From assembly GCF_000974685.2 (NCBI RefSeq), contig NZ_AP018738.1:248001-312000 (forward strand): a stretch of DNA of 64,000 nt. The letters are read 5' to 3'. A model generated the notes under the pieces. That model saw only the letters and a program-made list of their open reading frames with translations, searched no databases and had not been told where the DNA came from. Both the position numbers and the translations under genes were made by a program. Numbering within the stretch: the stretch's first letter is position 1; every line of letters begins with the position of its first letter. Shown here in pieces: positions 1-64,000 of the stretch. Origin of the DNA: Ferriphaselus amnicola. Its GTDB lineage: Bacteria > Pseudomonadota > Gammaproteobacteria > Burkholderiales > Gallionellaceae.

Positions 1-872
1 GGAACTAGACTGTGGTCGGTCATGCCCGGCGAGGTGTTCGCTTCCAACAGATAGGGCTTGCCCGCCTCGTCCATCAGAAAATCCACTCGTCCCCAGCCCG
101 AACCACCTAGTAACTCGAAACCTTGCAGCGCTAGGCGTTGCATCTCGGCTTCCTGCTCGGCGCTCAATCCACACGGGCACAGGTAGCGCGTGTCGTCGCG
201 CAGATACTTGGCCTCGTAGTCGTAGAACTCGTTGGCGGGCACGATGCGGATCACTGGCAACGCAGTGTCACCCAAGATCGCAGCCGTGTATTCCCCACCC
301 AGCACGGCGCGTTCGGCGATCACCAATGCGTCATGCTTGGCTGCTTCGTGATAGGCAGCAGGCAGCTCGGCCAGCGACTTCACCTTGCTGATACCCACGC
401 TGGAACCTTCGTTGGCTGGCTTCACGAACAAGGGCAGTCCCAGTCGTTCGGCTACGCCCGCCCAATCGCTATCGGCGGTGAGCAACTCGCACTGCGGCAC
501 GGGTAAACCGCCCGCCTGCCAGATCATCTTGCTGCGCCATTTGTCCATCGCCAGTGCTGATGCCAGCACGCCGCTGCCGGTATAAGGCACGCCGAGTAGT
601 TCCAGTGCGCCCTGCACCGTGCCGTCTTCACCGCCGCGACCATGCAGCGCGATGAAGGCGCGGTCGTAACCTTCGTCACGCAAGGCTTGCAAAGACAAAA
701 CCGCAGGGTCGAAGGCGTGAGCATCCACGCCGCTACGTTGCAATGCGGCCAATACCGCCGCACCGCTCTTCAACGACACTTCACGTTCGGCAGAGTGTCC
801 GCCGAAGAGCACGGCGACCTTGCCCAGCATTGAAGGAGGAAGAGGGAGGGGAGAAGGGTGGCTGTTATCCAT
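1..872 (-). CDS. ddl: D-alanine--D-alanine ligase (3' end beyond window)
   Basis: Joins two D-alanines with ATP to make the dipeptide used by MurF; a cytoplasmic ATP-grasp enzyme. The reading frame gives an N-terminal [19 protein letters not shown] block, [24 protein letters not shown], the ATP-grasp segment [18 protein letters not shown], and [14 protein letters not shown] just before the window edge. All are Ddl signatures, and only the extreme C-terminus is missing. The ATG at 872 overlaps the murB stop (ATGGATAA), which suggests translational coupling. A second ATG at 830 would give the usual family length beginning [11 protein letters not shown], so the first 14 residues may not be translated. 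It is the last gene of the dcw run visible here; ftsQ would normally follow outside the window. The function is secure and the start is not. Confidence 0.95.
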
Positions 873-1803
873 GATTCTTGTGTTCACCAATGATGCGTAC
901 TTCGGGGTGCAGGTGGATGCCGGTCTTAGCTTCCACTTCCGCTTGCACCCGCTCTATCAATCCTTCGATGTCAGCGGCCGTCGCTCCTCCCACGTTGACG
1001 ATGAAGTTGGCGTGCTTGGGCGATACTTGTGCGCCGCCGAGCTGATGACCTTTCAGTCCGCATGACTCGATCAGCCGTGCCGCGTAGTCGCCTTCTGGGT
1101 TGCGGAACACTGAACCGGCGTTAGGCGTGCCGATGGGCTGGCTGGCGACACGCTTCTCCAGCAGCGCCTTGATCGCCTGACGCGATGCCTCGCCATCACC
1201 CGACTCGAAGCGCAACCATGCGCCGACAAACAGCTCGTCGGTCGGCAAGGGGAAAGGTTCGCCGTCGTCGTCCACGCGTTGCACGCTGCGGTAAGCGATG
1301 GCGTAATCCTGCGGCGTACGCTCGACAAGTTCGCCGCTGCGGGTGAGTACCTGCACTCGCACAACATGGCTCCAAGTCTCGCTTCCGTAGCAACCGGCAT
1401 TCATCGCCAGCATGCCTCCCACCGTGCCGGGGATGCCGGCACAGAACTCGGCACCGATCAGATTGTGCATGGCGGCAAAGCGTGCCAGTTTCGCGCCCGG
1501 TACACCGGCTTGCACATAGAGCGTACCGTCGGCTTCCAGCCGCAACTCGGTCAACGCGCCGTGGGTGAGTAACACCGTGCCGCGCAGACCGCTGTCGCGT
1601 ACCAGCAGATTGCTGCCCAAGCCGACCGTGGTCAGCGGCTCATTTTGCGGCAGGGTTTGCATGAACACCGCCAAATCGGCCAAGTCAGCCGCCTGATACA
1701 AGCGCTCCACCTGACCGCCCGCGCGCCAGCTCACATGGCGGCTCATGTCCACGTGCTCCTGCATCTCGCCGCGCAGGAAATGGCGAGGTTCGCTCATATT
1801 CAT
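865..1803 (-). CDS. murB: UDP-N-acetylenolpyruvoylglucosamine reductase
   Basis: Reduces UDP-GlcNAc-enolpyruvate to UDP-MurNAc using NADPH and FAD, in the second committed step of peptidoglycan precursor synthesis in the cytoplasm. The 312-residue product has the FAD-binding segments [17 protein letters not shown] and [18 protein letters not shown], the catalytic-serine region [12 protein letters not shown], and a C-terminal HPEVRIIG segment typical of MurB. The ATG at 1803 overlaps the murC TGA (ATGA); a second Met two codons in (MSEPRHF) is an alternative. It is part of the tightly packed dcw operon, between murC and ddl. Confidence 0.96.
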
Positions 1804-3203
1804 GCCTCCGCTCCGCTTAGTTGACGCACTTGCGCCGATACGCCGCCGATCGAACCGGCGCCCATCGTCAGTACCACGTCACCTGCTTGCGCCGAGTTCA
1901 AGATCGCCTGTGGCATGTCAGCGATGTGTTCCACGAACACTGCCTCTTTGCCCGCCACCCGCAGCGAACGCATCAGCGCGCGTCCATCCGCTGCCACGAT
2001 GGCTTGCTCGCCTGCGGCATATACCTCGGCCAGCAACAGCACATCTACCGTACCCAGCACTTTCACGAAATCCTCGAACAGGTCGCGGGTGCGGGTGTAA
2101 CGGTGCGGCTGAAACGCCAGCACCAAGCGTCGACCGGGAAACGCGCCGCGCGCAGCAGCTAGCGTGGCGGCCATCTCCACGGGGTGATGACCGTAGTCGT
2201 CGAGCAAAGTAAAGCTGCCGCCGTTCGGCAAGCTGATCTCCCCATACCGCTGGAACCGACGCCCCACTCCTTGAAATTCGGCCAGCCCAGTGACGATGGC
2301 CTGCTCATCCACGCCGATTTCCAACGCCACGGCGATGACAGCCAGCGAATTCAGCACGTTGTGATTACCCGCCAGATTCAACGTCACTTCGAGGTCGATA
2401 GGCACGCTGTTATGGCGGCATAAGGCGGTGTAGCGCATCTTTCCGCCTTCGTGACGGACGTTGACCGCACGTATCTGCGCGTCCTCAGAGAAGCCGTAAG
2501 TTGTCACTGGTTTGCTGATGCGGCCAAGCAGTTCGCGCACATTGGGATCGTCCACGCACAACATGGCGCGACCATAGAACGGCAAGCGCTCCAGAAAGTC
2601 CACGAACGCCTGCTTCAGCTTGTTGAAGTCGTGGCCGTAGGTTTCCATGTGGTCGGCATCGATGTTGGTGACCACGGCCAGAATCGGCGACAGGTACAGG
2701 AACGATGCATCTGACTCGTCCGCTTCGGCTACTAGGAATTCGCCGGTGCCCAACTTGGCGTTGGCACCGCTGCTGTTCAGTCGTCCACCGATCACGTAGG
2801 TCGGGTCGAAGCCACCTTGTGCCAACACGCTAGCGGCGAGGCTGGTGGTGGTGGTTTTGCCGTGCGTTCCAGCGATGGCAATGCCCTGACGCAAGCGCAT
2901 TAACTCAGCCAACATCATCGCGCGCGGTACCACGGGGATCTTGCGTGCCCGAGCGGCGACCACTTCTGGGTTGTCGGCGTGTACGGCGGTCGAAGTCACC
3001 ACGGCATCCGCATTGCCCAAGTTGCTCTCGGCATGGCCGATGTGGATGGTCGCCCCTTGTTTTTGCAGGCGTTGGGTCACGGCACTTGCTGCCAGATCGG
3101 AACCGCTCACTTGGAAGCCCAGATTGAGCAACACCTCGGCGATGCCGTTCATACCGGAGCCGCCGATGCCGACGAAATGTAGTGATTTGACTTTATGCTT
3201 CAC
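1800..3203 (-). CDS. murC: UDP-N-acetylmuramate--L-alanine ligase
   Basis: Adds L-Ala to UDP-MurNAc, the first amino acid of the stem peptide. The protein starts [18 protein letters not shown], the MurC Rossmann-type UDP-binding N-terminus, followed by the ATP loop [12 protein letters not shown], the central region [10 protein letters not shown] and the substrate-binding [12 protein letters not shown] chose the GTG at 3203: the frame stays open upstream to 3332, but that extension (QHKKLRRF...) does not resemble the family. The chosen product has 467 residues, close to the usual size. It is separated from murG by about 80 bp and overlaps murB by 4 bp. Confidence 0.95.
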
Positions 3204-3282
3204 GATATAACCCCGTGGTGTTTGGCTTCGGCATAACCTAAAGGTAAGCCTGCGCCGCAACAAGTCGCTTCGCGCCGTGTTG

Positions 3283-4350
3283 TCATGCGTCCGCCAGTTC
3301 TGCGCAAATCTGCGCAACTTTTTGTGCTGCATCTGGTTTTGCCAAACGGCGCGCGGCTTCAGCCATCACTTGCGCGCGTTCGCGTGTCATGTCCCGCAAG
3401 AGCTGCGCCAGCTTTTGCGGCGTCAGCTCGGTCTGTGGCAGCAATACTGCCGCGCCTTGTTCCGCCAGAAACTTCGCATTGCCGGTCTGGTGATCGTCCA
3501 CCGCGAAGGGGAACGGCACCAGTATGCTGGCCACGCCTGCTGCCGCTAATTCGGCCACGGTCAACGCGCCTGAGCGGCAGATCACCAGATCGGCGTTGGC
3601 GTAGCGCACATCCATATCGTCGAGGAAAGGGCGTACCTCGGCGGTGATATCAGCCTGTTGGTACAAGGCTTCGACGGCGGCGAAATGCTGCTTGCCGGTT
3701 TGATGCGTGACCCGTGGGCGATCTGCTTGTGGCAGCAAGGCTAGAGCCTGTGGTAGGCATTCGTTGAGCGCCTTTGCACCCAGACTTCCGCCGACGACCA
3801 GTACGTTGAGCGGGCCGCTGCGTCCTGCGTAGCGGTTAGCAGGAATCGGCAGCTGGGCGATGCTGGCGCGCACTGGATTGCCCACCCATTCCGCATTCGG
3901 CAACACCTTGGGGAAGCCGGATAGGACTCGGGCAGCCAACTTGCCCAGCGCCTTGTTGCTGAGACCCGCGACTGAATTCTGTTCATGGATCATCACCGGA
4001 CGGCGCAGCAACCAGGCCATCAAGCCGCCGGGGAAGGTGATGTAGCCGCCCATTCCAAGCACGACGTCAGGACGATGACGGAAGATGGCAGCAGCGCTTT
4101 GTGCCAGCGCGCGTAGCAGATTGATCGGCAGCATCAGTTTGCGCAGCAGCCCTTTGCCGCGAAGTCCACCGAAATTCACATTCGCCACTGGATAGCCGTG
4201 CTTGGGCACCAGTTCGGCTTCCATGCTGTTGGGCGCGCCCAGCCAGGTCACGTTCCAGCCCTGACCGCGCAGCACATCGGCTACCGCCAGTCCGGGATAG
4301 ATGTGGCCGCCGGTGCCGCCTGCCATGATGAGAATGTTGCTCGTACTCAT
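3283..4350 (-). CDS. murG: Lipid II synthase MurG (GlcNAc transferase)
   Basis: Transfers GlcNAc from UDP-GlcNAc to lipid I on the inner face of the cytoplasmic membrane, giving lipid II. The 355 residues start with the glycine-rich loop [16 protein letters not shown], then [18 protein letters not shown], and carry the C-domain nucleotide-sugar site [18 protein letters not shown] and [15 protein letters not shown]. These are hallmarks of family GT28 MurG. The ATG at 4350 overlaps the ftsW stop. The position between ftsW and murC is the classic dcw order. Confidence 0.97.
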
Positions 4351-5504
4351 GCTGGCAGCCCTCTAGACAATCGTCTGTTTTCATAGTCGATGCGCAGCAG
4401 GATCGCTACCGAGACGCAGTTCACCACGATGCCGCTGCCGCCGAAGCTAAGGAAGGGCAGGGTCAGTCCTTTGGTCGGTAGCACGCCCATGTTTACGCCG
4501 ATGTTGATCATCGATTGGAAGCCGATCCAGACGGCGATGCCTTGGGCGACCAATGCGGCAAAGGGGCGCTCCATGAATGCGGCTTGGCGGCCGATCATGT
4601 AAGCGCGGGCGACGAACCATGCGATCAGACTCATCACCACCAGCACACCTACGAAACCGAGTTCCTCGCCGATCACGGCCATCAAGAAGTCGGTGTGTGC
4701 CTCCGGCAGATAGAACAGTTTCTCCACGCTTCCACCCAAACCGACCCCAGTCCATTCGCCGCGTCCGAAGGCGATCAACGCGTGGCTTAATTGATAGCCT
4801 TTGCCGTAAGGGTCTGACCAAGGATCCATGAAGCCGGTGACGCGCTTCATTCGGTATTCGGATGACAGAACCAATGCTGCGAATCCGAGAGGCAGCACGA
4901 TCATCAGTCCAGCGAACACTTTTAGATTGAAGCCGCCCAACCAGAGGATGCAGAACGCGATGGCGAAGATCACCACGAAGGCGCCCATGTCGGGCTCCAG
5001 CAGCAACAAGGTGCCAACCACCCCCATCACTGCGGCCATGGGCAAGAAGGCTTTGGTGAGCAAGTGGCCGACGTTGCTTTTGCGCACCGTATAGTCGGCG
5101 GCGTACAGCACGGCGAACAGCTTCATCAATTCCGAAGGCTGCAAATTGAACACAAACAATGAGAGCCAGCGACGGCTGCCGTACACCACTTTGCCGATGC
5201 CGGGGATCAGCACCAGCAAGAGCAAAGCGACGCCTACCAAAAATAGCCAAGGTGAGAGCTTTTGCCAGCCGCGCACCGGCATCTGGAAGGCGACCACGCC
5301 AGCGATAAATCCGATGACGATGAAAATGCTCTGGCGTAGCAGATAGAACGTTGATTGATGGGTGTATTTGCTGGCCTCTGCGGTTGCGATCGACGCGGAA
5401 TAGACCATCACCAGACCGATAGACAGAAGTAGTAGCGCCACCCAACTCAGGATGGCGTCGTATTCGACCAAAGGAGCGTATGAACGCTTGGCCGTTGCTG
5501 TCAT
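4347..5504 (-). CDS. ftsW: Septal SEDS peptidoglycan polymerase FtsW
   Basis: Polytopic inner-membrane SEDS protein that polymerises lipid II into septal glycan together with FtsI. The 385 residues contain about ten hydrophobic segments. The SEDS motifs are visible: [58 protein letters not shown] and the C-terminal [16 protein letters not shown]. It overlaps murD upstream and murG downstream by 4 bp each, so expression is probably coupled. It is placed with ftsI and ftsL of the same operon, its division partners. Confidence 0.97.
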
Positions 5505-6883
5505 ACGGCTTCCTTCTGTGGCAGCGCTTGCACAGCAGCGATGAACACCTGTGCACGATGCACGTAGTTGCGGAACATGTCGAAGCTGGCGCAGGCGGGT
5601 GACATCAGCACGGCATCGCCGGGCTGAGCTAGTGATGCGGACAGACGCACGGCATCTGCCATGTCCGTGGCGTTGTAGATGGGCTTGTTACAGCCCTGAA
5701 GGGCGAACTCGATGGCGGGTGCATCGCGCCCGATCAACACCACAGCGCGGGCATGCTCGGTCACGGCAGATTTGAGTGGCGAGAAGTCCTGACCCTTGCC
5801 GTCGCCGCCCATGATCACCACGGTAGGCTGTCCCATGCCGCTGAGCGCCGCTTCGGTAGCGCCGACATTGGTGCCTTTGGAGTCGTCGAAATAGCTTACG
5901 CTACCGATTTCGGCGACTTTTTCGACCCGGTGCGGCAACCCTTTGAATTCGCGCAGTGCTTGTACCAATGGCTCCAGTGGCAAGCCGATGGCGCGGCATA
6001 GCGCTAGTGCAGCCAAGGCATTCGCGATGTTGTGCTGGCCGTTGACTTGCAGCTCACTGGCTTTCATCACTCGCAACATCCCTTGCATCAACCAGATGTC
6101 GCCGTCAGCATGCGCGATGCCCCAGTCCTTGCCGGTAGGTGGATTGTTCAGCCCGAAGGTGACGGTGCTACGACCCAGCAACGCCATGCGGATGCCTTCG
6201 GGATCATCGCGGTTGAGTACTTGCACACCACGTAAACCATCGCTGCGGAAGATGCGTGATTTAGCGGCGATGTAGCCGTACATATCAGAATATCGATCTA
6301 GATGATCCTCGCTGATGTTGAGCACGGTGGCGGCATCGGCGCTGAGCGACCAAGTGGTTTCCAGTTGGAAGCTGGATAGCTCTAACACCCACACTTCGGG
6401 TTGCTTGCCACCGCGATCCAGTAGCGCATCCAGCACCGCAGGTGAGATGTTGCCGGCCACTTCGGTTTCAAGCCATGAGGCGCGGCACATGGCCCCGACC
6501 ATGCTGGTGACGGTGGTTTTGCCGTTAGAGCCAGTGATTGCGATGATCTTGGGTCCGCCTTCCTTGGGCAAGGCGCGGGCGAATAGTTCAACATCGCCGA
6601 GCACGGGAATCTTGCGTTCCATGGCTTTTTGCACCAGCGGTTCGGCGACGGGAACGCCGGGGCTGATGGCGATCACGTCGATGCCGTCGAGTAATTCGCC
6701 ACGAAAGAATCCGCAGCGGACATCGGCCAGTGGGAATTGCTCGCGCAGGGATTCAAGGCCGGGCGGGAAGTTGCGGCTATCGGCGACGCGCAAACGCGCA
6801 CCTTGCGCGCTCAACCAGCGGACGAGCGATAAGCCTGTCTCACCTAGACCCAGCACCAACACGTTCTTGTTGACCCATTCCAT
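5501..6883 (-). CDS. murD: UDP-N-acetylmuramoyl-L-alanine--D-glutamate ligase
   Basis: Adds D-Glu to UDP-MurNAc-L-Ala. The 460 residues begin [19 protein letters not shown], the MurD N-domain. The Mur-ligase ATP loop [14 protein letters not shown] follows, then [13 protein letters not shown] and the C-domain [17 protein letters not shown]. The ATG at 6883 is preceded by TAGGAGAC, a good ribosome binding site. The frame remains open to 7270, but that extension only re-reads the mraY coding DNA. It lies between mraY and ftsW. Confidence 0.96.
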
Positions 6884-6894
6884 TGCGTAGTCTC

Positions 6895-7998
6895 CTATCT
6901 CAACTTGAGGGATGCCAGTCCCAGCAAGACCAGCAGCATGGTGATGATCCAGAACCTCACCACCACTTGAGTTTCTTTCCAGCCTTTTTGTTCGTAATGG
7001 TGATGCAGCGGCGCCATCAGGAAGATGCGCCGCCCTTGGCCATATTTCGCCTTGGTGAATTTGAAGTAGCTCACTTGCGCCGCGACCGACAGAGTTTCCA
7101 CGACGAATACGCCGCCCATGATGAACAACACCACTTCTTGGCGCACGATCACGGCGACCACACCGAGCGCCGCGCCCAGTGCCAGCGCGCCGACGTCGCC
7201 CATGAACACTTCCGCTGGGTAGGCGTTGAACCATAGGAAGGCCAGTCCAGCTCCGGCGATGGCCGCGCAAAACACAGCTAACTCACCCGCGCCAGGAATG
7301 TGCGGTACGCCCAGATATTTGGAGAACACGGCGTGGCCAGCAACGTAAGCGAAGATCGCTAGGGCGCTGGCAACCATCACCGTTGGCATGATTGCAAGAC
7401 CATCCAGCCCGTCGGTCAGATTCACGGCGTTGCTGGTGCCGACGATGACGAAGTACACCAGCACGAGGAAGCCGAAGGCCGACAGAGGCAGAATCAGATG
7501 CTTGAAGAATGGGAAGATCAGCTCGGTGTGCTGCGGCAGTACGGCGGTCTTCCACAGGAATACGCCAACTGCCAGTGCAATCAGCGATTGCCAGAACATC
7601 TTGGCCTTGGCCGACAAGCCTTTAGGATTGCGATGCACCACTTTGCGGTAGTCATCCACCCAGCCGATGGCGCCTACACCCAGCGTGGTAAGTAGCGCCA
7701 CCCAGATGTAAGCGTTGTGGAGATCGCCCCAAAGCAAAGTGGTGATGGCGACCGAGGTGAGGATCAGTGCGCCGCCCATGGTGGGCGTGCCAGCCTTGAC
7801 CAGATGCGTCTGCGGACCGTCATCGCGTACCGATTGGCCGATCTTCATCGAAGTCAGCTTGCGGATCATCCACGGGCCGACGGCGAAGGAGATGAACAAT
7901 GCCGTCATCGCGGCCAGCACCGCGCGCAGCGTGATGTAACCGAACACGTTGAACGTGCGTACGTCTTGGCCCAACCATTGTGCTAATGCGAGCAGCAT
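6895..7998 (-). CDS. mraY: Phospho-N-acetylmuramoyl-pentapeptide transferase
   Basis: Integral membrane enzyme that moves phospho-MurNAc-pentapeptide onto undecaprenyl phosphate to make lipid I. The 367 residues have about ten membrane segments. Family motifs include [45 protein letters not shown] with its catalytic aspartates, [15 protein letters not shown] and [12 protein letters not shown]. The start overlaps the 3' end of murF by 16 bp and is preceded by GGGGAGGAAAC, an excellent ribosome binding site lying inside murF. Confidence 0.97.
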
Positions 7999-9359
7999 GT
8001 TTCCTCCCCAGCGATGCAGTGGGCAACTACCCGTTCCATCTTCATGAAGCGTGATCCTTTCACCAGTACCGTGGCTTCGGGTCCCAGCGCTCTATCCAGT
8101 GCATCGAGCAAATCTTCGATGCGGTCAAAATGCTGTCCGCCTGCGCCGAACGCTTGCGTTGCATGCGCGCTCAGTGCGCCTAGTGCATACAGACGCTCGA
8201 TGCCAGCGTTCGCAGCGGCGGCACCGATCTCGGCGTGAAAGCGCGCTGCGTCTGTGCCCAGCTCACCCATGTCACCCAGCACGAAGATGCGCAGCCCTTC
8301 GGCTTGTGCCAGCACAGCAATGGCGGCACGCATCGAAGCGGGATTGGCGTTATAGGTATCATCGATCACGATCGCACCGCTGGCGGTGCGCTTGCGCTGC
8401 AAGCGACCACTCACCCCAGCGAAAGCTTCCAGACCGGCTTTGATCTGTTCTAGCTTGATACCTATCGCCAACGCAGCGGCAGTCGCCGCCAGCGCGTTGC
8501 GTGCATTGTGCGCTCCGGGCACTTGCAGATGCAGATGCGAAGCTCCTGCCGGAGTGCTGATGGTCAGCTGCGAACCGGCTGCGATCGGCTGCCAGCTTCC
8601 GCACACTACGGCGGCGGCATCCAGACCAAAATCAATGATGGAATGCGGAGCGGCGAGCTTGCGCCAGAGTCCGGCGTGGGCGTCGTCGGCATTGAGTACG
8701 GCCACACCGTCTGCGGACAGACCTGCAAAGATCTCACCTTTGGCGCGCGCCACGGCTTCGACGGTACCGAGGCCTTCTAGATGCGCGCCGCTGGCGTTGT
8801 TCACCAGTGCGACGTTCGGAGTCGCCAAGCGAGTCAGGTAGTCGATCTCGCCAGGGTGGTTCATGCCCATCTCGATCACGGCATAGCGATGCGATTTGCG
8901 CAGGCGTAATAAAGTGAGCGGCATGCCGATGTCGTTGTTCAGATTGCCCTGGGTCGCCAGTACGGCATCTTTGTTGCCCGCCGCGACGGTGCAGATGGCT
9001 GCCAGCATTTCCTTTACGGACGTCTTACCGTTGCTGCCGGTGACGGCGATCAGCGGCAGGTCGAATTGTTTACGCCACCAAGCGGCGAGTTGTCCCAGCG
9101 CCAAACGGGTGTCGGCCACGCGCAATACGGGAATAGTCACGTCGCCGATCTCGCTGCCCACATTGACCACGGCGGCGACTGCGCCATCTTTAGCGGCCTG
9201 CGCTACAAAGGCCGCGCCGTCGAAGTGTTCGCCGCGCAGGGCAATGAACAGGTCGCCTGCGATGATCTTGCGACTGTCGGTGTTCACTTGGGCGATACGT
9301 GGGTTTGCTTCGCAGCGTGGAGCTCCCAGTGCTTTCGAAATCTGCAGGAGCGTCATCAT
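7983..9359 (-). CDS. murF: UDP-N-acetylmuramoyl-tripeptide--D-Ala-D-Ala ligase
   Basis: Adds the D-Ala-D-Ala dipeptide made by Ddl to the UDP-MurNAc tripeptide. The product carries the Mur-ligase loop [39 protein letters not shown] and the C-domain [19 protein letters not shown] take the ATG at 9359 (ATGATGACG, overlapping the murE TGA). A GGAGGG sequence 8 bases before it decides against the upstream ATG at 9374. The result is 458 residues. The extreme C-terminus (EETCCSH) is overlapped by mraY. Confidence 0.95.
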
Positions 9360-10846
9360 GCGTGAGCCCTCCATGCGGATAGAGCTTGCTCGGCCTGAGT
9401 CAAATCGCTGAACGGGTGTTTGATGCCGGCGATCTCTTGATAGGGCTCATGGCCCTTACCTGCCAGCAGCACGGTATCGCTTGCGCCTGCTCGCGCAATG
9501 GCCGTGGTGATGGCTGCTGCGCGATCTTCGATTACCTCGACTTGGCCGTTCTGCATGCCGGACACGATTTCGTCGATGATGGTTTGTGGCGCTTCGCTAC
9601 GCGGATTGTCGTTGGTGACGATGACCTGATGAGCCAGCTTCTCGGCGATCTTGCCCATCATCGGGCGCTTGCCGCTGTCGCGGTCGCCACCGCAGCCGAA
9701 CACGCAGATTAACTGGCCGTGCTGTGCTTCTGCCAGTTCGCGTAGAGCAGCGAGCACTTTTTCCAGTGCATCGGGCGTGTGGGCGTAATCCACGACGACG
9801 GATGGAAGGTCGCCGCCGCCGATTTTCTGCATCCGGCCGGGGACGGCTTGCACTTGCTCTAAGGCGGCTACTGCTTGTGCTAGCGGCACATCACTGACCA
9901 GTAGCACGGCCAGTGAGCCGAGCAGGTTGGCGGCATTGAAACGACCGACCAGCGGGCTGCTCAGTTGTGCGCCGCCCCAACTCGAATGCACGTTCAGCTT
10001 TAGGCCTGCGCTGTCCATCTTGAGCTCGCCACCGAATACCATGCGGATGCCCAGATGTTCAGCGCGTTGAAGTGCTGCATCGCTCAAGCCATAGCCGATC
10101 ACCTCGACTTCGCTGTCGCGTAGTTGTTCGGCGAATTCCATGCCGTAGGCATCGTCCAGATTCAGTACTGCGTACTTGAGCTGATGGGTGTCGAACAGTT
10201 TGCGCTTGGCGGCCGCGTAGTGCGTCATGTCGCCGTGGAAATCGAGATGGTCACGGCTCAGATTGGTGAACAGTGCCACGTCGAAGCGCACGGCTTGGAC
10301 ACGACCTTCCTCCAGCGCATGAGAGGAGACTTCCATCGCCACACTGTTCGCACCCTGAGCTAGGAAGTCGGCCAGCAATCCGTGGACGCGGATGGCATCC
10401 GGCGTGGTATTGAGCGTCGCTTGCAGCGCTCCGGGGAAGCCGTTGCCCAGCGTGCCGATCAAGCCGCACTTCTTGCCCTGCGCGGCGAGTGCAGTGGCCA
10501 GCCAAGTGCTGCACGAAGTCTTGCCGTTGGTGCCGGTCACACCGATCATCCATAACTTTTCAGACGGCTGGCCGTACACAGCATCGGCCAGCACGCCAGC
10601 GTGTTCGCGCAGGCTGGCAATGGGCAGGTTCGGGCTGTGCCAGTCTGTGTTCCACTCAAATCCGTGAGATTCCCAGATCACCGCATTAGCACCGTTGGCG
10701 ATGGCTTGCGGTATGAAACGACGGCCATCAGCGGCGGCTCCGGGGTGAGCGACGAAGGTATCCCCCGGCTGCACGGCACGGCTGTCGGTGGTCAGGCGTG
10801 TGACCGAAACTCCGAGTGATTTCAAGGCATCGGGAGTGAAGGTCAT
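9356..10846 (-). CDS. murE: UDP-MurNAc-tripeptide synthetase (meso-DAP adding)
   Basis: Adds meso-diaminopimelate to UDP-MurNAc-L-Ala-D-Glu. The 496 residues show TTDSRAVQPGDTFVA near the N-terminus, the ATP loop GVTGTNGKTSCSTW at about 102-115, NLSRDHLDFHGDM, and the DNPRSEAP motif. The DNPR tetrapeptide is the established marker of meso-DAP rather than L-Lys specificity, which agrees with a Gram-negative wall. It overlaps ftsI and murF by 4 bp. Confidence 0.97.
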   Translation of the reverse strand: MTFTPDALKSLGVSVTRLTTDSRAVQPGDTFVAHPGAAADGRRFIPQAIANGANAVIWESHGFEWNTDWHSPNLPIASLREHAGVLADAVYGQPSEKLWMIGVTGTNGKTSCSTWLATALAAQGKKCGLIGTLGNGFPGALQATLNTTPDAIRVHGLLADFLAQGANSVAMEVSSHALEEGRVQAVRFDVALFTNLSRDHLDFHGDMTHYAAAKRKLFDTHQLKYAVLNLDDAYGMEFAEQLRDSEVEVIGYGLSDAALQRAEHLGIRMVFGGELKMDSAGLKLNVHSSWGGAQLSSPLVGRFNAANLLGSLAVLLVSDVPLAQAVAALEQVQAVPGRMQKIGGGDLPSVVVDYAHTPDALEKVLAALRELAEAQHGQLICVFGCGGDRDSGKRPMMGKIAEKLAHQVIVTNDNPRSEAPQTIIDEIVSGMQNGQVEVIEDRAAAITTAIARAGASDTVLLAGKGHEPYQEIAGIKHPFSDLTQAEQALSAWRAHA

Positions 10847-12582
10847 ACCTCCTCCTTAATGATCTCGCCAGCGGGCGGCATCAACACATTGCCCAATGGC
10901 GCATCGTTGGGAATGTTCAGTATGCGCAGGGCGCTACCCATCACGTTGCTGAACACCGGCGCAGCTACTTGACCGCCGTAATATTGGGCTCCCGCTGGTT
11001 CGTCCACCATGACCGCTACGATCAAACGAGGATTGGAGGCGGGTGCCAAACCAACGAAGGAGGCGATGTATTTGTTTACGTAGTGTCCGCCGTCCAGCTT
11101 GTGTGCGGTACCGGTTTTGCCAGCCACGCGGTAACCGTTTATCTGCGCTTGCGGTGCGGTTCCGCCTGGCTGTACTACTAGCTCCAGCATGGCGCGCACT
11201 TCGCGCGCTGTTCTTTCAGAGAACACTTTCTTCCCAACTAGGGGTACGTCGCGCTTGATGAGTGTTACAGGCTGCAATTCACCGTCGTTGGCGAACACGG
11301 TGTAGGCGCGAGCTAGTTGCAATAGGTTGACTGAGATCCCGTTGCCGTAAGACATCGTGGCTTGGTCGATGGGAACCCAGCGTTTGAAATCGCGTAGTCG
11401 TCCGTAGGCTTCTCCGGGGAAGTTGCTGCCCGTCAGTGCGCCAAAGCCGACCTCGCTCAGGTTGTGCCAAAAAGTTTCTGGGGACAGCGATAGTGCTAGC
11501 TTGGTTGCGCCGACATTGCTGGATTTTTGGATGATCTGCGATACGGTCATCGACGCTTCTGCGTGAGTGTCGTGGATCTTATGGCCACCGACCACATAGA
11601 CGCCATGCTCGGTGTTGATGACGGTGTCGGGGCGCACTTTGCCTGACTCCAATGCGGCGGCGGCAGTGAACGGCTTCATAGTCGAGCCCGGCTCGAATAG
11701 GTCGGTCACGGCGTGGTTACGCATGGTCTGCAAGGACGGACGCTCACGGTTGTTCGGGTTGTAACTAGGCCAGTTCGCCAGTGCCAGCACTTCGCCACTC
11801 TTGGCATCGAGCACGACGATGGAGCCCGCTTTGGCGTGGTGATTCTCGACCGCCATCTTGATTTCGCGGAAGGCTAGATATTGCAGCTTGCTGTCCAGAC
11901 TCAACGCGACATCGGTGCCGGGTTTGGGAGCGCGCACATTGGCCACGTCCTCGACCACATGGCCGCGTGCATCCTTGATGATGCGCTCGCTGCCAGGCAT
12001 GCCGGCCAGTCGATCTTGCAGCAGTAACTCAAGGCCCTCTTGGCCGTTATCATCCACGCCGGTGAAACCCAGCAGGTGCGCTGTTACTTCTGCACCGGGG
12101 TAAAAACGGCGATATTCGCGATGCAGGGCGACTCCGGGGATTTTCAAGCGAACAGCTTTTTCGGCCTCGTCGGGCGGGAGTTGGCGCTTGAGATAGACGA
12201 AACCTTTATCGCGATTCGATAGCTTACTTGCCAGCTCATCCTTACCGATATGCAGTACCTTTGCCAGCTTCTCTAATTGCTGCGGCGTGGCTTCGACATC
12301 TTCAGGGTTCGCCCAGATGGACTCGACTGGCGTACTTACGGCTAGCGGCTCGCCAACGCGATCGGTAATCATGCCGCGATGCGCGGTGATCTCGATGTCG
12401 CGGCTATAGCGGGCGTTGCCTTTGTTTTGCAGGAACGTGTCGTGGAATCCTTGCAGGTAAGCGGAGCGCACCACGAGGCCGCCTAATCCAAGCAAGATTG
12501 CCATGAATAGCAAGCGCGCGCGCCAAGGCGGCAGCTTCATCGGCTCCGGCGGACGGCGGCGTAGCGAGCTGGCGTAGCTCAT
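10843..12582 (-). CDS. ftsI: Septal transpeptidase FtsI (PBP3)
   Basis: Monofunctional class B penicillin-binding protein that crosslinks septal peptidoglycan in the periplasm, anchored by one N-terminal membrane helix (about residues 22-42). The catalytic triad motifs are all present: STMK at 300-303, SSN at 354-356 and KTG at 489-491. The pedimer-domain segment ITDRVGEPLAVSTPVESIW lies near residue 72. Length (579 residues) and position between ftsL and murE are typical. It works with FtsW of the same operon. Confidence 0.97.
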   Translation of the reverse strand: MSYASSLRRRPPEPMKLPPWRARLLFMAILLGLGGLVVRSAYLQGFHDTFLQNKGNARYSRDIEITAHRGMITDRVGEPLAVSTPVESIWANPEDVEATPQQLEKLAKVLHIGKDELASKLSNRDKGFVYLKRQLPPDEAEKAVRLKIPGVALHREYRRFYPGAEVTAHLLGFTGVDDNGQEGLELLLQDRLAGMPGSERIIKDARGHVVEDVANVRAPKPGTDVALSLDSKLQYLAFREIKMAVENHHAKAGSIVVLDAKSGEVLALANWPSYNPNNRERPSLQTMRNHAVTDLFEPGSTMKPFTAAAALESGKVRPDTVINTEHGVYVVGGHKIHDTHAEASMTVSQIIQKSSNVGATKLALSLSPETFWHNLSEVGFGALTGSNFPGEAYGRLRDFKRWVPIDQATMSYGNGISVNLLQLARAYTVFANDGELQPVTLIKRDVPLVGKKVFSERTAREVRAMLELVVQPGGTAPQAQINGYRVAGKTGTAHKLDGGHYVNKYIASFVGLAPASNPRLIVAVMVDEPAGAQYYGGQVAAPVFSNVMGSALRILNIPNDAPLGNVLMPPAGEIIKEEV

Positions 12583-12869
12583 GGCTGTGCCTCCTGCAAC
12601 AGGGCTGGACTGACATGCACATACTGGATCTGCTTTTGGTTAGGTAGCTGCATTTGCAACTGATTGACGACGATGTTCTCGACGCGAGCGGGCATCGACC
12701 ACGTGCTGTGTTCTAGGCGGAGCTGACCCCATTCCACTTCCATTTGTTGCGACCGATCCTTTTCTTGCTGGATGGCCACGGTGAGCTTTCTGGCGTGATG
12801 CTGAGCGGTGACGACGCCCAAGGCGCAGACGATGGCGACGAGCAGCAGCAGTAGGTCGATGCGACTCAC
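12579..12869 (-). CDS. ftsL: Cell division protein FtsL
   Basis: Short bitopic division protein that, with FtsB and FtsQ, activates FtsW/FtsI at the septum. The 96 residues begin [20 protein letters not shown], a single membrane helix. A leucine-rich, probably coiled-coil periplasmic segment follows ([20 protein letters not shown]), then a short tail. FtsL is poorly conserved, so the call rests on size, topology and exact position between rsmH and ftsI, with 4-bp overlaps on both sides. Confidence 0.92.
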
Positions 12870-13804
12870 GCTGAAACTCCCTGCCGCTCGGCTATGCGCA
12901 TGATCGCGCTGCGCGCGCGCGGATTGATTGCCAACTCGGCTTCTGATGCGCGGATCGGCTTGCCGATCAGCTGCACTTTGCCCTGTGGTACTTCGCTGGC
13001 GCGGATCGGTACATTGCGCGGGAGTTTGTCGCCCTCGGCCATGTCACGCAAAAAGCGTTTGACCATACGATCTTCCAGCGAATGAAAACTGATGACCACC
13101 AGTCGCCCCTTGTCTCTTAGATGCTCCACGCACTGCGGCAGAATCCGCGCGAGTTCGTCGAGCTCTTGGTTGAGATAAATCCGTATAGCCTGAAAGGTAC
13201 GCGTCGCCGGATTCTGGCCGGGTTCGCGGGTGCGCACGGCCTGAGCGACGATCTCGCTGAGCTGGCGGGTGGTTTCGATAGGCTGTTTTTGGCGCGCAGC
13301 AACAATCGTCCTTGCAATCTGTGCAGCAAACCGTTCTTCGCCATAATCCCTGATAACCCCTCTGAGTAAACTTTCTTCAGCTACGGCTAGCCACTCTGCG
13401 GCGGTTTGGCCCTTGCTAGTGTCCATGCGCATATCCAGCGGCGCATCGAAACGGAAACTAAAACCTCTTTGTGCGTCATCAAGTTGCGGCGAAGACACGC
13501 CCAAATCGAGTAGCACGCCATCTACTTGCGGTACATGTAATTCCTGCAATACGGCATCCAGATCGGCAAAAGCACTGTGGACGATCTGGAAACGTACATC
13601 GGTGATCTGTTGAGCGGCGGCGATCGCCAGTGGATCTTTGTCCAGCGCGATCAAGCGGCCATGCGAGCCTAACTGTTGCAAGATCAGGCGGCTGTGACCG
13701 CCGCGACCGAACGTGCCATCAACGTAGATGCCGTCCGACTTAATCTCTAACGCTTCGACTGCTTCCTGCAACAACACCGTGGCGTGGGACAAACCCTCGC
13801 TCAC
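12866..13804 (-). CDS. rsmH: 16S rRNA m4C1402 methyltransferase RsmH
   Basis: S-adenosylmethionine-dependent methyltransferase that N4-methylates C1402 in the ribosomal P site (formerly MraW). The 312 residues contain the SAM-binding stretch [51 protein letters not shown] and the C-terminal [16 protein letters not shown]. All are diagnostic. It overlaps mraZ and ftsL by 4 bp each. Confidence 0.97.
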
Positions 13805-14250
13805 AGTGTGAAGCCCTCCATGCCGGGCGGTAATGCGCCTTCGCCGAAGTCGATGATCTCTTCACTCAACTTGTTCCAGCGCTGCTGATCCCACAATTCG
13901 AATTTATTGCCTTGGCCAACCAGCACCACTTGCTTGTCTAGCTTGGCGTAGTCGCGCAGGGTCGAAGAAACCAGTACGCGTCCGGCGGCATCCATCTCAA
14001 TGGTTTCGGCGTGGCCGAGCAGGCGGCGTTGCAATTGGCGGACTTGCGGGTTGAGCGCGGGCATCTTTTGCAGCTTTTCGCTGATCGGCGCCCATTCTGG
14101 CTCGGGATAGATCAGCAAACAGGCATCTTGGTGGTCGGCGGTCAATACCAATCTCCCCGCGCACTGCGCAAGCAGGACGTCACGGTGCTTGGCCGGTATT
14201 GCCAGCCTGCCCTTGCTATCCAGATTGAGTTGAACCGCTCCCTGAAACAC
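13801..14250 (-). CDS. mraZ: Transcriptional regulator MraZ
   Basis: AbrB-fold DNA-binding protein that represses the dcw promoter and forms ring-like oligomers. The chosen GTG at 14250 gives 149 residues starting [20 protein letters not shown], which matches the family N-terminus, and an AGGTTTAGG ribosome binding site precedes it. The second SpoVT/AbrB half is seen as [20 protein letters not shown]. The open frame to 14286 would run through the operator DNA and is unlikely to be translated. It is the first gene of the operon and acts on the TGGG repeats immediately upstream. Confidence 0.95.
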
Positions 14251-14271
14251 CCTAAACCTCGTTTCTAATTT

Positions 14272-14333
14272 CCCACAAAAACCCACAAATCACCACTTGC
14301 GCCCACTATATTGAAAAATATCAGGTCGGTCAA
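14272..14333 (-). promoter_or_regulatory. mraZ/dcw promoter with four-box MraZ operator
   Basis: On the minus strand a TTGACC -35 (14328-14333), a 17-bp spacer and a TATAGT -10 (14305-14310) form a near-consensus sigma-70 promoter. Overlapping the -10 and continuing downstream are four boxes at an exact 10-bp period, TGGG, TGGT, TGGG and TGGG, whose complements start at 14302, 14292, 14282 and 14272. TGGG repeats with 10-bp spacing are the known MraZ recognition pattern. One box is imperfect (TGGT). That the operon is autoregulated is inference. Confidence 0.85.
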
Positions 14334-14421
14334 GCAAGAAATCAGGTTTTTTCTTTACGGTACAAGGAGTTAGCGCGGATTGTTGGTGTTGGTGAATTGC
14401 CTTGATAAAGAACGAGTTGTG

Positions 14422-14442
14422 CAAACAACCTAGAGTTGTTTG
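14422..14442 (-). terminator. Possible hairpin between yggU and mraZ
   Basis: An 8-bp perfect inverted repeat (CAAACAAC / GTTGTTTG) with a 5-base loop lies between the yggU stop and the mraZ promoter. It lacks a clear U-run, so it may be a weak terminator or only a structured spacer. Confidence 0.35.
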
Positions 14443-14464
14443 TTAGAAGCGAGTTCGAAGTGAA

Positions 14465-14764
14465 TTACTTTGCGGAGGGGGTAGGGAGCAGTGCTTCGGG
14501 GGTGATCAGGCTGGCGGTGATGCGGACGACCTTGTGTCGGGATTGTGCGCCTTGCTTCAGTTCGATGTTGCGCAGCGGTACGCTGAACAGTTCGGCCAGA
14601 AAACGCATCAACGCCTCATTAGCTTTGCCTTCTACGGGCGGCGCAGCCAGACGCAGCTTTAATGCTTCGCCGTGCAAGCCTGCGACCTCACTGCGCTTGG
14701 CGCCTGGTTGCACGTGCAAGGTCAGACTTAGCACATCGCCTTCACGGCGATACCACTCGGCCAT
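14465..14764 (-). CDS. yggU: DUF167/YggU family protein
   Basis: Small 99-residue protein of the DUF167 (YggU) family, whose biochemical role is not established. Recognisable are LTLHVQPGAKRSEVAGLHGE, LKLRLAAPPVEGKANEAL and the following small helical region. It is the last gene of the yggS-proC-yggT-yggU set, a common grouping, and lies one base after yggT. A cytoplasmic location is likely because no signal or membrane segment is seen. Confidence 0.9.
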   Translation of the reverse strand: MAEWYRREGDVLSLTLHVQPGAKRSEVAGLHGEALKLRLAAPPVEGKANEALMRFLAELFSVPLRNIELKQGAQSRHKVVRITASLITPEALLPTPSAK

Positions 14765-14765
14765 C

Positions 14766-15332
14766 TCAGAGTAGTCCGACGGCTAGACGTTCCAGCCAAG
14801 TGATGGGTACGATCAGCACGAGCTGGCACAAGATGAACAGCACTAACATCGAGAGATCCAAGTTGCCTATCATCGGCAGGCGGCTACGTAAGGGTGTCAG
14901 GAATGGGCGGTTGATCGCAGCCAGCGCTGGTGCCAACGGAGTGTGCGGGTTTACCCAAGAGAGAATGGCCTCGACGAACAGCGAGCCGAGTAGTAGATAA
15001 ATACTGATCTTCAGAAGCTTAATGGCTGTCCATGCCAACAAACCGAGTACAGGGAAGCCCGCGAATGGGTAACCCTGTACACCAAGACTGGCAGTTACAT
15101 AGATGCCTTCGGCTAATGCGGCCAGCAAGAGCGTTGCCGTATCGTAGCCTCTAACCGCAGCGATGAAGCGGCGCGTGCGCAGCACCACAAAATCGGTGAA
15201 CACCATGACAAATTCGCCGATAGGATTGCGTAAAGGCGCATGCAGCCATTGCAGATGGAATCGCAGCAGTAGGATCGCCGCGAATGGTTGCACCAGCGTG
15301 TCGAGCAGGAATTGGATCGCTTGTGCCAACAT
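14766..15332 (-). CDS. yggT: YggT family membrane protein
   Basis: Inner-membrane protein of 188 residues with two YggT repeats. The N-terminal repeat contains LAQAIQFLLDTLVQPFAAIL and RFHLQWLHAP. The C-terminal repeat contains FVEAILSWVNPHTPLAPALA, NRPFLTPLRSRLPMIGNLD and a terminal hydrophobic segment. The family has been linked to osmotic tolerance and, in other bacteria, to division, but its function here is unknown. Its ATG overlaps the proC stop. Confidence 0.9.
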   Translation of the reverse strand: MLAQAIQFLLDTLVQPFAAILLLRFHLQWLHAPLRNPIGEFVMVFTDFVVLRTRRFIAAVRGYDTATLLLAALAEGIYVTASLGVQGYPFAGFPVLGLLAWTAIKLLKISIYLLLGSLFVEAILSWVNPHTPLAPALAAINRPFLTPLRSRLPMIGNLDLSMLVLFILCQLVLIVPITWLERLAVGLL

Positions 15333-16141
15333 CAGTCGCCACCCAACTCGTCGCCGAGCTCCCGTGAGCGATCAGCTGCGGCATGGGCGGCAGCTACGAT
15401 GCTGGCTTTGACCGCTGCCGCATCCATGCTGAGTAGTGCACGCTCCGTGGTGCCGTTCTTGGAGGTGACGCGCGCGCGCAGCACGCTGACATCTTCATTG
15501 CTGGATTCGGCTAATTTAGTGGCGCCTAGGAAGGTGTCTAGTGTCAGGCGGCGCGCATCTTCATCGTTGAAGCCCAACTCTCGTGCGGCTTGCTGCATCG
15601 CTTCGATGAAATAGAACACGTAGGCCGGACCGCTACCGGAGATCGCGGTGACACTATCCATCATGTCTTCATTCTGCAGCCACAAAGTGTGTCCGACGGC
15701 GGCGAGGATGAGTCCAGACTGTTCGCGCTGTTCTGCCGTCACGCTGGGGAGTGCATACAGTCCCGTTACGCCGCGCCGGATCAAGGCGGGCGTATTCGGC
15801 ATGGTGCGTACGATACTCTGGGTGTTCAGCCAACGTGCCAAATCAGCCGCGCGAATACCCGCTGCGATGGAGATCACCAGTTGCTCTTTGAGTAGTGGCT
15901 CGATCTCGCGCGCCACTTCGCGCAACTGTTGCGGCTTCACGGCCAGCACGATGACGTTGCTATGAGTGACTCCTTCCGCGATGCTGGCTACGGCGCGCAC
16001 GCCGAACTGTGTATGGAGCTTGACGCGCGACTCAGCATTGATCTCCACCACACGGATGCGTCCGGCGGAGAAGCCGCGCTTGAGCATGCCGCCAATGAGT
16101 GCCGTCGCCATGTTGCCACCACCAATAAAACAGATGCTCAT
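15332..16141 (-). CDS. proC: Pyrroline-5-carboxylate reductase
   Basis: Final step of proline synthesis: NAD(P)H reduction of pyrroline-5-carboxylate in the cytoplasm. The 269 residues start with the Rossmann motif CFIGGGNMATALIGGMLKRG, then VLAVKPQQL, SIAAGIRAADL, RTMPNTPALIRRGVTGLYA and the C-terminal signature SGSGPAYVFYFIEAM with SKNGTTERAL. It is flanked by yggS and yggT, and its start overlaps the yggS stop. Confidence 0.97.
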   Translation of the reverse strand: MSICFIGGGNMATALIGGMLKRGFSAGRIRVVEINAESRVKLHTQFGVRAVASIAEGVTHSNVIVLAVKPQQLREVAREIEPLLKEQLVISIAAGIRAADLARWLNTQSIVRTMPNTPALIRRGVTGLYALPSVTAEQREQSGLILAAVGHTLWLQNEDMMDSVTAISGSGPAYVFYFIEAMQQAARELGFNDEDARRLTLDTFLGATKLAESSNEDVSVLRARVTSKNGTTERALLSMDAAAVKASIVAAAHAAADRSRELGDELGGD

Positions 16142-16830
16142 GTTGGTTCTCCGTAATTTCGTCGTCCAAAGATGGCCGTCCCGACGCGCACTAAAGTCGC
16201 ACCCTCGTGGATGGCCGCTCCAAAATCGTGTGACATACCCATCGACAGCGTGTCCAGCGCCAGTCCGTGCTCATTGAGTTTTTGCTGCAATTCGCGCATA
16301 CGGGCGAACGGTGTGCGTTGCGCTTCGCCGTCGGCAGGGGCGGGTATCGCCATCAAGCCACGCAAGCGCAGATTTGGTAGCTTGGCAACGGCCAGCGCCA
16401 ACGATTCCACCTCGGCAGGAATTACGCCGCTCTTACTGTCTTCGCCACTGATGTTCACTTGCAGGCAGATGTTTAGCGGAGGCAAGCTGGCGGGACGTTG
16501 TTCTGATAACCGTTCTGCGATCTTCAGGCGATCCACGCCATGCACCCACGCGAAATGTTCGGCGATGGCGCGCGTTTTGTTACTCTGGATCGGGCCGATG
16601 AAATGCCATTCGATGGGCAGATCGGCAAGTTCTGCCATTTTGTCGATGGCTTCCTGCACATAGTTCTCGCCAAAGGCGCGTTGCCCAGCGGCATAAGCCT
16701 CGCGTACCGCTGCCGCAGGGAAGGTCTTGCTCACCGCCAACAGTCCAACGTTGACTGAATCGCGTCCGGCGTCGCGTGCTGCTGCGATAGCCGCGTTCAC
16801 AGCTTGCCAGTTAGAAGTGATTGTGGTCAT
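16138..16830 (-). CDS. yggS: YggS/PLPBP family pyridoxal phosphate protein
   Basis: Fold-type III PLP-binding protein involved in vitamin B6 homeostasis; no enzyme activity is established for the family. From the ATG at 16830 (MTTITSNWQ) the product has 230 residues with VGLLAVSKTF (PLP lysine), GQRAFGENYVQEAIDKM, EWHFIGPIQSNKTR, LQVNISGEDSKSGV and LSMGMSHDFGAAIHEGAT. The frame is open to 16869 but the added residues do not match the family. It is transcribed divergently from pilT, as in many proteobacteria. Confidence 0.95.
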   Translation of the reverse strand: MTTITSNWQAVNAAIAAARDAGRDSVNVGLLAVSKTFPAAAVREAYAAGQRAFGENYVQEAIDKMAELADLPIEWHFIGPIQSNKTRAIAEHFAWVHGVDRLKIAERLSEQRPASLPPLNICLQVNISGEDSKSGVIPAEVESLALAVAKLPNLRLRGLMAIPAPADGEAQRTPFARMRELQQKLNEHGLALDTLSMGMSHDFGAAIHEGATLVRVGTAIFGRRNYGEPT

Positions 16831-16898
16831 AATCGGTTGCGTTTCAGGTTGACTCGGCAAGCATCTCAAGTGCGGCTGCCAAACGATGGGGGATTATA

Positions 16899-17942
16899 GT
16901 GGATATTACCGAACTGCTCGCCTTTGGCGTCAAGAGTAAAGCTTCAGATTTACACCTTTCTGCCGGCTTGCCACCGATGATACGCGTGCATGGTGACATC
17001 CGCCGCATCAACCTTCCGCCGCTGGAAAGCAAAGATGTACACGCTATGGTGTACGACATCATGAACGACGGACAGCGCAAGCATTACGAGGAAAACAAGG
17101 AGATCGATTTCTCTTTTGAGGTGCCGGGACTGGCACGTTTTCGCGTCAATGCTTTCAATCATCAACGTGGCGTGGGTGCGGTACTGCGGACCATTCCTTC
17201 CACGGTACTGACGCTGGAAGATCTGAAAGCGCCCAAGATATTCAAGGACATCTCAGAGTACCCGCGCGGTATCGTGCTGGTGACTGGGCCGACGGGCTCA
17301 GGTAAGTCCACTACCTTGGCGGCGATGATCAATCATGTCAACGAGACCATGCTGGGACACATCCTTACGGTGGAAGACCCGATCGAGTTCGTGCATGAGA
17401 GCAAAAAGTGTCTGATCAATCAGCGGGAAGTCGGCCCTCACACGATCTCATTCAGTAATGCGCTACGTTCGGCGTTGCGTGAAGACCCTGACGTGATTCT
17501 GGTCGGTGAAATGCGCGATCTGGAAACCATCCGTCTGGCGATGACCGCCGCCGAAACCGGACACTTGGTGTTCGCCACGCTGCACACCAGCTCTGCCGCC
17601 AAGACCATCGACCGTATCATCGATGTGTTCCCCGCCGACGAGAAGGAAATGGTGCGCGCCATGTTGTCGGAATCGTTGCGTGCCGTCATCTCTCAAACTT
17701 TGCTCAAGACCAAGGACGGTGCAGGTCGCGTAGCGGCACACGAGATCATGATCTGTACTCCGGCGATTCGAAATCTGATCCGCGAAGCTAAAGTGCCGCA
17801 GATGTACTCCGCGATCCAGACCGGCCAAGCCATCGGTATGCAGACGCTGGATCAGTGCCTGATGGATTTGGTGCGGCGCGGTGTCGTCGCTTCATCCGAG
17901 GCTCGCACCCGTGCCGCCAACAAGGATATGTTCCCGGCCTGA
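16899..17942 (+). CDS. pilT: Twitching motility retraction ATPase PilT
   Basis: Hexameric cytoplasmic ATPase that powers retraction of type IV pili. The 347 residues begin at a GTG (VDITELLAFGVKSKASDLHL). Walker A GPTGSGKST is at 130-138, followed by the Asp box LTVEDPIEFVHE, Walker B PDVILVGEMRD, the His box AETGHLVFATLHTSSA and the PilT hallmark PAIRNLIREAKVPQM. No pilus structural genes are in the window. pilU follows after 19 bp. Confidence 0.97.
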   Translation: MDITELLAFGVKSKASDLHLSAGLPPMIRVHGDIRRINLPPLESKDVHAMVYDIMNDGQRKHYEENKEIDFSFEVPGLARFRVNAFNHQRGVGAVLRTIPSTVLTLEDLKAPKIFKDISEYPRGIVLVTGPTGSGKSTTLAAMINHVNETMLGHILTVEDPIEFVHESKKCLINQREVGPHTISFSNALRSALREDPDVILVGEMRDLETIRLAMTAAETGHLVFATLHTSSAAKTIDRIIDVFPADEKEMVRAMLSESLRAVISQTLLKTKDGAGRVAAHEIMICTPAIRNLIREAKVPQMYSAIQTGQAIGMQTLDQCLMDLVRRGVVASSEARTRAANKDMFPA

Positions 17943-17961
17943 CCTACGACTGGAGCCGCTC

Positions 17962-19098
17962 ATGGATCGCGTACTTGCGACTGAACTGATTCACTCTCTG
18001 TTGCGCCAGATGTTGGCGCGCAAGGCTTCCGATTTATTCATTACTGCTGGTTTTCCGCCTGCGCTGAAGATCGACGGGGTGCTGACACCGCTTCTGAGCC
18101 CGCCGCTGAGTGCTGCGGATACTCAGGATATGGCGAACTGCCTGATGAGCCCTAGGCAGAGTGATGCTTTCGAGACGACGCACGAGTGTAATTTCGCTAT
18201 CAGTCCGCCGGAGATCGGTCGTTTCCGGGTCAATGTCTTTTTGCAGCAGATGAATGTCGGCATGGTGCTGCGCACCATCACCACACAGATTCCCAGTGTG
18301 GAAAGCCTGAATTTGCCGCCTATCCTCAAAGACATCGTGATGAGTAAGCGTGGACTGGTGATTTTGGTTGGCGCCACCGGCTCGGGTAAATCCACCACAC
18401 TGGCCGCGATGGTTGGTCATCGCAACGAGTTCAGTCACGGCCATATCGTTACCGTGGAAGACCCCGTTGAATTTGTCCATGAGCATCGCAATTGCATCGT
18501 CACCCATCGTGAGATCGGCATAGATACGGAATCTTGGCTGTCCGCCCTCAAGAATGCCATGCGTCAAGCACCTGATGTCATTCTGATCGGTGAGATACGT
18601 GACCGCGAGGCGATGGAATACGCTATCTCCTTCGCCGAGACCGGCCATCTGTGTTTGGCTACCTTGCACGCCAACAATGCCGACCAAGCGATTGATCGCA
18701 TCGTCAGCTTTTACCCGGAGGAGCGGCATGAACAGGTGTTAATGAGTTTGTCGCTCAATTTGAAGAGTCTGATCTCGCAGAGGCTGGTGCCACGCAAGAA
18801 CAGCACGGGTCGTATCGCCGCGATGGAAATCCTACTGAACTCGCCGCTCATCGCCGACCTCATCTTCAAGGGGGAGATCAATGAGATCAAAGCGGTGATG
18901 AGCAAATCACGTGAGCTGGGGATGCAGACGTTCGATCAGGCGTTATTCACTTTGTTTGATAGCGACCTGATCACCTATGAAGAAGCGTTGAAGAATGCCG
19001 ATTCGCTCAACGATCTGCGCCTGCGCATCAAGCTGGAAAGCAAGGCGGCTAAGGACAATGACCTGATGTCGGGCATTGGCCATTTGAAGCTGACCTGA
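17962..19098 (+). CDS. pilU: Twitching motility ATPase PilU
   Basis: PilT paralogue that assists pilus retraction, usually dependent on PilT. The 378-residue product from the ATG at 17962 (GGAG ribosome binding site 6 bases upstream) has ARKASDLFITAGFPPALKI, Walker A GATGSGKST, VTVEDPVEFVHEHRN, PDVILIGEIRDRE and LATLHANNADQAIDRI. In place of the PilT AIRNLIRE motif it has LLNSPLIADLIFKGEINEIK, which identifies PilU. It is probably cotranscribed with pilT. Confidence 0.96.
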   Translation: MDRVLATELIHSLLRQMLARKASDLFITAGFPPALKIDGVLTPLLSPPLSAADTQDMANCLMSPRQSDAFETTHECNFAISPPEIGRFRVNVFLQQMNVGMVLRTITTQIPSVESLNLPPILKDIVMSKRGLVILVGATGSGKSTTLAAMVGHRNEFSHGHIVTVEDPVEFVHEHRNCIVTHREIGIDTESWLSALKNAMRQAPDVILIGEIRDREAMEYAISFAETGHLCLATLHANNADQAIDRIVSFYPEERHEQVLMSLSLNLKSLISQRLVPRKNSTGRIAAMEILLNSPLIADLIFKGEINEIKAVMSKSRELGMQTFDQALFTLFDSDLITYEEALKNADSLNDLRLRIKLESKAAKDNDLMSGIGHLKLT

Positions 19099-19100
19099 GC

Positions 19101-20246
19101 CTAGGGGCGATTGCTTCCCGCTCGCATCTTGTACTCGAACAAGCGGCACTCGATCGCGCCATTGAACAGCGGCGTGCGGCGGCTGGGCGAGAGTCGCATC
19201 AGCTTGGCGATGCGCAGGTCGGCGGTGAACAGGTAAGCGTTCCAGCCAGCGAACTTTTGCTTCAGCGCGTCGCCAAGCTTGGGGTACAGCTCAGCCATCT
19301 CGTCCAGTTCACCCATGCGTTCGCCATAAGGCAAGTTGGCAACCAGCACGCCCGGTTCGTCGGTGGGCGGCGAGGCCTCCAGCGCATTGCATTGCTTGAG
19401 ATCGACGGTCTCGCGCAGGCCGGCTTCATCCAGATTGGCGTGCGCAGCGCGCAGCGCGTCGCCGTACAAATCGCTGCCGTAGATAGGCAATTCGCTCACT
19501 GGTAATTGCGCAGCCAGTGCGTGTTCACGCATCTCAGCCCACAGCTTGGCATCGAAATTTTTTAGCTTCTCGAAGGCGAAACGCCGTGCTATGCCGGGCT
19601 GGATGTTGAGCGACATCTGTGCGGCCTCGATCAGGAAGGTGCCGCTGCCACACATCGGGTCGATCAGCGGAATGCCAGGCTTCCAGCCGGTCATCATCAG
19701 AATGCCCGCCGCCAGATTCTCGCGGATCGGCGCGATGTTGGTGTGTAGGCGCACACCGCGTTTGAACAGCGCGTCGCCGGAGGTATCCAGATACAGCGTG
19801 ACCTTTTCGCCTTCAAGGAAAGCGTGGATGCGCATGTCCGGTTCCAGCGTATCCACGCTGGGGCGCGCGCCCTTTGCACTGCGGAATTTGTCGCAGATGG
19901 CATCCTTGATCTTGAGGGTGATGAACTCCAGACTCTTTAGCGGGCACTTGATGGCGGTGACGTTGACGCGGATGGTGTCGCTTACGTCAAACCAACGCGG
20001 CCACGGCAGATCCATCGCCATCTGGTAGATGTCCTGTTCACTGCGGTACAGCAGTGCGGGCTGCACCTGCCACAGGATGCGAGAAGCGAGCCGGCTTTGC
20101 AGATTGGCGCGATAACACACCGCCCAGTCGCCGAAGAAGCCGACGCCGCCATCGGTGGGCGTAAGTTTGGTTGCGCCGAACGAGGTCAGTTCGTCAGTCA
20201 GTAGTTTTTCCAGCCCGCGCGGGCAAGGTGCGAAGAAGTCAGGCAT
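19101..20246 (-). CDS. rlmL: 23S rRNA G2445 N2-methyltransferase-type protein (RlmL N-half)
   Basis: THUMP plus Rossmann methyltransferase of 381 residues, equivalent to the N-terminal half of the E. coli RlmKL fusion. The N-terminus (FFAPCPRGLEKLLTDEL) and a THUMP domain to about residue 160 precede LIDPMCGSGTFLIEAA (SAM site), IYGSDLYGDALRAA and the catalytic loop VLVANLPYGERMG. That loop normally reads NPPYGER, so the second position deviates. No RlmK half is attached. Its stop faces the pilU stop across 2 bp. Confidence 0.9.
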   Translation of the reverse strand: MPDFFAPCPRGLEKLLTDELTSFGATKLTPTDGGVGFFGDWAVCYRANLQSRLASRILWQVQPALLYRSEQDIYQMAMDLPWPRWFDVSDTIRVNVTAIKCPLKSLEFITLKIKDAICDKFRSAKGARPSVDTLEPDMRIHAFLEGEKVTLYLDTSGDALFKRGVRLHTNIAPIRENLAAGILMMTGWKPGIPLIDPMCGSGTFLIEAAQMSLNIQPGIARRFAFEKLKNFDAKLWAEMREHALAAQLPVSELPIYGSDLYGDALRAAHANLDEAGLRETVDLKQCNALEASPPTDEPGVLVANLPYGERMGELDEMAELYPKLGDALKQKFAGWNAYLFTADLRIAKLMRLSPSRRTPLFNGAIECRLFEYKMRAGSNRP

Positions 20247-20247
20247 A

Positions 20248-20658
20248 TCAGAACGGTTTTACGACCACGAGTATGACCACTGCCATCAATACCAGCACTG
20301 GTACTTCATTGAAAAAGCGGAACCACACATGGCTACGCGCGTTGCGTCCTGCGGCGAACTCCTTGACCAAGTGGCCGCAGTACAGGTGATAGGCGACCAG
20401 ACCCAGTACCAATGCGACCTTGGCGTGCAGCCAGCCCCCCTCGAAACCATAGCCGAACCATAACCATAGGCCAGAGATCAATGCCAATGCGGCTATGGGA
20501 GTGACGAACTTGTAAAGCTTGCGCTCCATTAGCGCCAGCCGCTCCAGTGTCGCTGCATCGCTCACCATCGCATGGTTGACGAAGATGCGCGGCAGATAGA
20601 ACAGCCCGGCGAACCAGGAAACGACCATAATGATGTGAAACGCCTTGAGCCAAAGCAT
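20248..20658 (-). CDS. hemJ: Protoporphyrinogen IX oxidase HemJ
   Basis: Membrane enzyme that oxidises protoporphyrinogen IX to protoporphyrin IX in heme synthesis. The 136 residues form about four membrane helices with the family histidine segments LKAFHIIMVVSWFAGLFYL and GGWLHAKVALVLG. The conserved C-terminal region includes WFRFFNEVPVLVL. Length and motifs agree with HemJ (UPF0093). It lies one base from rlmL on the same strand. The heme enzyme hemE is elsewhere in the window (32.4 kb), and heme demand is high given the cytochromes nearby. Confidence 0.93.
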   Translation of the reverse strand: MLWLKAFHIIMVVSWFAGLFYLPRIFVNHAMVSDAATLERLALMERKLYKFVTPIAALALISGLWLWFGYGFEGGWLHAKVALVLGLVAYHLYCGHLVKEFAAGRNARSHVWFRFFNEVPVLVLMAVVILVVVKPF

Positions 20659-21005
20659 GATGAGTCTTGTGAGTTAATCAGCGGCGGATTATACGGCGAT
20701 AGCCGCAGCGGCGCGAAAAAAGGAGTGCGCCCACTCTATCGTTCGGCCGTTGATGATGTTGCTTAATGCCTCGCCAGCGGGGAGGAGGCCATTCTGGCTG
20801 AGTTGGCTGCTGCCTCAGCTGCCCACCAGCGCTGCGCTACTCAAAATTGCAGGGAGCCCTGAAAACCTTAGCGAGTGGCTTGAGCGCAGTGTAGTGAGCG
20901 GGACGGCAAAGCCGCCGAGCATCCGCCGGCCCGCGCCTTGAAGGGAAATCGAGTTGCGCAGAAGGTTCTTCGAGGTTTTCTGTGCTTTATCTTTGAATTC
21001 GTCCA
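20659..21005. other. Gene-poor spacer with a possible dispersed repeat
   Basis: No convincing gene. The stretch at about 20,815-20,940 is GC-rich and reads in all frames like a non-coding repeat. A 63-residue minus-strand frame starting at 21,006 (overlapping the cytochrome stop as TGATG) begins with a plausible hydrophilic segment DEFKDKAQKTSKNLLRNS. It then runs into residues such as GAGRRMLGGFAVPLTTLR that look like translated repeat DNA. I do not call it a gene. The right part, up to 20,660, precedes hemJ and should contain its promoter. Confidence 0.4.
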
Positions 21006-21839
21006 TCACTTTTCTGATCTGACTCGCTCATGATTGGCATTCTTCATGCCGCGAGGAAGGGGAGGTGCGGGCTCAGGCTTGATCGGATTGAATCGATTCT
21101 TCTGTACGGTGTGAGGATTGTGGCATTCCGTACAAACCCACCAACGCTTCTTACCCTCGTGCGAGGCCCAAGCCCCCGATCTTTTGCCATGCACGCCGGC
21201 TCGCCAATCAATGTATTTCTCTCCGTGACAATCTCCGCACATTCTTTGGGGCTGATTAAAGCTGATCTCCTCGCCTCGGCGATTCATCAGCTTATTGCGA
21301 TTCGTCGGGCTATGGCAATCAAGGCACCATACCGCACCACGGCCATGCTGCAACTCGAGAGAGTTCTCGACAATATCCTGATGCATCGCTAGTTCGCGCG
21401 GCTTCTTGTCCTTGGGATAAGGCACTGTTTTACCATCATGGCAGGATTTACAGCCATCTGGGCCCATATTGAAATACGTCAGATGCGGCTCCCGCGGCTT
21501 TACAAACGCATTACCAAAGTTGCCGTGAGTCTCATCCTTGATCTCCGGCATCTCGCCCATCGGTATCGTTCCCTCCATTGGGTCGCCATACCACAGGACG
21601 GCGCCAGTGGTCTTGGAGCATTTGACACTCGGGTAGTTATACTTGGGGACAGCATTCTCAGTTCGGGTCACAGTCGTGTAATCCACTCGGCTTTCATAGC
21701 ACTCTGTCACTGGCTTTGCGGCCTGCTTTCCGGCACTTTCGTCTGCTGCATTTACACGTTGATACGCCCCCACTCCAAAAAGGAGGAAGCTGCTCAGGAT
21801 GAATGCAGCTGTTTTCGATACCTTGCGCTGGGAAATCAT
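21006..21839 (-). CDS. Periplasmic tetraheme cytochrome c
   Basis: Secreted or membrane-anchored multiheme cytochrome, 277 residues. The N-terminus has a basic start and a hydrophobic core (TAAFILSSFLLFGVGA). Four CXXCH heme motifs occur at CKSCH 130-134, CLDCH 172-176, CGDCH 201-205 and CTECH 236-240. The first 120 residues have no heme motif, and single cysteines lie at 47 and 74. It is the distal gene of an operon with an NrfD-type membrane subunit and a four-cluster ferredoxin. By analogy with DsrJ/ActA/QrcA-type subunits it should carry electrons between the membrane module and the periplasm. The specific system is not identified. Confidence 0.85.
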   Translation of the reverse strand: MISQRKVSKTAAFILSSFLLFGVGAYQRVNAADESAGKQAAKPVTECYESRVDYTTVTRTENAVPKYNYPSVKCSKTTGAVLWYGDPMEGTIPMGEMPEIKDETHGNFGNAFVKPREPHLTYFNMGPDGCKSCHDGKTVPYPKDKKPRELAMHQDIVENSLELQHGRGAVWCLDCHSPTNRNKLMNRRGEEISFNQPQRMCGDCHGEKYIDWRAGVHGKRSGAWASHEGKKRWWVCTECHNPHTVQKNRFNPIKPEPAPPLPRGMKNANHERVRSEK

Positions 21840-21936
21840 TTAGTACATCTCCTCATACTCTGTATAGCCACAAGTTCCTAATCGGCCGGATTCTTCAATG
21901 AGTTCACCACTGCAACACCGAAAGGAACGTGCTTCC

Positions 21937-23184
21937 TTAGCTCTGTTTCACCGTGTTGGATGGAGACTTCTCGTACCGGACGTCGCCGGTCAAAATGCCG
22001 ATCGCGCCCTTTATGATCAGCGTCAGCCAGAGAAATGCCATGGCCCAAATGAACAATACGTTGAAAAACTCGATCAAAGTCACATGGTATTCGGTGTATT
22101 CCCCGAGCGGCGATGGGCTAAAGGCTGGGAACACCAGAACCATCGGTTTCTCAATCAGCACCCCAAAGAACACTAGGAAACAGACCAGTGGCAGCCAGAG
22201 GTTGTAACTTTTTCTGACCCTGGGGAAAAGCAGAGCTACAAAGCTACCGACTAGCGTAATCATGACTCCCCAGAACCAAGGGACGTACATATTCAGGCCA
22301 TTGTGGCCGAACATGTTGTACTTCATCGAATGCGCGTGCTCTGTGCTTGAATACAGTACAGAAAACATCTCAGCGGCAAACACCAACATCAACAGGCCAA
22401 GACTCCAAGTGATGATTGTGGTGAGTAGGTCGATGACCGAGTCGTTGACTTCCAGCTTGGTATATTTCCGAGCCAACAAGAAGATCACTATGATCAGAGA
22501 CGGGCCGGATGCACCTGCCATCGACAGAAATCCAAATGGCAAGACTGCCGTAGCCCATGACTCCATTCGAGCATTACTGGCGAGCACAAATGCCGTGACG
22601 ATGTGGATCAGTGGCCCCCAGGCTATGGCCAGATAAACAATCGGGGTAAACCATCTTGCCAGATGTTTGGAATCAAACGTGCCGACGTATTTCTTATAAA
22701 GAATGTAAAACACACCAATGAGGTTCAGGTACAGGTACACGTTTAGAACAATGGTGTCATACACCAACATCGAGTTCGGAAAGTTCAGGAATCCGATGCC
22801 CGGCACCATGTGCAGTAATCTGTCCGGACGCCCCATGTGGTACAGAATGAAGGTGATGCCGGTCGCCACGAATACCATCGCGACAATCTCGCCCATGACG
22901 GCAAGTTCCTTCATGTCTTGACGATGGTAGAAATAGCCGGGGGCAACCACTAACACGGCTGCCGCCGCCACATGCGCAGTAAACACGAAGTTCGCAAAGA
23001 ACATTTCCAAAGTGACTTGGTCGGTTGCCCCAGTCAGAATGAGTCCCTCGGTGAACTGCCTGTACGACGTGTAAGTGCCGACCAGTATGAAGAACGACAG
23101 GAAGAGGAGCCATGCGTAGTACATGGATCCGCCTTTGATCGCATACAGACTGGTGTCCTTCGCAAAAGACAAAGCTTTATTCAT
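21937..23184 (-). CDS. NrfD/PsrC-type quinone-interacting membrane subunit
   Basis: Polytopic inner-membrane protein of 415 residues with about ten hydrophobic helices, matching the NrfD/PsrC/HybB/DsrP superfamily that exchanges electrons and sometimes protons with quinones. Visible helices include YYAWLLFLSFFILVGTY near the N-terminus, WATAVLPFGFLSMAGASG centrally and VTLIEFFNVLFIWAMAFLW near the end. It sits 9 bp after the ferredoxin subunit gene and upstream of the tetraheme cytochrome, so the three should form one complex. No molybdopterin catalytic subunit is adjacent. The family is clear; the substrate and direction of electron flow are not. Confidence 0.88.
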   Translation of the reverse strand: MNKALSFAKDTSLYAIKGGSMYYAWLLFLSFFILVGTYTSYRQFTEGLILTGATDQVTLEMFFANFVFTAHVAAAAVLVVAPGYFYHRQDMKELAVMGEIVAMVFVATGITFILYHMGRPDRLLHMVPGIGFLNFPNSMLVYDTIVLNVYLYLNLIGVFYILYKKYVGTFDSKHLARWFTPIVYLAIAWGPLIHIVTAFVLASNARMESWATAVLPFGFLSMAGASGPSLIIVIFLLARKYTKLEVNDSVIDLLTTIITWSLGLLMLVFAAEMFSVLYSSTEHAHSMKYNMFGHNGLNMYVPWFWGVMITLVGSFVALLFPRVRKSYNLWLPLVCFLVFFGVLIEKPMVLVFPAFSPSPLGEYTEYHVTLIEFFNVLFIWAMAFLWLTLIIKGAIGILTGDVRYEKSPSNTVKQS

Positions 23185-23193
23185 GATGCGTCC

Positions 23194-24258
23194 TCAGCCG
23201 ATGTAATAGAAGAACTTCGGATAGGTACCGAACTCTTCCTTGAATCTGAATACCCGTTTCGTTTCGAGTACCTTGCGGACATCGCTCTCGGGATCGAGCA
23301 GGTTGCCGAACTTTCTGGCGCCCACCGGACACGCCTCTAGACAGGCAGGATTCCGTCCTTCACGCGTACGTTGAACACAGAAGGTGCATTTCTCCATTAC
23401 CCCCTTCATGCGCGGCCTGTTCCCGAAATAGTGCGTCTTGGGATTCATCTCTTCAGCGGGAAGTTGGGGTTCGCCCCAGTTGAAGCGCCTTGCTTGATAG
23501 GGGCATGCCAGTTGGCACATGCGGCAACCGATGCACCAGTTGTAGTCGATCAATACCACGCCAGCATGATCCCTGAATGTCGCCCTCACTGGACAAGCCT
23601 TCACGCAGGGCGGCTTTTCGCACTGCTGACATTGCACTGGCATGTAGAAGAAGTCTTTGTCAGGAACGGTCTCATCTTGGTAATAGCTTTGCGCGCCTTC
23701 GGTGGTCATTCCTGCCGGATGATAGGCATTCCCACCAACCTGCACGCCATAATCGCCAAACTGGCTTTTCTCGGGATAACCTTTCTCCAATTCGTCGGCT
23801 GAAAATGAAATATTCCCTTTCGGAATCTTCATTACCTGTATCCATTGGATCACAGTCCCCTCGCGCGACTGATTGTTCTCCTCCACGCACGCATGAACAC
23901 ATCGTCTGCAGCCTATGCATTTCGACATGTCGAGGGCATAGCCAAAAAGCACATCATCCGGCGCGGCGACATCAGAGACCGTCGTTTCTTTGCCAAATTT
24001 TGCGGTATATCTCTTTTCAAGACGCGCGATGGCTTGTTTCTTTTCCTCATCAGACATCAGCACAAAATGTCCCTGGAAGAATTCGGCAACGGTCGTGTCG
24101 GCATCGGCTGAGTCTGCTGCTTTCACAACGGCCTCTGCTGCCTCAGGTGCCACCACAAGTGCTGCGGCACTTGAAGTGCATACAAATTTCAAGAAATCAC
24201 GACGCCCAGCATCCAGCTCTGCCGCATCTTCCATCTTCACATTATTTTCTTCTGACAT
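23194..24258 (-). CDS. Tat-exported 4x[4Fe-4S] ferredoxin subunit
   Basis: Periplasmic electron-transfer subunit of 354 residues. The ATG at 24258 follows GGAGG by 5 bases. A twin-arginine signal (GRRDFLKFVCTSSAAALVVA) is at about 18-37. Cysteine groups CIGCRRCVHAC, CQQCEKPPCVKACP, CIGCRMCQLACP and CTFCVQRTREGRNPACLEAC predict four [4Fe-4S] clusters, as in DsrO, NrfC, PsrB and DmsB. Residues about 60-80 carry HFVLMSDEEKKQAIARLEKR, which resembles a stretch in the small Tat protein upstream. It should wire the NrfD subunit to the tetraheme cytochrome. Confidence 0.88.
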   Translation of the reverse strand: MSEENNVKMEDAAELDAGRRDFLKFVCTSSAAALVVAPEAAEAVVKAADSADADTTVAEFFQGHFVLMSDEEKKQAIARLEKRYTAKFGKETTVSDVAAPDDVLFGYALDMSKCIGCRRCVHACVEENNQSREGTVIQWIQVMKIPKGNISFSADELEKGYPEKSQFGDYGVQVGGNAYHPAGMTTEGAQSYYQDETVPDKDFFYMPVQCQQCEKPPCVKACPVRATFRDHAGVVLIDYNWCIGCRMCQLACPYQARRFNWGEPQLPAEEMNPKTHYFGNRPRMKGVMEKCTFCVQRTREGRNPACLEACPVGARKFGNLLDPESDVRKVLETKRVFRFKEEFGTYPKFFYYIG

Positions 24259-24289
24259 ATGCACCTCCAGCTTAGGTATCTGATAAATC

Positions 24290-24547
24290 CTATGAGAGCT
24301 CTTTGGAATGGCAGCTTAGCAACTCATCCAGACGCTGCTTTTTTTCAGCGTCCGTCATAACAACCAAGCGGTTTGCCATCAAAGCCTCTTCTTGCTGCGA
24401 CGCATCATTTGAGTATTTTTCCGAAAGACCGGCATCTGAAGTTTTTGCTCCGGAAATCAATGTTTTTGTGTAAGCAGCCGCCGCAATGACCCCAACCGCA
24501 GCCGCCACCCTTCCAAAAAAGGAACGTCTAGAGTTTTTCTCATTCAT
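24290..24547 (-). CDS. Small Tat-signal protein of the NrfD operon
   Basis: About 85 residues. The ATG at 24547 (or 24550) has GAGGT just upstream; a longer start at 24565 is possible. A twin-arginine signal (SRRSFFGRVAAAVGVIAAAA) is followed by a short mature part. The sequence RLVVMTDAEKKQRLDELL parallels FVLMSDEEKKQAIARLEKR in the ferredoxin subunit, so the two share an N-terminal module. One cysteine (LLSCHSKELS) is near the end. I know no defined function. It could be a small accessory or escort subunit of the complex. Confidence 0.7.
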   Translation of the reverse strand: MNEKNSRRSFFGRVAAAVGVIAAAAYTKTLISGAKTSDAGLSEKYSNDASQQEEALMANRLVVMTDAEKKQRLDELLSCHSKELS

Positions 24548-24599
24548 CATCTTTACCTCATCCATAAGCTAAGCTACACACCACGTGCAAATCATTATG

Positions 24600-24908
24600 T
24601 TAATCGTCCATTTTCCTAGGCAAGTGGGCGCGCAAGCGACACAGCGCATCTGTCAAAACCGCATATCTCTCAAAAAACTCCTTTGTCAGCCGCGCCCCCT
24701 CTTCATCCGTGGTCTCCGCATTTCCAACACCGTTCATCGCTGCGCGCATGAGATCGGTCAATTGGTTGTGGAACAGCGCGGCCTCGTCCTCAGAGGAAAA
24801 TTCTAATACCTTGCTTTTTGGGTTGTATTTCATCACTGATAATCGTTCGATGGGTATGCCACCCGAGTATGGAGCCAACTTTCCGAGAGTGGCTGGATTT
24901 TCCGTCAA
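24600..24908 (-). CDS. Small hypothetical protein, first gene of the NrfD operon
   Basis: Not recognised. The longest frame has 102 residues but starts at TTG. An ATG at 24833 (MKYNPKSKVLEFSSEDEA) would give 77 residues, so the start is uncertain. The product is hydrophilic and mostly helical, with no signal peptide, membrane segment or cysteine cluster. It is on the same strand as, and about 50 bp upstream of, the small Tat protein, so it probably leads the operon. A cytoplasmic accessory role, for example in maturation or Tat proofreading, is conceivable but unsupported. Confidence 0.55.
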   Translation of the reverse strand: MTENPATLGKLAPYSGGIPIERLSVMKYNPKSKVLEFSSEDEAALFHNQLTDLMRAAMNGVGNAETTDEEGARLTKEFFERYAVLTDALCRLRAHLPRKMDD

Positions 24909-25060
24909 CCTATAGCTGTTATCTATACCTCTGGCAGCTAAATATGTGGAAACTTTTCGTTGGCAATTATACCCCCTTTGGATGATAGCCTTATCAAGTG
25001 AGTGGACTTAAGATGAGCGCTGGTACGAAGTTCGATGTTTCCATTTGGGGAGATGTGACA

Positions 25061-25435
25061 ATGAAAATAATCACGACATTCGGTGCGATGCTGTTGACCG
25101 CTGTTTCAGTAACCGCTCAGGCCGATAAGGTCGTGAGCTTCAAGGCGGATATTCGCCCCATTGTTGATGACTACTGCCTGAGTTGTCACGTACCGGGCGG
25201 CAAGGGATTTGAGAAGAGCAAGCTCGACCTGAGTAGTTACCAGAGCTTGATGAAAGGCACGCAATTCGGTCCCGTCATCAAACCCGGCGACAGCCAGAAC
25301 AGCACGCTGAACATGCTGATCGAAGGCCGAGCCGATCCATCGATCAGCATGCCTTATGGAATCAAAGGCTCGTTATCCCCTGACAAGATTAAACTGTTTA
25401 AGCGGTGGGTGGATCAGGGGGCGCAAGACAACTAA
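25061..25435 (+). CDS. Monoheme cytochrome c, PSCyt1-like
   Basis: Secreted 124-residue cytochrome. The ATG at 25061 has GGGGAG 9 bases upstream and opens a signal peptide (TFGAMLLTAVSVTAQA). The mature part reads VVSFKADIRPIVDDYCLSCH, with a single CXXCH. It ends with DKIKLFKRWVDQGAQDN, the W-x-x-x-GA ending seen in planctomycete-type cytochrome C domains. It is divergent from the NrfD operon with about 150 bp between, so it could be a soluble partner under shared control. The partnership is inference. Confidence 0.85.
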   Translation: MKIITTFGAMLLTAVSVTAQADKVVSFKADIRPIVDDYCLSCHVPGGKGFEKSKLDLSSYQSLMKGTQFGPVIKPGDSQNSTLNMLIEGRADPSISMPYGIKGSLSPDKIKLFKRWVDQGAQDN

Positions 25436-25447
25436 CTCCCGGAATGA

Positions 25448-25473
25448 GGTGGTCAGTCGACCGCCTTCTTATT
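25448..25473 (+). terminator. Rho-independent terminator after the monoheme cytochrome
   Basis: GGTGGTC and GACCGCC form a 7-bp stem (one G-U pair) with a 4-base loop, followed by TTCTTATT, 12 bp after the cytochrome stop. Confidence 0.6.
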
Positions 25474-25507
25474 GAAATCGTGGTCTGTCACCTATTGTTT
25501 CCTATTC

Positions 25508-25810
25508 TCAGAACATTAGTCTGGCAGAAACAACAAGTACTATCATCGCTAGAATATCAGACAAAATCTGCAAGGCCAAAGGTGGATTGGACATAGATTG
25601 AGGGCCAAACACGTAATTGTCACCGTTAGCTCGACAGTGAAAATAGTATGTACAGTACAAAACCACAATCACCTTAACAATGTTATCGAACATAAACTCG
25701 TATCCTGTTTTCGTGGACAGAATCCATGCCACTACGGATAGTACTGCGGGGGCTATCCACAGAATAGCCAGTAGAAACTTTCGGATGAGTGACGTTTTAT
25801 TCTTTCCCAT
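25508..25810 (-). CDS. Small membrane protein, unknown
   Basis: About 100 residues from the ATG at 25810 (MGKNKTSLIRK). The frame extends to a TTG at 25822. At least two hydrophobic segments are visible (FLLAILWIAPAVLSVVAWIL and VKVIVVLYCTYYF), plus a third at the C-terminus (LSDILAMIVLVVSA). The DNA is visibly more AT-rich than its neighbours. Not recognised. It stands alone between the cytochrome and the FAD oxidase and is followed upstream by a long hairpin. A real but recently acquired or fast-evolving gene is my best guess. Confidence 0.5.
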   Translation of the reverse strand: MGKNKTSLIRKFLLAILWIAPAVLSVVAWILSTKTGYEFMFDNIVKVIVVLYCTYYFHCRANGDNYVFGPQSMSNPPLALQILSDILAMIVLVVSARLMF

Positions 25811-25835
25811 TACCACGTCCAAATAATATATGGGT

Positions 25836-25887
25836 ATGGTTTATTTCGGTAGTAGGAGGCAAAGACTTCTACTGCCGAAATAAACCA
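25836..25887. repeat. Long inverted repeat (22-bp arms)
   Basis: Arms 25836-25857 and 25866-25887 (core ATGGTTTATTTCGG ... CCGAAATAAACCAT) match at 20 of 22 positions around an 8-base loop. It lies between the small membrane protein and the stop of the FAD oxidase. It could be a strong bidirectional transcription stop or a small palindromic element; there is no typical U-run. Confidence 0.75.
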
Positions 25888-25903
25888 TCACTCAGAGCCC
25901 ACC

Positions 25904-27346
25904 CTAAATCACTTTCCCCGGATTCATTAGGTTCAGTGGATCAAGCGCCCGTTTTACGTTACGCATCAATTCTAGCTCCAGACAACTCTTGTAATGCGTG
26001 ATCTCCTCGCGCTTTAACTGCCCTAAGCCGTGTTCGGCGCTGATGCTGCCGTCGAGTTTGGCCACGACTTCATACACAATGCGGTTCACTTCCGGCTCAT
26101 GCTGCGCGATGAAGGCTGTGTTTTGGGCGGCATCGAACAGGGAGGCGTTGTAGTGGATGTTGCCGTCGCCGATGTGGCCGAAGGCGACGATGCGGATGCC
26201 GGGGTAGGCTGTGCGCAGATCGGCACTGGCCTGGGCGATGAACTCGGCCACGCGGCTGATGGGCACGGAGATGTCGTGCTTGATGCTCAGTCCCTCGATC
26301 TTTTGCGCATCGCTGATGTTCTTGCGCAGTTTCCACCAGCGTTCGGCGTGATGCTTGTCGGTAGTGACGACGAATTCAAGGATACCGTCGCCGAAGGCTT
26401 GCAGCGCATCACGTAGTGCAACGTCCAGCGGTGCAGCCAGCACGTCCGACAGTTGGGTGATGACGATCCACTCATGCGGACGGGCGAAAGGTTCGTGCGT
26501 GTCTTGAATGTTCTTGAACACCAGATCGAGGCAGGAGCGCGAGATGATCTCGAAGCCGCTGATCTTGTCGCCGCAGGTGGCGCGCAGATGTGCCAGCAGC
26601 GCCACCGAAGCGGCCGGGTCGCGCACGGCGATGCAGGCAGTCGCTACGGATTTTGGGCGCGGGAACAGTTTCAACACGGCGGCGGTAATGATGCCCAGCG
26701 TACCTTCCGCACCGATGAACAGGTGCTTGAGATCGTAGCCGGTGTTGTCCTTGCGCAAACGGCGCAGACCGTTCCAAATGCGGCCGTCCGGCAATACCAC
26801 TTCCAGCCCCAGCACCAGATCACGCGCGTTGCCGTAACGCAGCACGCCGATGCCGCCGGCATTGGTGGAGAGATTGCCGCCGATCTCGCAGTGCGGCGCG
26901 ATGGCGGTCAACCCCAGCGGGAACAGTCGCTCGGCCTGATCCGCCGCTTCATACAGCTCAGCCAGCTTGCAACCCGCTTCCACGGTCATGGTGTAATCGG
27001 TGGCATCCACGTCGCGGATGCGGTTCATGCGTGACAGGTTCAGCACCAGTTGCGGGGTTCCATCCGCCAACGGTACCGAAGCGCCGCACAAGCTGGTGTT
27101 GCCGCCCTGAGGCACGATGGCGACTCGATGAGCCGAGCACAGCGCAACGATGGCGCTGACCTGCTGCGTATCAGCCGGAAAAGCCACGGCCAGCGCCGTG
27201 CCGGAATAGCGACTACGCCAGTCGCTGCAATACGGTGCGGCGGCCGTGTCGGTCAGTAGATGAGGAAGGCCGACGATGTCGGCCAGTCGGGAGATCAGTT
27301 CGCGGCTCATGGGTCGCAGGGCGCTCAGTTGTTCAAGAGCGCCCAT
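25904..27346 (-). CDS. FAD-linked 2-hydroxyacid oxidase/dehydrogenase (GlcD-like)
   Basis: Vanillyl-alcohol-oxidase fold flavoprotein, up to 480 residues. The FAD-binding part contains AIVPQGGNTSLCGASVPLAD, CEIGGNLSTNAGGIGVLRYG and GYDLKHLFIGAEGTLGIITA. The C-terminal FAD-oxidase domain contains FGHIGDGNIHYN and ISAEHGLGQLKREE. This architecture is shared by D-lactate dehydrogenases, glycolate oxidase GlcD and D-2-hydroxyglutarate dehydrogenases; the substrate cannot be assigned. The first 12 codons lie inside a GGGCGCT/AGCGCCC hairpin, so the ATG at 27310 (MSRELISRL) may be the true start. It follows petC on the same strand. Confidence 0.9.
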   Translation of the reverse strand: MGALEQLSALRPMSRELISRLADIVGLPHLLTDTAAAPYCSDWRSRYSGTALAVAFPADTQQVSAIVALCSAHRVAIVPQGGNTSLCGASVPLADGTPQLVLNLSRMNRIRDVDATDYTMTVEAGCKLAELYEAADQAERLFPLGLTAIAPHCEIGGNLSTNAGGIGVLRYGNARDLVLGLEVVLPDGRIWNGLRRLRKDNTGYDLKHLFIGAEGTLGIITAAVLKLFPRPKSVATACIAVRDPAASVALLAHLRATCGDKISGFEIISRSCLDLVFKNIQDTHEPFARPHEWIVITQLSDVLAAPLDVALRDALQAFGDGILEFVVTTDKHHAERWWKLRKNISDAQKIEGLSIKHDISVPISRVAEFIAQASADLRTAYPGIRIVAFGHIGDGNIHYNASLFDAAQNTAFIAQHEPEVNRIVYEVVAKLDGSISAEHGLGQLKREEITHYKSCLELELMRNVKRALDPLNLMNPGKVI

Positions 27347-27361
27347 GATACCGCGCCCGCG

Positions 27362-28042
27362 CTATTCGATCGGCGGTTCCTGATCTATCCTGGCCCAGAT
27401 ACGGCGCTTCCACAGGTAAAGCAGAATGGTCATGAATGCTAGGTAGATCAGCACATAGATGCCGAGTTGCTTACGTTCCGGCGCATGTGGATCAGCCGCC
27501 CAGATCAGGAAGGCGCTGACATCCTTGGCTTGCGCTTGAATGTCGGCTTTTTGCTTCTCGTCGGTGGCGGTGGCGATACCCAGCACGTCCGGCATCCGAG
27601 TTTCTGGGAAGATCGCATTGCTCAATGCCCCATCTTGAGTGTTGTGGTAGCCCGTCAGATAGGAGTATAGGTAGTGTCCACCACCTTCACGTGCACTGGC
27701 CATCAAACTTAGGTCGGGCGGAACGGCGCCACCAAAGGATTCTTTGGCGGCCTCTTCAGGCATCTGCGATGCCAGCGTCGCATCCAATGATTGGCCACCG
27801 CGCCACTCTTCAATCTTATCCTTGTTGACGCCTAAATTGAGCAGATGCCGATAGCGCAGGTATTTCAAGCCATGACAGCCATTGCAGTTGGTGGCGACGA
27901 TCTCTGCGCCACGCACTAATGCAGCGTTATCTTCCGGCAACGGACTGTGGTCGAGCACGACTTCGTTGGCGGACGCCCCGCCAGAGGCAAGCGTCATCAG
28001 CAAGGTAAGAGCCGTATGTCGTATGAAGGACTTCAAATTCAT
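27362..28042 (-). CDS. petC: Cytochrome bc1 complex, cytochrome c1
   Basis: Membrane-anchored periplasmic heme subunit that passes electrons from the Rieske protein to soluble cytochromes. The 226 residues have a signal peptide (HTALTLLMTLASGGASA), the heme site CNGCHGLKYLRYRHL, a sixth-ligand region ETRMPDVLGIA, and a C-terminal anchor (GIYVLIYLAFMTILLYLW) followed by basic residues. Its start overlaps the petB stop. It is the last of three petABC genes. Confidence 0.95.
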   Translation of the reverse strand: MNLKSFIRHTALTLLMTLASGGASANEVVLDHSPLPEDNAALVRGAEIVATNCNGCHGLKYLRYRHLLNLGVNKDKIEEWRGGQSLDATLASQMPEEAAKESFGGAVPPDLSLMASAREGGGHYLYSYLTGYHNTQDGALSNAIFPETRMPDVLGIATATDEKQKADIQAQAKDVSAFLIWAADPHAPERKQLGIYVLIYLAFMTILLYLWKRRIWARIDQEPPIE

Positions 28043-29265
28043 TTCTGTTTACTCCTGTCTTGATCTGCATCCAGCATCAGTTTCAAGGCTGGAGGGAGGT
28101 GGCGTGAGAGTAGGTAACGCTCCTCAAATTTGGAGATGAACGGCAGGGCGAGGAAGGTGGCGAAATAGAGGAAGGTGGCGACTTGTCCCACGATCACGGT
28201 GGTGTTGGTCACCGGCTGCGAGCCTACCCAGCCTAGCACCACGATGTCTATCGTGAACATGTAGAACATGGTGCGATAGAACGGCCGGTAATGTGCGCCG
28301 CCGGGGATACGCGAACGATCCATATAGGGCATGGCAGCGAAGATCAGCACTGACAACGCCATGGCTATCACACCGCCGATCAGGTCTGGCACGGCGCGCA
28401 GAATGGCGTAGAACGGCAGGAAGTACCACTCCGGCACGATGTGCGCCGGTGTCTGCATCGGGTTGGCTGGGATGTTGTTGGCCGCTTCGATGAAGGCATT
28501 CGGTGCAAAGAACACAAAGCTACAGAACACCATCAGATAGACACCCAGTCCGAACATATCCTTGATGGTGAAGTAGGGGTGGAACGGGATGTTGTCCTTA
28601 TCCGCCAAATTGAGGCCGGAGGGATTGCTGCTCTTCACCGAGTGCAGGGCGACCAAGTGGATCACCACGGCTGCGCTGATGATGAAGGGGAACAGGTAAT
28701 GCAAGGCGAAGAAGCGGGTCAGCGTCGCATCGCCTACGCCGTAGTCGCCGCGCAGCCACACCACGAGTTGATCGCCGATGAAGGGCGTGGCACGGAACAG
28801 GTTGGTGATGACGGCAGCGCCCCAGTAAGACATCTGCCCCCACGGCAATAGGTAGCCCATGAACGAGATCGCCATCAGTAGCAACAGTAGAATTTGCCCC
28901 GTCCACCACAGTAGTTCACGCGGTTTGCGATAGGAGCCGTAATACAGTGTGCGAGCCATGTGGATATAAACCACGACGAAGAAGGCCGACGCGCCGGTGG
29001 AGTGCAGGTAGCGCAATAGCCAGCCGTAGTTCACGTCGCGCATGATGTGCTGGATGGAGTCGAACGCCATCGCTGCATCCGGCTTGTAGTGCATAGCGAG
29101 GAAGATGCCGGTGGCCAGTTGCAGTACCAGCACGAACCCGGCGAGGAATCCGAAATTCCACCAGTAACTGAGGTTGCGCGGAGTCGGGTAGCCGGTCAGC
29201 TCATGCTTGACGAAATTGGTCAGGGGGAAGCGCTGGTCGATCCAGTCTATGGTCTTGTTAGGCAT
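28039..29265 (-). CDS. petB: Cytochrome bc1 complex, cytochrome b
   Basis: Eight-helix membrane subunit with the two b hemes and the quinol sites of the Q-cycle, 408 residues. Visible are the heme region GWLLRYLHSTGASAFFVVVY, YWGAAVITNLFRATPFIGDQ, and the Qo-site segment AHIVPEWYFLPFYAILRAVP containing the PEWY motif. Histidines lie in ALHYLFPFIISAAVVIHLVA. It overlaps petC by 4 bp and follows petA after 8 bp. Confidence 0.97.
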   Translation of the reverse strand: MPNKTIDWIDQRFPLTNFVKHELTGYPTPRNLSYWWNFGFLAGFVLVLQLATGIFLAMHYKPDAAMAFDSIQHIMRDVNYGWLLRYLHSTGASAFFVVVYIHMARTLYYGSYRKPRELLWWTGQILLLLLMAISFMGYLLPWGQMSYWGAAVITNLFRATPFIGDQLVVWLRGDYGVGDATLTRFFALHYLFPFIISAAVVIHLVALHSVKSSNPSGLNLADKDNIPFHPYFTIKDMFGLGVYLMVFCSFVFFAPNAFIEAANNIPANPMQTPAHIVPEWYFLPFYAILRAVPDLIGGVIAMALSVLIFAAMPYMDRSRIPGGAHYRPFYRTMFYMFTIDIVVLGWVGSQPVTNTTVIVGQVATFLYFATFLALPFISKFEERYLLSRHLPPALKLMLDADQDRSKQK

Positions 29266-29273
29266 AGTCTCTC

Positions 29274-29786
29274 CTAGGCTTTGCCGATGATGATCTTATT
29301 CTCGCCTTCAAAACTATAGGCGGGAACTTCGAGATTCTTCGGAGCCGGGCCGCGCACCACGCGCCCGCTGGTGTCGTACATGCTGCCGTGACAGGCGCAC
29401 AGCCAGCCATCTTCGTTGTGATTGGGTACGCAGCCCAGATGGGTGCAGACGCCGACCACGACCAGCCACTCTGGCTTCTGGACGCGGCGACCATCTTCTT
29501 CGGGAGCGAGTCCGCCGGGCGAGGATTGAGCCTTGCGGATCTCGGCTTCGGTGCGATGCAACACGAACACCGGCTTACCTTGCCAAGCGACGGTGTGCAT
29601 CCCGCCGGGCGGGATGTTGCTGAGATCGACCTCAGTCACGGATTTGGCCAGCACGTCCTGACTGGGATTCATGCTGTTGACGAAAGGCCAGCAGGCTGCT
29701 GCTGCGCCGGTCACACCTGCGGCTGTAGTGAACTTGCCCAGAAAATCACGTCGCTTGGGGTTGTTCAGAGTGTCGCCATCTGCCAT
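29274..29786 (-). CDS. petA: Cytochrome bc1 complex, Rieske iron-sulfur protein
   Basis: The 170-residue Rieske subunit accepts the first electron from quinol. A Tat-type N-terminus ([20 protein letters not shown]) serves as membrane anchor. The [2Fe-2S] ligands are in CTHLGCVPN and CACHGSMYD, with the disulfide cysteines in the same boxes. It is the first gene of the petABC operon. A 7-bp palindromic sequence lies upstream and may be regulatory. Confidence 0.97.
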
Positions 29787-29804
29787 TTCACACCTCTCTT
29801 GGTA

Positions 29805-29822
29805 TATTAGATTATTCTAATA
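29805..29822. promoter_or_regulatory. Palindrome upstream of petABC
   Basis: TATTAGA and TCTAATA form a perfect 7-bp inverted repeat with a 4-base spacer, 19-36 bp before the petA start. The position suits an operator or -10 region. I do not recognise the regulator. Confidence 0.35.
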
Positions 29823-29903
29823 GTGTCAGGCTTCAAGTGTATCAGCGTCAACCGCTATGATGGAGTAGTCCATCTTACCCAAAGGGGTGGGCCAATTGCG
29901 CGG

Positions 29904-32075
<2,172 letters not shown>

Positions 32076-32159
32076 TTAGTCGAATAACCTGTGTTGTTTT
32101 CTACAAAAAACCGCTAACACCATGGTCTCAAAATAGGTTTTTATCTTACACACAATTCC

Positions 32160-32180
32160 TGTGGATAACTGTGTGGATAA
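32160..32180. promoter_or_regulatory. Two tandem DnaA-box sequences upstream of priA
   Basis: Two perfect TGTGGATAA copies (complement TTATCCACA, the consensus DnaA box) at 32160-32168 and 32172-32180 lie about 90 bp before priA. An AT-rich stretch (about 32,230-32,295) adjoins them. Only two boxes are seen, so control of priA by DnaA is more likely than an origin. Both readings are inference. Confidence 0.5.
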
Positions 32181-32284
32181 TCGTTGAATGGAACGTCTAA
32201 CTGCTAACGGTGTATAGCGTTTCTGAGCCTTGCCTATTTTTTATGCTACGATGTATATCTATAAAAATCAAATAGTTATGATTT

Positions 32285-32319
32285 AGAAAAATAATGGCCG
32301 CTGGATTTCGCCAACGGCC
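32285..32319 (-). terminator. Rho-independent terminator of hemE
   Basis: On the minus strand GGCCGTTGG and CCAGCGGCC pair in a 9-bp stem (one G-U) with a 6-base loop (arms 32296-32304 and 32311-32319), followed by ATTATTTTTC. It lies about 50 bp past the hemE stop. Confidence 0.85.
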
Positions 32320-32367
32320 TTCGTTCAAATACGGCTATGTGTATAACCGCACATGATTATTTCTGCG

Positions 32368-33432
32368 CTAGTGGTACTTTCGGCTCAGCTCATGCACCGC
32401 AGCCACCAATGCGGCTGCATTGTCAGGATTGGTGAATTGAGAGATACCGTGGCCCAAATTGAACACATGACCGCTGCCGTAACCGTAGCTGCTCAGCACC
32501 TTTTCGACCTCATTCCGGATCACTTCCGGCGTGGCGAACAGTACGGTCGGATCGATGTTGCCTTGCAGCGCGACCTTGTGACCGACCTTCTGGCGCGCGA
32601 TGCCGATGTCCATGGTCCAATCCAAGCCAACGGCATCACAACCGATATTCGCGATGCTGTCGATCCACAGACCGCCGCCCTTGGTGAATACGATGGACGG
32701 GATCTTTACGCCGTCTTTTTCCTTGATCAGGCCATCCACGATGCGCTGGGTATAAGCCAGCGAGAATTCGTGGAAGGCACCATGTGACAGTGCGCCGCCC
32801 CAAGAATCGAAGATCATCACCGCTTGTGCACCTGCTTCGATCTGCGCGTTCAGATAAAGCGTCACGGCCTCGGCTGTGACGCTCAGGATGTGGTGCATCA
32901 GCGCCGGTTCCTTGTACATCATGGTCTTGACCTTGGCGTAGTCATCGCTGCCACCGCCTTCGACCATGTAGCAACCCAGCGTCCACGGGCTGCCGGAGAA
33001 GCCGATCAGCGGTACGCTACCGTTCAGCGACTTGCGGATCTGCGATACGGCATCGGTGACGTACTTCAAGTCTTTGCCGATGTCTGGCACACGCAGTGCC
33101 ATGACATCAGCCTCCGTCCGCAGTGGACGCTCAAACTTTGGGCCTTCCCCTTCCGCGAAATACAGCCCCAGACCCATCGCATCCGGTACCGTGAGGATGT
33201 CGGAGAACAGAATCGCGGCATCTAGTGGGAAGCGCTCTAGCGGTTGCAGAGTGACTTCGGTCGCCATGTCAGGCGACTTGCACAGGTTGAGGAAGCTGCC
33301 TGCGCGTTTGCGCGTGGCGCAGTATTCCGGCAGGTAGCGACCCGCTTGGCGCATCATCCACAGTGGGGTGTATTCAGTCGGCTGGCGCAGCAGTGCGCGC
33401 AGGAAGGTGTCGTTCTTAACATTGAAGTTCAT
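32368..33432 (-). CDS. hemE: Uroporphyrinogen decarboxylase
   Basis: Decarboxylates uroporphyrinogen III to coproporphyrinogen III in heme synthesis. The 354 residues contain [64 protein letters not shown] and the C-terminal [15 protein letters not shown]. All are family signatures with the catalytic aspartate in FSDIL. It lies 12 bp downstream of gltD on the same strand and may be partly cotranscribed with it. Confidence 0.97.
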
Positions 33433-33444
33433 TTGGCTCTTTTC

Positions 33445-34908
33445 TTATCGGGGCAGAACACTGCTGCCCATCAGGAATTCATCCACGGCGCGTGCGGCCT
33501 GACGGCCTTCGCGGATCGCCCAGACTACCAGTGACTGACCGCGACGCACGTCACCAGCGGCGAACACTTTGGGCACATTAGTCTGATAACAGCCCTTGCC
33601 TTCAGTGGAGGCATTGGCATTGCCACGGCCATCTTTTTCCACGCCGAACGCATCCAGCATGGCTTGGATCGGATTGGTGAAGCCCATGGCCAAGAACACC
33701 AGATCGGCCTTGACGATGAATTCGCTACCGGCGACCTCGGACAGCTTGCCGTCCTTCCATTCCACGCGAGCGGCCTTGAGGCCGGACAGCTTGCCGTTCT
33801 CGCCGATGAATTCTTTAGTAGTCACCGACCAGTCGCGTTCGCAGCCCTCTTCGTGGGAGCTGGAGGTGCGCAGCTTGAGCGGCCAGTAAGGCCAAGTCAG
33901 CGGACCGTTTTCCAACTCGGGTGGGCGTGGCATCACTTCGAATTGAGTGACGGCCGTTGCGCCGTGACGGTTGGACGTGCCAACGCAGTCAGAGCCGGTG
34001 TCGCCACCGCCGATCACCACCACATGCTTGCCATCAGCGTGGATGGGATTGCGTCCATCGCCCGCGACTTCCTTGTTTTGTGGGATCAGGAACTCTAGCG
34101 CGAAATGCACGCCTTGCAGCTCACGTCCGGGAACGGGCAGATCGCGTGGAGTCTCGGAACCGCCGCTCAGCACCACGGCATCGAATTCTTTCATCAGCTC
34201 ATCTGGGCTGACGGTGGTCTGTGCATCATTCGCCGTACCTTTGCCTGGCATGTTCTTACCGACCCAGACACTCGTGCGGAATTCCACGCCTTCGGCGCGC
34301 ATCTGATCCATGCGACGGTCGATGTGTGATTTCTCGAACTTGAAGTCAGGAATGCCGTAGCGCAACAGGCCACCAACGCGGCTGTTCTTCTCGAACACGA
34401 CCACGGCATGGCCAGCGCGTGCCAGTTGCTGTGCAGCCGCCAAGCCCGCCGGGCCGGAACCGACTACGGCAACCTTCTTGCCTGTCTTCTTGATGGCAGG
34501 TTGTGGTATTACCCAGCCACTTTCCCAGCCCTTGTCGATGATGGCGTGCTCAATGGACTTGATCCCTACAGCCGCTTGGTCGATGTTCAAGGTGCAGGCT
34601 GCTTCGCACGGCGCGGGGCAGATGCGACCAGTGAACTCGGGGAAGTTGTTGGTGGAGTGCAGCACGGTCAGCGCTTCCTGCCACTTGCCGCGATACACCA
34701 AGTCGTTCCAGTCGGGGATGATGTTATTGATCGGGCAGCCGTTGTTGCAGAACGGGATGCCGCAATCCATACAGCGTGCGCCCTGAACCTTGGACTGTTC
34801 GTCGGTCAGTGTCTGCACGAACTCGTTGTAGTTCTTCAAGCGTTGATCGACAGGCAGATAAGCCTCGTTCAGTCGCTTGAATTCCATGAAACCGCTAGGC
34901 TTACCCAT
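33445..34908 (-). CDS. gltD: Glutamate synthase small subunit
   Basis: NADPH-dependent flavoprotein that feeds electrons to GltB for glutamate formation. The 487 residues have N-terminal Fe-S cysteines ([17 protein letters not shown] and [12 protein letters not shown]), then the FAD site [20 protein letters not shown] and an NADPH site [17 protein letters not shown]. The C-terminal FAYxGDxRRG-type motif is seen as [21 protein letters not shown]. Its start touches the gltB stop. Confidence 0.97.
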
Positions 34909-37900
34909 TATGCCACCTCCACTTGCTTGGCTTGTTGTGCCGCGATTTCCGATAGGGCGCGGCGATATTCGGTCGGCATGACTTTGACGAATTTAGGTAG
35001 ATAGACTGCCCAGTTATCCAGAATCTTCTTGGCGCGAGCACTGTTGGTGAAGCCAAGATGTTTCTCGACGTAGGTACGCAGCACCGCCTCATCGGCCTTG
35101 CCGAGGTGGTTGAAGTGTACGCGACCATGAGTTTCCAGCTCGCCAGTCTCGCTGGCAGCGGATTCCGCCGGGATCGGTTCCAGATTGACCATCGCCATGT
35201 TGCAGCGCTTGGCAAAGTTGCCATCTTCATCCAGCACGTAAGCCACGCCGCCGGACATCCCTGCCGCGAAGTTGCGACCAGTCTGCCCCAGCACGATGAC
35301 GATGCCGCCGGTCATGTATTCGCAACCGTGGTCACCGGTGCCTTCGACGACGGTGATCGCGCCGGAGTTACGCACGGCGAAGCGTTCTCCCGCCACGCCA
35401 TTGAAGTAACACTGGCCGCCTGTCGCGCCGTATAACACGGTGTTGCCGACGATGATGTTCTCTTCCGGCACGATGGAGCAATCTTGCGCTGGGCGGATCA
35501 CAATGCGACCACCGCACAGCCCCTTGCCGACGTAATCGTTGCCTTCGCCTTCGAGGTCGAGAGTCACGCCGCTCGCCAAGAATGCGCCGAAGCTCTGTCC
35601 AGCCGTACCCTTCAGTTTCACCACGATGGTGTTGTCAGGCAGGCCGGTGTTGCCGTAGCGTTTGGCGACTTCGTGCGACAGCATGGTGCCCGCACTGCGA
35701 TTGACGCTGCCGATGGTGCTGCGGATTACGACCGACTTGCCGCTCTCCAGCGCCGGTGCTGCTTCGGCGATGAGTTGGTTGTCCAGCGCCTTGTCTAGGC
35801 CGTGATCTTGCGATTCGGCATGGCGGCGTGCCACGCTGGCAGGCATATCCGGCTGGTGGAAGATCTTGCTGAAGTCCAGACCTTGCGACTTCCAGTGAGC
35901 GATGCCTTGCTTCACGTCGAGCAGGTCGGAGCGGCCGATCAAGTCTTCGAACTTGCGGATACCCATCTGTGCCATCAACTCACGCACTTCTTCGGCGACG
36001 AAGAAGAAGTAGTTGACCACGTGTTCGGGCTGGCCGGTGAATTTCTTGCGTAGTTCAGGGTCTTGCGTGGCGACGCCGACTGGGCAGGTGTTGAGATGGC
36101 ACTTGCGCATCATGATGCAGCCACCTACGACCAACGGCGCCGTGGCGAAACCGAACTCATCTGCACCCAGCAAGGCGCCGATCAGCACGTCGCGACCAGT
36201 CTTGAGTTGACCATCGACTTGCAGGCCGACGCGGCCACGCAAACGGTTCAGCACCAGCGTCTGTTGTGCTTCGGCCAGACCGAGTTCCCACGGTGTACCT
36301 GCATGCTTGATCGAAGACAAGGGCGATGCTCCGGTGCCGCCGTCATAGCCGGAGATCACGATATGGTCAGCCTTGGCTTTGGACACGCCCGCTGCTACGG
36401 TACCGACACCTACTTCGGAGACCAGCTTGACCGAGATTGACGCCGAGGAGTTGGCATTCTTCAGGTCATGGATAAGCTGCGCTAAGTCCTCGATGGAATA
36501 GATATCGTGGTGCGGCGGTGGCGAGATCAGACCAACGCCAGGCACCGAGTGACGCAGCTTGCCGATGTATTCGGAAACTTTGCCTCCGGGCAGCTGGCCG
36601 CCTTCGCCGGGCTTCGCGCCCTGAGCCATCTTGATCTGGATCTGGTCAGCGTTCGATAGGTACTCTGCTGTTACGCCGAAACGACCCGAGGCGACTTGTT
36701 TGATCGCAGAGCGCAGTGAGTCGCCTTCCGCCATCACGCGGTCGGATTCGATGCGGTTCTTGCCGATGATTTCGGACAATGTCTCTCCGGCTTTCAGCGC
36801 GCGGAAACGGTTTGCATCTTCACCACCTTCGCCGGTGTTGGATTTGCCGCCGATGCGGTTCATCGCTTGTGCTAGCACGGTGTGGGCTTCGGTGGAAATC
36901 GAACCCAGCGACATCGCGCCGGTGACAAAACGCTTGACGATGTCCTTGGCTGAATCGACTTCATCCAAAGGTACCGCAGCGCCGAGCGGCTTGATCTCGA
37001 ACAGGCCGCGCAACGTCTTCAGCTTGTGCGCCTGATCGTTGATGAGCTGGGCGTATTCCTTGTAAGTCTTGAAGTTGTTGGAGCGCGTTGCGTGCTGCAA
37101 CTTGGCGATGGAATCCGGCGTCCACATGTGTTCTTCGCCACGGATGCGGAAAGCGTATTCGCCGCCCGCATCCAGCATGTCGGCCAGCACTGGATCGTTG
37201 CCAAAGGCATCCAGATGGATGCGCACGGCTTCTTCGGCAACTTCGGCCAAGCCGATACCTTCGATCTGCGTTGAGGTGCCGGTGAAAAAGCGTTCGACGA
37301 ATGCGGCGTTCAAGCCGATGGCCTCGAAGATCTGCGCGCCGCAGTAGGATTGGTACGTGGAAATGCCCATCTTGGACATCACCTTGAGCAATCCCTTGTT
37401 GATCGCCTTGATGAATCGCTTGCCAGCCTCATAGGCGGATAGCTCTCCAGGCAGGCCAGCGCTGAGATCAGCCAATGTCTCGAAAGTCAGCCATGGGCAC
37501 ACAGCCTCGGCACCATAACCAGCCAACAGCGCGAAATGATGAGTCTCTCGGGCGGAACCCGTATCGACGACCAAGCCGGTGCTGGTACGCAGACCTTCGC
37601 GCACCAGATGGTGGTGCACGCCTGCGGTAGCCAGCAGCGCCGGGATAGCAACGCGTGAGGCCGAAACGCCACGGTCGGACAGAATCAACACGTTGATGCC
37701 CTCAGCCACGGCCTGATCGGCAGCCGTGCACAGCGCTTGGATGGCGGCATCGCAACCGGCAGCACCTTCGATGGCCGGATAAGTGATGTCCAGCACGCGC
37801 GAACGGTACTGGCCGTTGGTCAGCGTAGCAATGTCACGCAATTTGGCCAGATCGTCATTGGTCAACACCGGCTGGTGTACTTCCAGACGCAGCGTCGGAG

Positions 37901-39569
37901 TGGTTTCGTCGATGCCCAGCAGGTTGGGTTTGGGGCCGATGAACGAGGTCAGCGACATCACGATCTCTTCGCGGATCGGGTCGATCGGCGGATTGGTCAC
38001 CTGCGCGAACAGCTGTTTGAAGTAGCTGTACAGCACCTTGTTCTTGTTGGAAAGCACCGGCAATGCGCTGTCGTTGCCCATCGAGCCGGTCGCTTCTTCG
38101 CCCGTGGTCGCCATCGGCGCGAGGATGAACTTGAGGTCTTCTTGGGAATAACCAAAGGCTTGCTGAGTGTCGAGCAAGGAGCCGTTCAGGCCGGGATTCG
38201 CTCCGCCAGCGGCAAGGTCGCCGAGGAAGTAGCGCGACTTCTCGATCCATTGGCGGTAAGGTTTGGCGGTAGCCAATTGATTCTTAAGCTCATCATCGCT
38301 GATGATGCGACCGGCTTGTAAGTCGATCAGGAACATCTTGCCTGGCTGTAAGCGCCATTTCTTGACAATCTTGTTCTGCGGGATGGGCAATACGCCCATT
38401 TCGGAAGCCATCAGCACGACATCATCGTCGGTGATTAGGTAGCGGGCGGGACGCAGGCCATTGCGATCTAGGGTCGCACCGATCATCTGACCATCGGTGA
38501 ATGCGACGGCGGCGGGGCCGTCCCACGGCTCCATCAGTGCAGCGTGATATTCATAGAAGGCGCGGCGCTCTTCGTCCATCAGCGGATTGCCAGCCCACGC
38601 TTCGGGGATCAGCAACATCATCGCGTGTGGCAGCGAATAACCGCCCGCCACCAACAGTTCCAGCGCGTTGTCGAAGCAGGCGGAGTCGGACTGGCCTTCG
38701 GTGATGAGCGGCCATAGTTTTTCCAGATCTTTGCCCAGCAGATTGGAGGACATCGCAGCGTGGCGGGCAGTCATCCAGTTGACGTTGCCGCGCACAGTAT
38801 TGATCTCTCCGTTGTGGGCGATCATGCGGAAAGGGTGAGCCAGATCCCAGGTCGGGAAGGTGTTGGTGGAAAAGCGCTGGTGCACCAATGCTAACGCGCT
38901 GACTACTCGGGAGTCTTGTAGATCGTGGTAGTAAGTACCAACCTGATCTGCCAGCAGCATGCCCTTATAGACGATGGTGCGTGACGACAACGACGGGATG
39001 TAGAAGCCAGCACCCTGATCGTCCGGCAGATGGCGGATAGCATGTTCGGCAGTCTTGCGGATCACGAACAGCTTGCGCTCGAAACTATCCTGATCGGCGC
39101 AATTGACGCCGCGACCAATGAACACCTGACGAACAGTCGGTTCCACCAGCTTGACGCTTTCGCCCAAGATTGCGCTGTTCACCGGCACATCGCGCCAGCC
39201 CAGCAACACTTGACCTTCGGCAACGATCTTGTCAGCGATGGCCGCTTCGCATGCGGCACGCGCTTTCGCGTCACGTGGCAGGAACAGCATGCCAACGCCG
39301 TATTCGCCGGCTGCACGCAACTCGACACCGGAAACGGCACGGAAGAAGGCATCGGGGAGTTGCAGCAGGATACCCGCGCCGTCACCGGCTAGCGGATCGG
39401 CACCTACCGCACCGCGATGTACCAGATTCTCCAGAATCTGCAAGCCTTCGCGTACGCGATCATGGCTTTTTTGACCTTTGATATGAGCGACAAAGCCCAC
39501 ACCACACGCATCGCGCTCTTGGCGCGGATCGTACAGACCTTGCTGTACCGGCATCGAAGGATGATTCAC
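34908..39569 (-). CDS. gltB: Glutamate synthase large subunit
   Basis: Converts glutamine and 2-oxoglutarate to two glutamates. The 1553-residue protein starts with a short propeptide. Cys22 ([10 protein letters not shown]) is the catalytic nucleophile of the class II amidotransferase domain. The central FMN domain carries [19 protein letters not shown], the 3Fe-4S cysteines are in [15 protein letters not shown], and the C-terminal GXGXG beta-helix domain is visible as [11 protein letters not shown] and [20 protein letters not shown]. It is the first gene of gltBD. Confidence 0.97.
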
Positions 39570-39750
39570 GCTATTCCTTAATCAAAATCAGACTACACAA
39601 ATCGGCGATACACTATCGCCATGTTCTACAGTCAAGCGAAAGGGCGGGAATGGTACCTTGTCTCTAGGTGTAGGGCAACACGGAAGAGGAGAAATGAATG
39701 AACTCCCAAAGAATCATGGTAGCTCGTTGATTCGATAGCGGCTAGGAAAT

Positions 39751-39776
39751 GAAAAATGCGACCGAAGTCGCATTTC
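39751..39776 (-). terminator. Rho-independent terminator after 6S RNA
   Basis: On the minus strand AAATGCGAC-TTCG-GTCGCATTT forms a 9-bp stem capped by a stable UUCG tetraloop, continuing into TTTTTC. It sits about 30 bp after the 6S RNA 3' end and before gltB. Confidence 0.85.
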
Positions 39777-39804
39777 TCGTGAGCACTCTCATGCCCGGAA
39801 TAAA

Positions 39805-39980
39805 GCCCCCCGCCTGTGCCGTTGGCTCAATGTCTTGAACCTGGGTTCAAGATGGTCGCTTCCCGGTTGCATCAGGAACATCCGACTAAGGGACGCTCAC
39901 AACAGCAATTGAGTGGGTTACAACCTTAAGCAGCGCTTATTGGTTCAAAGAATTATGAGCCTGACAAACACCGCAGGGGA
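39805..39980 (-). ncRNA. ssrS: 6S RNA
   Basis: Regulatory RNA that binds sigma-70 RNA polymerase in stationary phase. The minus-strand transcript begins about CCCCTGCGGTGTTTGTCAGG and ends about GAGCCAACGGCACAGGCGGGG. The ends pair (CCCCUGC with GCGGGGG, GUGU with GCAC, GGCUC with GAGCC). The 3' half contains CTTGAACCCAGGTTCAAG, very like the E. coli 6S segment CTTGAACCAAGGGTTCAAG. The position just downstream of zapA on the same strand is the conserved location of ssrS. Boundaries are good to a few bases. A terminator follows. Confidence 0.88.
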
Positions 39981-40004
39981 CAAACTTAATCTGTGTTTCA
40001 AATG

Positions 40005-40319
40005 TTAGAACAGAGCATCCTGTTCGGCTAGGGCAGAGTCCACCGTTGCCTGCATAGCCTGCATTCTACGCTTAAACTCTCCGAGGTCAAATCCTGCGCC
40101 GAGGCGGGTTTTGAGCAGTTCATGTGCGATGTTCAACGCGGCCATCACGGCGATGCGCTCCATCGACGCGGTCTTACCGGCGGCTTGGATCTCGCGCATT
40201 TTCTTGTCGAGATAGGTCACCGCTGCGAGCAGGTCAGCTTCGTCCTCTTCCGGGCAGGCGACGCGAAATTCGCGGTCGAGCAGGGTGACTTCCAGTGTCT
40301 TCACGGTATTGTCGCTCAT
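40005..40319 (-). CDS. zapA: Cell division protein ZapA
   Basis: Cytoplasmic protein that bundles FtsZ protofilaments. The ATG at 40319 gives 104 residues: VKTLEVTLLDREFRVACPEE is the ZapA beta-hairpin N-terminus, then LLAAVTYLDKKMREIQAAGK, ERIAVMAALNIAHELL, and a C-terminal helical coiled-coil part. The frame remains open to 40619, but that would read through the overlapping upstream gene. The ATG overlaps the stop of the zapB-like gene. Confidence 0.93.
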   Translation of the reverse strand: MSDNTVKTLEVTLLDREFRVACPEEDEADLLAAVTYLDKKMREIQAAGKTASMERIAVMAALNIAHELLKTRLGAGFDLGEFKRRMQAMQATVDSALAEQDALF

Positions 40320-40513
40320 GCTTCTTCCGGTAGTTGGGTCAGTAAGTTTTCCAGTCGATCGGAGACGCTCTCGATCTTGTCGCTGTATTGGCGATTCTGA
40401 CTGAGGGCAGTGGCCAGCTCTTGGCGCAGTTGATGGTTCTCGGAGCGCAGGCGCGAAGTCAGTGTTACCAACTGTCCCAGTTTTTGCTCCAGTGTGTTGA
40501 ATTCGTTTTGCAT
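40316..40513 (-). CDS. ZapB-like coiled-coil protein
   Basis: 65-residue, entirely helical coiled-coil protein (FNTLEQKLGQLVTLTSRLRS, then a Q/E-rich heptad pattern) of the short TIGR02449-type family found just upstream of zapA in beta- and gammaproteobacteria. By size and context it is probably a ZapB-like division accessory protein. The 4-bp overlap with zapA implies coupled translation. Direct evidence for function is lacking. Confidence 0.8.
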   Translation of the reverse strand: MQNEFNTLEQKLGQLVTLTSRLRSENHQLRQELATALSQNRQYSDKIESVSDRLENLLTQLPEEA

Positions 40514-40597
40514 GGGGCGAACTATAGTTTAAGCAATTCAACTGCGTCAAACGGTAACGAAAGTTTTTGCAGGTAGCCTCGAGTTTAGCTCGCTTGC

Positions 40598-40606
40598 TGG
40601 TAGAAT
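40598..40606 (+). promoter_or_regulatory. btuB: Probable extended -10 promoter of the B12 receptor transcript
   Basis: TGGTAGAAT (extended -10, TAGAAT at 40601-40606) would start transcription near 40613, immediately before the riboswitch. No good -35 is visible. Confidence 0.5.
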
Positions 40607-40612
40607 CCGCGC

Positions 40613-40795
40613 GCTTCAAGGTGCCGGACGAGCCATCGTTCGGTTAAACGGGAAACAGGTGTGATACCTGTGCTGCCCCCGCAACGGTAAGCAAGGAAGG
40701 GCGCGTCAACATGCCACTGTGAGTAATCATGGGAAGGCGATGTGTCCAAGTCGGCGATGACGACCTTGTGAGCCCGGATACCGGCCTAGGAGTTT
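40613..40795 (+). ncRNA. Cobalamin (B12) riboswitch
   Basis: Adenosyl/cobalamin aptamer in the leader of the TonB receptor gene. Diagnostic pieces in order: GGTGCC near the 5' end, the GGGAAACAGGTG...CCTGTGCTGCCCCCGCAACGGTAA core with its invariant GCCCCCGCAACGG block, and the 3' B12 box AGCCCGGATACCGGCC at 40771-40786. Spacing is normal. About 130 bp separate the B12 box from the btuB start; this stretch should hold the expression platform. Excess cobalamin is expected to shut off the receptor. Confidence 0.96.
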
Positions 40796-40926
40796 GGTTA
40801 GGAAATGCTGCGGGAGGCGCATGGACGGTCGATTTCGGCAACCCAGCCGCGCCCTCCATTCTCTCGGGTTTTTCCTGTTTTATCCGTTCCAACGGGGTCG
40901 CTTGGAACTTACTTCAGGAAATCATC

Positions 40927-42996
40927 ATGCAACAAAAGCAACTCTTGGCCGCACTGCTGTGTGCGGTCACTCCCTTGGCGCACGCTGAATCCGAAGCCAT
41001 GCTGGACGAAGTCGTGGTCACGGCCACGCGATTTAAGGATAAATCGGCTGACAGGCCGATCAATGCCACGATCATCAGTCGCGACGACATCCAGCAAAGC
41101 AGCGCTCGCACTTTGCCGGAATTGCTCGCTGGGCAGGCGGGCATCGCCATGCGCGATTTTTTTGGCAACAACGCGGCTTCCTCCACGGTGGATATGCGTG
41201 GCTTTGGTGCGGCGGCGGGGCAGAACACGCTGATCCTGTTGGATGGTCGGCGCATCACTGACTCGGACCTGTCGGGCGTGCAGTGGGCGGCGATCCCATT
41301 TGCGGCCATCGAGCGCATCGAGATTCTGCGCGGCAGTGGTGCCGTGCAGTATGGAGATGGCGCCAGCAGCGGTGTCATCAACATCATCACACGTACGCCA
41401 ACGAAAATGGGCGGCAGTGGGCAAGTCAGCGTGCGAGGTGGCAGCTACGACACCAATGAAGTGCAAGCCAGCGGCGGCTATTTCACCGGCGAAGTTGGCG
41501 TGGATGTCACCGCCAGTAAGCTGCACTCAGGCGGCTATCGCGCCAATAACAGCAACGATCAGACCAATGCACAGGCCAACGCACGCTGGCTGACCGAGGC
41601 TGGTGAGTTTGCCCTCAAGTTGGGCGTGGATCAACAGACTATTCGTTTGCCGGGCGCACGCACGGTGCAACCTGCGTTGGGCATCGACCAAGTGGCGACC
41701 GATCCGCGCGGTGCAGCCACGCCGCTGGACTATGCCAGCCGTGATGGGGGGCAAGTGGCGCTGGAGTGGCAGCAGAACCTAGCGGGGGCGGACATCAATC
41801 TGGGGTTGGCGCGCCGCACCAAGAACCAGAAGTCGTATTTCGATCTGGGTGGTTTTCCGACCTATCGCGATGGTGATCTGACGGTAGATTCGTTCACGCC
41901 GCGCGTGCGAGTTCCGCACGCGTTGGGGGGCGAGAGTTCACTGGTGGTGGGTGTCGATGTCCATCGATGGGATTATGCTCAACGCATATCGAATGCAGCG
42001 GCGAACATCGCCCAGCCTATCAATCGTATCGGCATGACGCAGAGTAACGACGCTTGGTATCTGCAAAACACCACGCATCTTTCAACCGCGACCACGCTGC
42101 TGGCGGGGTTCCGCAACGAGCGCATTGCAATGAGTGGTTCGGATACCTACAACGCAGCTGCTCCTGGCGCATTCTTTGGCTCGGCGGCACCTGCTGGAAT
42201 ATTTTCTGCGTCAAAGAATGCCTATGAGCTGGGGCTGCGCCACCAGTTCGACTCGGGACTGGCCATCAACGGCAAGGCTGGGCGTAGTTTCCGCTTTGCA
42301 AATGTGGATGAGATCTATGAATCTGGTCCCGCCTTCACTAACCAGTTCCAATTCTTGCGCCCGCAAACGGTGGATGGATTGGAGTTCGGGTTGGGGCAGC
42401 GGACGCAGGCCGCTAGCTGGCGGGCCACCGTATTTAGCAACGAAGTCCGTGACGAGATCCATCTCGACCCGTTCAGTACCGGCGTAGGTAACACCAATCT
42501 GCCGCCGTCGCGTCGTCAGGGCATTGAGCTGGAAGGCAGGTGGCAGGCGTTGTCGCAACTGGCGCTGAGTGCGACCTATGGCTACACCGACGCACGCTTC
42601 ATTTCAGGCATTTGGCCGGGCAGCGCCTTCACGCAAACCAACGTCAATATCGCAGGCAAGCACGTGCCACTGGTGGCTAGTCAGAAAGTGAATCTGGGTG
42701 CGTCATGGGCGGTGAGCGAGCAGACCCGGTTGAATGCGGCGGCAAGCTATGTCGGCTCACAGTTCATGGAGAACGACGAGGCTAATACCTTGGGGATGAA
42801 GATTCCAGCCTACACGCTGGTCGATCTTAAGCTGGTGCATCAGGTGGGCGCGTTGCAACTGAATGCCTCCGTGAACAACTTGTTCGATCACAAGTACTAC
42901 AACTACGCCGTCAGTAGCCAGTTCACGCCGGGCAGATTCAATGCTTACACTTTGCCGGGACGGACGCTGTTCGTGGGGTTGGGCTACCAGCTCTGA
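40927..42996 (+). CDS. btuB: TonB-dependent cobalamin receptor, BtuB-like
   Basis: Outer-membrane receptor of 689 residues. The ATG at 40927 (AGGAA 5 bases upstream) opens a signal peptide (LLAALLCAVTPLAHA). The TonB box region is MLDEVVVTATRF and the plug domain includes RTLPELLAGQAGIAMRD, DMRGFGAAAGQNTLILLDGR and LRGSGAVQYGDGASSGVINI. The barrel ends with the classic C-terminus TLFVGLGYQL. Assignment to cobalamin rests on the riboswitch directly upstream. The periplasmic and ABC partners are not in the window. Confidence 0.92.
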   Translation: MQQKQLLAALLCAVTPLAHAESEAMLDEVVVTATRFKDKSADRPINATIISRDDIQQSSARTLPELLAGQAGIAMRDFFGNNAASSTVDMRGFGAAAGQNTLILLDGRRITDSDLSGVQWAAIPFAAIERIEILRGSGAVQYGDGASSGVINIITRTPTKMGGSGQVSVRGGSYDTNEVQASGGYFTGEVGVDVTASKLHSGGYRANNSNDQTNAQANARWLTEAGEFALKLGVDQQTIRLPGARTVQPALGIDQVATDPRGAATPLDYASRDGGQVALEWQQNLAGADINLGLARRTKNQKSYFDLGGFPTYRDGDLTVDSFTPRVRVPHALGGESSLVVGVDVHRWDYAQRISNAAANIAQPINRIGMTQSNDAWYLQNTTHLSTATTLLAGFRNERIAMSGSDTYNAAAPGAFFGSAAPAGIFSASKNAYELGLRHQFDSGLAINGKAGRSFRFANVDEIYESGPAFTNQFQFLRPQTVDGLEFGLGQRTQAASWRATVFSNEVRDEIHLDPFSTGVGNTNLPPSRRQGIELEGRWQALSQLALSATYGYTDARFISGIWPGSAFTQTNVNIAGKHVPLVASQKVNLGASWAVSEQTRLNAAASYVGSQFMENDEANTLGMKIPAYTLVDLKLVHQVGALQLNASVNNLFDHKYYNYAVSSQFTPGRFNAYTLPGRTLFVGLGYQL

Positions 42997-43016
42997 TCCT
43001 GTTGGACTCTGCACGA

Positions 43017-43039
43017 GGGCGGCGATGCCGCCCTTTTGC
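43017..43039 (+). terminator. Rho-independent terminator of btuB
   Basis: GGGCGGC-GAT-GCCGCCC, a 7-bp perfect GC stem with a 3-base loop, followed by TTTTGCTTTT, 20 bp after the btuB stop. Confidence 0.88.
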
Positions 43040-43060
43040 TTTTCTGCTACAGTGCGCGCC

Positions 43061-44818
43061 ATGAATTCCATGACCAGCAGCCAGCTCTATCGCCGTCTTC
43101 TCGGCTACGTTAAACCCTATTGGCGCGTGTTCGCGCTGTCCATCCTTGGCATGATGGTATCGGCGGCGACCGAGCCGCTGCTGCCAGCCTTGCTCAAGCC
43201 CATGCTCGACGGCACCTTCGTGCATAAGGACGATACGGTCATCCGGCTCACGCCCATCTTCATTCTGGTGATCTTCTTCGTACGTGGCGCAGCGTCGTTC
43301 GTGGGTACTTACGCCATTGGCTGGATCGGCAACAAAGTGGTGATGGATTTGCGCGAGGCGATGTTCGCCAAGCTGCTGTCCTTACCGACGCGCTATTACG
43401 ACGATCACGCCACGGGCAATCTGATCTCCAAGCTGACGTTCGATGTGACGCAGGTCACGGCGGCGGCGACCAGCGTGGTGACCATCACCATTCGTGACAC
43501 GATCATTGTCATCGGTCTGCTCGGCTGGCTGTTCTACCTCAACTGGAAGCTGACGCTGCTGTCGCTGGTGATGGCGCCGGTGATCGCCTTCATCATCACC
43601 ACGATCAGTCGGCGTTTGCGCAGTGCCAGCCGTGATTCGCAACAGGCGATGGGCGACATCACGCAGACCATTGAGGAGAGCGTCACCGCGCATAAAGTGG
43701 TGAAGCTGTTCGGCGGACAAACCTACGAGAGTCGCCGCTTTTTTGAGTATTCCAATGGCCTGCGCCGCCACACCATGAGACAGGCGGCGGCTTCGGCGGC
43801 GAATGTGCCCATCGTGCAGATGGTGGCGGCGGTGGCCTTGTCCATCGTCATCTATCTGGTCATCGAACAATCGCGCACCGATCAGACCACGGTTGGCGGC
43901 TTTTTGTCTTTCGTCGCCGCCATGCTGATGTTGACTGCGCCGATCAAGCGTATCACGGCGGTCAGCGAACACATGCAGCGCGGACTGGCGGCGGCGGAAA
44001 GCGTGTTCGAATTGCTGGATACGCCGAGTGAAGTCGATCAGGGCAAGGTGGCTATTGGTCGTGCGCAAGGCAACCTAGCTTTCGAGCACTTGGATTTTTC
44101 CTATCAAACCGACGACGCAAAGCAGGTGTTGCGCGCTGTCAATCTGGCGATCCCGGCAGGGCAGACGGTCGCGTTGGTAGGTGCTTCGGGTAGCGGCAAA
44201 AGTACGCTGGCGAATCTGGTTCCGCGCTTCTACACGCCGACGGCCGGGCGCATCACGCTGGATGGCCACGACCTGAGCGACCTTAGTCTGGCCAGTTTGC
44301 GCGCCAACATCGCGCTGGTCAGTCAAGAAGTGGTGCTGTTCAACGACACCGTGGCGGCCAACATCGCCTACGGCCAGATGCGTGTAGTGCCTGAAGCTGA
44401 GATCGTCGCGGCAGCGGTGGCCGCCCATGCGATGGAATTCATCCGCGAGATGCCGCAAGGTTTGAGCACGCTGGTCGGAGAGAAGGGGGTGCGACTGTCC
44501 GGCGGACAGCGTCAGCGTATCGCCATCGCACGCGCCATCCTCAAGAATGCACCCATCCTGATCTTGGACGAGGCGACCTCTGCGCTGGATTCGGAATCCG
44601 AGCGCCACGTGCAGGCGGCGCTGGAAACGCTGATGCAAGGCCGCACTTCGCTGGTGATCGCGCATCGTTTGTCCACCATCGAGAGCGCCGACCGTATTGT
44701 GGTGATGCAAAAAGGCGAGATCGTGGAAGTCGGCACTCACCGCGAGTTGCTGGCGCACGACGGTGTCTATGCGCAGCTGCACCGCATTCAGTTCTCTGAG
44801 CCGCGCGCCACTCAGTAA
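43061..44818 (+). CDS. msbA: Lipid A export ABC transporter MsbA
   Basis: Homodimeric ABC exporter that flips lipid A-core across the inner membrane. The ATG at 43061 gives 585 residues; a second ATG is at 43070. Six membrane helices precede residue about 320 (for example FALSILGMMVSAATEPLLPA and VGLLGW-type segments). The nucleotide-binding domain has Walker A VGASGSGKSTL, signature LSGGQRQRIAIARA, Walker B ILILDEATSALDSE and the H-loop VIAHRLSTIESAD. No lipid A genes adjoin it, so a related multidrug exporter is possible, though MsbA is the best fit. Confidence 0.9.
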   Translation: MNSMTSSQLYRRLLGYVKPYWRVFALSILGMMVSAATEPLLPALLKPMLDGTFVHKDDTVIRLTPIFILVIFFVRGAASFVGTYAIGWIGNKVVMDLREAMFAKLLSLPTRYYDDHATGNLISKLTFDVTQVTAAATSVVTITIRDTIIVIGLLGWLFYLNWKLTLLSLVMAPVIAFIITTISRRLRSASRDSQQAMGDITQTIEESVTAHKVVKLFGGQTYESRRFFEYSNGLRRHTMRQAAASAANVPIVQMVAAVALSIVIYLVIEQSRTDQTTVGGFLSFVAAMLMLTAPIKRITAVSEHMQRGLAAAESVFELLDTPSEVDQGKVAIGRAQGNLAFEHLDFSYQTDDAKQVLRAVNLAIPAGQTVALVGASGSGKSTLANLVPRFYTPTAGRITLDGHDLSDLSLASLRANIALVSQEVVLFNDTVAANIAYGQMRVVPEAEIVAAAVAAHAMEFIREMPQGLSTLVGEKGVRLSGGQRQRIAIARAILKNAPILILDEATSALDSESERHVQAALETLMQGRTSLVIAHRLSTIESADRIVVMQKGEIVEVGTHRELLAHDGVYAQLHRIQFSEPRATQ

Positions 44819-44829
44819 GGCATTCCCAA

Positions 44830-45372
44830 CTAACGCAGCGGGAAATGCTCCAACACTTGGTAATGCGCGCCCTGCGCATTTTGCTGCGACTCCACCAACA
44901 CAAACTCTTTGCACTGCCAACTCACCCGAGTCATTTCGGGAAGCGGTGCATCCGTCCATACGGCATGGCGCAGCAACGTGGCGTGCGGCTTGAACTCACG
45001 CAGCTCGAAGCGAAAGTGATGTCGTCGCAGGGATTGCTCTAGTTGCTGCACCAAGCGAGGTAACTCGGGCGGAATGTGCGTCGGTGCGGCATAGGCGATG
45101 TGGTTGTGTCCCCAGTAGCGCGCTACCTCAAAACTGAGTTCGAAGCACGCGCCGTCAATTTCGTGTGCGGCCAGTCGCAGTGCTTCGAGTCGCGTTCGCT
45201 CGATCTCACCCAGAAATACCAAAGTGCTATGGAGTGTGTCGGTACGCATCGCGCGGCCTCCGCAGACGTTCAATAGCGGTACCTGCCAAACAGCTAGTGC
45301 CGTACGCTCTTCATCGTTCGGCCACAGGGCAAAGAACACTCGCGCTTGCGCGCCCGCAGGGGATGGATTCAT
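44830..45372 (-). CDS. thpR: RNA 2',3'-cyclic phosphodiesterase (2'-5' RNA ligase family)
   Basis: Small 2H-phosphoesterase of 180 residues. The two HxT motifs are HSTLVFLGEI and HATLLRHAVW. The N-terminal VFFALWPNDEERTAL and the spacing match the ThpR/LigT family, which hydrolyses 2',3'-cyclic phosphate ends and can join 2'-5' RNA ends in vitro. It lies tail to tail with msbA (11 bp). The cellular role is unclear. Confidence 0.92.
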   Translation of the reverse strand: MNPSPAGAQARVFFALWPNDEERTALAVWQVPLLNVCGGRAMRTDTLHSTLVFLGEIERTRLEALRLAAHEIDGACFELSFEVARYWGHNHIAYAAPTHIPPELPRLVQQLEQSLRRHHFRFELREFKPHATLLRHAVWTDAPLPEMTRVSWQCKEFVLVESQQNAQGAHYQVLEHFPLR

Positions 45373-45458
45373 GGCGCTATTGTAGAGAAGAATGTTTATA
45401 GATGGCGCGTCGCCAGCGGCTGTGGCACAGTATCGCCACTCATTCAGGAGCGGTCGAT

Positions 45459-46721
45459 ATGGAACAGAAAAGCATGCTGGTGCCCGATTACTACGCCGAG
45501 TTTCACTGTATCGGCAGTGCGTGCGAGGAGTCGTGTTGTGTCGGCTGGAATATACCCTTGGATGAAGTCAGTTATCGCCGCTACCAAGCGTGCCGCCATC
45601 AAGAGTTGACTCCGCTGTTTCGTGAAGCGCTGATCGAGAACACCGATGTGCAGACGCGCAGCAAAGAAAATGTGGCTGCGCTCAAATGTTCCTCTGATGG
45701 ACGCTGCTTGTTACTTCAAAGCGACGGCTTGTGCTCCATCCATCGTCTGTTGGGTGAAGAAGCCTTGTCCAATACCTGCGCAACCTTTCCGCGTTACGTC
45801 AATCTTTTTGGCGGGAAAATGGAGCTTTCGCTCGGGATCGCTTGCCCCGAGGCGGCTAGGCGGGTGTTGCTGCACCCCGAACCCATAGGCTTCGACTTGG
45901 TCGATGCCGACACCTCGATTGAAGCGCGAGGCTTTGTTTCCCATCGTTTCCCGAATCAGGGAGAGGGCGACCCGGCGCAGATGGCCATCCTCAATGAATT
46001 ACGCGCCCTCGTCATCGGCTTATTGCAGTTCCGCGAGCTGACGCTGGGTGCGCGGCTGATGGTGCTGGGATTCCTGCTGGAAGATGTGGACAAAGTGGCA
46101 TCATCGGCCAAATTCAGCCACGCTTCGGAGTTGTTGCCGATACTTAAAGGCTACGCTGATTTTGTTTCCGATCCTGCCAGCGTGGAGGCTCAGTTCGCCC
46201 AGATCGTTGGCGATCTGCCGCGTAAGATCGGGACGATCGGTAATGTGCTGGCGCAACTGTTGGCTGAGCGAGCTACGCCGCGTATGCGCGAATGCCTGAT
46301 CGCAGCTTCGAGTGGACTGCTGGCTGGCGAGACCGACAAACCCGTTGCGGACACCGAAGTGTTGGCGCGTTATCGTGCGGGCTATCACGATCACTACACC
46401 CCCTACTTTGCAAGCAACGGTTACATACTTGAGAACTATCTGGTGAATCAGGTGCTGACCCGTTTGTTCCCATTCGCTCTGCGCAATTTCTTGGATCTCT
46501 ATCGTGAGCTGGTATGCAACCTTGCCATCGTCCAAGTCTTGCTGGTCGGCATGGCTGCGCATGACCAAGGTCTGAGCGATGAGCGTGTGGTGCAACTGCT
46601 CCAGTCCTTCGCCCGCAAGACCAATCACAATCCGGCTTATCTAGAAAAGCTGCTCGCCGCCATCGGCGCGACGGGGCCGGGGCAATTCGTAGATGTGATG
46701 TGGATGCTCAAGGAATCATAG
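45459..46721 (+). CDS. fliB: FliB-type flagellin lysine N-methylase
   Basis: Cysteine-rich protein of 420 residues. The ATG at 45459 has AGGAG upstream. The N-terminus reads FHCIGSACEESCCVGWNIPL, followed by CSSDGRCLLLQSDGLCSIH and LSNTCATFPRYV, the Fe-S-type cysteine pattern of the FliB/YkgJ group. FliB methylates lysines on flagellin. No flagellin or flagellar gene is in the window, so the substrate here may lie elsewhere or be something else. It stands alone between thpR and a large oxidoreductase. Confidence 0.8.
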   Translation: MEQKSMLVPDYYAEFHCIGSACEESCCVGWNIPLDEVSYRRYQACRHQELTPLFREALIENTDVQTRSKENVAALKCSSDGRCLLLQSDGLCSIHRLLGEEALSNTCATFPRYVNLFGGKMELSLGIACPEAARRVLLHPEPIGFDLVDADTSIEARGFVSHRFPNQGEGDPAQMAILNELRALVIGLLQFRELTLGARLMVLGFLLEDVDKVASSAKFSHASELLPILKGYADFVSDPASVEAQFAQIVGDLPRKIGTIGNVLAQLLAERATPRMRECLIAASSGLLAGETDKPVADTEVLARYRAGYHDHYTPYFASNGYILENYLVNQVLTRLFPFALRNFLDLYRELVCNLAIVQVLLVGMAAHDQGLSDERVVQLLQSFARKTNHNPAYLEKLLAAIGATGPGQFVDVMWMLKES

Positions 46722-46797
46722 GCCTGATGGCGGCGGGGTCGAGCAAATCGTTACCTTGCGGTAGAATGCGCGCCTTGCCCTGCATCCTGACCTTCGC

Positions 46798-49700
46798 ATG
46801 ACCGCCCGACTGCGCGAAATCCCGTATAACTACACTTCGTTCTCCGACCGTGAGATCGTCATCCGCCTGCTCGGCGACGAGGCGTGGGACATCATCAACG
46901 GTTTACGCCAAGAGCGCCGTACTGGCCGTTCGGCGCGCATGTTGTACGAGGTGCTAGGCGACATCTGGGTGGTGACGCGCAATCCCTATCTGCAAGATGA
47001 TCTGCTGGGCAACCCAGATCGGCGCAGTGCGTTGGTCGGCGCTTTGCGCCATCGCCTGAACGAGATCGAGTCGCGTCGCCAGAGTAACGAGATTGTGGCG
47101 CGCCTGCTGCAACTGGCCAACAAGGCCGTGGATGAATTCTCTGCTGAATTCGAGCAGACGCTGGAACTGCGCCGCCGTACCTTGCGCGCACTTGGCAAAT
47201 ATACTCGCCGCGACAACATCGCTTTTGACGGACTGGCGCGTGTGTCGCACGTCACCGACGCGACCGACTGGCGCGTCGAATACCCGTTCGTGGTGCTGAC
47301 CCCAGATACCGAAGCCGAAGTTGCGCCGTTGGTGCGCACCTGTATTGAACTGGGTCTGACCTTGATCCCGCGCGGCGGTGGCACGGGTTACACCGGCGGC
47401 GCAGTGCCGTTGACCAAGCTGTCTGCCGTCATCAACACTGAAAAATTGGATGCACTGTCGGTAGTCGAAGTGCAGACCTTGCCCGGATTGACGCAGCCGT
47501 ATGCCACTGTCCATTGCGGCGCGGGTGTGGTGACGCGCCGGGTGATGGAAGTGGCAGAGGCCAACGGCCTTGTGTTCGCAGTCGATCCGACCTCGGCGGA
47601 CGCCTCCTGCATCGGCGGCAACGTAGCGATGAATGCGGGCGGCAAGAAAGCCGTGCTGTGGGGTACGGCGCTGGATAATCTGGCTTCGTGGCGCATGGTT
47701 ACACCAGATGGGCTGTGGATGGAAGTCGAGCGCCTAGACCACAATCTCGGCAAGATTCACGACGTAGCCAATGCGCAGTTCCGTATCCGCCGCTTCGAGG
47801 TGGATGGTAAGACAGCACATGGCGAACCAGAGATTCTGACCATCGCAGGCAGCGCCTTCCGCAAGGCTGGCCTAGGCAAGGATGTTACCGACAAGTTCTT
47901 GTCCGGCTTGCCCGGCATCCAAAAGGAAGGCTGCGACGGCATCATCACCTCGGCGCGTTTCATCCTGCATCGCGCGCATACGCATACCCGTACCGTGTGT
48001 CTGGAGTTTTTTGGTCAAGTGCGCGAGGCGGTACCCGCCATCGTTGAGATCACCACCTTGCTGGACAATCGCGGCGACAAATCGGTATTGCTGGCGGGCT
48101 TGGAACATCTGGACGAACGCTATCTGAAGGCCGTGGGCTACGCCACTAAATCCCGTCGAGGCACGCGTCCGAAGATGGTGCTGATCGCCGATGTAGTGAG
48201 CGACGACGAACGTGCCGTGGGCGAGGCCGCTTCCGAGATCGTCCGCCTCGCCAACCTGCGTCACGGCGAAGGGTTCATCGCCGTGGCTGCCGAAGCGCGC
48301 AAGAAATTCTGGCTGGATCGCGCCCGCACCGCCGCCATCGCCAAGCACACCAACGCTTTCAAGATCAACGAAGACGTGGTCATCCCACTGCCGCGCATGG
48401 GCGACTACTGCGACGGTGTGGAGCGCATCAACATCGAGTTGTCGTTAAAGAACAAGCTTAAGCTGCTGGATGCGCTGGACGAGTTCTTTGCGGGCGAGTT
48501 GCCGCTGTTCTATCAGGATGATGCACAACTAGGTGATGCCGAACTGTTGGGAAATCGGCCTCAACAAGCGCGCGAGTTGCTGGCCAAGGTGCGCCAGCGC
48601 TGGCAGTGGCTGCTGGATAACCTCGACGCGAGCGTCGAAAGTCCTGAATTCAAAGTGCTGAGTGCTGAGTGGGCGACCCTGCACTCAGCACTCAGCACTC
48701 AGCACGCAACCGTCTTCCTCGCCTTGCAGCAGCACGCTATCCGCGCCTCCTGGAAGATCGAAGTGCGTGAAGAGTTGCGCCACATCTTCAGTGGCCGCAC
48801 TTACCAGACCATCCTTGAGCAGTGCAGCACTATCCACCAGCAGGTGCTGAAGAGCCGCGTGTTCGTGGCGCTGCATATGCACGCGGGCGATGGCAACGTG
48901 CATACCAACATCCCGGTCAATTCCGACGACTACGCCATGTTGCAACAGGCGAACGGCGCGGTCGATCGCATCATGCAGTTGGCGAAAGATCTGGGCGGCG
49001 TGATCTCGGGCGAGCACGGCATCGGTATCACCAAGTTCGATTATCTGGACGCGAGCGAGCTGCAACCGTTCGCCGACTACAAGCGCCGCGTCGATCCCGA
49101 AGGTCGTTTCAACAAGGGCAAGTTGCTTACTGGCAGCAACCTCGAACGCGCTTACACCCCTAGCTTCAACTTGATGGAATTGGAAAGTCTGATTCTGGAA
49201 AAGAGCGAGCTGGGCGAAATCTCCGACTCGATCAAGGATTGCCTGCGTTGCGGCAAGTGTAAGCCAGTGTGCAACACCCACATTCCGCGCGCCAATCTGT
49301 TGTATTCCCCGCGCAACAAGATTCTCGGCACGTCCTTGTTGATCGAGGCATTCCTGTACGAAGAGCAGACGCGGCGCGGTATTTCGCTGGCGCATTTCGA
49401 CGAGTTCAACGATGTGGCCGACCATTGCACGGTGTGCCACAAATGTGCGAATCCCTGCCCGGTCAATATCGACTTTGGCGACGTGTCCATCGCCATGCGC
49501 AATTTCCTGCGCAAGCAGGGCAAGAAGAAATTCAATCCCGGCAGCGCGGCATCGATGGCCTTCCTCAACGCGACCGATCCGGCCACCATTAAGCTGGTGC
49601 GCAAGGTGATGATCGAGTGGTCGTACAAGGCGCAGCGACTGGGCTACCAACTGGGCAAGCGCTTCGGCTTGATCCGCGAACAAGTGGCGCATCCACCGGC

Positions 49701-50646
49701 CTCGCTGGGACGCCCGCCGCTGAAGGCGCAAGTGATTCACTTCATCAACAAGCCAATGCCGGGCAATCTGCCGAAAAAGACTTCGCGTGCGCTGCTGGAC
49801 ATTGAGGACAACACGGTCGTGCCGGTGATCCGCAATCCACACAAGGTGAACGAAGATTCCGAGGCCGTGTTCTATTTCCCCGGCTGCGGCTCCGAGCGCT
49901 TATTCGGTCAAGTCGGATTGGCGACGCAGGCGATGTTGTACGAGACGGGCGCAATCACCGTATTGCCGCCGGGCTACCTGTGCTGCGGCTATCCGCAGAC
50001 CGCTTCCGGCTTCGCGGACAAGGGCAACCAGATCACCACCGACAATCGCGTGCTGTTCCATCGTGTCGCCAACACGCTGAATTATCTCGACATCAAGACC
50101 GTGGTGGTGTCGTGCGGCACCTGCATGGATCAGTTACAGCAGTACCAGTTCGACAAGATCTTCCCTGGCTGCCGCTTGCTCGACATCCACGAATATCTGC
50201 TGGAGAAGGGTGTGAAGCTAGAGGGTGTGCAAGGCACCAAGTATTTGTATCACGACCCTTGCCACTCGCCGATGAAGACGCACGCGCCGCTGAAGGTGGC
50301 GAATACCTTGATGGGTGTGCCGGTGACGTTGAGCGAGCGCTGCTGCGGCGAGTCCGGCACCTTGGCAGCCAGCCGCCCCGACATATCGACGCAGATCCGC
50401 TTCCGCAAGGAAGAAGAGATGCGCAAGGGGGCGGATGCGCTGCGCGCCGATGGTTTTGTGGGCGAGGTGAAAATACTGACCTCCTGCCCGTCCTGCCAGC
50501 AAGGCTTGTCACGCTACGATGATGATTCTGGCACTACGGCGGATTACATCGTGGTCGAGATGGCGAAGCATCTGCTGGGTGAGAACTGGTTGCCGGATTA
50601 TGTGGCCAAGGCCAACAACGGCGGCATCGAGCGCGTGCTTCTTTAA
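46798..50646 (+). CDS. Large FAD/Fe-S oxidoreductase (DUF3683, GlcD-GlcF-like fusion)
   Basis: 1282-residue multidomain protein found widely in betaproteobacteria. In order: an N-terminal DUF3683-type domain ([20 protein letters not shown]); an FAD-binding domain with [20 protein letters not shown] and [19 protein letters not shown]; an FAD-oxidase C part with [16 protein letters not shown] and [13 protein letters not shown]; two [4Fe-4S] sites [11 protein letters not shown] and [15 protein letters not shown]; and two CCG domains with [10 protein letters not shown] and [11 protein letters not shown]. This resembles a fused D-lactate/glycolate dehydrogenase, but the substrate is unproven. A repeat-derived linker lies near residue 620. 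Confidence 0.9.
48654..48706. repeat. In-frame palindromic 7-bp repeat (AGTGCTG) inside the oxidoreductase gene
   Basis: Two and a half AGTGCTG units (48654-48671) are followed, after about 10 bases, by about three and a half complementary units of the type CAGCACT (48681-48705), making a hairpin with a stem of about 17 bp. The reading frame is kept and encodes VLSAEW...[10 protein letters not shown] in a linker between catalytic parts. Confidence 0.85.
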
Positions 50647-50662
50647 GGGAACGCTGATTTTT

Positions 50663-50731
50663 CGTCATACCGGCGAAGGCCGGTATCCAGCGTCTTCACT
50701 TAACCGGGTTCTGGCCTTCGCCGGAACGATC
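50663..50731. repeat. REP-like palindromic intergenic repeat
   Basis: CGTCATACCGGCGAAGGCCG...TATCCAG faces CTGGCCTTCGCCGGAACGAT, an inverted repeat of the kind dispersed between genes in many proteobacteria. It lies between two convergent genes and may also terminate transcription. Confidence 0.7.
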
Positions 50732-50754
50732 AGACCGAACAAATCAGCCGCTTT

Positions 50755-53442
50755 CTAAGCCTCACCCAAGGTTGTTTTGCTGGGCTTCCAGTGTTCGCTC
50801 CATTCGATCAAATCTCCCGCTGGCATCGGGCGAGCGATGCCGTAGCCTTGACCGACTTCGCAGCCCATTTGCAACAGTGCTTGGTAATGCGCATCATTCT
50901 CCACGCCTTCCGCCACGATGTCGCGATCAAAGGCTTTTGCCAATGCGATGATGCCCTGCACGATGGCATGGTCGCCCTTATCCTCCAGCATCCCGCGCAC
51001 GAACGACTGATCGATTTTGAGCGTATCCACGTCCAGATTGCTCAGGTACGTGAGTGAAGAATACCCGGTGCCAAAGTCATCCAGCGCGAAGCCGACGCCG
51101 AATTCGTGACACGATTTGATGATGGCGCTGACGCGGGCGATGTCGTCCAGTGCGGCGGTTTCCAACACTTCGATCTGCACGCAACGACGGCAAGTCTGAG
51201 CACAATAGTGCCCCATCAATGATTTCAGCTTGGGCACAAAGTTGGCGGATTGCAGGTGGTAGGCCGAGGCGTTGATGCTTACTTCAAAATCTTCACCTGC
51301 CTGCCGCCACCGTTGCAACTGCTGGAAGGCTTGGGAAAACACCCAATCGCCCAGTTCGATCTCTAGCTCAGTATTTTCGATGACACGCAGAAACTCATCA
51401 GGTAGCAGGAAACCCCGCGTCGGATGGTGCCAGCGGATCAATGCCTCCACGCCGACCAGCCGCCCGGTGCTCATCTCGACTTTGGGCTGGTAGTACAACT
51501 CGAACTCGCCGTGCGCTAAGCCGTGACGGATCTGCTGGAGTAGTTCGTGATGGGAGCGGGCGCGCAAGTCGTTGGCGGCGTCGAACAAGTGGTAGCGGTT
51601 CTTGCCCGACTGCTTCGCGATGTACATGGCCTGATCGGCATGGCGCAGTAGTGTATCTGCATCCTGTTCATCCTCTGGATAGAGCGATACGCCGATACTG
51701 GCGCTGATGTGTAGATGTTTTCCCTGAATCTCGATCGGCTGGTTGATCCTCTCCAGCAAGCGATTCAGACTGCCTGCGCATTCCTCTGGCACTTCCAGCC
51801 CGACCAGCAGCACCACGAATTCATCGCCGCCCAAGCGAGCCACGGTGTCATCTTCGCGGATGACTTCCTTGATGCGGCGCGTGATCTCGATCAGCACTTG
51901 GTCGCCGGTATCGTGGCCGTAGGTGTCATTGACCGGCTTGAAGCCATCCAGATCGAGATAGCACACGGCCATCAGGCCTTTTTCGCGCTTGGTTCGCGCC
52001 AGTGCTTGCGACAAACGGTCAGCCAGCAACACGCGGTTAGGTACGCCAGTTAGCGAGTCGTAATGGGCGATGTGTTCGAGTTGTTGTTCGTGTTCCTTGC
52101 GCTCGGTGACATCCGCCGCAATGCCGATCAAGCCACAGATGCTGCCATCGTTGTTGAGCAAGCGCACCTTGGTGATCTCCAGCAAGTGGTCGCGGCCATC
52201 AACAAACGGCACCCATTCCCAAGAAAGATGCGGGCGATCTTGAGCTAGGCACTCCTCATCGGCTTTCATGCAACTGGCAATGGTGGAGGGCGGCATAACC
52301 TCAGAATAGTGGCGAGCTGCGAGGAATGTTTCCTCAGGGATGCCCAGAGCTAGGCAGTAGCTTTTATTCACGAAACGCGCACGGCCATCTGCTTGCAGCA
52401 TCCAGATGCCCAACGGTGCGTTGTCCAGAATGCTCTGGAATAGCTTGCGCTCGATTTCGAGTTCATGGCGTGAGTTCTCAAGCTCCTGCTCCGCTAGTTT
52501 CCGATCGGTGGTGTCGATGCTGGTGCCGACCATACGTAGTGCCCGGCCTTGGGAATCGCGCTCCCGAATCTGTCCTCGGCACAGTATCCAGCGGTAGCTG
52601 CCATCCTTGCAACGTAGGCGTGCTTCAGAAACGAATTTGTCGTGAGTCGCGCCTTTGAGTGTTGTTGTGAGATGTTGCAATGCGGCAAGCTTGTCGTCGG
52701 GGTGCATCAGTCTATCGATCACCGATGAGTCGTGACCCAGCTCCTCTTCTGTGTAGCCCAGCATTTCGGTATAGCTTCTGGAATAGAGCAGACTGCGGGT
52801 TTGCAGGTTCCAGTCCCAGATGGCGTCGCCCGCACTTTCCAAGGCCAGCCGCCAGCGTTCACCGACTTGGCGCTCCAGCTCGTACTCTTGTTCCCGCTGG
52901 CGTTGCTCTTCCTTGACGGTCTCGTAGTTCCAGAAGATGAAGAACAGTGCGACCAGATAGATGCACGTCGTGAAGATGTCGATGTGCGAATAGCCGGTTT
53001 GGAAGCCGGTCAGGAAATGCACTGCGACGATGGCGAACAGAATGGCATACAGCCAGCGCAAGCCGATTGTGCGTCCCTTCAGGTAGAACGCCCCCGCAGA
53101 AAGTAGGAAAAACAAAGACAGCCGCATCGAGTTGTACGGTGCCAACAGATAGATGGAAAGAAACAGGAAGAAGCTGGATACGATGGCGATGGTGCTGATC
53201 AGTTCGACTTTGTCGCGGTGATGCTTGAGGTAATGCAGGGCAGCGAAGCTGACCGCAGCGAATCCAAAATCGATCGCACCCATCAGCGGGCTGATCTGCC
53301 AGCGGTAGAAGCCCATACCGAAAGCCACCAGTGCGGCCATCAGGAACACGCTGTTCAGGAACGTGACCTTGTACTTCAAATGTCGTTCGTGATCAGCGAA
53401 GGACTGAGTGAAGGGCAGTAGATTGAGCAGAGTCTGTTTCAT
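50755..53442 (-). CDS. Membrane PAS-PAS-GGDEF-EAL cyclic-di-GMP protein
   Basis: 895-residue signalling protein. About five or six membrane helices fill the first 175 residues. Two PAS domains follow (near WRLALESAGDAIWDWNLQTR and SILDNAPLGIWMLQADGRAR), then a GGDEF domain with intact ARLGGDEFVVLL and an EAL domain with GVEALIRWHHPTRG, LDDFGTGYSSLTYLSNLD and QGYGIARPMP. Both catalytic motifs look intact, so it could make or degrade c-di-GMP; which activity dominates cannot be told. The signal sensed is unknown. It stands alone and is convergent with the oxidoreductase gene. Confidence 0.93.
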   Translation of the reverse strand: MKQTLLNLLPFTQSFADHERHLKYKVTFLNSVFLMAALVAFGMGFYRWQISPLMGAIDFGFAAVSFAALHYLKHHRDKVELISTIAIVSSFFLFLSIYLLAPYNSMRLSLFFLLSAGAFYLKGRTIGLRWLYAILFAIVAVHFLTGFQTGYSHIDIFTTCIYLVALFFIFWNYETVKEEQRQREQEYELERQVGERWRLALESAGDAIWDWNLQTRSLLYSRSYTEMLGYTEEELGHDSSVIDRLMHPDDKLAALQHLTTTLKGATHDKFVSEARLRCKDGSYRWILCRGQIRERDSQGRALRMVGTSIDTTDRKLAEQELENSRHELEIERKLFQSILDNAPLGIWMLQADGRARFVNKSYCLALGIPEETFLAARHYSEVMPPSTIASCMKADEECLAQDRPHLSWEWVPFVDGRDHLLEITKVRLLNNDGSICGLIGIAADVTERKEHEQQLEHIAHYDSLTGVPNRVLLADRLSQALARTKREKGLMAVCYLDLDGFKPVNDTYGHDTGDQVLIEITRRIKEVIREDDTVARLGGDEFVVLLVGLEVPEECAGSLNRLLERINQPIEIQGKHLHISASIGVSLYPEDEQDADTLLRHADQAMYIAKQSGKNRYHLFDAANDLRARSHHELLQQIRHGLAHGEFELYYQPKVEMSTGRLVGVEALIRWHHPTRGFLLPDEFLRVIENTELEIELGDWVFSQAFQQLQRWRQAGEDFEVSINASAYHLQSANFVPKLKSLMGHYCAQTCRRCVQIEVLETAALDDIARVSAIIKSCHEFGVGFALDDFGTGYSSLTYLSNLDVDTLKIDQSFVRGMLEDKGDHAIVQGIIALAKAFDRDIVAEGVENDAHYQALLQMGCEVGQGYGIARPMPAGDLIEWSEHWKPSKTTLGEA

Positions 53443-53504
53443 GGGGATAGAGGGAATCCATGTCTCATCATTCTACGACTTCCCTACTTGCGTTGCTGTT
53501 GGAA

Positions 53505-54278
53505 TTACATCTGAGACAGTCGGGGCAAGGCCGCGAATGTGTTTTGTGAGGTCGCCTGTGCGACTTGCTCAATGGAGAGTCCACGCAGCTCGGCCAAGGT
53601 GGTTGCGATGCGCGCTAGATACTCCGGTCGATTGGGCTGGCCATGCTCCAGAAAGGCAGGCGGGATGTCCGGCGCATCGGTCTCCAGCACGATGGATTCC
53701 AACGGCAGCGTCGCTGCCAGTTCACGCAAGCGCAGGGCGCGTGGGTAAGTCATCGCTCCGCCGAAACCCAGCTTAAAACCGAGCTTGATGAATTCTTCTG
53801 CCTGCTGGTGGCTGCCGTTGAACGCGTGCGCGATGCCGCCGCACACCCGATGTTGGCGCAAGTATTTGAGCACGATGTCTTGGGCGCGACGAAGGTGTAG
53901 CAGCACCGGCAGATCGAATTCCTTCGCCAGTTTCAGTTGTTCGACGAAGAAGAATTCCTGTCGAGCGCGGTCGTAGTGTTCGACAAAAAAGTCCAGCCCG
54001 ATCTCGCCGACGGCGACTGTGTGCGGCAAGGTCAGATACTCACGCAAGACGGGCAAATCCTCGGGTGTGGCGTTATCCACGTACATCGGGTGGATGCCGA
54101 AAGCGGGGAAGCAAGTAGCATGTCCTTGGCATAGCTCGGCAACGGTGGCGAAGTTAGCGCGCTCCACCGAGGGCACGACGATGCGGCTGACGCCCGCTGC
54201 ATTCGCCGCGCTGACCAACTCGGCTTGATCCGCGCCGAATTCGGCGGCGTCGAGGTGGCAGTGGGTGTCGATGAACAT
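53505..54278 (-). CDS. TatD family metal-dependent hydrolase
   Basis: 257-residue TIM-barrel hydrolase. The ATG at 54278 gives MFIDTHCHLDAAEF with the metal-binding HxH; AVGEIGLDFF and the C-terminal LETDAPDIPP supply further ligands. TatD proteins are 3'-5' DNA/RNA exonucleases or deoxyribonucleases; which paralogue this is cannot be decided. It is 2 bp after cca on the same strand. The frame stays open upstream, but only into cca DNA. Confidence 0.92.
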   Translation of the reverse strand: MFIDTHCHLDAAEFGADQAELVSAANAAGVSRIVVPSVERANFATVAELCQGHATCFPAFGIHPMYVDNATPEDLPVLREYLTLPHTVAVGEIGLDFFVEHYDRARQEFFFVEQLKLAKEFDLPVLLHLRRAQDIVLKYLRQHRVCGGIAHAFNGSHQQAEEFIKLGFKLGFGGAMTYPRALRLRELAATLPLESIVLETDAPDIPPAFLEHGQPNRPEYLARIATTLAELRGLSIEQVAQATSQNTFAALPRLSQM

Positions 54279-54280
54279 GG

Positions 54281-55507
54281 CTAGGTGCCAGCCGAGGCGC
54301 GCTCCACCGCTGCGATGCGCGCCAGCCGGATCAATTCGGGGATGCGCGCTGGGTCGCCGCATTCGCGGGCGATGGCTCCCGCATCCACGGCACGGGCGGC
54401 GGCCAGCAGTCTTTCCAGATAAGCCGCTTGCGGATAATCGTCGTGCTCATGGCCGGTGCGACCGCGCGCGTCGCTCTGACAGGCTTGCAGTATCTGGGTG
54501 AAACGTTCCGGCTTGCGCCAGCCATCACAACTGTCGAACAGGCGCACCACGGTATCGGCGCGTAGCTGTTTGGCGCGGTGGATGTCGCCGTGGTAGCGCG
54601 CCACCAACCGCGCCAGATCGCGGCAATCCGCCGGTGCGCGCAAGCGCTCGCTCACCGTTTTGAGTAGATCTACGCTGCGTAGCTCGTGGCCGATGTGGCG
54701 CGGCAAAATGTCTTTCGGCGTGTTGCCCTTGCCGAGGTCGTGGCCGAGCGCAGCGTAGCGGACTTCCAGCGCATAGTTGTGGCGGGCGGTATCGTCCAAC
54801 ACCATCATGGCGTGGATGCCGCAGTCGATCTCGGGATGGTATTGCGGCGGCTGTGGCACACCGAACAGCGCGTCCACCTCGGGCAGAACCTTCTTTAGCG
54901 CGCCGCAGTCGCGCAGGGTGGAGATGAAGCGCGAGGGTTGCTCACCCATCAGCCCGCGCGCCAATTCTTGCCAAACGCGCTCTGGCACCAGCGCATCGAC
55001 TTCGCCGTTTTCCACCATGGCGCGCATCAGTCCCAGCGTCTCGGGTGCAAAGCTGAAGCCGAAGCGGGCGGCGAAACGCGCGCCACGCAGAATGCGCACG
55101 GGGTCTTCGGCGAATGCGTCGCTGACATGACGCAGGATGCCCGCCGCGAGATCGGTCTGCCCGCCGTAAGGGTCGATCAGCGTGCCGTCTGCCGCTTCGG
55201 CGATGGCGTTGATGGTGAAATCGCGCCGCAGCAGATCTTGCTCTAGCGTCACGTCCGGTGCGGCATGGACGGCGAAACCTTTGTAGCCACGCGCCGTCTT
55301 GCGCTCGGTGCGCGCTAGCGCGTATTCCTCGTGCGTTTTGGGATGCAGGAAGACCGGGAAATCCTTACCGACGGGCTGAAAACCTTGCGCTTCCATCGCC
55401 TCCGGCGTAGTGCCGACGACCACCCAATCGCGGTCTTGCACCGGCAGGCCGAGCAAGCGGTCACGCACCGCGCCGCCAACGCAGTAGATTTCGGGCTTAT
55501 TTTTCAT
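54281..55507 (-). CDS. cca: CCA-adding tRNA nucleotidyltransferase (with HD domain)
   Basis: Adds or repairs the 3' CCA of tRNA. The 408-residue product starts at an ATG overlapping the slt stop (ATGAAAAATAA). Motif A is CVGGAVRDRLLGLPV with the catalytic DRDWVVVG, then TLEQDLLRRDFTINAIAEA and FAEDPVRILRGARFAARF. The C-terminal HD domain (AALGHDLGKGNTP) indicates the gammaproteobacterial-type Cca, which also has phosphatase and phosphodiesterase activity. Confidence 0.96.
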   Translation of the reverse strand: MKNKPEIYCVGGAVRDRLLGLPVQDRDWVVVGTTPEAMEAQGFQPVGKDFPVFLHPKTHEEYALARTERKTARGYKGFAVHAAPDVTLEQDLLRRDFTINAIAEAADGTLIDPYGGQTDLAAGILRHVSDAFAEDPVRILRGARFAARFGFSFAPETLGLMRAMVENGEVDALVPERVWQELARGLMGEQPSRFISTLRDCGALKKVLPEVDALFGVPQPPQYHPEIDCGIHAMMVLDDTARHNYALEVRYAALGHDLGKGNTPKDILPRHIGHELRSVDLLKTVSERLRAPADCRDLARLVARYHGDIHRAKQLRADTVVRLFDSCDGWRKPERFTQILQACQSDARGRTGHEHDDYPQAAYLERLLAAARAVDAGAIARECGDPARIPELIRLARIAAVERASAGT

Positions 55508-57440
55508 CGGGGATCGGCGTTTGGTTGGCCGCACTCTTAGGCGCGATCACGCCCATGCGCTGTTTGAGCGAGGCACCCGGCTGGCCGAATTGTTCGGCGT
55601 AATACACGGTGTTGCTCATCACTTTCTTCACGTAATCGCGCGTCTCGTTGAAGGGGATGGTCTCGGCGTAGATCGCGCCTTCCAGCGGTACGTCGCCACG
55701 CCAGCGGCGCGCCCGTCCGGGACCGGCATTGTAGGCGGCGGAAGCAAGTACCGGGCTGCCATCGAACCAGTCGAGCACGGTTTTCATGTAGTAGGTGCCG
55801 AGCTTGAGGTTGGTCTCCATCTGATGGATGAGCGCTTCCTTGTAGGATTTTAGCCCCAGTTTTTTGGCGACCCACTTGGCGGTGGCGGGCATGATCTGCA
55901 TCAGTCCTGCCGCGCCGACGGTCGATTTTGCCTGCGTTACGAACCGGCTCTCTTGCCGCATCAAGCCATAGACCCATGCCTCTTCCAGTCCGTTGTCTTG
56001 CAGATGTCCGCGCAATTCTTCTCGGTAGGGGGCGAGGTAGCGCAGGTTGAAGTCGTGCTGGACTTGAGTACGGTCGGCGGCGCTGATGGCGCGGTCGTAC
56101 ATCTCGTTGCGACGGGCGATCTCGGCGGCAGTGATCAACTGCCGGTCATTCAAGCTGCGCAAGGTCAATGACCACTCTCTGGCGGCTTCGGTGCGCATAT
56201 CCAAGCGGTACAACAGTAATGCGCGCTGGATGCCGGGCAGTTTGCCGACCGCATCCAGCTCGGCTTTGCCCGGCTTGAAACTCTCGGATTTGCTGTCCGT
56301 GGCGATCACGGTGCCCAGCTCTTCGCGCGCCATCTGTCCGTAGAAATTGAACTCGCGTGCTAGGTCGATGAACAACTTATTGGCTTCGACCGCCTTACCT
56401 TGTTCTTTCAGCGCGCGTCCCTTCCAGTAACGCCAAGGCGCTTCCTGCTGCTGGGTGGGTGAGAGCAGGGCGATACTGTTACCGACCTCGCGCCAGTTTT
56501 TAGCGCGCAAAGCTGCGCGCACTCGCCACTCGCGTTGGACATCATTCAGCGGCGCATTCCCTGCCGCCCGATACCACTCCAGCGCGCGGGTATCCAACTT
56601 CATCGCGGCCTCATAAGCCAGCCAGCCACTGATGTAGGCGCGCTCGTCCTCGGGAAAATGGTCGGCGATACCCTGCCAGCGGCTGTAGGCCAAGGGGGGC
56701 GATTGCTTAGCCAGACGCAACACAGCGAATTGTGCCGCCAGACGTTGCACTTCATTCGGCTGATCCAGCTCGGCGCGTTCCAGATAACGCTCGGGGTTGC
56801 TCGCAACACTTTCCAAGGTGGCGGGAGCGATCTGCAAGTGGGCGGGAAGTTGCGTGGACAGGCGCTTGGCCAGCGAGACATTGCCGGATTCCAGAGCCAA
56901 GCGCAGTCGCTGCCAGACCTCTTGCTCGGTGATGAGATTGCGGCTGAGCGCGGCCTCGAACAAGGGTGTGCAGCTTTGTGGCTGCTCGCGTCCGACCAAC
57001 CACAGCGGGCGCACCTCACGCAGCACTTCGTCGGCCTGTGCCTGAGTCGGCTGAACTTGCGCGCGAGCTTGCAGCGCGTAGCAGGTCAGCTCCACCTCGG
57101 GCGTAAGCAGGCGCGGGAATTCCGCCAGAAACGTGTTCCATTGCTGCGTCTTGCCGAGTTGCTTCAACCATTCACTGCGCAACTTGTCGATCACCGGCGT
57201 GTCGGCAGGGCGGGCGAGAAAAGCCTGAATATCGGAAGGGTCGGTGGTGGTCAGATTCAGCCGCAGACGGTAATACGTCACATAGGGTTCCATCGGCGAG
57301 CGGGTGAGCTTTTCGGCCAACTGTTCCAACTTGATCTTGTTGCCAGCGCGAAACGCATCCCGCGCGGCGAGAAAGTCCGCCTCTTCATTGGCATGGGCGA
57401 GAGCGGGTAACAGCAGTAGGGCAAACAGGAAAAATCTCAT
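55497..57440 (-). CDS. slt: Soluble lytic murein transglycosylase
   Basis: Periplasmic enzyme that cleaves glycan strands with formation of 1,6-anhydroMurNAc. The ATG at 57440 gives 647 residues with a signal peptide (FFLFALLLLPALAHA), a long helical superhelix, and the C-terminal SLT domain with the catalytic glutamate in LMRQESRFVTQAKS. AAGLMQIMPATAKWVAKKL and YNAGPGRARRW follow. The length equals the Slt70 family. The frame runs upstream to 57518 but without family similarity. Confidence 0.95.
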   Translation of the reverse strand: MRFFLFALLLLPALAHANEEADFLAARDAFRAGNKIKLEQLAEKLTRSPMEPYVTYYRLRLNLTTTDPSDIQAFLARPADTPVIDKLRSEWLKQLGKTQQWNTFLAEFPRLLTPEVELTCYALQARAQVQPTQAQADEVLREVRPLWLVGREQPQSCTPLFEAALSRNLITEQEVWQRLRLALESGNVSLAKRLSTQLPAHLQIAPATLESVASNPERYLERAELDQPNEVQRLAAQFAVLRLAKQSPPLAYSRWQGIADHFPEDERAYISGWLAYEAAMKLDTRALEWYRAAGNAPLNDVQREWRVRAALRAKNWREVGNSIALLSPTQQQEAPWRYWKGRALKEQGKAVEANKLFIDLAREFNFYGQMAREELGTVIATDSKSESFKPGKAELDAVGKLPGIQRALLLYRLDMRTEAAREWSLTLRSLNDRQLITAAEIARRNEMYDRAISAADRTQVQHDFNLRYLAPYREELRGHLQDNGLEEAWVYGLMRQESRFVTQAKSTVGAAGLMQIMPATAKWVAKKLGLKSYKEALIHQMETNLKLGTYYMKTVLDWFDGSPVLASAAYNAGPGRARRWRGDVPLEGAIYAETIPFNETRDYVKKVMSNTVYYAEQFGQPGASLKQRMGVIAPKSAANQTPIPDEK

Positions 57441-57527
57441 CGGAAAGGGCGGCCACATCAACGGCGGGAAGCATATCACACGCCTATCGGTTAGAATCCG
57501 CCGAACCAAATTTACCAAGGACTAAGC

Positions 57528-57947
57528 ATGAAAGCACGAGTGAAATGGGTAGAGCAGATGTCGTTCCTCGGCGAGACCGAGAGTGGACATGCGGTGCTGA
57601 TGGATGGCGCACCGGCAGCGGGTGGGCGCAACCTCGGCCCACGTCCGATGGAGATGTTGCTGTTGGGCGCAGGTGGCTGCACCTCGTTCGACGTGATTTT
57701 GATACTCAAGAAGAAGCGTCAGGACGTGCATGACTGCGAAGTGCAGATCGAGGCCGAACGCGCCGAGACCGAGCCTAAGGTGTTCACCAAGATACACATG
57801 CACTTTGTCGTCACGGGCCGCAACTTGGCATCCGACGCAGTCGCGCGCGCCATCGAGCTATCGGCTACCAAGTATTGCTCGGCCAGCATCATGCTGGGCG
57901 CAACGGCGGCGATGACCCACGATTTCGAGATCGTCGAGGCCCCATGA
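57528..57947 (+). CDS. OsmC/YhfA family protein
   Basis: 139-residue OsmC-like protein. The two redox cysteines lie in LLLGAGGCTSFDVILIL and ATKYCSASIMLG. OsmC and Ohr members reduce organic hydroperoxides; the YhfA branch, which this resembles in sequence and length, has no firm function. The ATG at 57528 has AAGGAC upstream, and TTAGAAT at 57491-57497 could be its -10. It overlaps ybeD by 4 bp and leads the ybeD-lipB-lipA operon. Confidence 0.88.
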   Translation: MKARVKWVEQMSFLGETESGHAVLMDGAPAAGGRNLGPRPMEMLLLGAGGCTSFDVILILKKKRQDVHDCEVQIEAERAETEPKVFTKIHMHFVVTGRNLASDAVARAIELSATKYCSASIMLGATAAMTHDFEIVEAP

Positions 57948-58213
57948 GCGAGTCACAAGAGACCCTGTTCGAGTTCCCGTGCGCCTTTCCGCTCAAGGTA
58001 TTCGGCCATGCCCAGCCCGGTTTCGCCCAAGCCATCGCTGAAGTCGTGCAGCGTCATGCCCCCGAGTTCGACGCCGCGACCATCGAGATGCGCAGCAGCA
58101 GCGGCGCGAAATACCTCAGCTTGACCTGCACTTTCCGCGCTGACTCCAAGGAACAGCTCGATGCGCTGTACCGCGAGCTGACCTCGCACCCGATGGTGAA
58201 GATGGCGCTGTGA
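57944..58213 (+). CDS. ybeD: YbeD family protein (DUF493)
   Basis: 89-residue ACT-like small protein ([19 protein letters not shown], then [20 protein letters not shown]). The family is regularly found upstream of lipB; a role in lipoate metabolism is suspected but not proven. Its ATG overlaps the OsmC stop (ATGA) and its TGA overlaps the lipB GTG (GTGA), so translation is probably coupled throughout. Confidence 0.93.
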
Positions 58214-58842
58214 CGTTGATCGTCAAACATCTCGGTCTGGTCGAATACGAGCCGACTTGGCGCGCGATGCAGCGTTTCACCGCCGAGCGCACGGCGGATA
58301 CGCCGGACGAACTCTGGCTGGTGCAGCATCCGCCCACCTACACGCAGGGGCAGGCGGGCAAGCCGGAGCATCTGCTGAATCTCACCGACATTCCGGTGGT
58401 GCAGATCGACCGGGGCGGACAAGTCACGTATCACGGCCCCGGCCAGATCGTCGCTTACCTGTTGCTCGACTTGCGCCGCTGGAAGATCAACGTGCGCGAG
58501 CTGGTGCGGCTGATGGAAAACAGCGTGATCGACGTGTTAGCCGAACGCGGCGTGACGGCGGCAGGGCGCGAAGATGCGCCGGGCGTGTATGTCGGCGACG
58601 CTAAGATCGCCTCGCTCGGGCTCAAGATCAAGAACGGCTGCTGCTATCATGGCCTCGCCTTCAACGTCGAAATGGACTTGACCCCGTTCAGCTACATCAA
58701 TCCCTGCGGTTACGCCGGATTGCGCGTGACCCAAGCCCGCGAAGTCGGCATCACCACGCCGCTGGCTGAACTTGAACAACGCTTGGCGCAGCTTCTGAGT
58801 TCGCGCTTGCAACAGCATCTAGAAAGCAAACATGAGCACTGA
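58210..58842 (+). CDS. lipB: Octanoyl-[ACP]:protein N-octanoyltransferase
   Basis: Transfers octanoate from acyl carrier protein to lipoyl domains. The 210 residues start at GTG. Family motifs are [39 protein letters not shown], the catalytic lysine region [12 protein letters not shown] and the catalytic cysteine [12 protein letters not shown]. The 3' end overlaps lipA by 11 bp. Confidence 0.97.
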
Positions 58843-59776
58843 GAAACCCGCAAAACAGACCGGCGCCGCCAAGACTGCGCGCAACCCGATCAAGATCGTT
58901 CCGCTGCAACAGCGGCTGCGCAAGCCGGAATGGATACGCGTCAAATCCGGCAGCAGCGCGGGTTACCACGAAGTGAAGCGCATGTTGCGCGAACACAAGC
59001 TGCACACGGTGTGCGAGGAAGCGTCCTGCCCCAACATCGGTGAATGCTTCGGCAAGGGCACGGCCACCTTCATGATCTTGGGCGACGTGTGTACCCGCCG
59101 CTGCCCGTTCTGCGACGTGGCGCACGGCAAACCGCTGCCGCCCGATGTCAACGAACCGGCCAGTCTGGCGCAGTCCATCGGTCTGCTCAAATTGCGCTAC
59201 GTGGTTATCACCAGTGTGGATCGTGACGATCTGCGCGATGGCGGCGCGGGGCACTTTTCTGATTGTTTGACCGCCATCCGCGCCAGCTCACCCGAGACTC
59301 GGCTGGAAACCCTAGTGCCCGACTTCCGTGGTCGCCTAGAGGTGGCGTTGGACGAAATGGCGCGCAGCCTGCCCGACGTGCTCAACCACAACTTGGAAAC
59401 CGTGCCGCGCTTGTACACCTTGGCGCGTCCCGGTGCCGACTACGCGCACTCGCTGAAGTTGCTCAAGGATTTCAAAGCGCGTTTCCCGCACGTCACCACC
59501 AAATCCGGCCTGATGTTGGGCTTGGGCGAGACCGACGAAGAAGTGCTGGAAGTGATGCGCGATCTGCGCGCTCACGATGTCGAAATGCTCACCCTAGGCC
59601 AATACCTGCAACCCTCCGACGGCCACCTGCCAGTGCTGCGCTACGTCACCCCGGAAACCTTCAAACAGTTCGAGAGCGCCGCGCTGGACATGGGTTTCTC
59701 GCACGCCGCGTGTGGGCCGATGGTTAGGTCGAGTTACTTCGCGGACGAACAAGCGGCACAGGCTGGAGTTAACTGA
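58832..59776 (+). CDS. lipA: Lipoyl synthase
   Basis: Radical-SAM enzyme that inserts two sulfurs into the octanoyl chain laid down by LipB. The 314 residues have the N-terminal auxiliary cluster cysteines [13 protein letters not shown] and the radical-SAM CX3CX2C motif [10 protein letters not shown]. The C-terminal auxiliary-cluster serine is in VRSSYFAD. Length and order after lipB are standard. It is the last gene of the operon. Confidence 0.97.
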
Positions 59777-59850
59777 GGTGGAAAAAGGGGATTTTTGATG
59801 AAAACCGTAGTCTGTCGCTGAGGTATCCCACTTTAGTCTCTCTGGCAGAC

Positions 59851-60351
59851 TTACGGTTTGCGGAGTTTGGAGGGTAGGTGCTGTTTGCCTTGCACCAGAT
59901 CCTTGGTCGGAATCCAGTTGGTCTTCGTCTTGGGCTTGTCGGTCTGGATGTTCTTGCCCTGATGGCTGCGTTGCGCCGCCTTGTAGCTCTGGATCGCCGT
60001 CAGCAACTGCTCCTGGGTGACCCGAATGTTCGGGTGTTTGTCCTTGGCATCAAAGTCGGTGAGTTGTTGCTTGATGCGAGCCAGTTGGGTGGCGCTGTCG
60101 TCCTTGGCTCGCAGCACCGTCATCATCGCCTGCGCCTCGGCAGAGAGGGTATAGCCACCTTCTGCTTCGGTGATCAGGCCACAAACGCCCATGCGCGCAA
60201 ACGCATCTACCAGTTTCGACTTGGCCGGAATCTCGCCCTGTTTGGCCATGGCCAGCGCGGTGATGATCTCGTCCAGCGCGGCCGGGCGACGTTTGGCCGC
60301 AACGGTGAGGGACAACAGCAGGGCGGCATCGTCGTCGTGAACGGGGTACAT
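59851..60351 (-). CDS. Hypothetical protein, helical/winged-helix-like
   Basis: Not recognised. 166 residues. The first 80 (for example LDEIITALAMAKQGEIPAKS and MGVCGLITEAEGGYTLSAEA) look like a small winged-helix fold. The rest is helical and then basic and proline/lysine rich (KPKTKTNWIPTKDL). Its base composition is like that of the core genes, unlike the TIR gene beside it, so it may be an old resident gene. It ends facing lipA across about 75 bp that include an imperfect inverted repeat (AACCGTA...TACGGTT). Confidence 0.65.
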   Translation of the reverse strand: MYPVHDDDAALLLSLTVAAKRRPAALDEIITALAMAKQGEIPAKSKLVDAFARMGVCGLITEAEGGYTLSAEAQAMMTVLRAKDDSATQLARIKQQLTDFDAKDKHPNIRVTQEQLLTAIQSYKAAQRSHQGKNIQTDKPKTKTNWIPTKDLVQGKQHLPSKLRKP

Positions 60352-60434
60352 GGTGAACCTTTGCAGAGTTGGAAATTTAACGTGGTTGGCATCGTATTGT
60401 ATTTTGATATGCGGCGCTGCCCCCTTTAATTAGG

Positions 60435-62990
60435 CTATGCTTTAGCAAGTTTGTTTCTATCCATCAGCCTTTGACCTTGTACAGACAAGCCTAGCAATTC
60501 TGCCAATTGTTGCTTTTCTTTATATTCAACGGGAAACATATATGTGTGCTGAATGACCATTTCCTTCAATATCCTAGTACAAACCACATTATTTTTTAAT
60601 TTTTCCGTTGTTTGCGCTACGAGTTGGATATTTAGCTTTCCATTAAAATGGAGATCAATCGCTTGATTCAGCAAAACTAAAGCAGGGGTTTCATTCTGCT
60701 TTTGAATGCTGGCATAAATTTCACTCGCCTCTTTTGAACCAATTGAAGACGCAATCTTTCGAATGACACCATTGATTACTCCGTAGGTCATAAGCAAAAA
60801 AATATCTTTGGCCTGTTCCTGCACTCTTTCATTGGTAAGGCCTGGGTGCTCCTTGAGTTTCTGCTCAATGTACTTAATTACTTCCAGCTTCGCCGTATCT
60901 GATATATGAATAAAGAAATTCAAGAATCGAAGGCCGGTTAAAGTTCCATTGTTTGCCAAATCGTATATTGCATTGCGGGTAAGAGATGCATGTCTATTTC
61001 GAATAATCTGCCCAGATATTTCCATTCCTTTAAAAGTTTTATTTATATTTGCAAGGAAAGCCACTGCGTCAATACTCTGTAATTGCTTCTCGTCTACCTC
61101 ATTCCCGTTTCTTTCAATATCGTCCAAGTTTTTATTGTGCTTCATACGTTCTTCGCTAATTACACGTTGTTCCATGACTAGCTCTGGTATCTGCGAAAGG
61201 AATTCATCCATGAAAGTTAATTGTTCTTTAGATAAAGTTGCAGGTGATTGGTCGATGAATAACAATCCAAGAGCTTTTTGAATTTCATCAAGAACCCAAG
61301 CTTCTTTTGTGTGATGCGTAACAAAAACCAATATATTTGCATAATCTTCACGATGAAGATTCGCGATTAATGTTCTTACCTCTTCTCGTACCTCACTGCT
61401 TGTTGAGTATGAATCGGCAATCTTTTTTGCGATAAAAAAATAATATAGGTATGGGTATTTAAACTGAATCTTGAATTCTTTTTCAGTCAGAATCGAATTT
61501 GACTTCAGCTTGCGAATAATTGTGTCGCCATCAACAGCAAGGAATGTTTTTTCATATTCGGTAAAAAATATATCCAGATGATGCGCATTTAATGTGCCGC
61601 CATTTCTATATAGCGCCCAAGCTAATTCAGTAAGCACATTGAGATATTTGTCCACATCCTTTTTTTGAATCTTGGCGTGATCAAAAGCTTGATAAATAAG
61701 CTGCTGGTAGCAGTACCCATGCGAAGATAACTCAAGATTATGCTGTGTATATGCCTCGAACATTTGCAGAAGCATTAGGATGTATATCGGCTTTGGGGGA
61801 ACAATGTTTCTTCTAATTATGTTGTCCAATCTCGATTTAATTTCGTCGCTCTGCTCATATAGCTCTGTCTCACCAATGGACTCTTCAATCCCAAGAGAAA
61901 TCCATCGTTCTACTAAAGCGGCTCTTTTTAAATGTCCGAACCCGAGTAATTCATACTTTTTGTAATCGTCGAGTTCCTCTATTTCTGGCGTGAGGTACCG
62001 CAATGATGAGTGGCTTACCATTACAACATGGGAAAACTTTGCATTTATGGAGGCGAGTAAATTTGCCCTGTATTTCGGATTCAAGCCAACACCATCGAGA
62101 TCATCAACAATCAACGCAGTATTTGGCATTGCCAAATACTGCGTTAGCTCAAAATTATCGTATTGATGTTTTAATGCGGCGGCTAATGACTTAAGGATGT
62201 CTGACTGATTGACTTCCTTCGCATCCAAATAAACTGGATAAATCTCCGATTTCAACAGTTGCTTGAATGCGTTCTTTAATAAGCTCGTCTTTCCCTGTTG
62301 CTCTTCCCCAAATATCAAGTATTTATTTGGTTCATTTATGATCACTTCTGAAGTAACAATTTTAAGTTTGTTGGTGTCGTCTCGATCGTCGGATTCCAAA
62401 TCTGGTGAGATGTACACATCCCCCAACAAAACTTTGTCGACTCTGCGGTGTGTTAATACAACCTCTGTGTCATCAATCCATTCCAGTGTAGCTTTTGATA
62501 TTTTGTGAATATCCAGGTCGGATACTGCAATCTCTTTGGGGGCAACTGGCTTGAAAGTATCAAGTTGGCGCTTAATCCCAGAAATTACGTCCAGCCACGC
62601 TTCATCTGGATTCGGCCACGTAGTAATTGGTTTGGCGTCTTTAGGTACGGCTTGAAACTTTGACAATTCAGAGCATGACCAGTCGCATGGTCGAACTAAA
62701 ATCGGGATAAGTTTGGCTCTTCCTTCTTCGTGCATGGAAATTGCACGTTTCATTTCATTGCTGAAGCAATAGTCAGACGCCAAGAAACTGGAGCTTATTA
62801 AAAACAAGATGAGTTCAGACTGCTCCAAATTTTCAGATACTTCCTCTGCCCATTTTTCACTAGCAACTATTTTTCTGTCATGCCATGCATCGATGATGCA
62901 ATTTCTTTTCAGCATGGCCAAATGTTCATCAAGTGAATCCTTGTGCTGTTCATCTTTATGGGAATAGCTAATAAATACTTTAATTGACAT
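60435..62990 (-). CDS. TIR-STAND NTPase, probable anti-phage defence protein
   Basis: 851-residue protein in visibly AT-rich DNA. From the ATG at 62990, residues 1-105 form a TIR-like domain (VFISYSHKD at 5-13, LILFLISSSFLASDYCFSNE at 60-79), with Glu79 as the likely catalytic NADase glutamate. A linker (KVLLGDVYISPDL near 186-198) leads to a P-loop NTPase with Walker A GEEQQGKTS at 228-236 and Walker B LIVDDLDG at 293-300. About 550 C-terminal residues are helical, without recognisable repeats, and probably act as sensor. This layout matches bacterial TIR-STAND immune proteins, in which sensor binding triggers NAD+ depletion. No ribosome binding site is strong. Function is inference from architecture. 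Confidence 0.82.
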   Translation of the reverse strand: MSIKVFISYSHKDEQHKDSLDEHLAMLKRNCIIDAWHDRKIVASEKWAEEVSENLEQSELILFLISSSFLASDYCFSNEMKRAISMHEEGRAKLIPILVRPCDWSCSELSKFQAVPKDAKPITTWPNPDEAWLDVISGIKRQLDTFKPVAPKEIAVSDLDIHKISKATLEWIDDTEVVLTHRRVDKVLLGDVYISPDLESDDRDDTNKLKIVTSEVIINEPNKYLIFGEEQQGKTSLLKNAFKQLLKSEIYPVYLDAKEVNQSDILKSLAAALKHQYDNFELTQYLAMPNTALIVDDLDGVGLNPKYRANLLASINAKFSHVVMVSHSSLRYLTPEIEELDDYKKYELLGFGHLKRAALVERWISLGIEESIGETELYEQSDEIKSRLDNIIRRNIVPPKPIYILMLLQMFEAYTQHNLELSSHGYCYQQLIYQAFDHAKIQKKDVDKYLNVLTELAWALYRNGGTLNAHHLDIFFTEYEKTFLAVDGDTIIRKLKSNSILTEKEFKIQFKYPYLYYFFIAKKIADSYSTSSEVREEVRTLIANLHREDYANILVFVTHHTKEAWVLDEIQKALGLLFIDQSPATLSKEQLTFMDEFLSQIPELVMEQRVISEERMKHNKNLDDIERNGNEVDEKQLQSIDAVAFLANINKTFKGMEISGQIIRNRHASLTRNAIYDLANNGTLTGLRFLNFFIHISDTAKLEVIKYIEQKLKEHPGLTNERVQEQAKDIFLLMTYGVINGVIRKIASSIGSKEASEIYASIQKQNETPALVLLNQAIDLHFNGKLNIQLVAQTTEKLKNNVVCTRILKEMVIQHTYMFPVEYKEKQQLAELLGLSVQGQRLMDRNKLAKA

Positions 62991-63065
62991 GGTTTGGCTT
63001 TCGTAAATTATTGACAGCAAATATTGCGATAAAACGGGGACAGAATCATTGATTCTTAGCAGTCA

Positions 63066-63530
63066 TCACTTCACCCCCACCCCCAACCAAGCATCCGAAG
63101 TCAGCGCCCCCTTCAGCTTAGGCAGTGTCTCTTCCAGCCAAGCCAGTGCGAGCTTTTCTTTCTCGCGCCACATCTCTTCGCCCAATCCCTTCTTCATCAT
63201 CTGTATCGGCGCGCTGCCCTTGACCATGCTGTCCCAGAATTCGCCAGTGCTACCGACGGGGAAGGCTTTGGTGACGCTGCGTATCTCGATGTTGCGGAAT
63301 CCGGCTTTTTCCATCTCTTGTTTGAAGCGTTCGGGGTTTTCCAGTGTGGTGACGGAGCGTTGCGGTTGCGGCAGGTCGGGCTTGATGGCGCGCAGTGCGC
63401 CGAATAGGGTTTGCATGGCGACACCTTGCTCGGTGAAGGCGTAGGATAAGTATCTCGAGTGTTGTCGGCGTCCTGTCTTTGAGATCACAGGTTGTGATTT
63501 CAAACGAAACATCCTCGATACTGATGTGAT
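63066..63530 (-). pseudogene. Chimeric remnant: ORF6N fragment fused to a methyltransferase tail
   Basis: One open frame made of two unrelated pieces. About the first 48 residues (to near base 63,413) contain SQPVISKTGRRQHSRYLSYA and FTEQGVAM, typical of the interior of ORF6N phage-type DNA-binding domains. From there on, RFKQEMEKAGFRNIEIRSV, GEFWDSMVKGSAPIQMMKKG and TSDAWLGVGVK are the C-terminal part of a class I SAM methyltransferase that has lost its SAM-binding half. Neither part could be functional by its usual mechanism. The frame is open from 63,557. It marks a recombination scar beside the TIR gene. Confidence 0.7.
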
Positions 63531-63680
63531 CATGCTCAGTGCGCCCCCTTGGTTCATGTGCTGGCCGCCCGCTGTGCGGGTTCTGTCTTGCGCCAGCTCC
63601 TAACCTGGGGGATTCTGCCGTGAGCCTCGCGCCATTCGTGTGGCGGGATGTGCATTCGGCAGTTCTGCAAGCGGGGTGAA

Positions 63681-63735
63681 CTCTATTTGAGTTGGCGGGT
63701 TTGTGTCAATGCGGATGGCAAGACTTCAAATAGAG
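63681..63735. repeat. 10-bp inverted repeat with 35-base spacer
   Basis: CTCTATTTGA at 63681-63690 and TCAAATAGAG at 63726-63735 are exact reverse complements. They could flank a lost insert or form a large hairpin. Confidence 0.7.
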
Positions 63736-63753
63736 GGCGGTCACGCTGGTTGC

Positions 63754-63795
63754 AGTGATGAGTGATGAGTGATGAGTGATGAGTGATGAGTGATG
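63754..63795. repeat. Tandem repeat, six copies of AGTGATG
   Basis: Six uninterrupted identical 7-bp units, a possible slippage locus, in the spacer before the diguanylate cyclase end. Confidence 0.95.
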
Positions 63796-63870
63796 GGGCG
63801 TGGACCTGTCGCCCTTGCGCATCCTTAGCGAAGCGATTTAGTCGAAATTCTTAATAGGCTCATCGCGTTC

Positions 63871-64000
63871 TTACGCCTCCGCGAGTACCGCTCGGTTGCG
63901 TCCTTGCTCCTTGGCGCGGTATAGCGCTTCGTCTGCGGCTTTGACGAGTTGGTCTGGGCTGCGTCCTTCGGCGGGTGTCAGAGCGGCTACGCCTATGCTA
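63871..64000 (-). CDS. Diguanylate cyclase (GGDEF) C-terminal end, 5' part beyond window
   Basis: The last 42 codons of a GGDEF domain protein: SIGVAALTPAEG, then DQLVKAADEALYRAKEQGRN and the stop TAA at 63871-63873. The segment SIGVA...ADEALYRAKxxGRN is the standard end of the GGDEF fold. The active-site motif lies outside the window, so activity cannot be judged. Confidence 0.88.
   Translation of the reverse strand, partial: SIGVAALTPAEGRSPDQLVKAADEALYRAKEQGRNRAVLAEA

Follow-up and report, generated by a model that had tools for sequence, protein, structure and literature searches.

The window analysed here, a 64,000-nucleotide stretch from the genome of the iron-oxidising bacterium Ferriphaselus amnicola (Gallionellaceae), carries an intact minus-strand gene for an 851-residue protein in which a TIR domain is joined to a STAND NTPase (Table 1). 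An alternative TTG start at 63020, upstream of the ATG, would give a protein longer by 10 residues. The gene is present in one copy in the closed 2.72 Mb genome, and no integrase or other defence gene lies beside it. It is flanked on one side by lipB/lipA and an ORF of unknown function, and on the other by a broken ORF6N fragment and then a GGDEF gene. The ORF6N-like fragment is fused in frame to the apparent C-terminal end of a methyltransferase, and this fusion looks like a relic marking past recombination.

Table 1. Coordinates of the TIR-STAND gene, its domains and motifs, its flanking features and the A-tracts of its relatives.
Feature	Position	Strand	Basis
CDS, TIR-STAND protein, 851 residues (DS-8-type NTPase/sensor module with TIR effector)	60435..62990	-	ATG at 62990, stop at 60435; NCBIfam NF053861, PADLOC PDC-S60
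TIR domain, residues 1–145	62556..62990	-	Pfam TIR_2, E 1.2e-16; alternating strands and helices in AlphaFold model, block pLDDT 63–90
Glu79 codon, candidate catalytic glutamate of TIR NADase	62754..62756	-	E in aligned column of 16/18 TIR relatives
Linker, residues 146–170	62481..62555	-	site of A9–A10 tract in relatives; here without an A-run of at least 5
NACHT/STAND NTPase core, residues 189–350	61941..62426	-	alignment A2; top Foldseek matches NOD2, NLRC4, RPP1, NLRP3, Avs4
Walker A GEEQQGKT, residues 228–235	62286..62309	-	sequence; kept in alignment A2 and 18 TIR relatives
Walker B LIVDDLDG, residues 293–300	62091..62114	-	Asp296 invariant
Pfam nSTAND_NTPase4 match, residues 472–520	61431..61577	-	E 3.5e-7, 30.6 bits, cut-off 27
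All-helical C-terminal region, residues 513–851, proposed sensor	60438..61454	-	within DS-8 family alignment
lipA, conserved flank; following DNA differs among species of the genus	58832..59776	+	genus comparison
Broken ORF, partial phage-type ORF6N match, relic by TIR-STAND gene	63066..63557	-	PF10543, E 1.9e-4, 22.1 bits, below cut-off of 27.8
A9 or A10 tract at TIR–NTPase junction of relatives	L105 6434–6443; L081 5447–5455; L051 5944–5952; L052 5969–5977		-1 change of frame

A preliminary description of this DNA had placed the gene between lipA and dcw genes and had read its higher AT content as a sign of transfer. The neighbours proved to be those named above; the compositional difference itself stood. 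GC content is 38.7% in the gene and 57.9% (standard deviation 2.7) in same-size windows nearby, a difference of seven standard deviations, and GC3 is 0.39 compared with 0.77 in lipA. Horizontal acquisition of the gene is supported by these values, and no convincing direct repeats were found flanking it as marks of insertion.

Elsewhere in the window, a second AT-rich stretch at 21001–26000 (GC 0.47–0.52 versus 0.58) is perhaps foreign too. Ordinary host features are also present, namely a 6S RNA (39803–39982, minus strand) and a cobalamin riboswitch (40602–40803, plus strand). Within the TIR-STAND gene, a perfect 33-nt palindrome (62113–62145; arms of 16 nt, spacer of 1 nt) sits just ahead of Walker B and is missing from the closest homologues.

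Domain architecture and predicted structure

The domains proposed in the preliminary description, a TIR-like domain with Glu79, a P-loop NTPase and a helical C-terminus without recognisable repeats, are all borne out. The N-terminus matches Pfam TIR_2 (PF13676) at 61.8 bits against a cut-off of 28, as well as PF01582 (E 2e-9). A SEFIR identity was rejected, as the Pfam SEFIR model scores 21 bits, under its cut-off of 23. In the Glu79 column, both exceptions among the 18 TIR relatives are divergent Gram-positive TIRs, and from this conserved glutamate the TIR domain is predicted to be an NADase. The domain also matches the PADLOC ThsB model (E 2e-48), and Pfam ThsB_TIR scores above its cut-off.

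Both Walker motifs are intact and kept in homologues: Lys234 of Walker A is lysine in 17 of the 18 TIR relatives and arginine in the other, and the Walker B core LIVDD spans residues 293–297. One metallophosphatase (MPP) relative, L006, reads GDEKAGCT at Walker A (Lys to Cys), yet scores 1178 bits as DS-8, the anti-phage system discussed below. Towards the C-terminus, no WD, TPR or ankyrin match was found with Pfam at E values up to 1, and the C-terminal end is conserved among TIR and MPP members in alignment A2.

An AlphaFold2 model of the full-length chain, built from 16 alignment rows, has a mean pLDDT of 81.7 and a pTM of 0.66. A model from four sequences was poor, with a pLDDT of 55. Foldseek searches of the full-length chain against the PDB returned as best matches NOD2 (1.7e-8), NLRC4, RPP1 (a plant TIR-NLR), NLRP3 and Avs4 (1.3e-5), the Avs4 entry being a structure bound to phage portal. 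The whole-chain TM-scores of 0.2–0.3 are low, which is to be expected of a protein with several domains; the NTPase fold alone is therefore secure and the shape of the C-terminus is not. A profile of the module searched against PDB sequences gave generic P-loop matches only. The protein combines the Walker A and B motifs with the NLR-type fold that mark STAND/NACHT (NLR-like) proteins.

Relationship to DS-8, PDC-S60 and other systems

The NTPase and C-terminus belong to a family that has already been described. DS-8, found with DefensePredictor, is a one-protein anti-phage system that combines a metallophosphatase with a NACHT domain, and mutating either domain abolishes defence, so that both are needed (PMC13092281). 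DS-8 was compared here through the NCBI model that bears its name, NF053861 (DS8_antiphage). Residues 163–834 of the window protein match model positions 309–993 of 994 with 577 bits (E 6e-173), a homology of about 680 residues that covers the NTPase and the helical C-terminus. The two proteins differ at the N-terminus, where DS-8 has its metallophosphatase (model positions 1 to about 300) and the window protein has TIR; no Pfam Metallophos match was found in the latter. Across the family, MPP relatives score 963–1178 bits over the whole model and TIR relatives score 335–586 bits over its C-terminal part only, which indicates that the C-terminal half is the shared DS-8 part and that the effector differs. 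As 577 bits lies under the curated cut-off of 790, the window protein is, judged by these profile scores, a TIR-armed variant of DS-8 and not a DS-8 equivalog.

A second model, PADLOC PDC-S60 (PDLC05050), matches residues 152–846 at profile positions 180–899 of 906 (E 9.7e-95). PDC-S60 is a candidate system, and the literature searched gave no mechanism for it. The TIR relative L042 aligns to this model from residue 96, so PDC-S60 may already describe TIR forms. The preliminary description had suggested a possibly new class of sensor; this is not supported, as the NF053861 and PDC-S60 matches show the NTPase and C-terminus to be the conserved part of both families. The exchange of TIR and MPP on the DS-8 NTPase and C-terminus is unrecorded in the sources searched.

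Several other systems share part of this architecture. Avs (AVAST) and bacterial NACHT proteins likewise place a STAND NTPase between effector and sensor, and Avs4 is among the Foldseek matches, but the window protein matches no PADLOC Avs model; the C-termini of Avs proteins are TPR-like and longer. Thoeris ThsB has a related TIR domain, whereas the TIR of the window protein is fused to a STAND NTPase and no ThsA gene follows. The Rst TIR-NLR of P4-like satellites is also a single anti-phage protein with a TIR domain and a STAND NTPase, and its N-termini are interchanged with SIR2 or a nuclease; its C-terminus, however, has TPRs (PMC9122126).

Distribution and genomic contexts of relatives

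Relatives were gathered by genome, plasmid and IMG/VR searches, with prevalence figures referring to genome samples. The distribution is patchy, the NTPase module being present in 8 of the 199 near-relative genomes sampled. By name, the two closest relatives are Gallionella MAGs, one of them on contig JAQTTV010000001, and relatives at 66–69% identity have the same full length as the window protein. In the 30-module tree, two Gallionella sequences are the sisters of the window gene (100/100), and an E. coli/prophage clade comes next, as sister to these (99/98). A single change between TIR and MPP suffices in 90% of the bootstrap replicates (support 88/87), and the sampled relatives showed these two types of effector only.

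A neighbourhood comparison of homologues, as proposed in the preliminary description, places relatives near other defence genes. Plasmid-borne relatives adjoin R-M genes, a Pycsar-effector-family gene, a NucC-like nuclease or recombinases, and relative L002 lies beside a GmrSD-type gene. In P2-like prophages, L053 occupies the position between gpA-type and gpQ-type genes (phrog_91, phrog_68), L081 lies between a gpA-type gene and terminase/scaffold genes, and L091 is beside a portal gene; the MPP relative L057 is found between tail-completion and baseplate genes. The gpA–gpQ interval of P2-like prophages is the old/tin anti-phage hotspot (PMC9122126). A conserved location with host-like composition was not seen among the relatives. 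A tblastn search of phage records found no relative, although IMG/VR prophage contigs do carry them, and a search of E. coli DNA with one MPP relative as query gave no match.

In one subclade, an ORF of 192–196 residues stands directly upstream of the TIR-STAND gene (L053 4889–5467, L091 365–943, L042 7397–7987). It encodes hydrophobic, probably membrane-spanning stretches, has no Pfam match and overlaps the TIR-STAND gene in the prophages. It is possible that this ORF encodes a membrane partner of the TIR-STAND protein.

Within the genus, the DNA after lipA differs from species to species. The sister species G001 has a full DS-8 (MPP, 1178 bits) 3.5 kb downstream of lipA, in an island immediately after that gene (L072 3702–16001, G001:C2) that also carries a phage integrase, a MobA/MobL relaxase and a type I R-M system. 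In G002, the genes immediately after lipA are a response regulator and argH; in the window genome, the TIR form lies there on the opposite strand, with its broken ORF6N relic. The post-lipA region is therefore variable in the genus and hosts two forms of one family. Because the orientation differs and no flanking DNA is common to them, the TIR and MPP forms are not a simple swap of alleles.

An A-tract at the TIR–NTPase junction

In the E. coli/prophage clade, a run of 9 or 10 A marks or shortly precedes the end of the TIR frame, and the NTPase resumes in the -1 frame. This arrangement is seen on prophage contigs L081, L051 and L052; L052 has additional breaks of frame, and its evidence is weak. 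Three complete E. coli genomes (NZ_CP062811, NZ_CP048604 and NZ_AP027637) show it too, with TIR and NACHT annotated as two genes. One E. coli form consists of TIR protein WP_021574673 and a NACHT CDS, with an A10 tract. The stretch from the A-run to the conserved DTEVVLTHR segment contains neither ATG nor GTG nor TTG in the prophage copies; the E. coli form has a single TTG there. Among 22 TIR-type genes, there are eight runs of at least 9 A, six of them at the TIR–NTPase junction, where two are in frame (L026 and L028). The window gene lacks the A-run.

Both frames are under purifying selection, with a dN of about 0.37 and a dS of 1.5 or more between copies that are 62% identical in DNA. L081, L051 and L105 form one clade, so a single origin of the -1 shift, maintained since then, is possible. 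No conserved stimulatory RNA hairpin was found after the A-tract, which leans towards transcriptional slippage over classical ribosomal frameshifting. At the level of sequence, programmed slippage or phase variation fits the tract better than decay does. For slippage or frameshifting of anti-phage TIR genes, none of the papers listed was relevant.

Proposed function and alternatives

Fusions of bacterial TIR domains to STAND NTPases are phage sensors that deplete NAD+, and NLRs and Avs proteins provide the model of trigger binding, NTP-dependent oligomerisation and effector activation. The window gene probably encodes a horizontally acquired, single-protein abortive-infection (NLR-like) receptor, in which the NTPase and helical C-terminus are those of DS-8/PDC-S60 and TIR is the effector. 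The TIR and NTPase domains, the DS-8 and PDC-S60 matches, the NLR and Avs4 fold matches, the C-terminal conservation, the defence contexts and the foreign composition argue for this receptor; the sub-threshold DS-8 score, the solitary gene and the low TM-scores argue against it. The earlier proposal of a single-gene TIR-STAND immune protein gained by transfer agrees with the domains, fold, composition and patchy distribution, and with relatives on plasmids, prophages and defence islands.

If the protein works as NLRs and Avs proteins do, the NACHT NTPase would hold it at rest as an ADP-bound monomer until some component of the phage attaches to the helical C-terminus. Exchange for ATP would then drive oligomerisation, the clustered TIR domains would become an active NAD+ glycohydrolase, and the loss of NAD+ would halt infected cell and phage alike. 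For the TIR members of the family, no test of activity was found.

The ThsB matches could instead mean that TIR signals to a separate effector through cyclic ADP-ribose, with the STAND part only controlling TIR. This is unlikely, as no ThsA-like gene adjoins the window gene (whose neighbours are lipA, the ORF of unknown function and the GGDEF gene) or its close relatives, the gene stands alone in the window as well as in L003 and L004, and the MPP sister form works as one protein. It is less probable still that an acquired defence gene has become inactive here and is decaying among other fragments: a broken ORF6N fragment does adjoin it and no mobile element is left, but its 851 codons contain no stop, it keeps the full length of its relatives, and all motifs are retained. 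STAND ATPases also include transcription regulators, but a housekeeping role in signalling or cell death apart from phages is very improbable for a protein without a DNA-binding domain, with a patchy distribution and with prophage, plasmid and island placing. Its DS-8 sister, furthermore, has been validated against phages (PMC13092281).

For the receptor family as a whole, there is about an even chance that one NLR-type detector carries two unrelated enzymes, TIR and metallophosphatase, which parted once, and that, in the clade next to the window gene, slippage at a maintained A9–A10 tract or tract-length phase variation sets the balance of armed receptor versus free TIR, the window gene being the fused form. 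The sensor is not new; the pairing places two different weapons on one detector. The resemblance of the DS-8 phosphatase to SMPDL3A has been taken as a hint at bacterial degradation of an unknown cyclic nucleotide (PMC13092281). The same detector with TIR suggests an exchangeable N-terminal enzyme that kills or depletes, as in Avs, and the DS-8 phosphatase may attack an abundant metabolite rather than a cyclic nucleotide. As one detector family comes with either TIR or MPP, the effectors could be swapped directly, and the A-tract of the E. coli form offers a testable control of expression.
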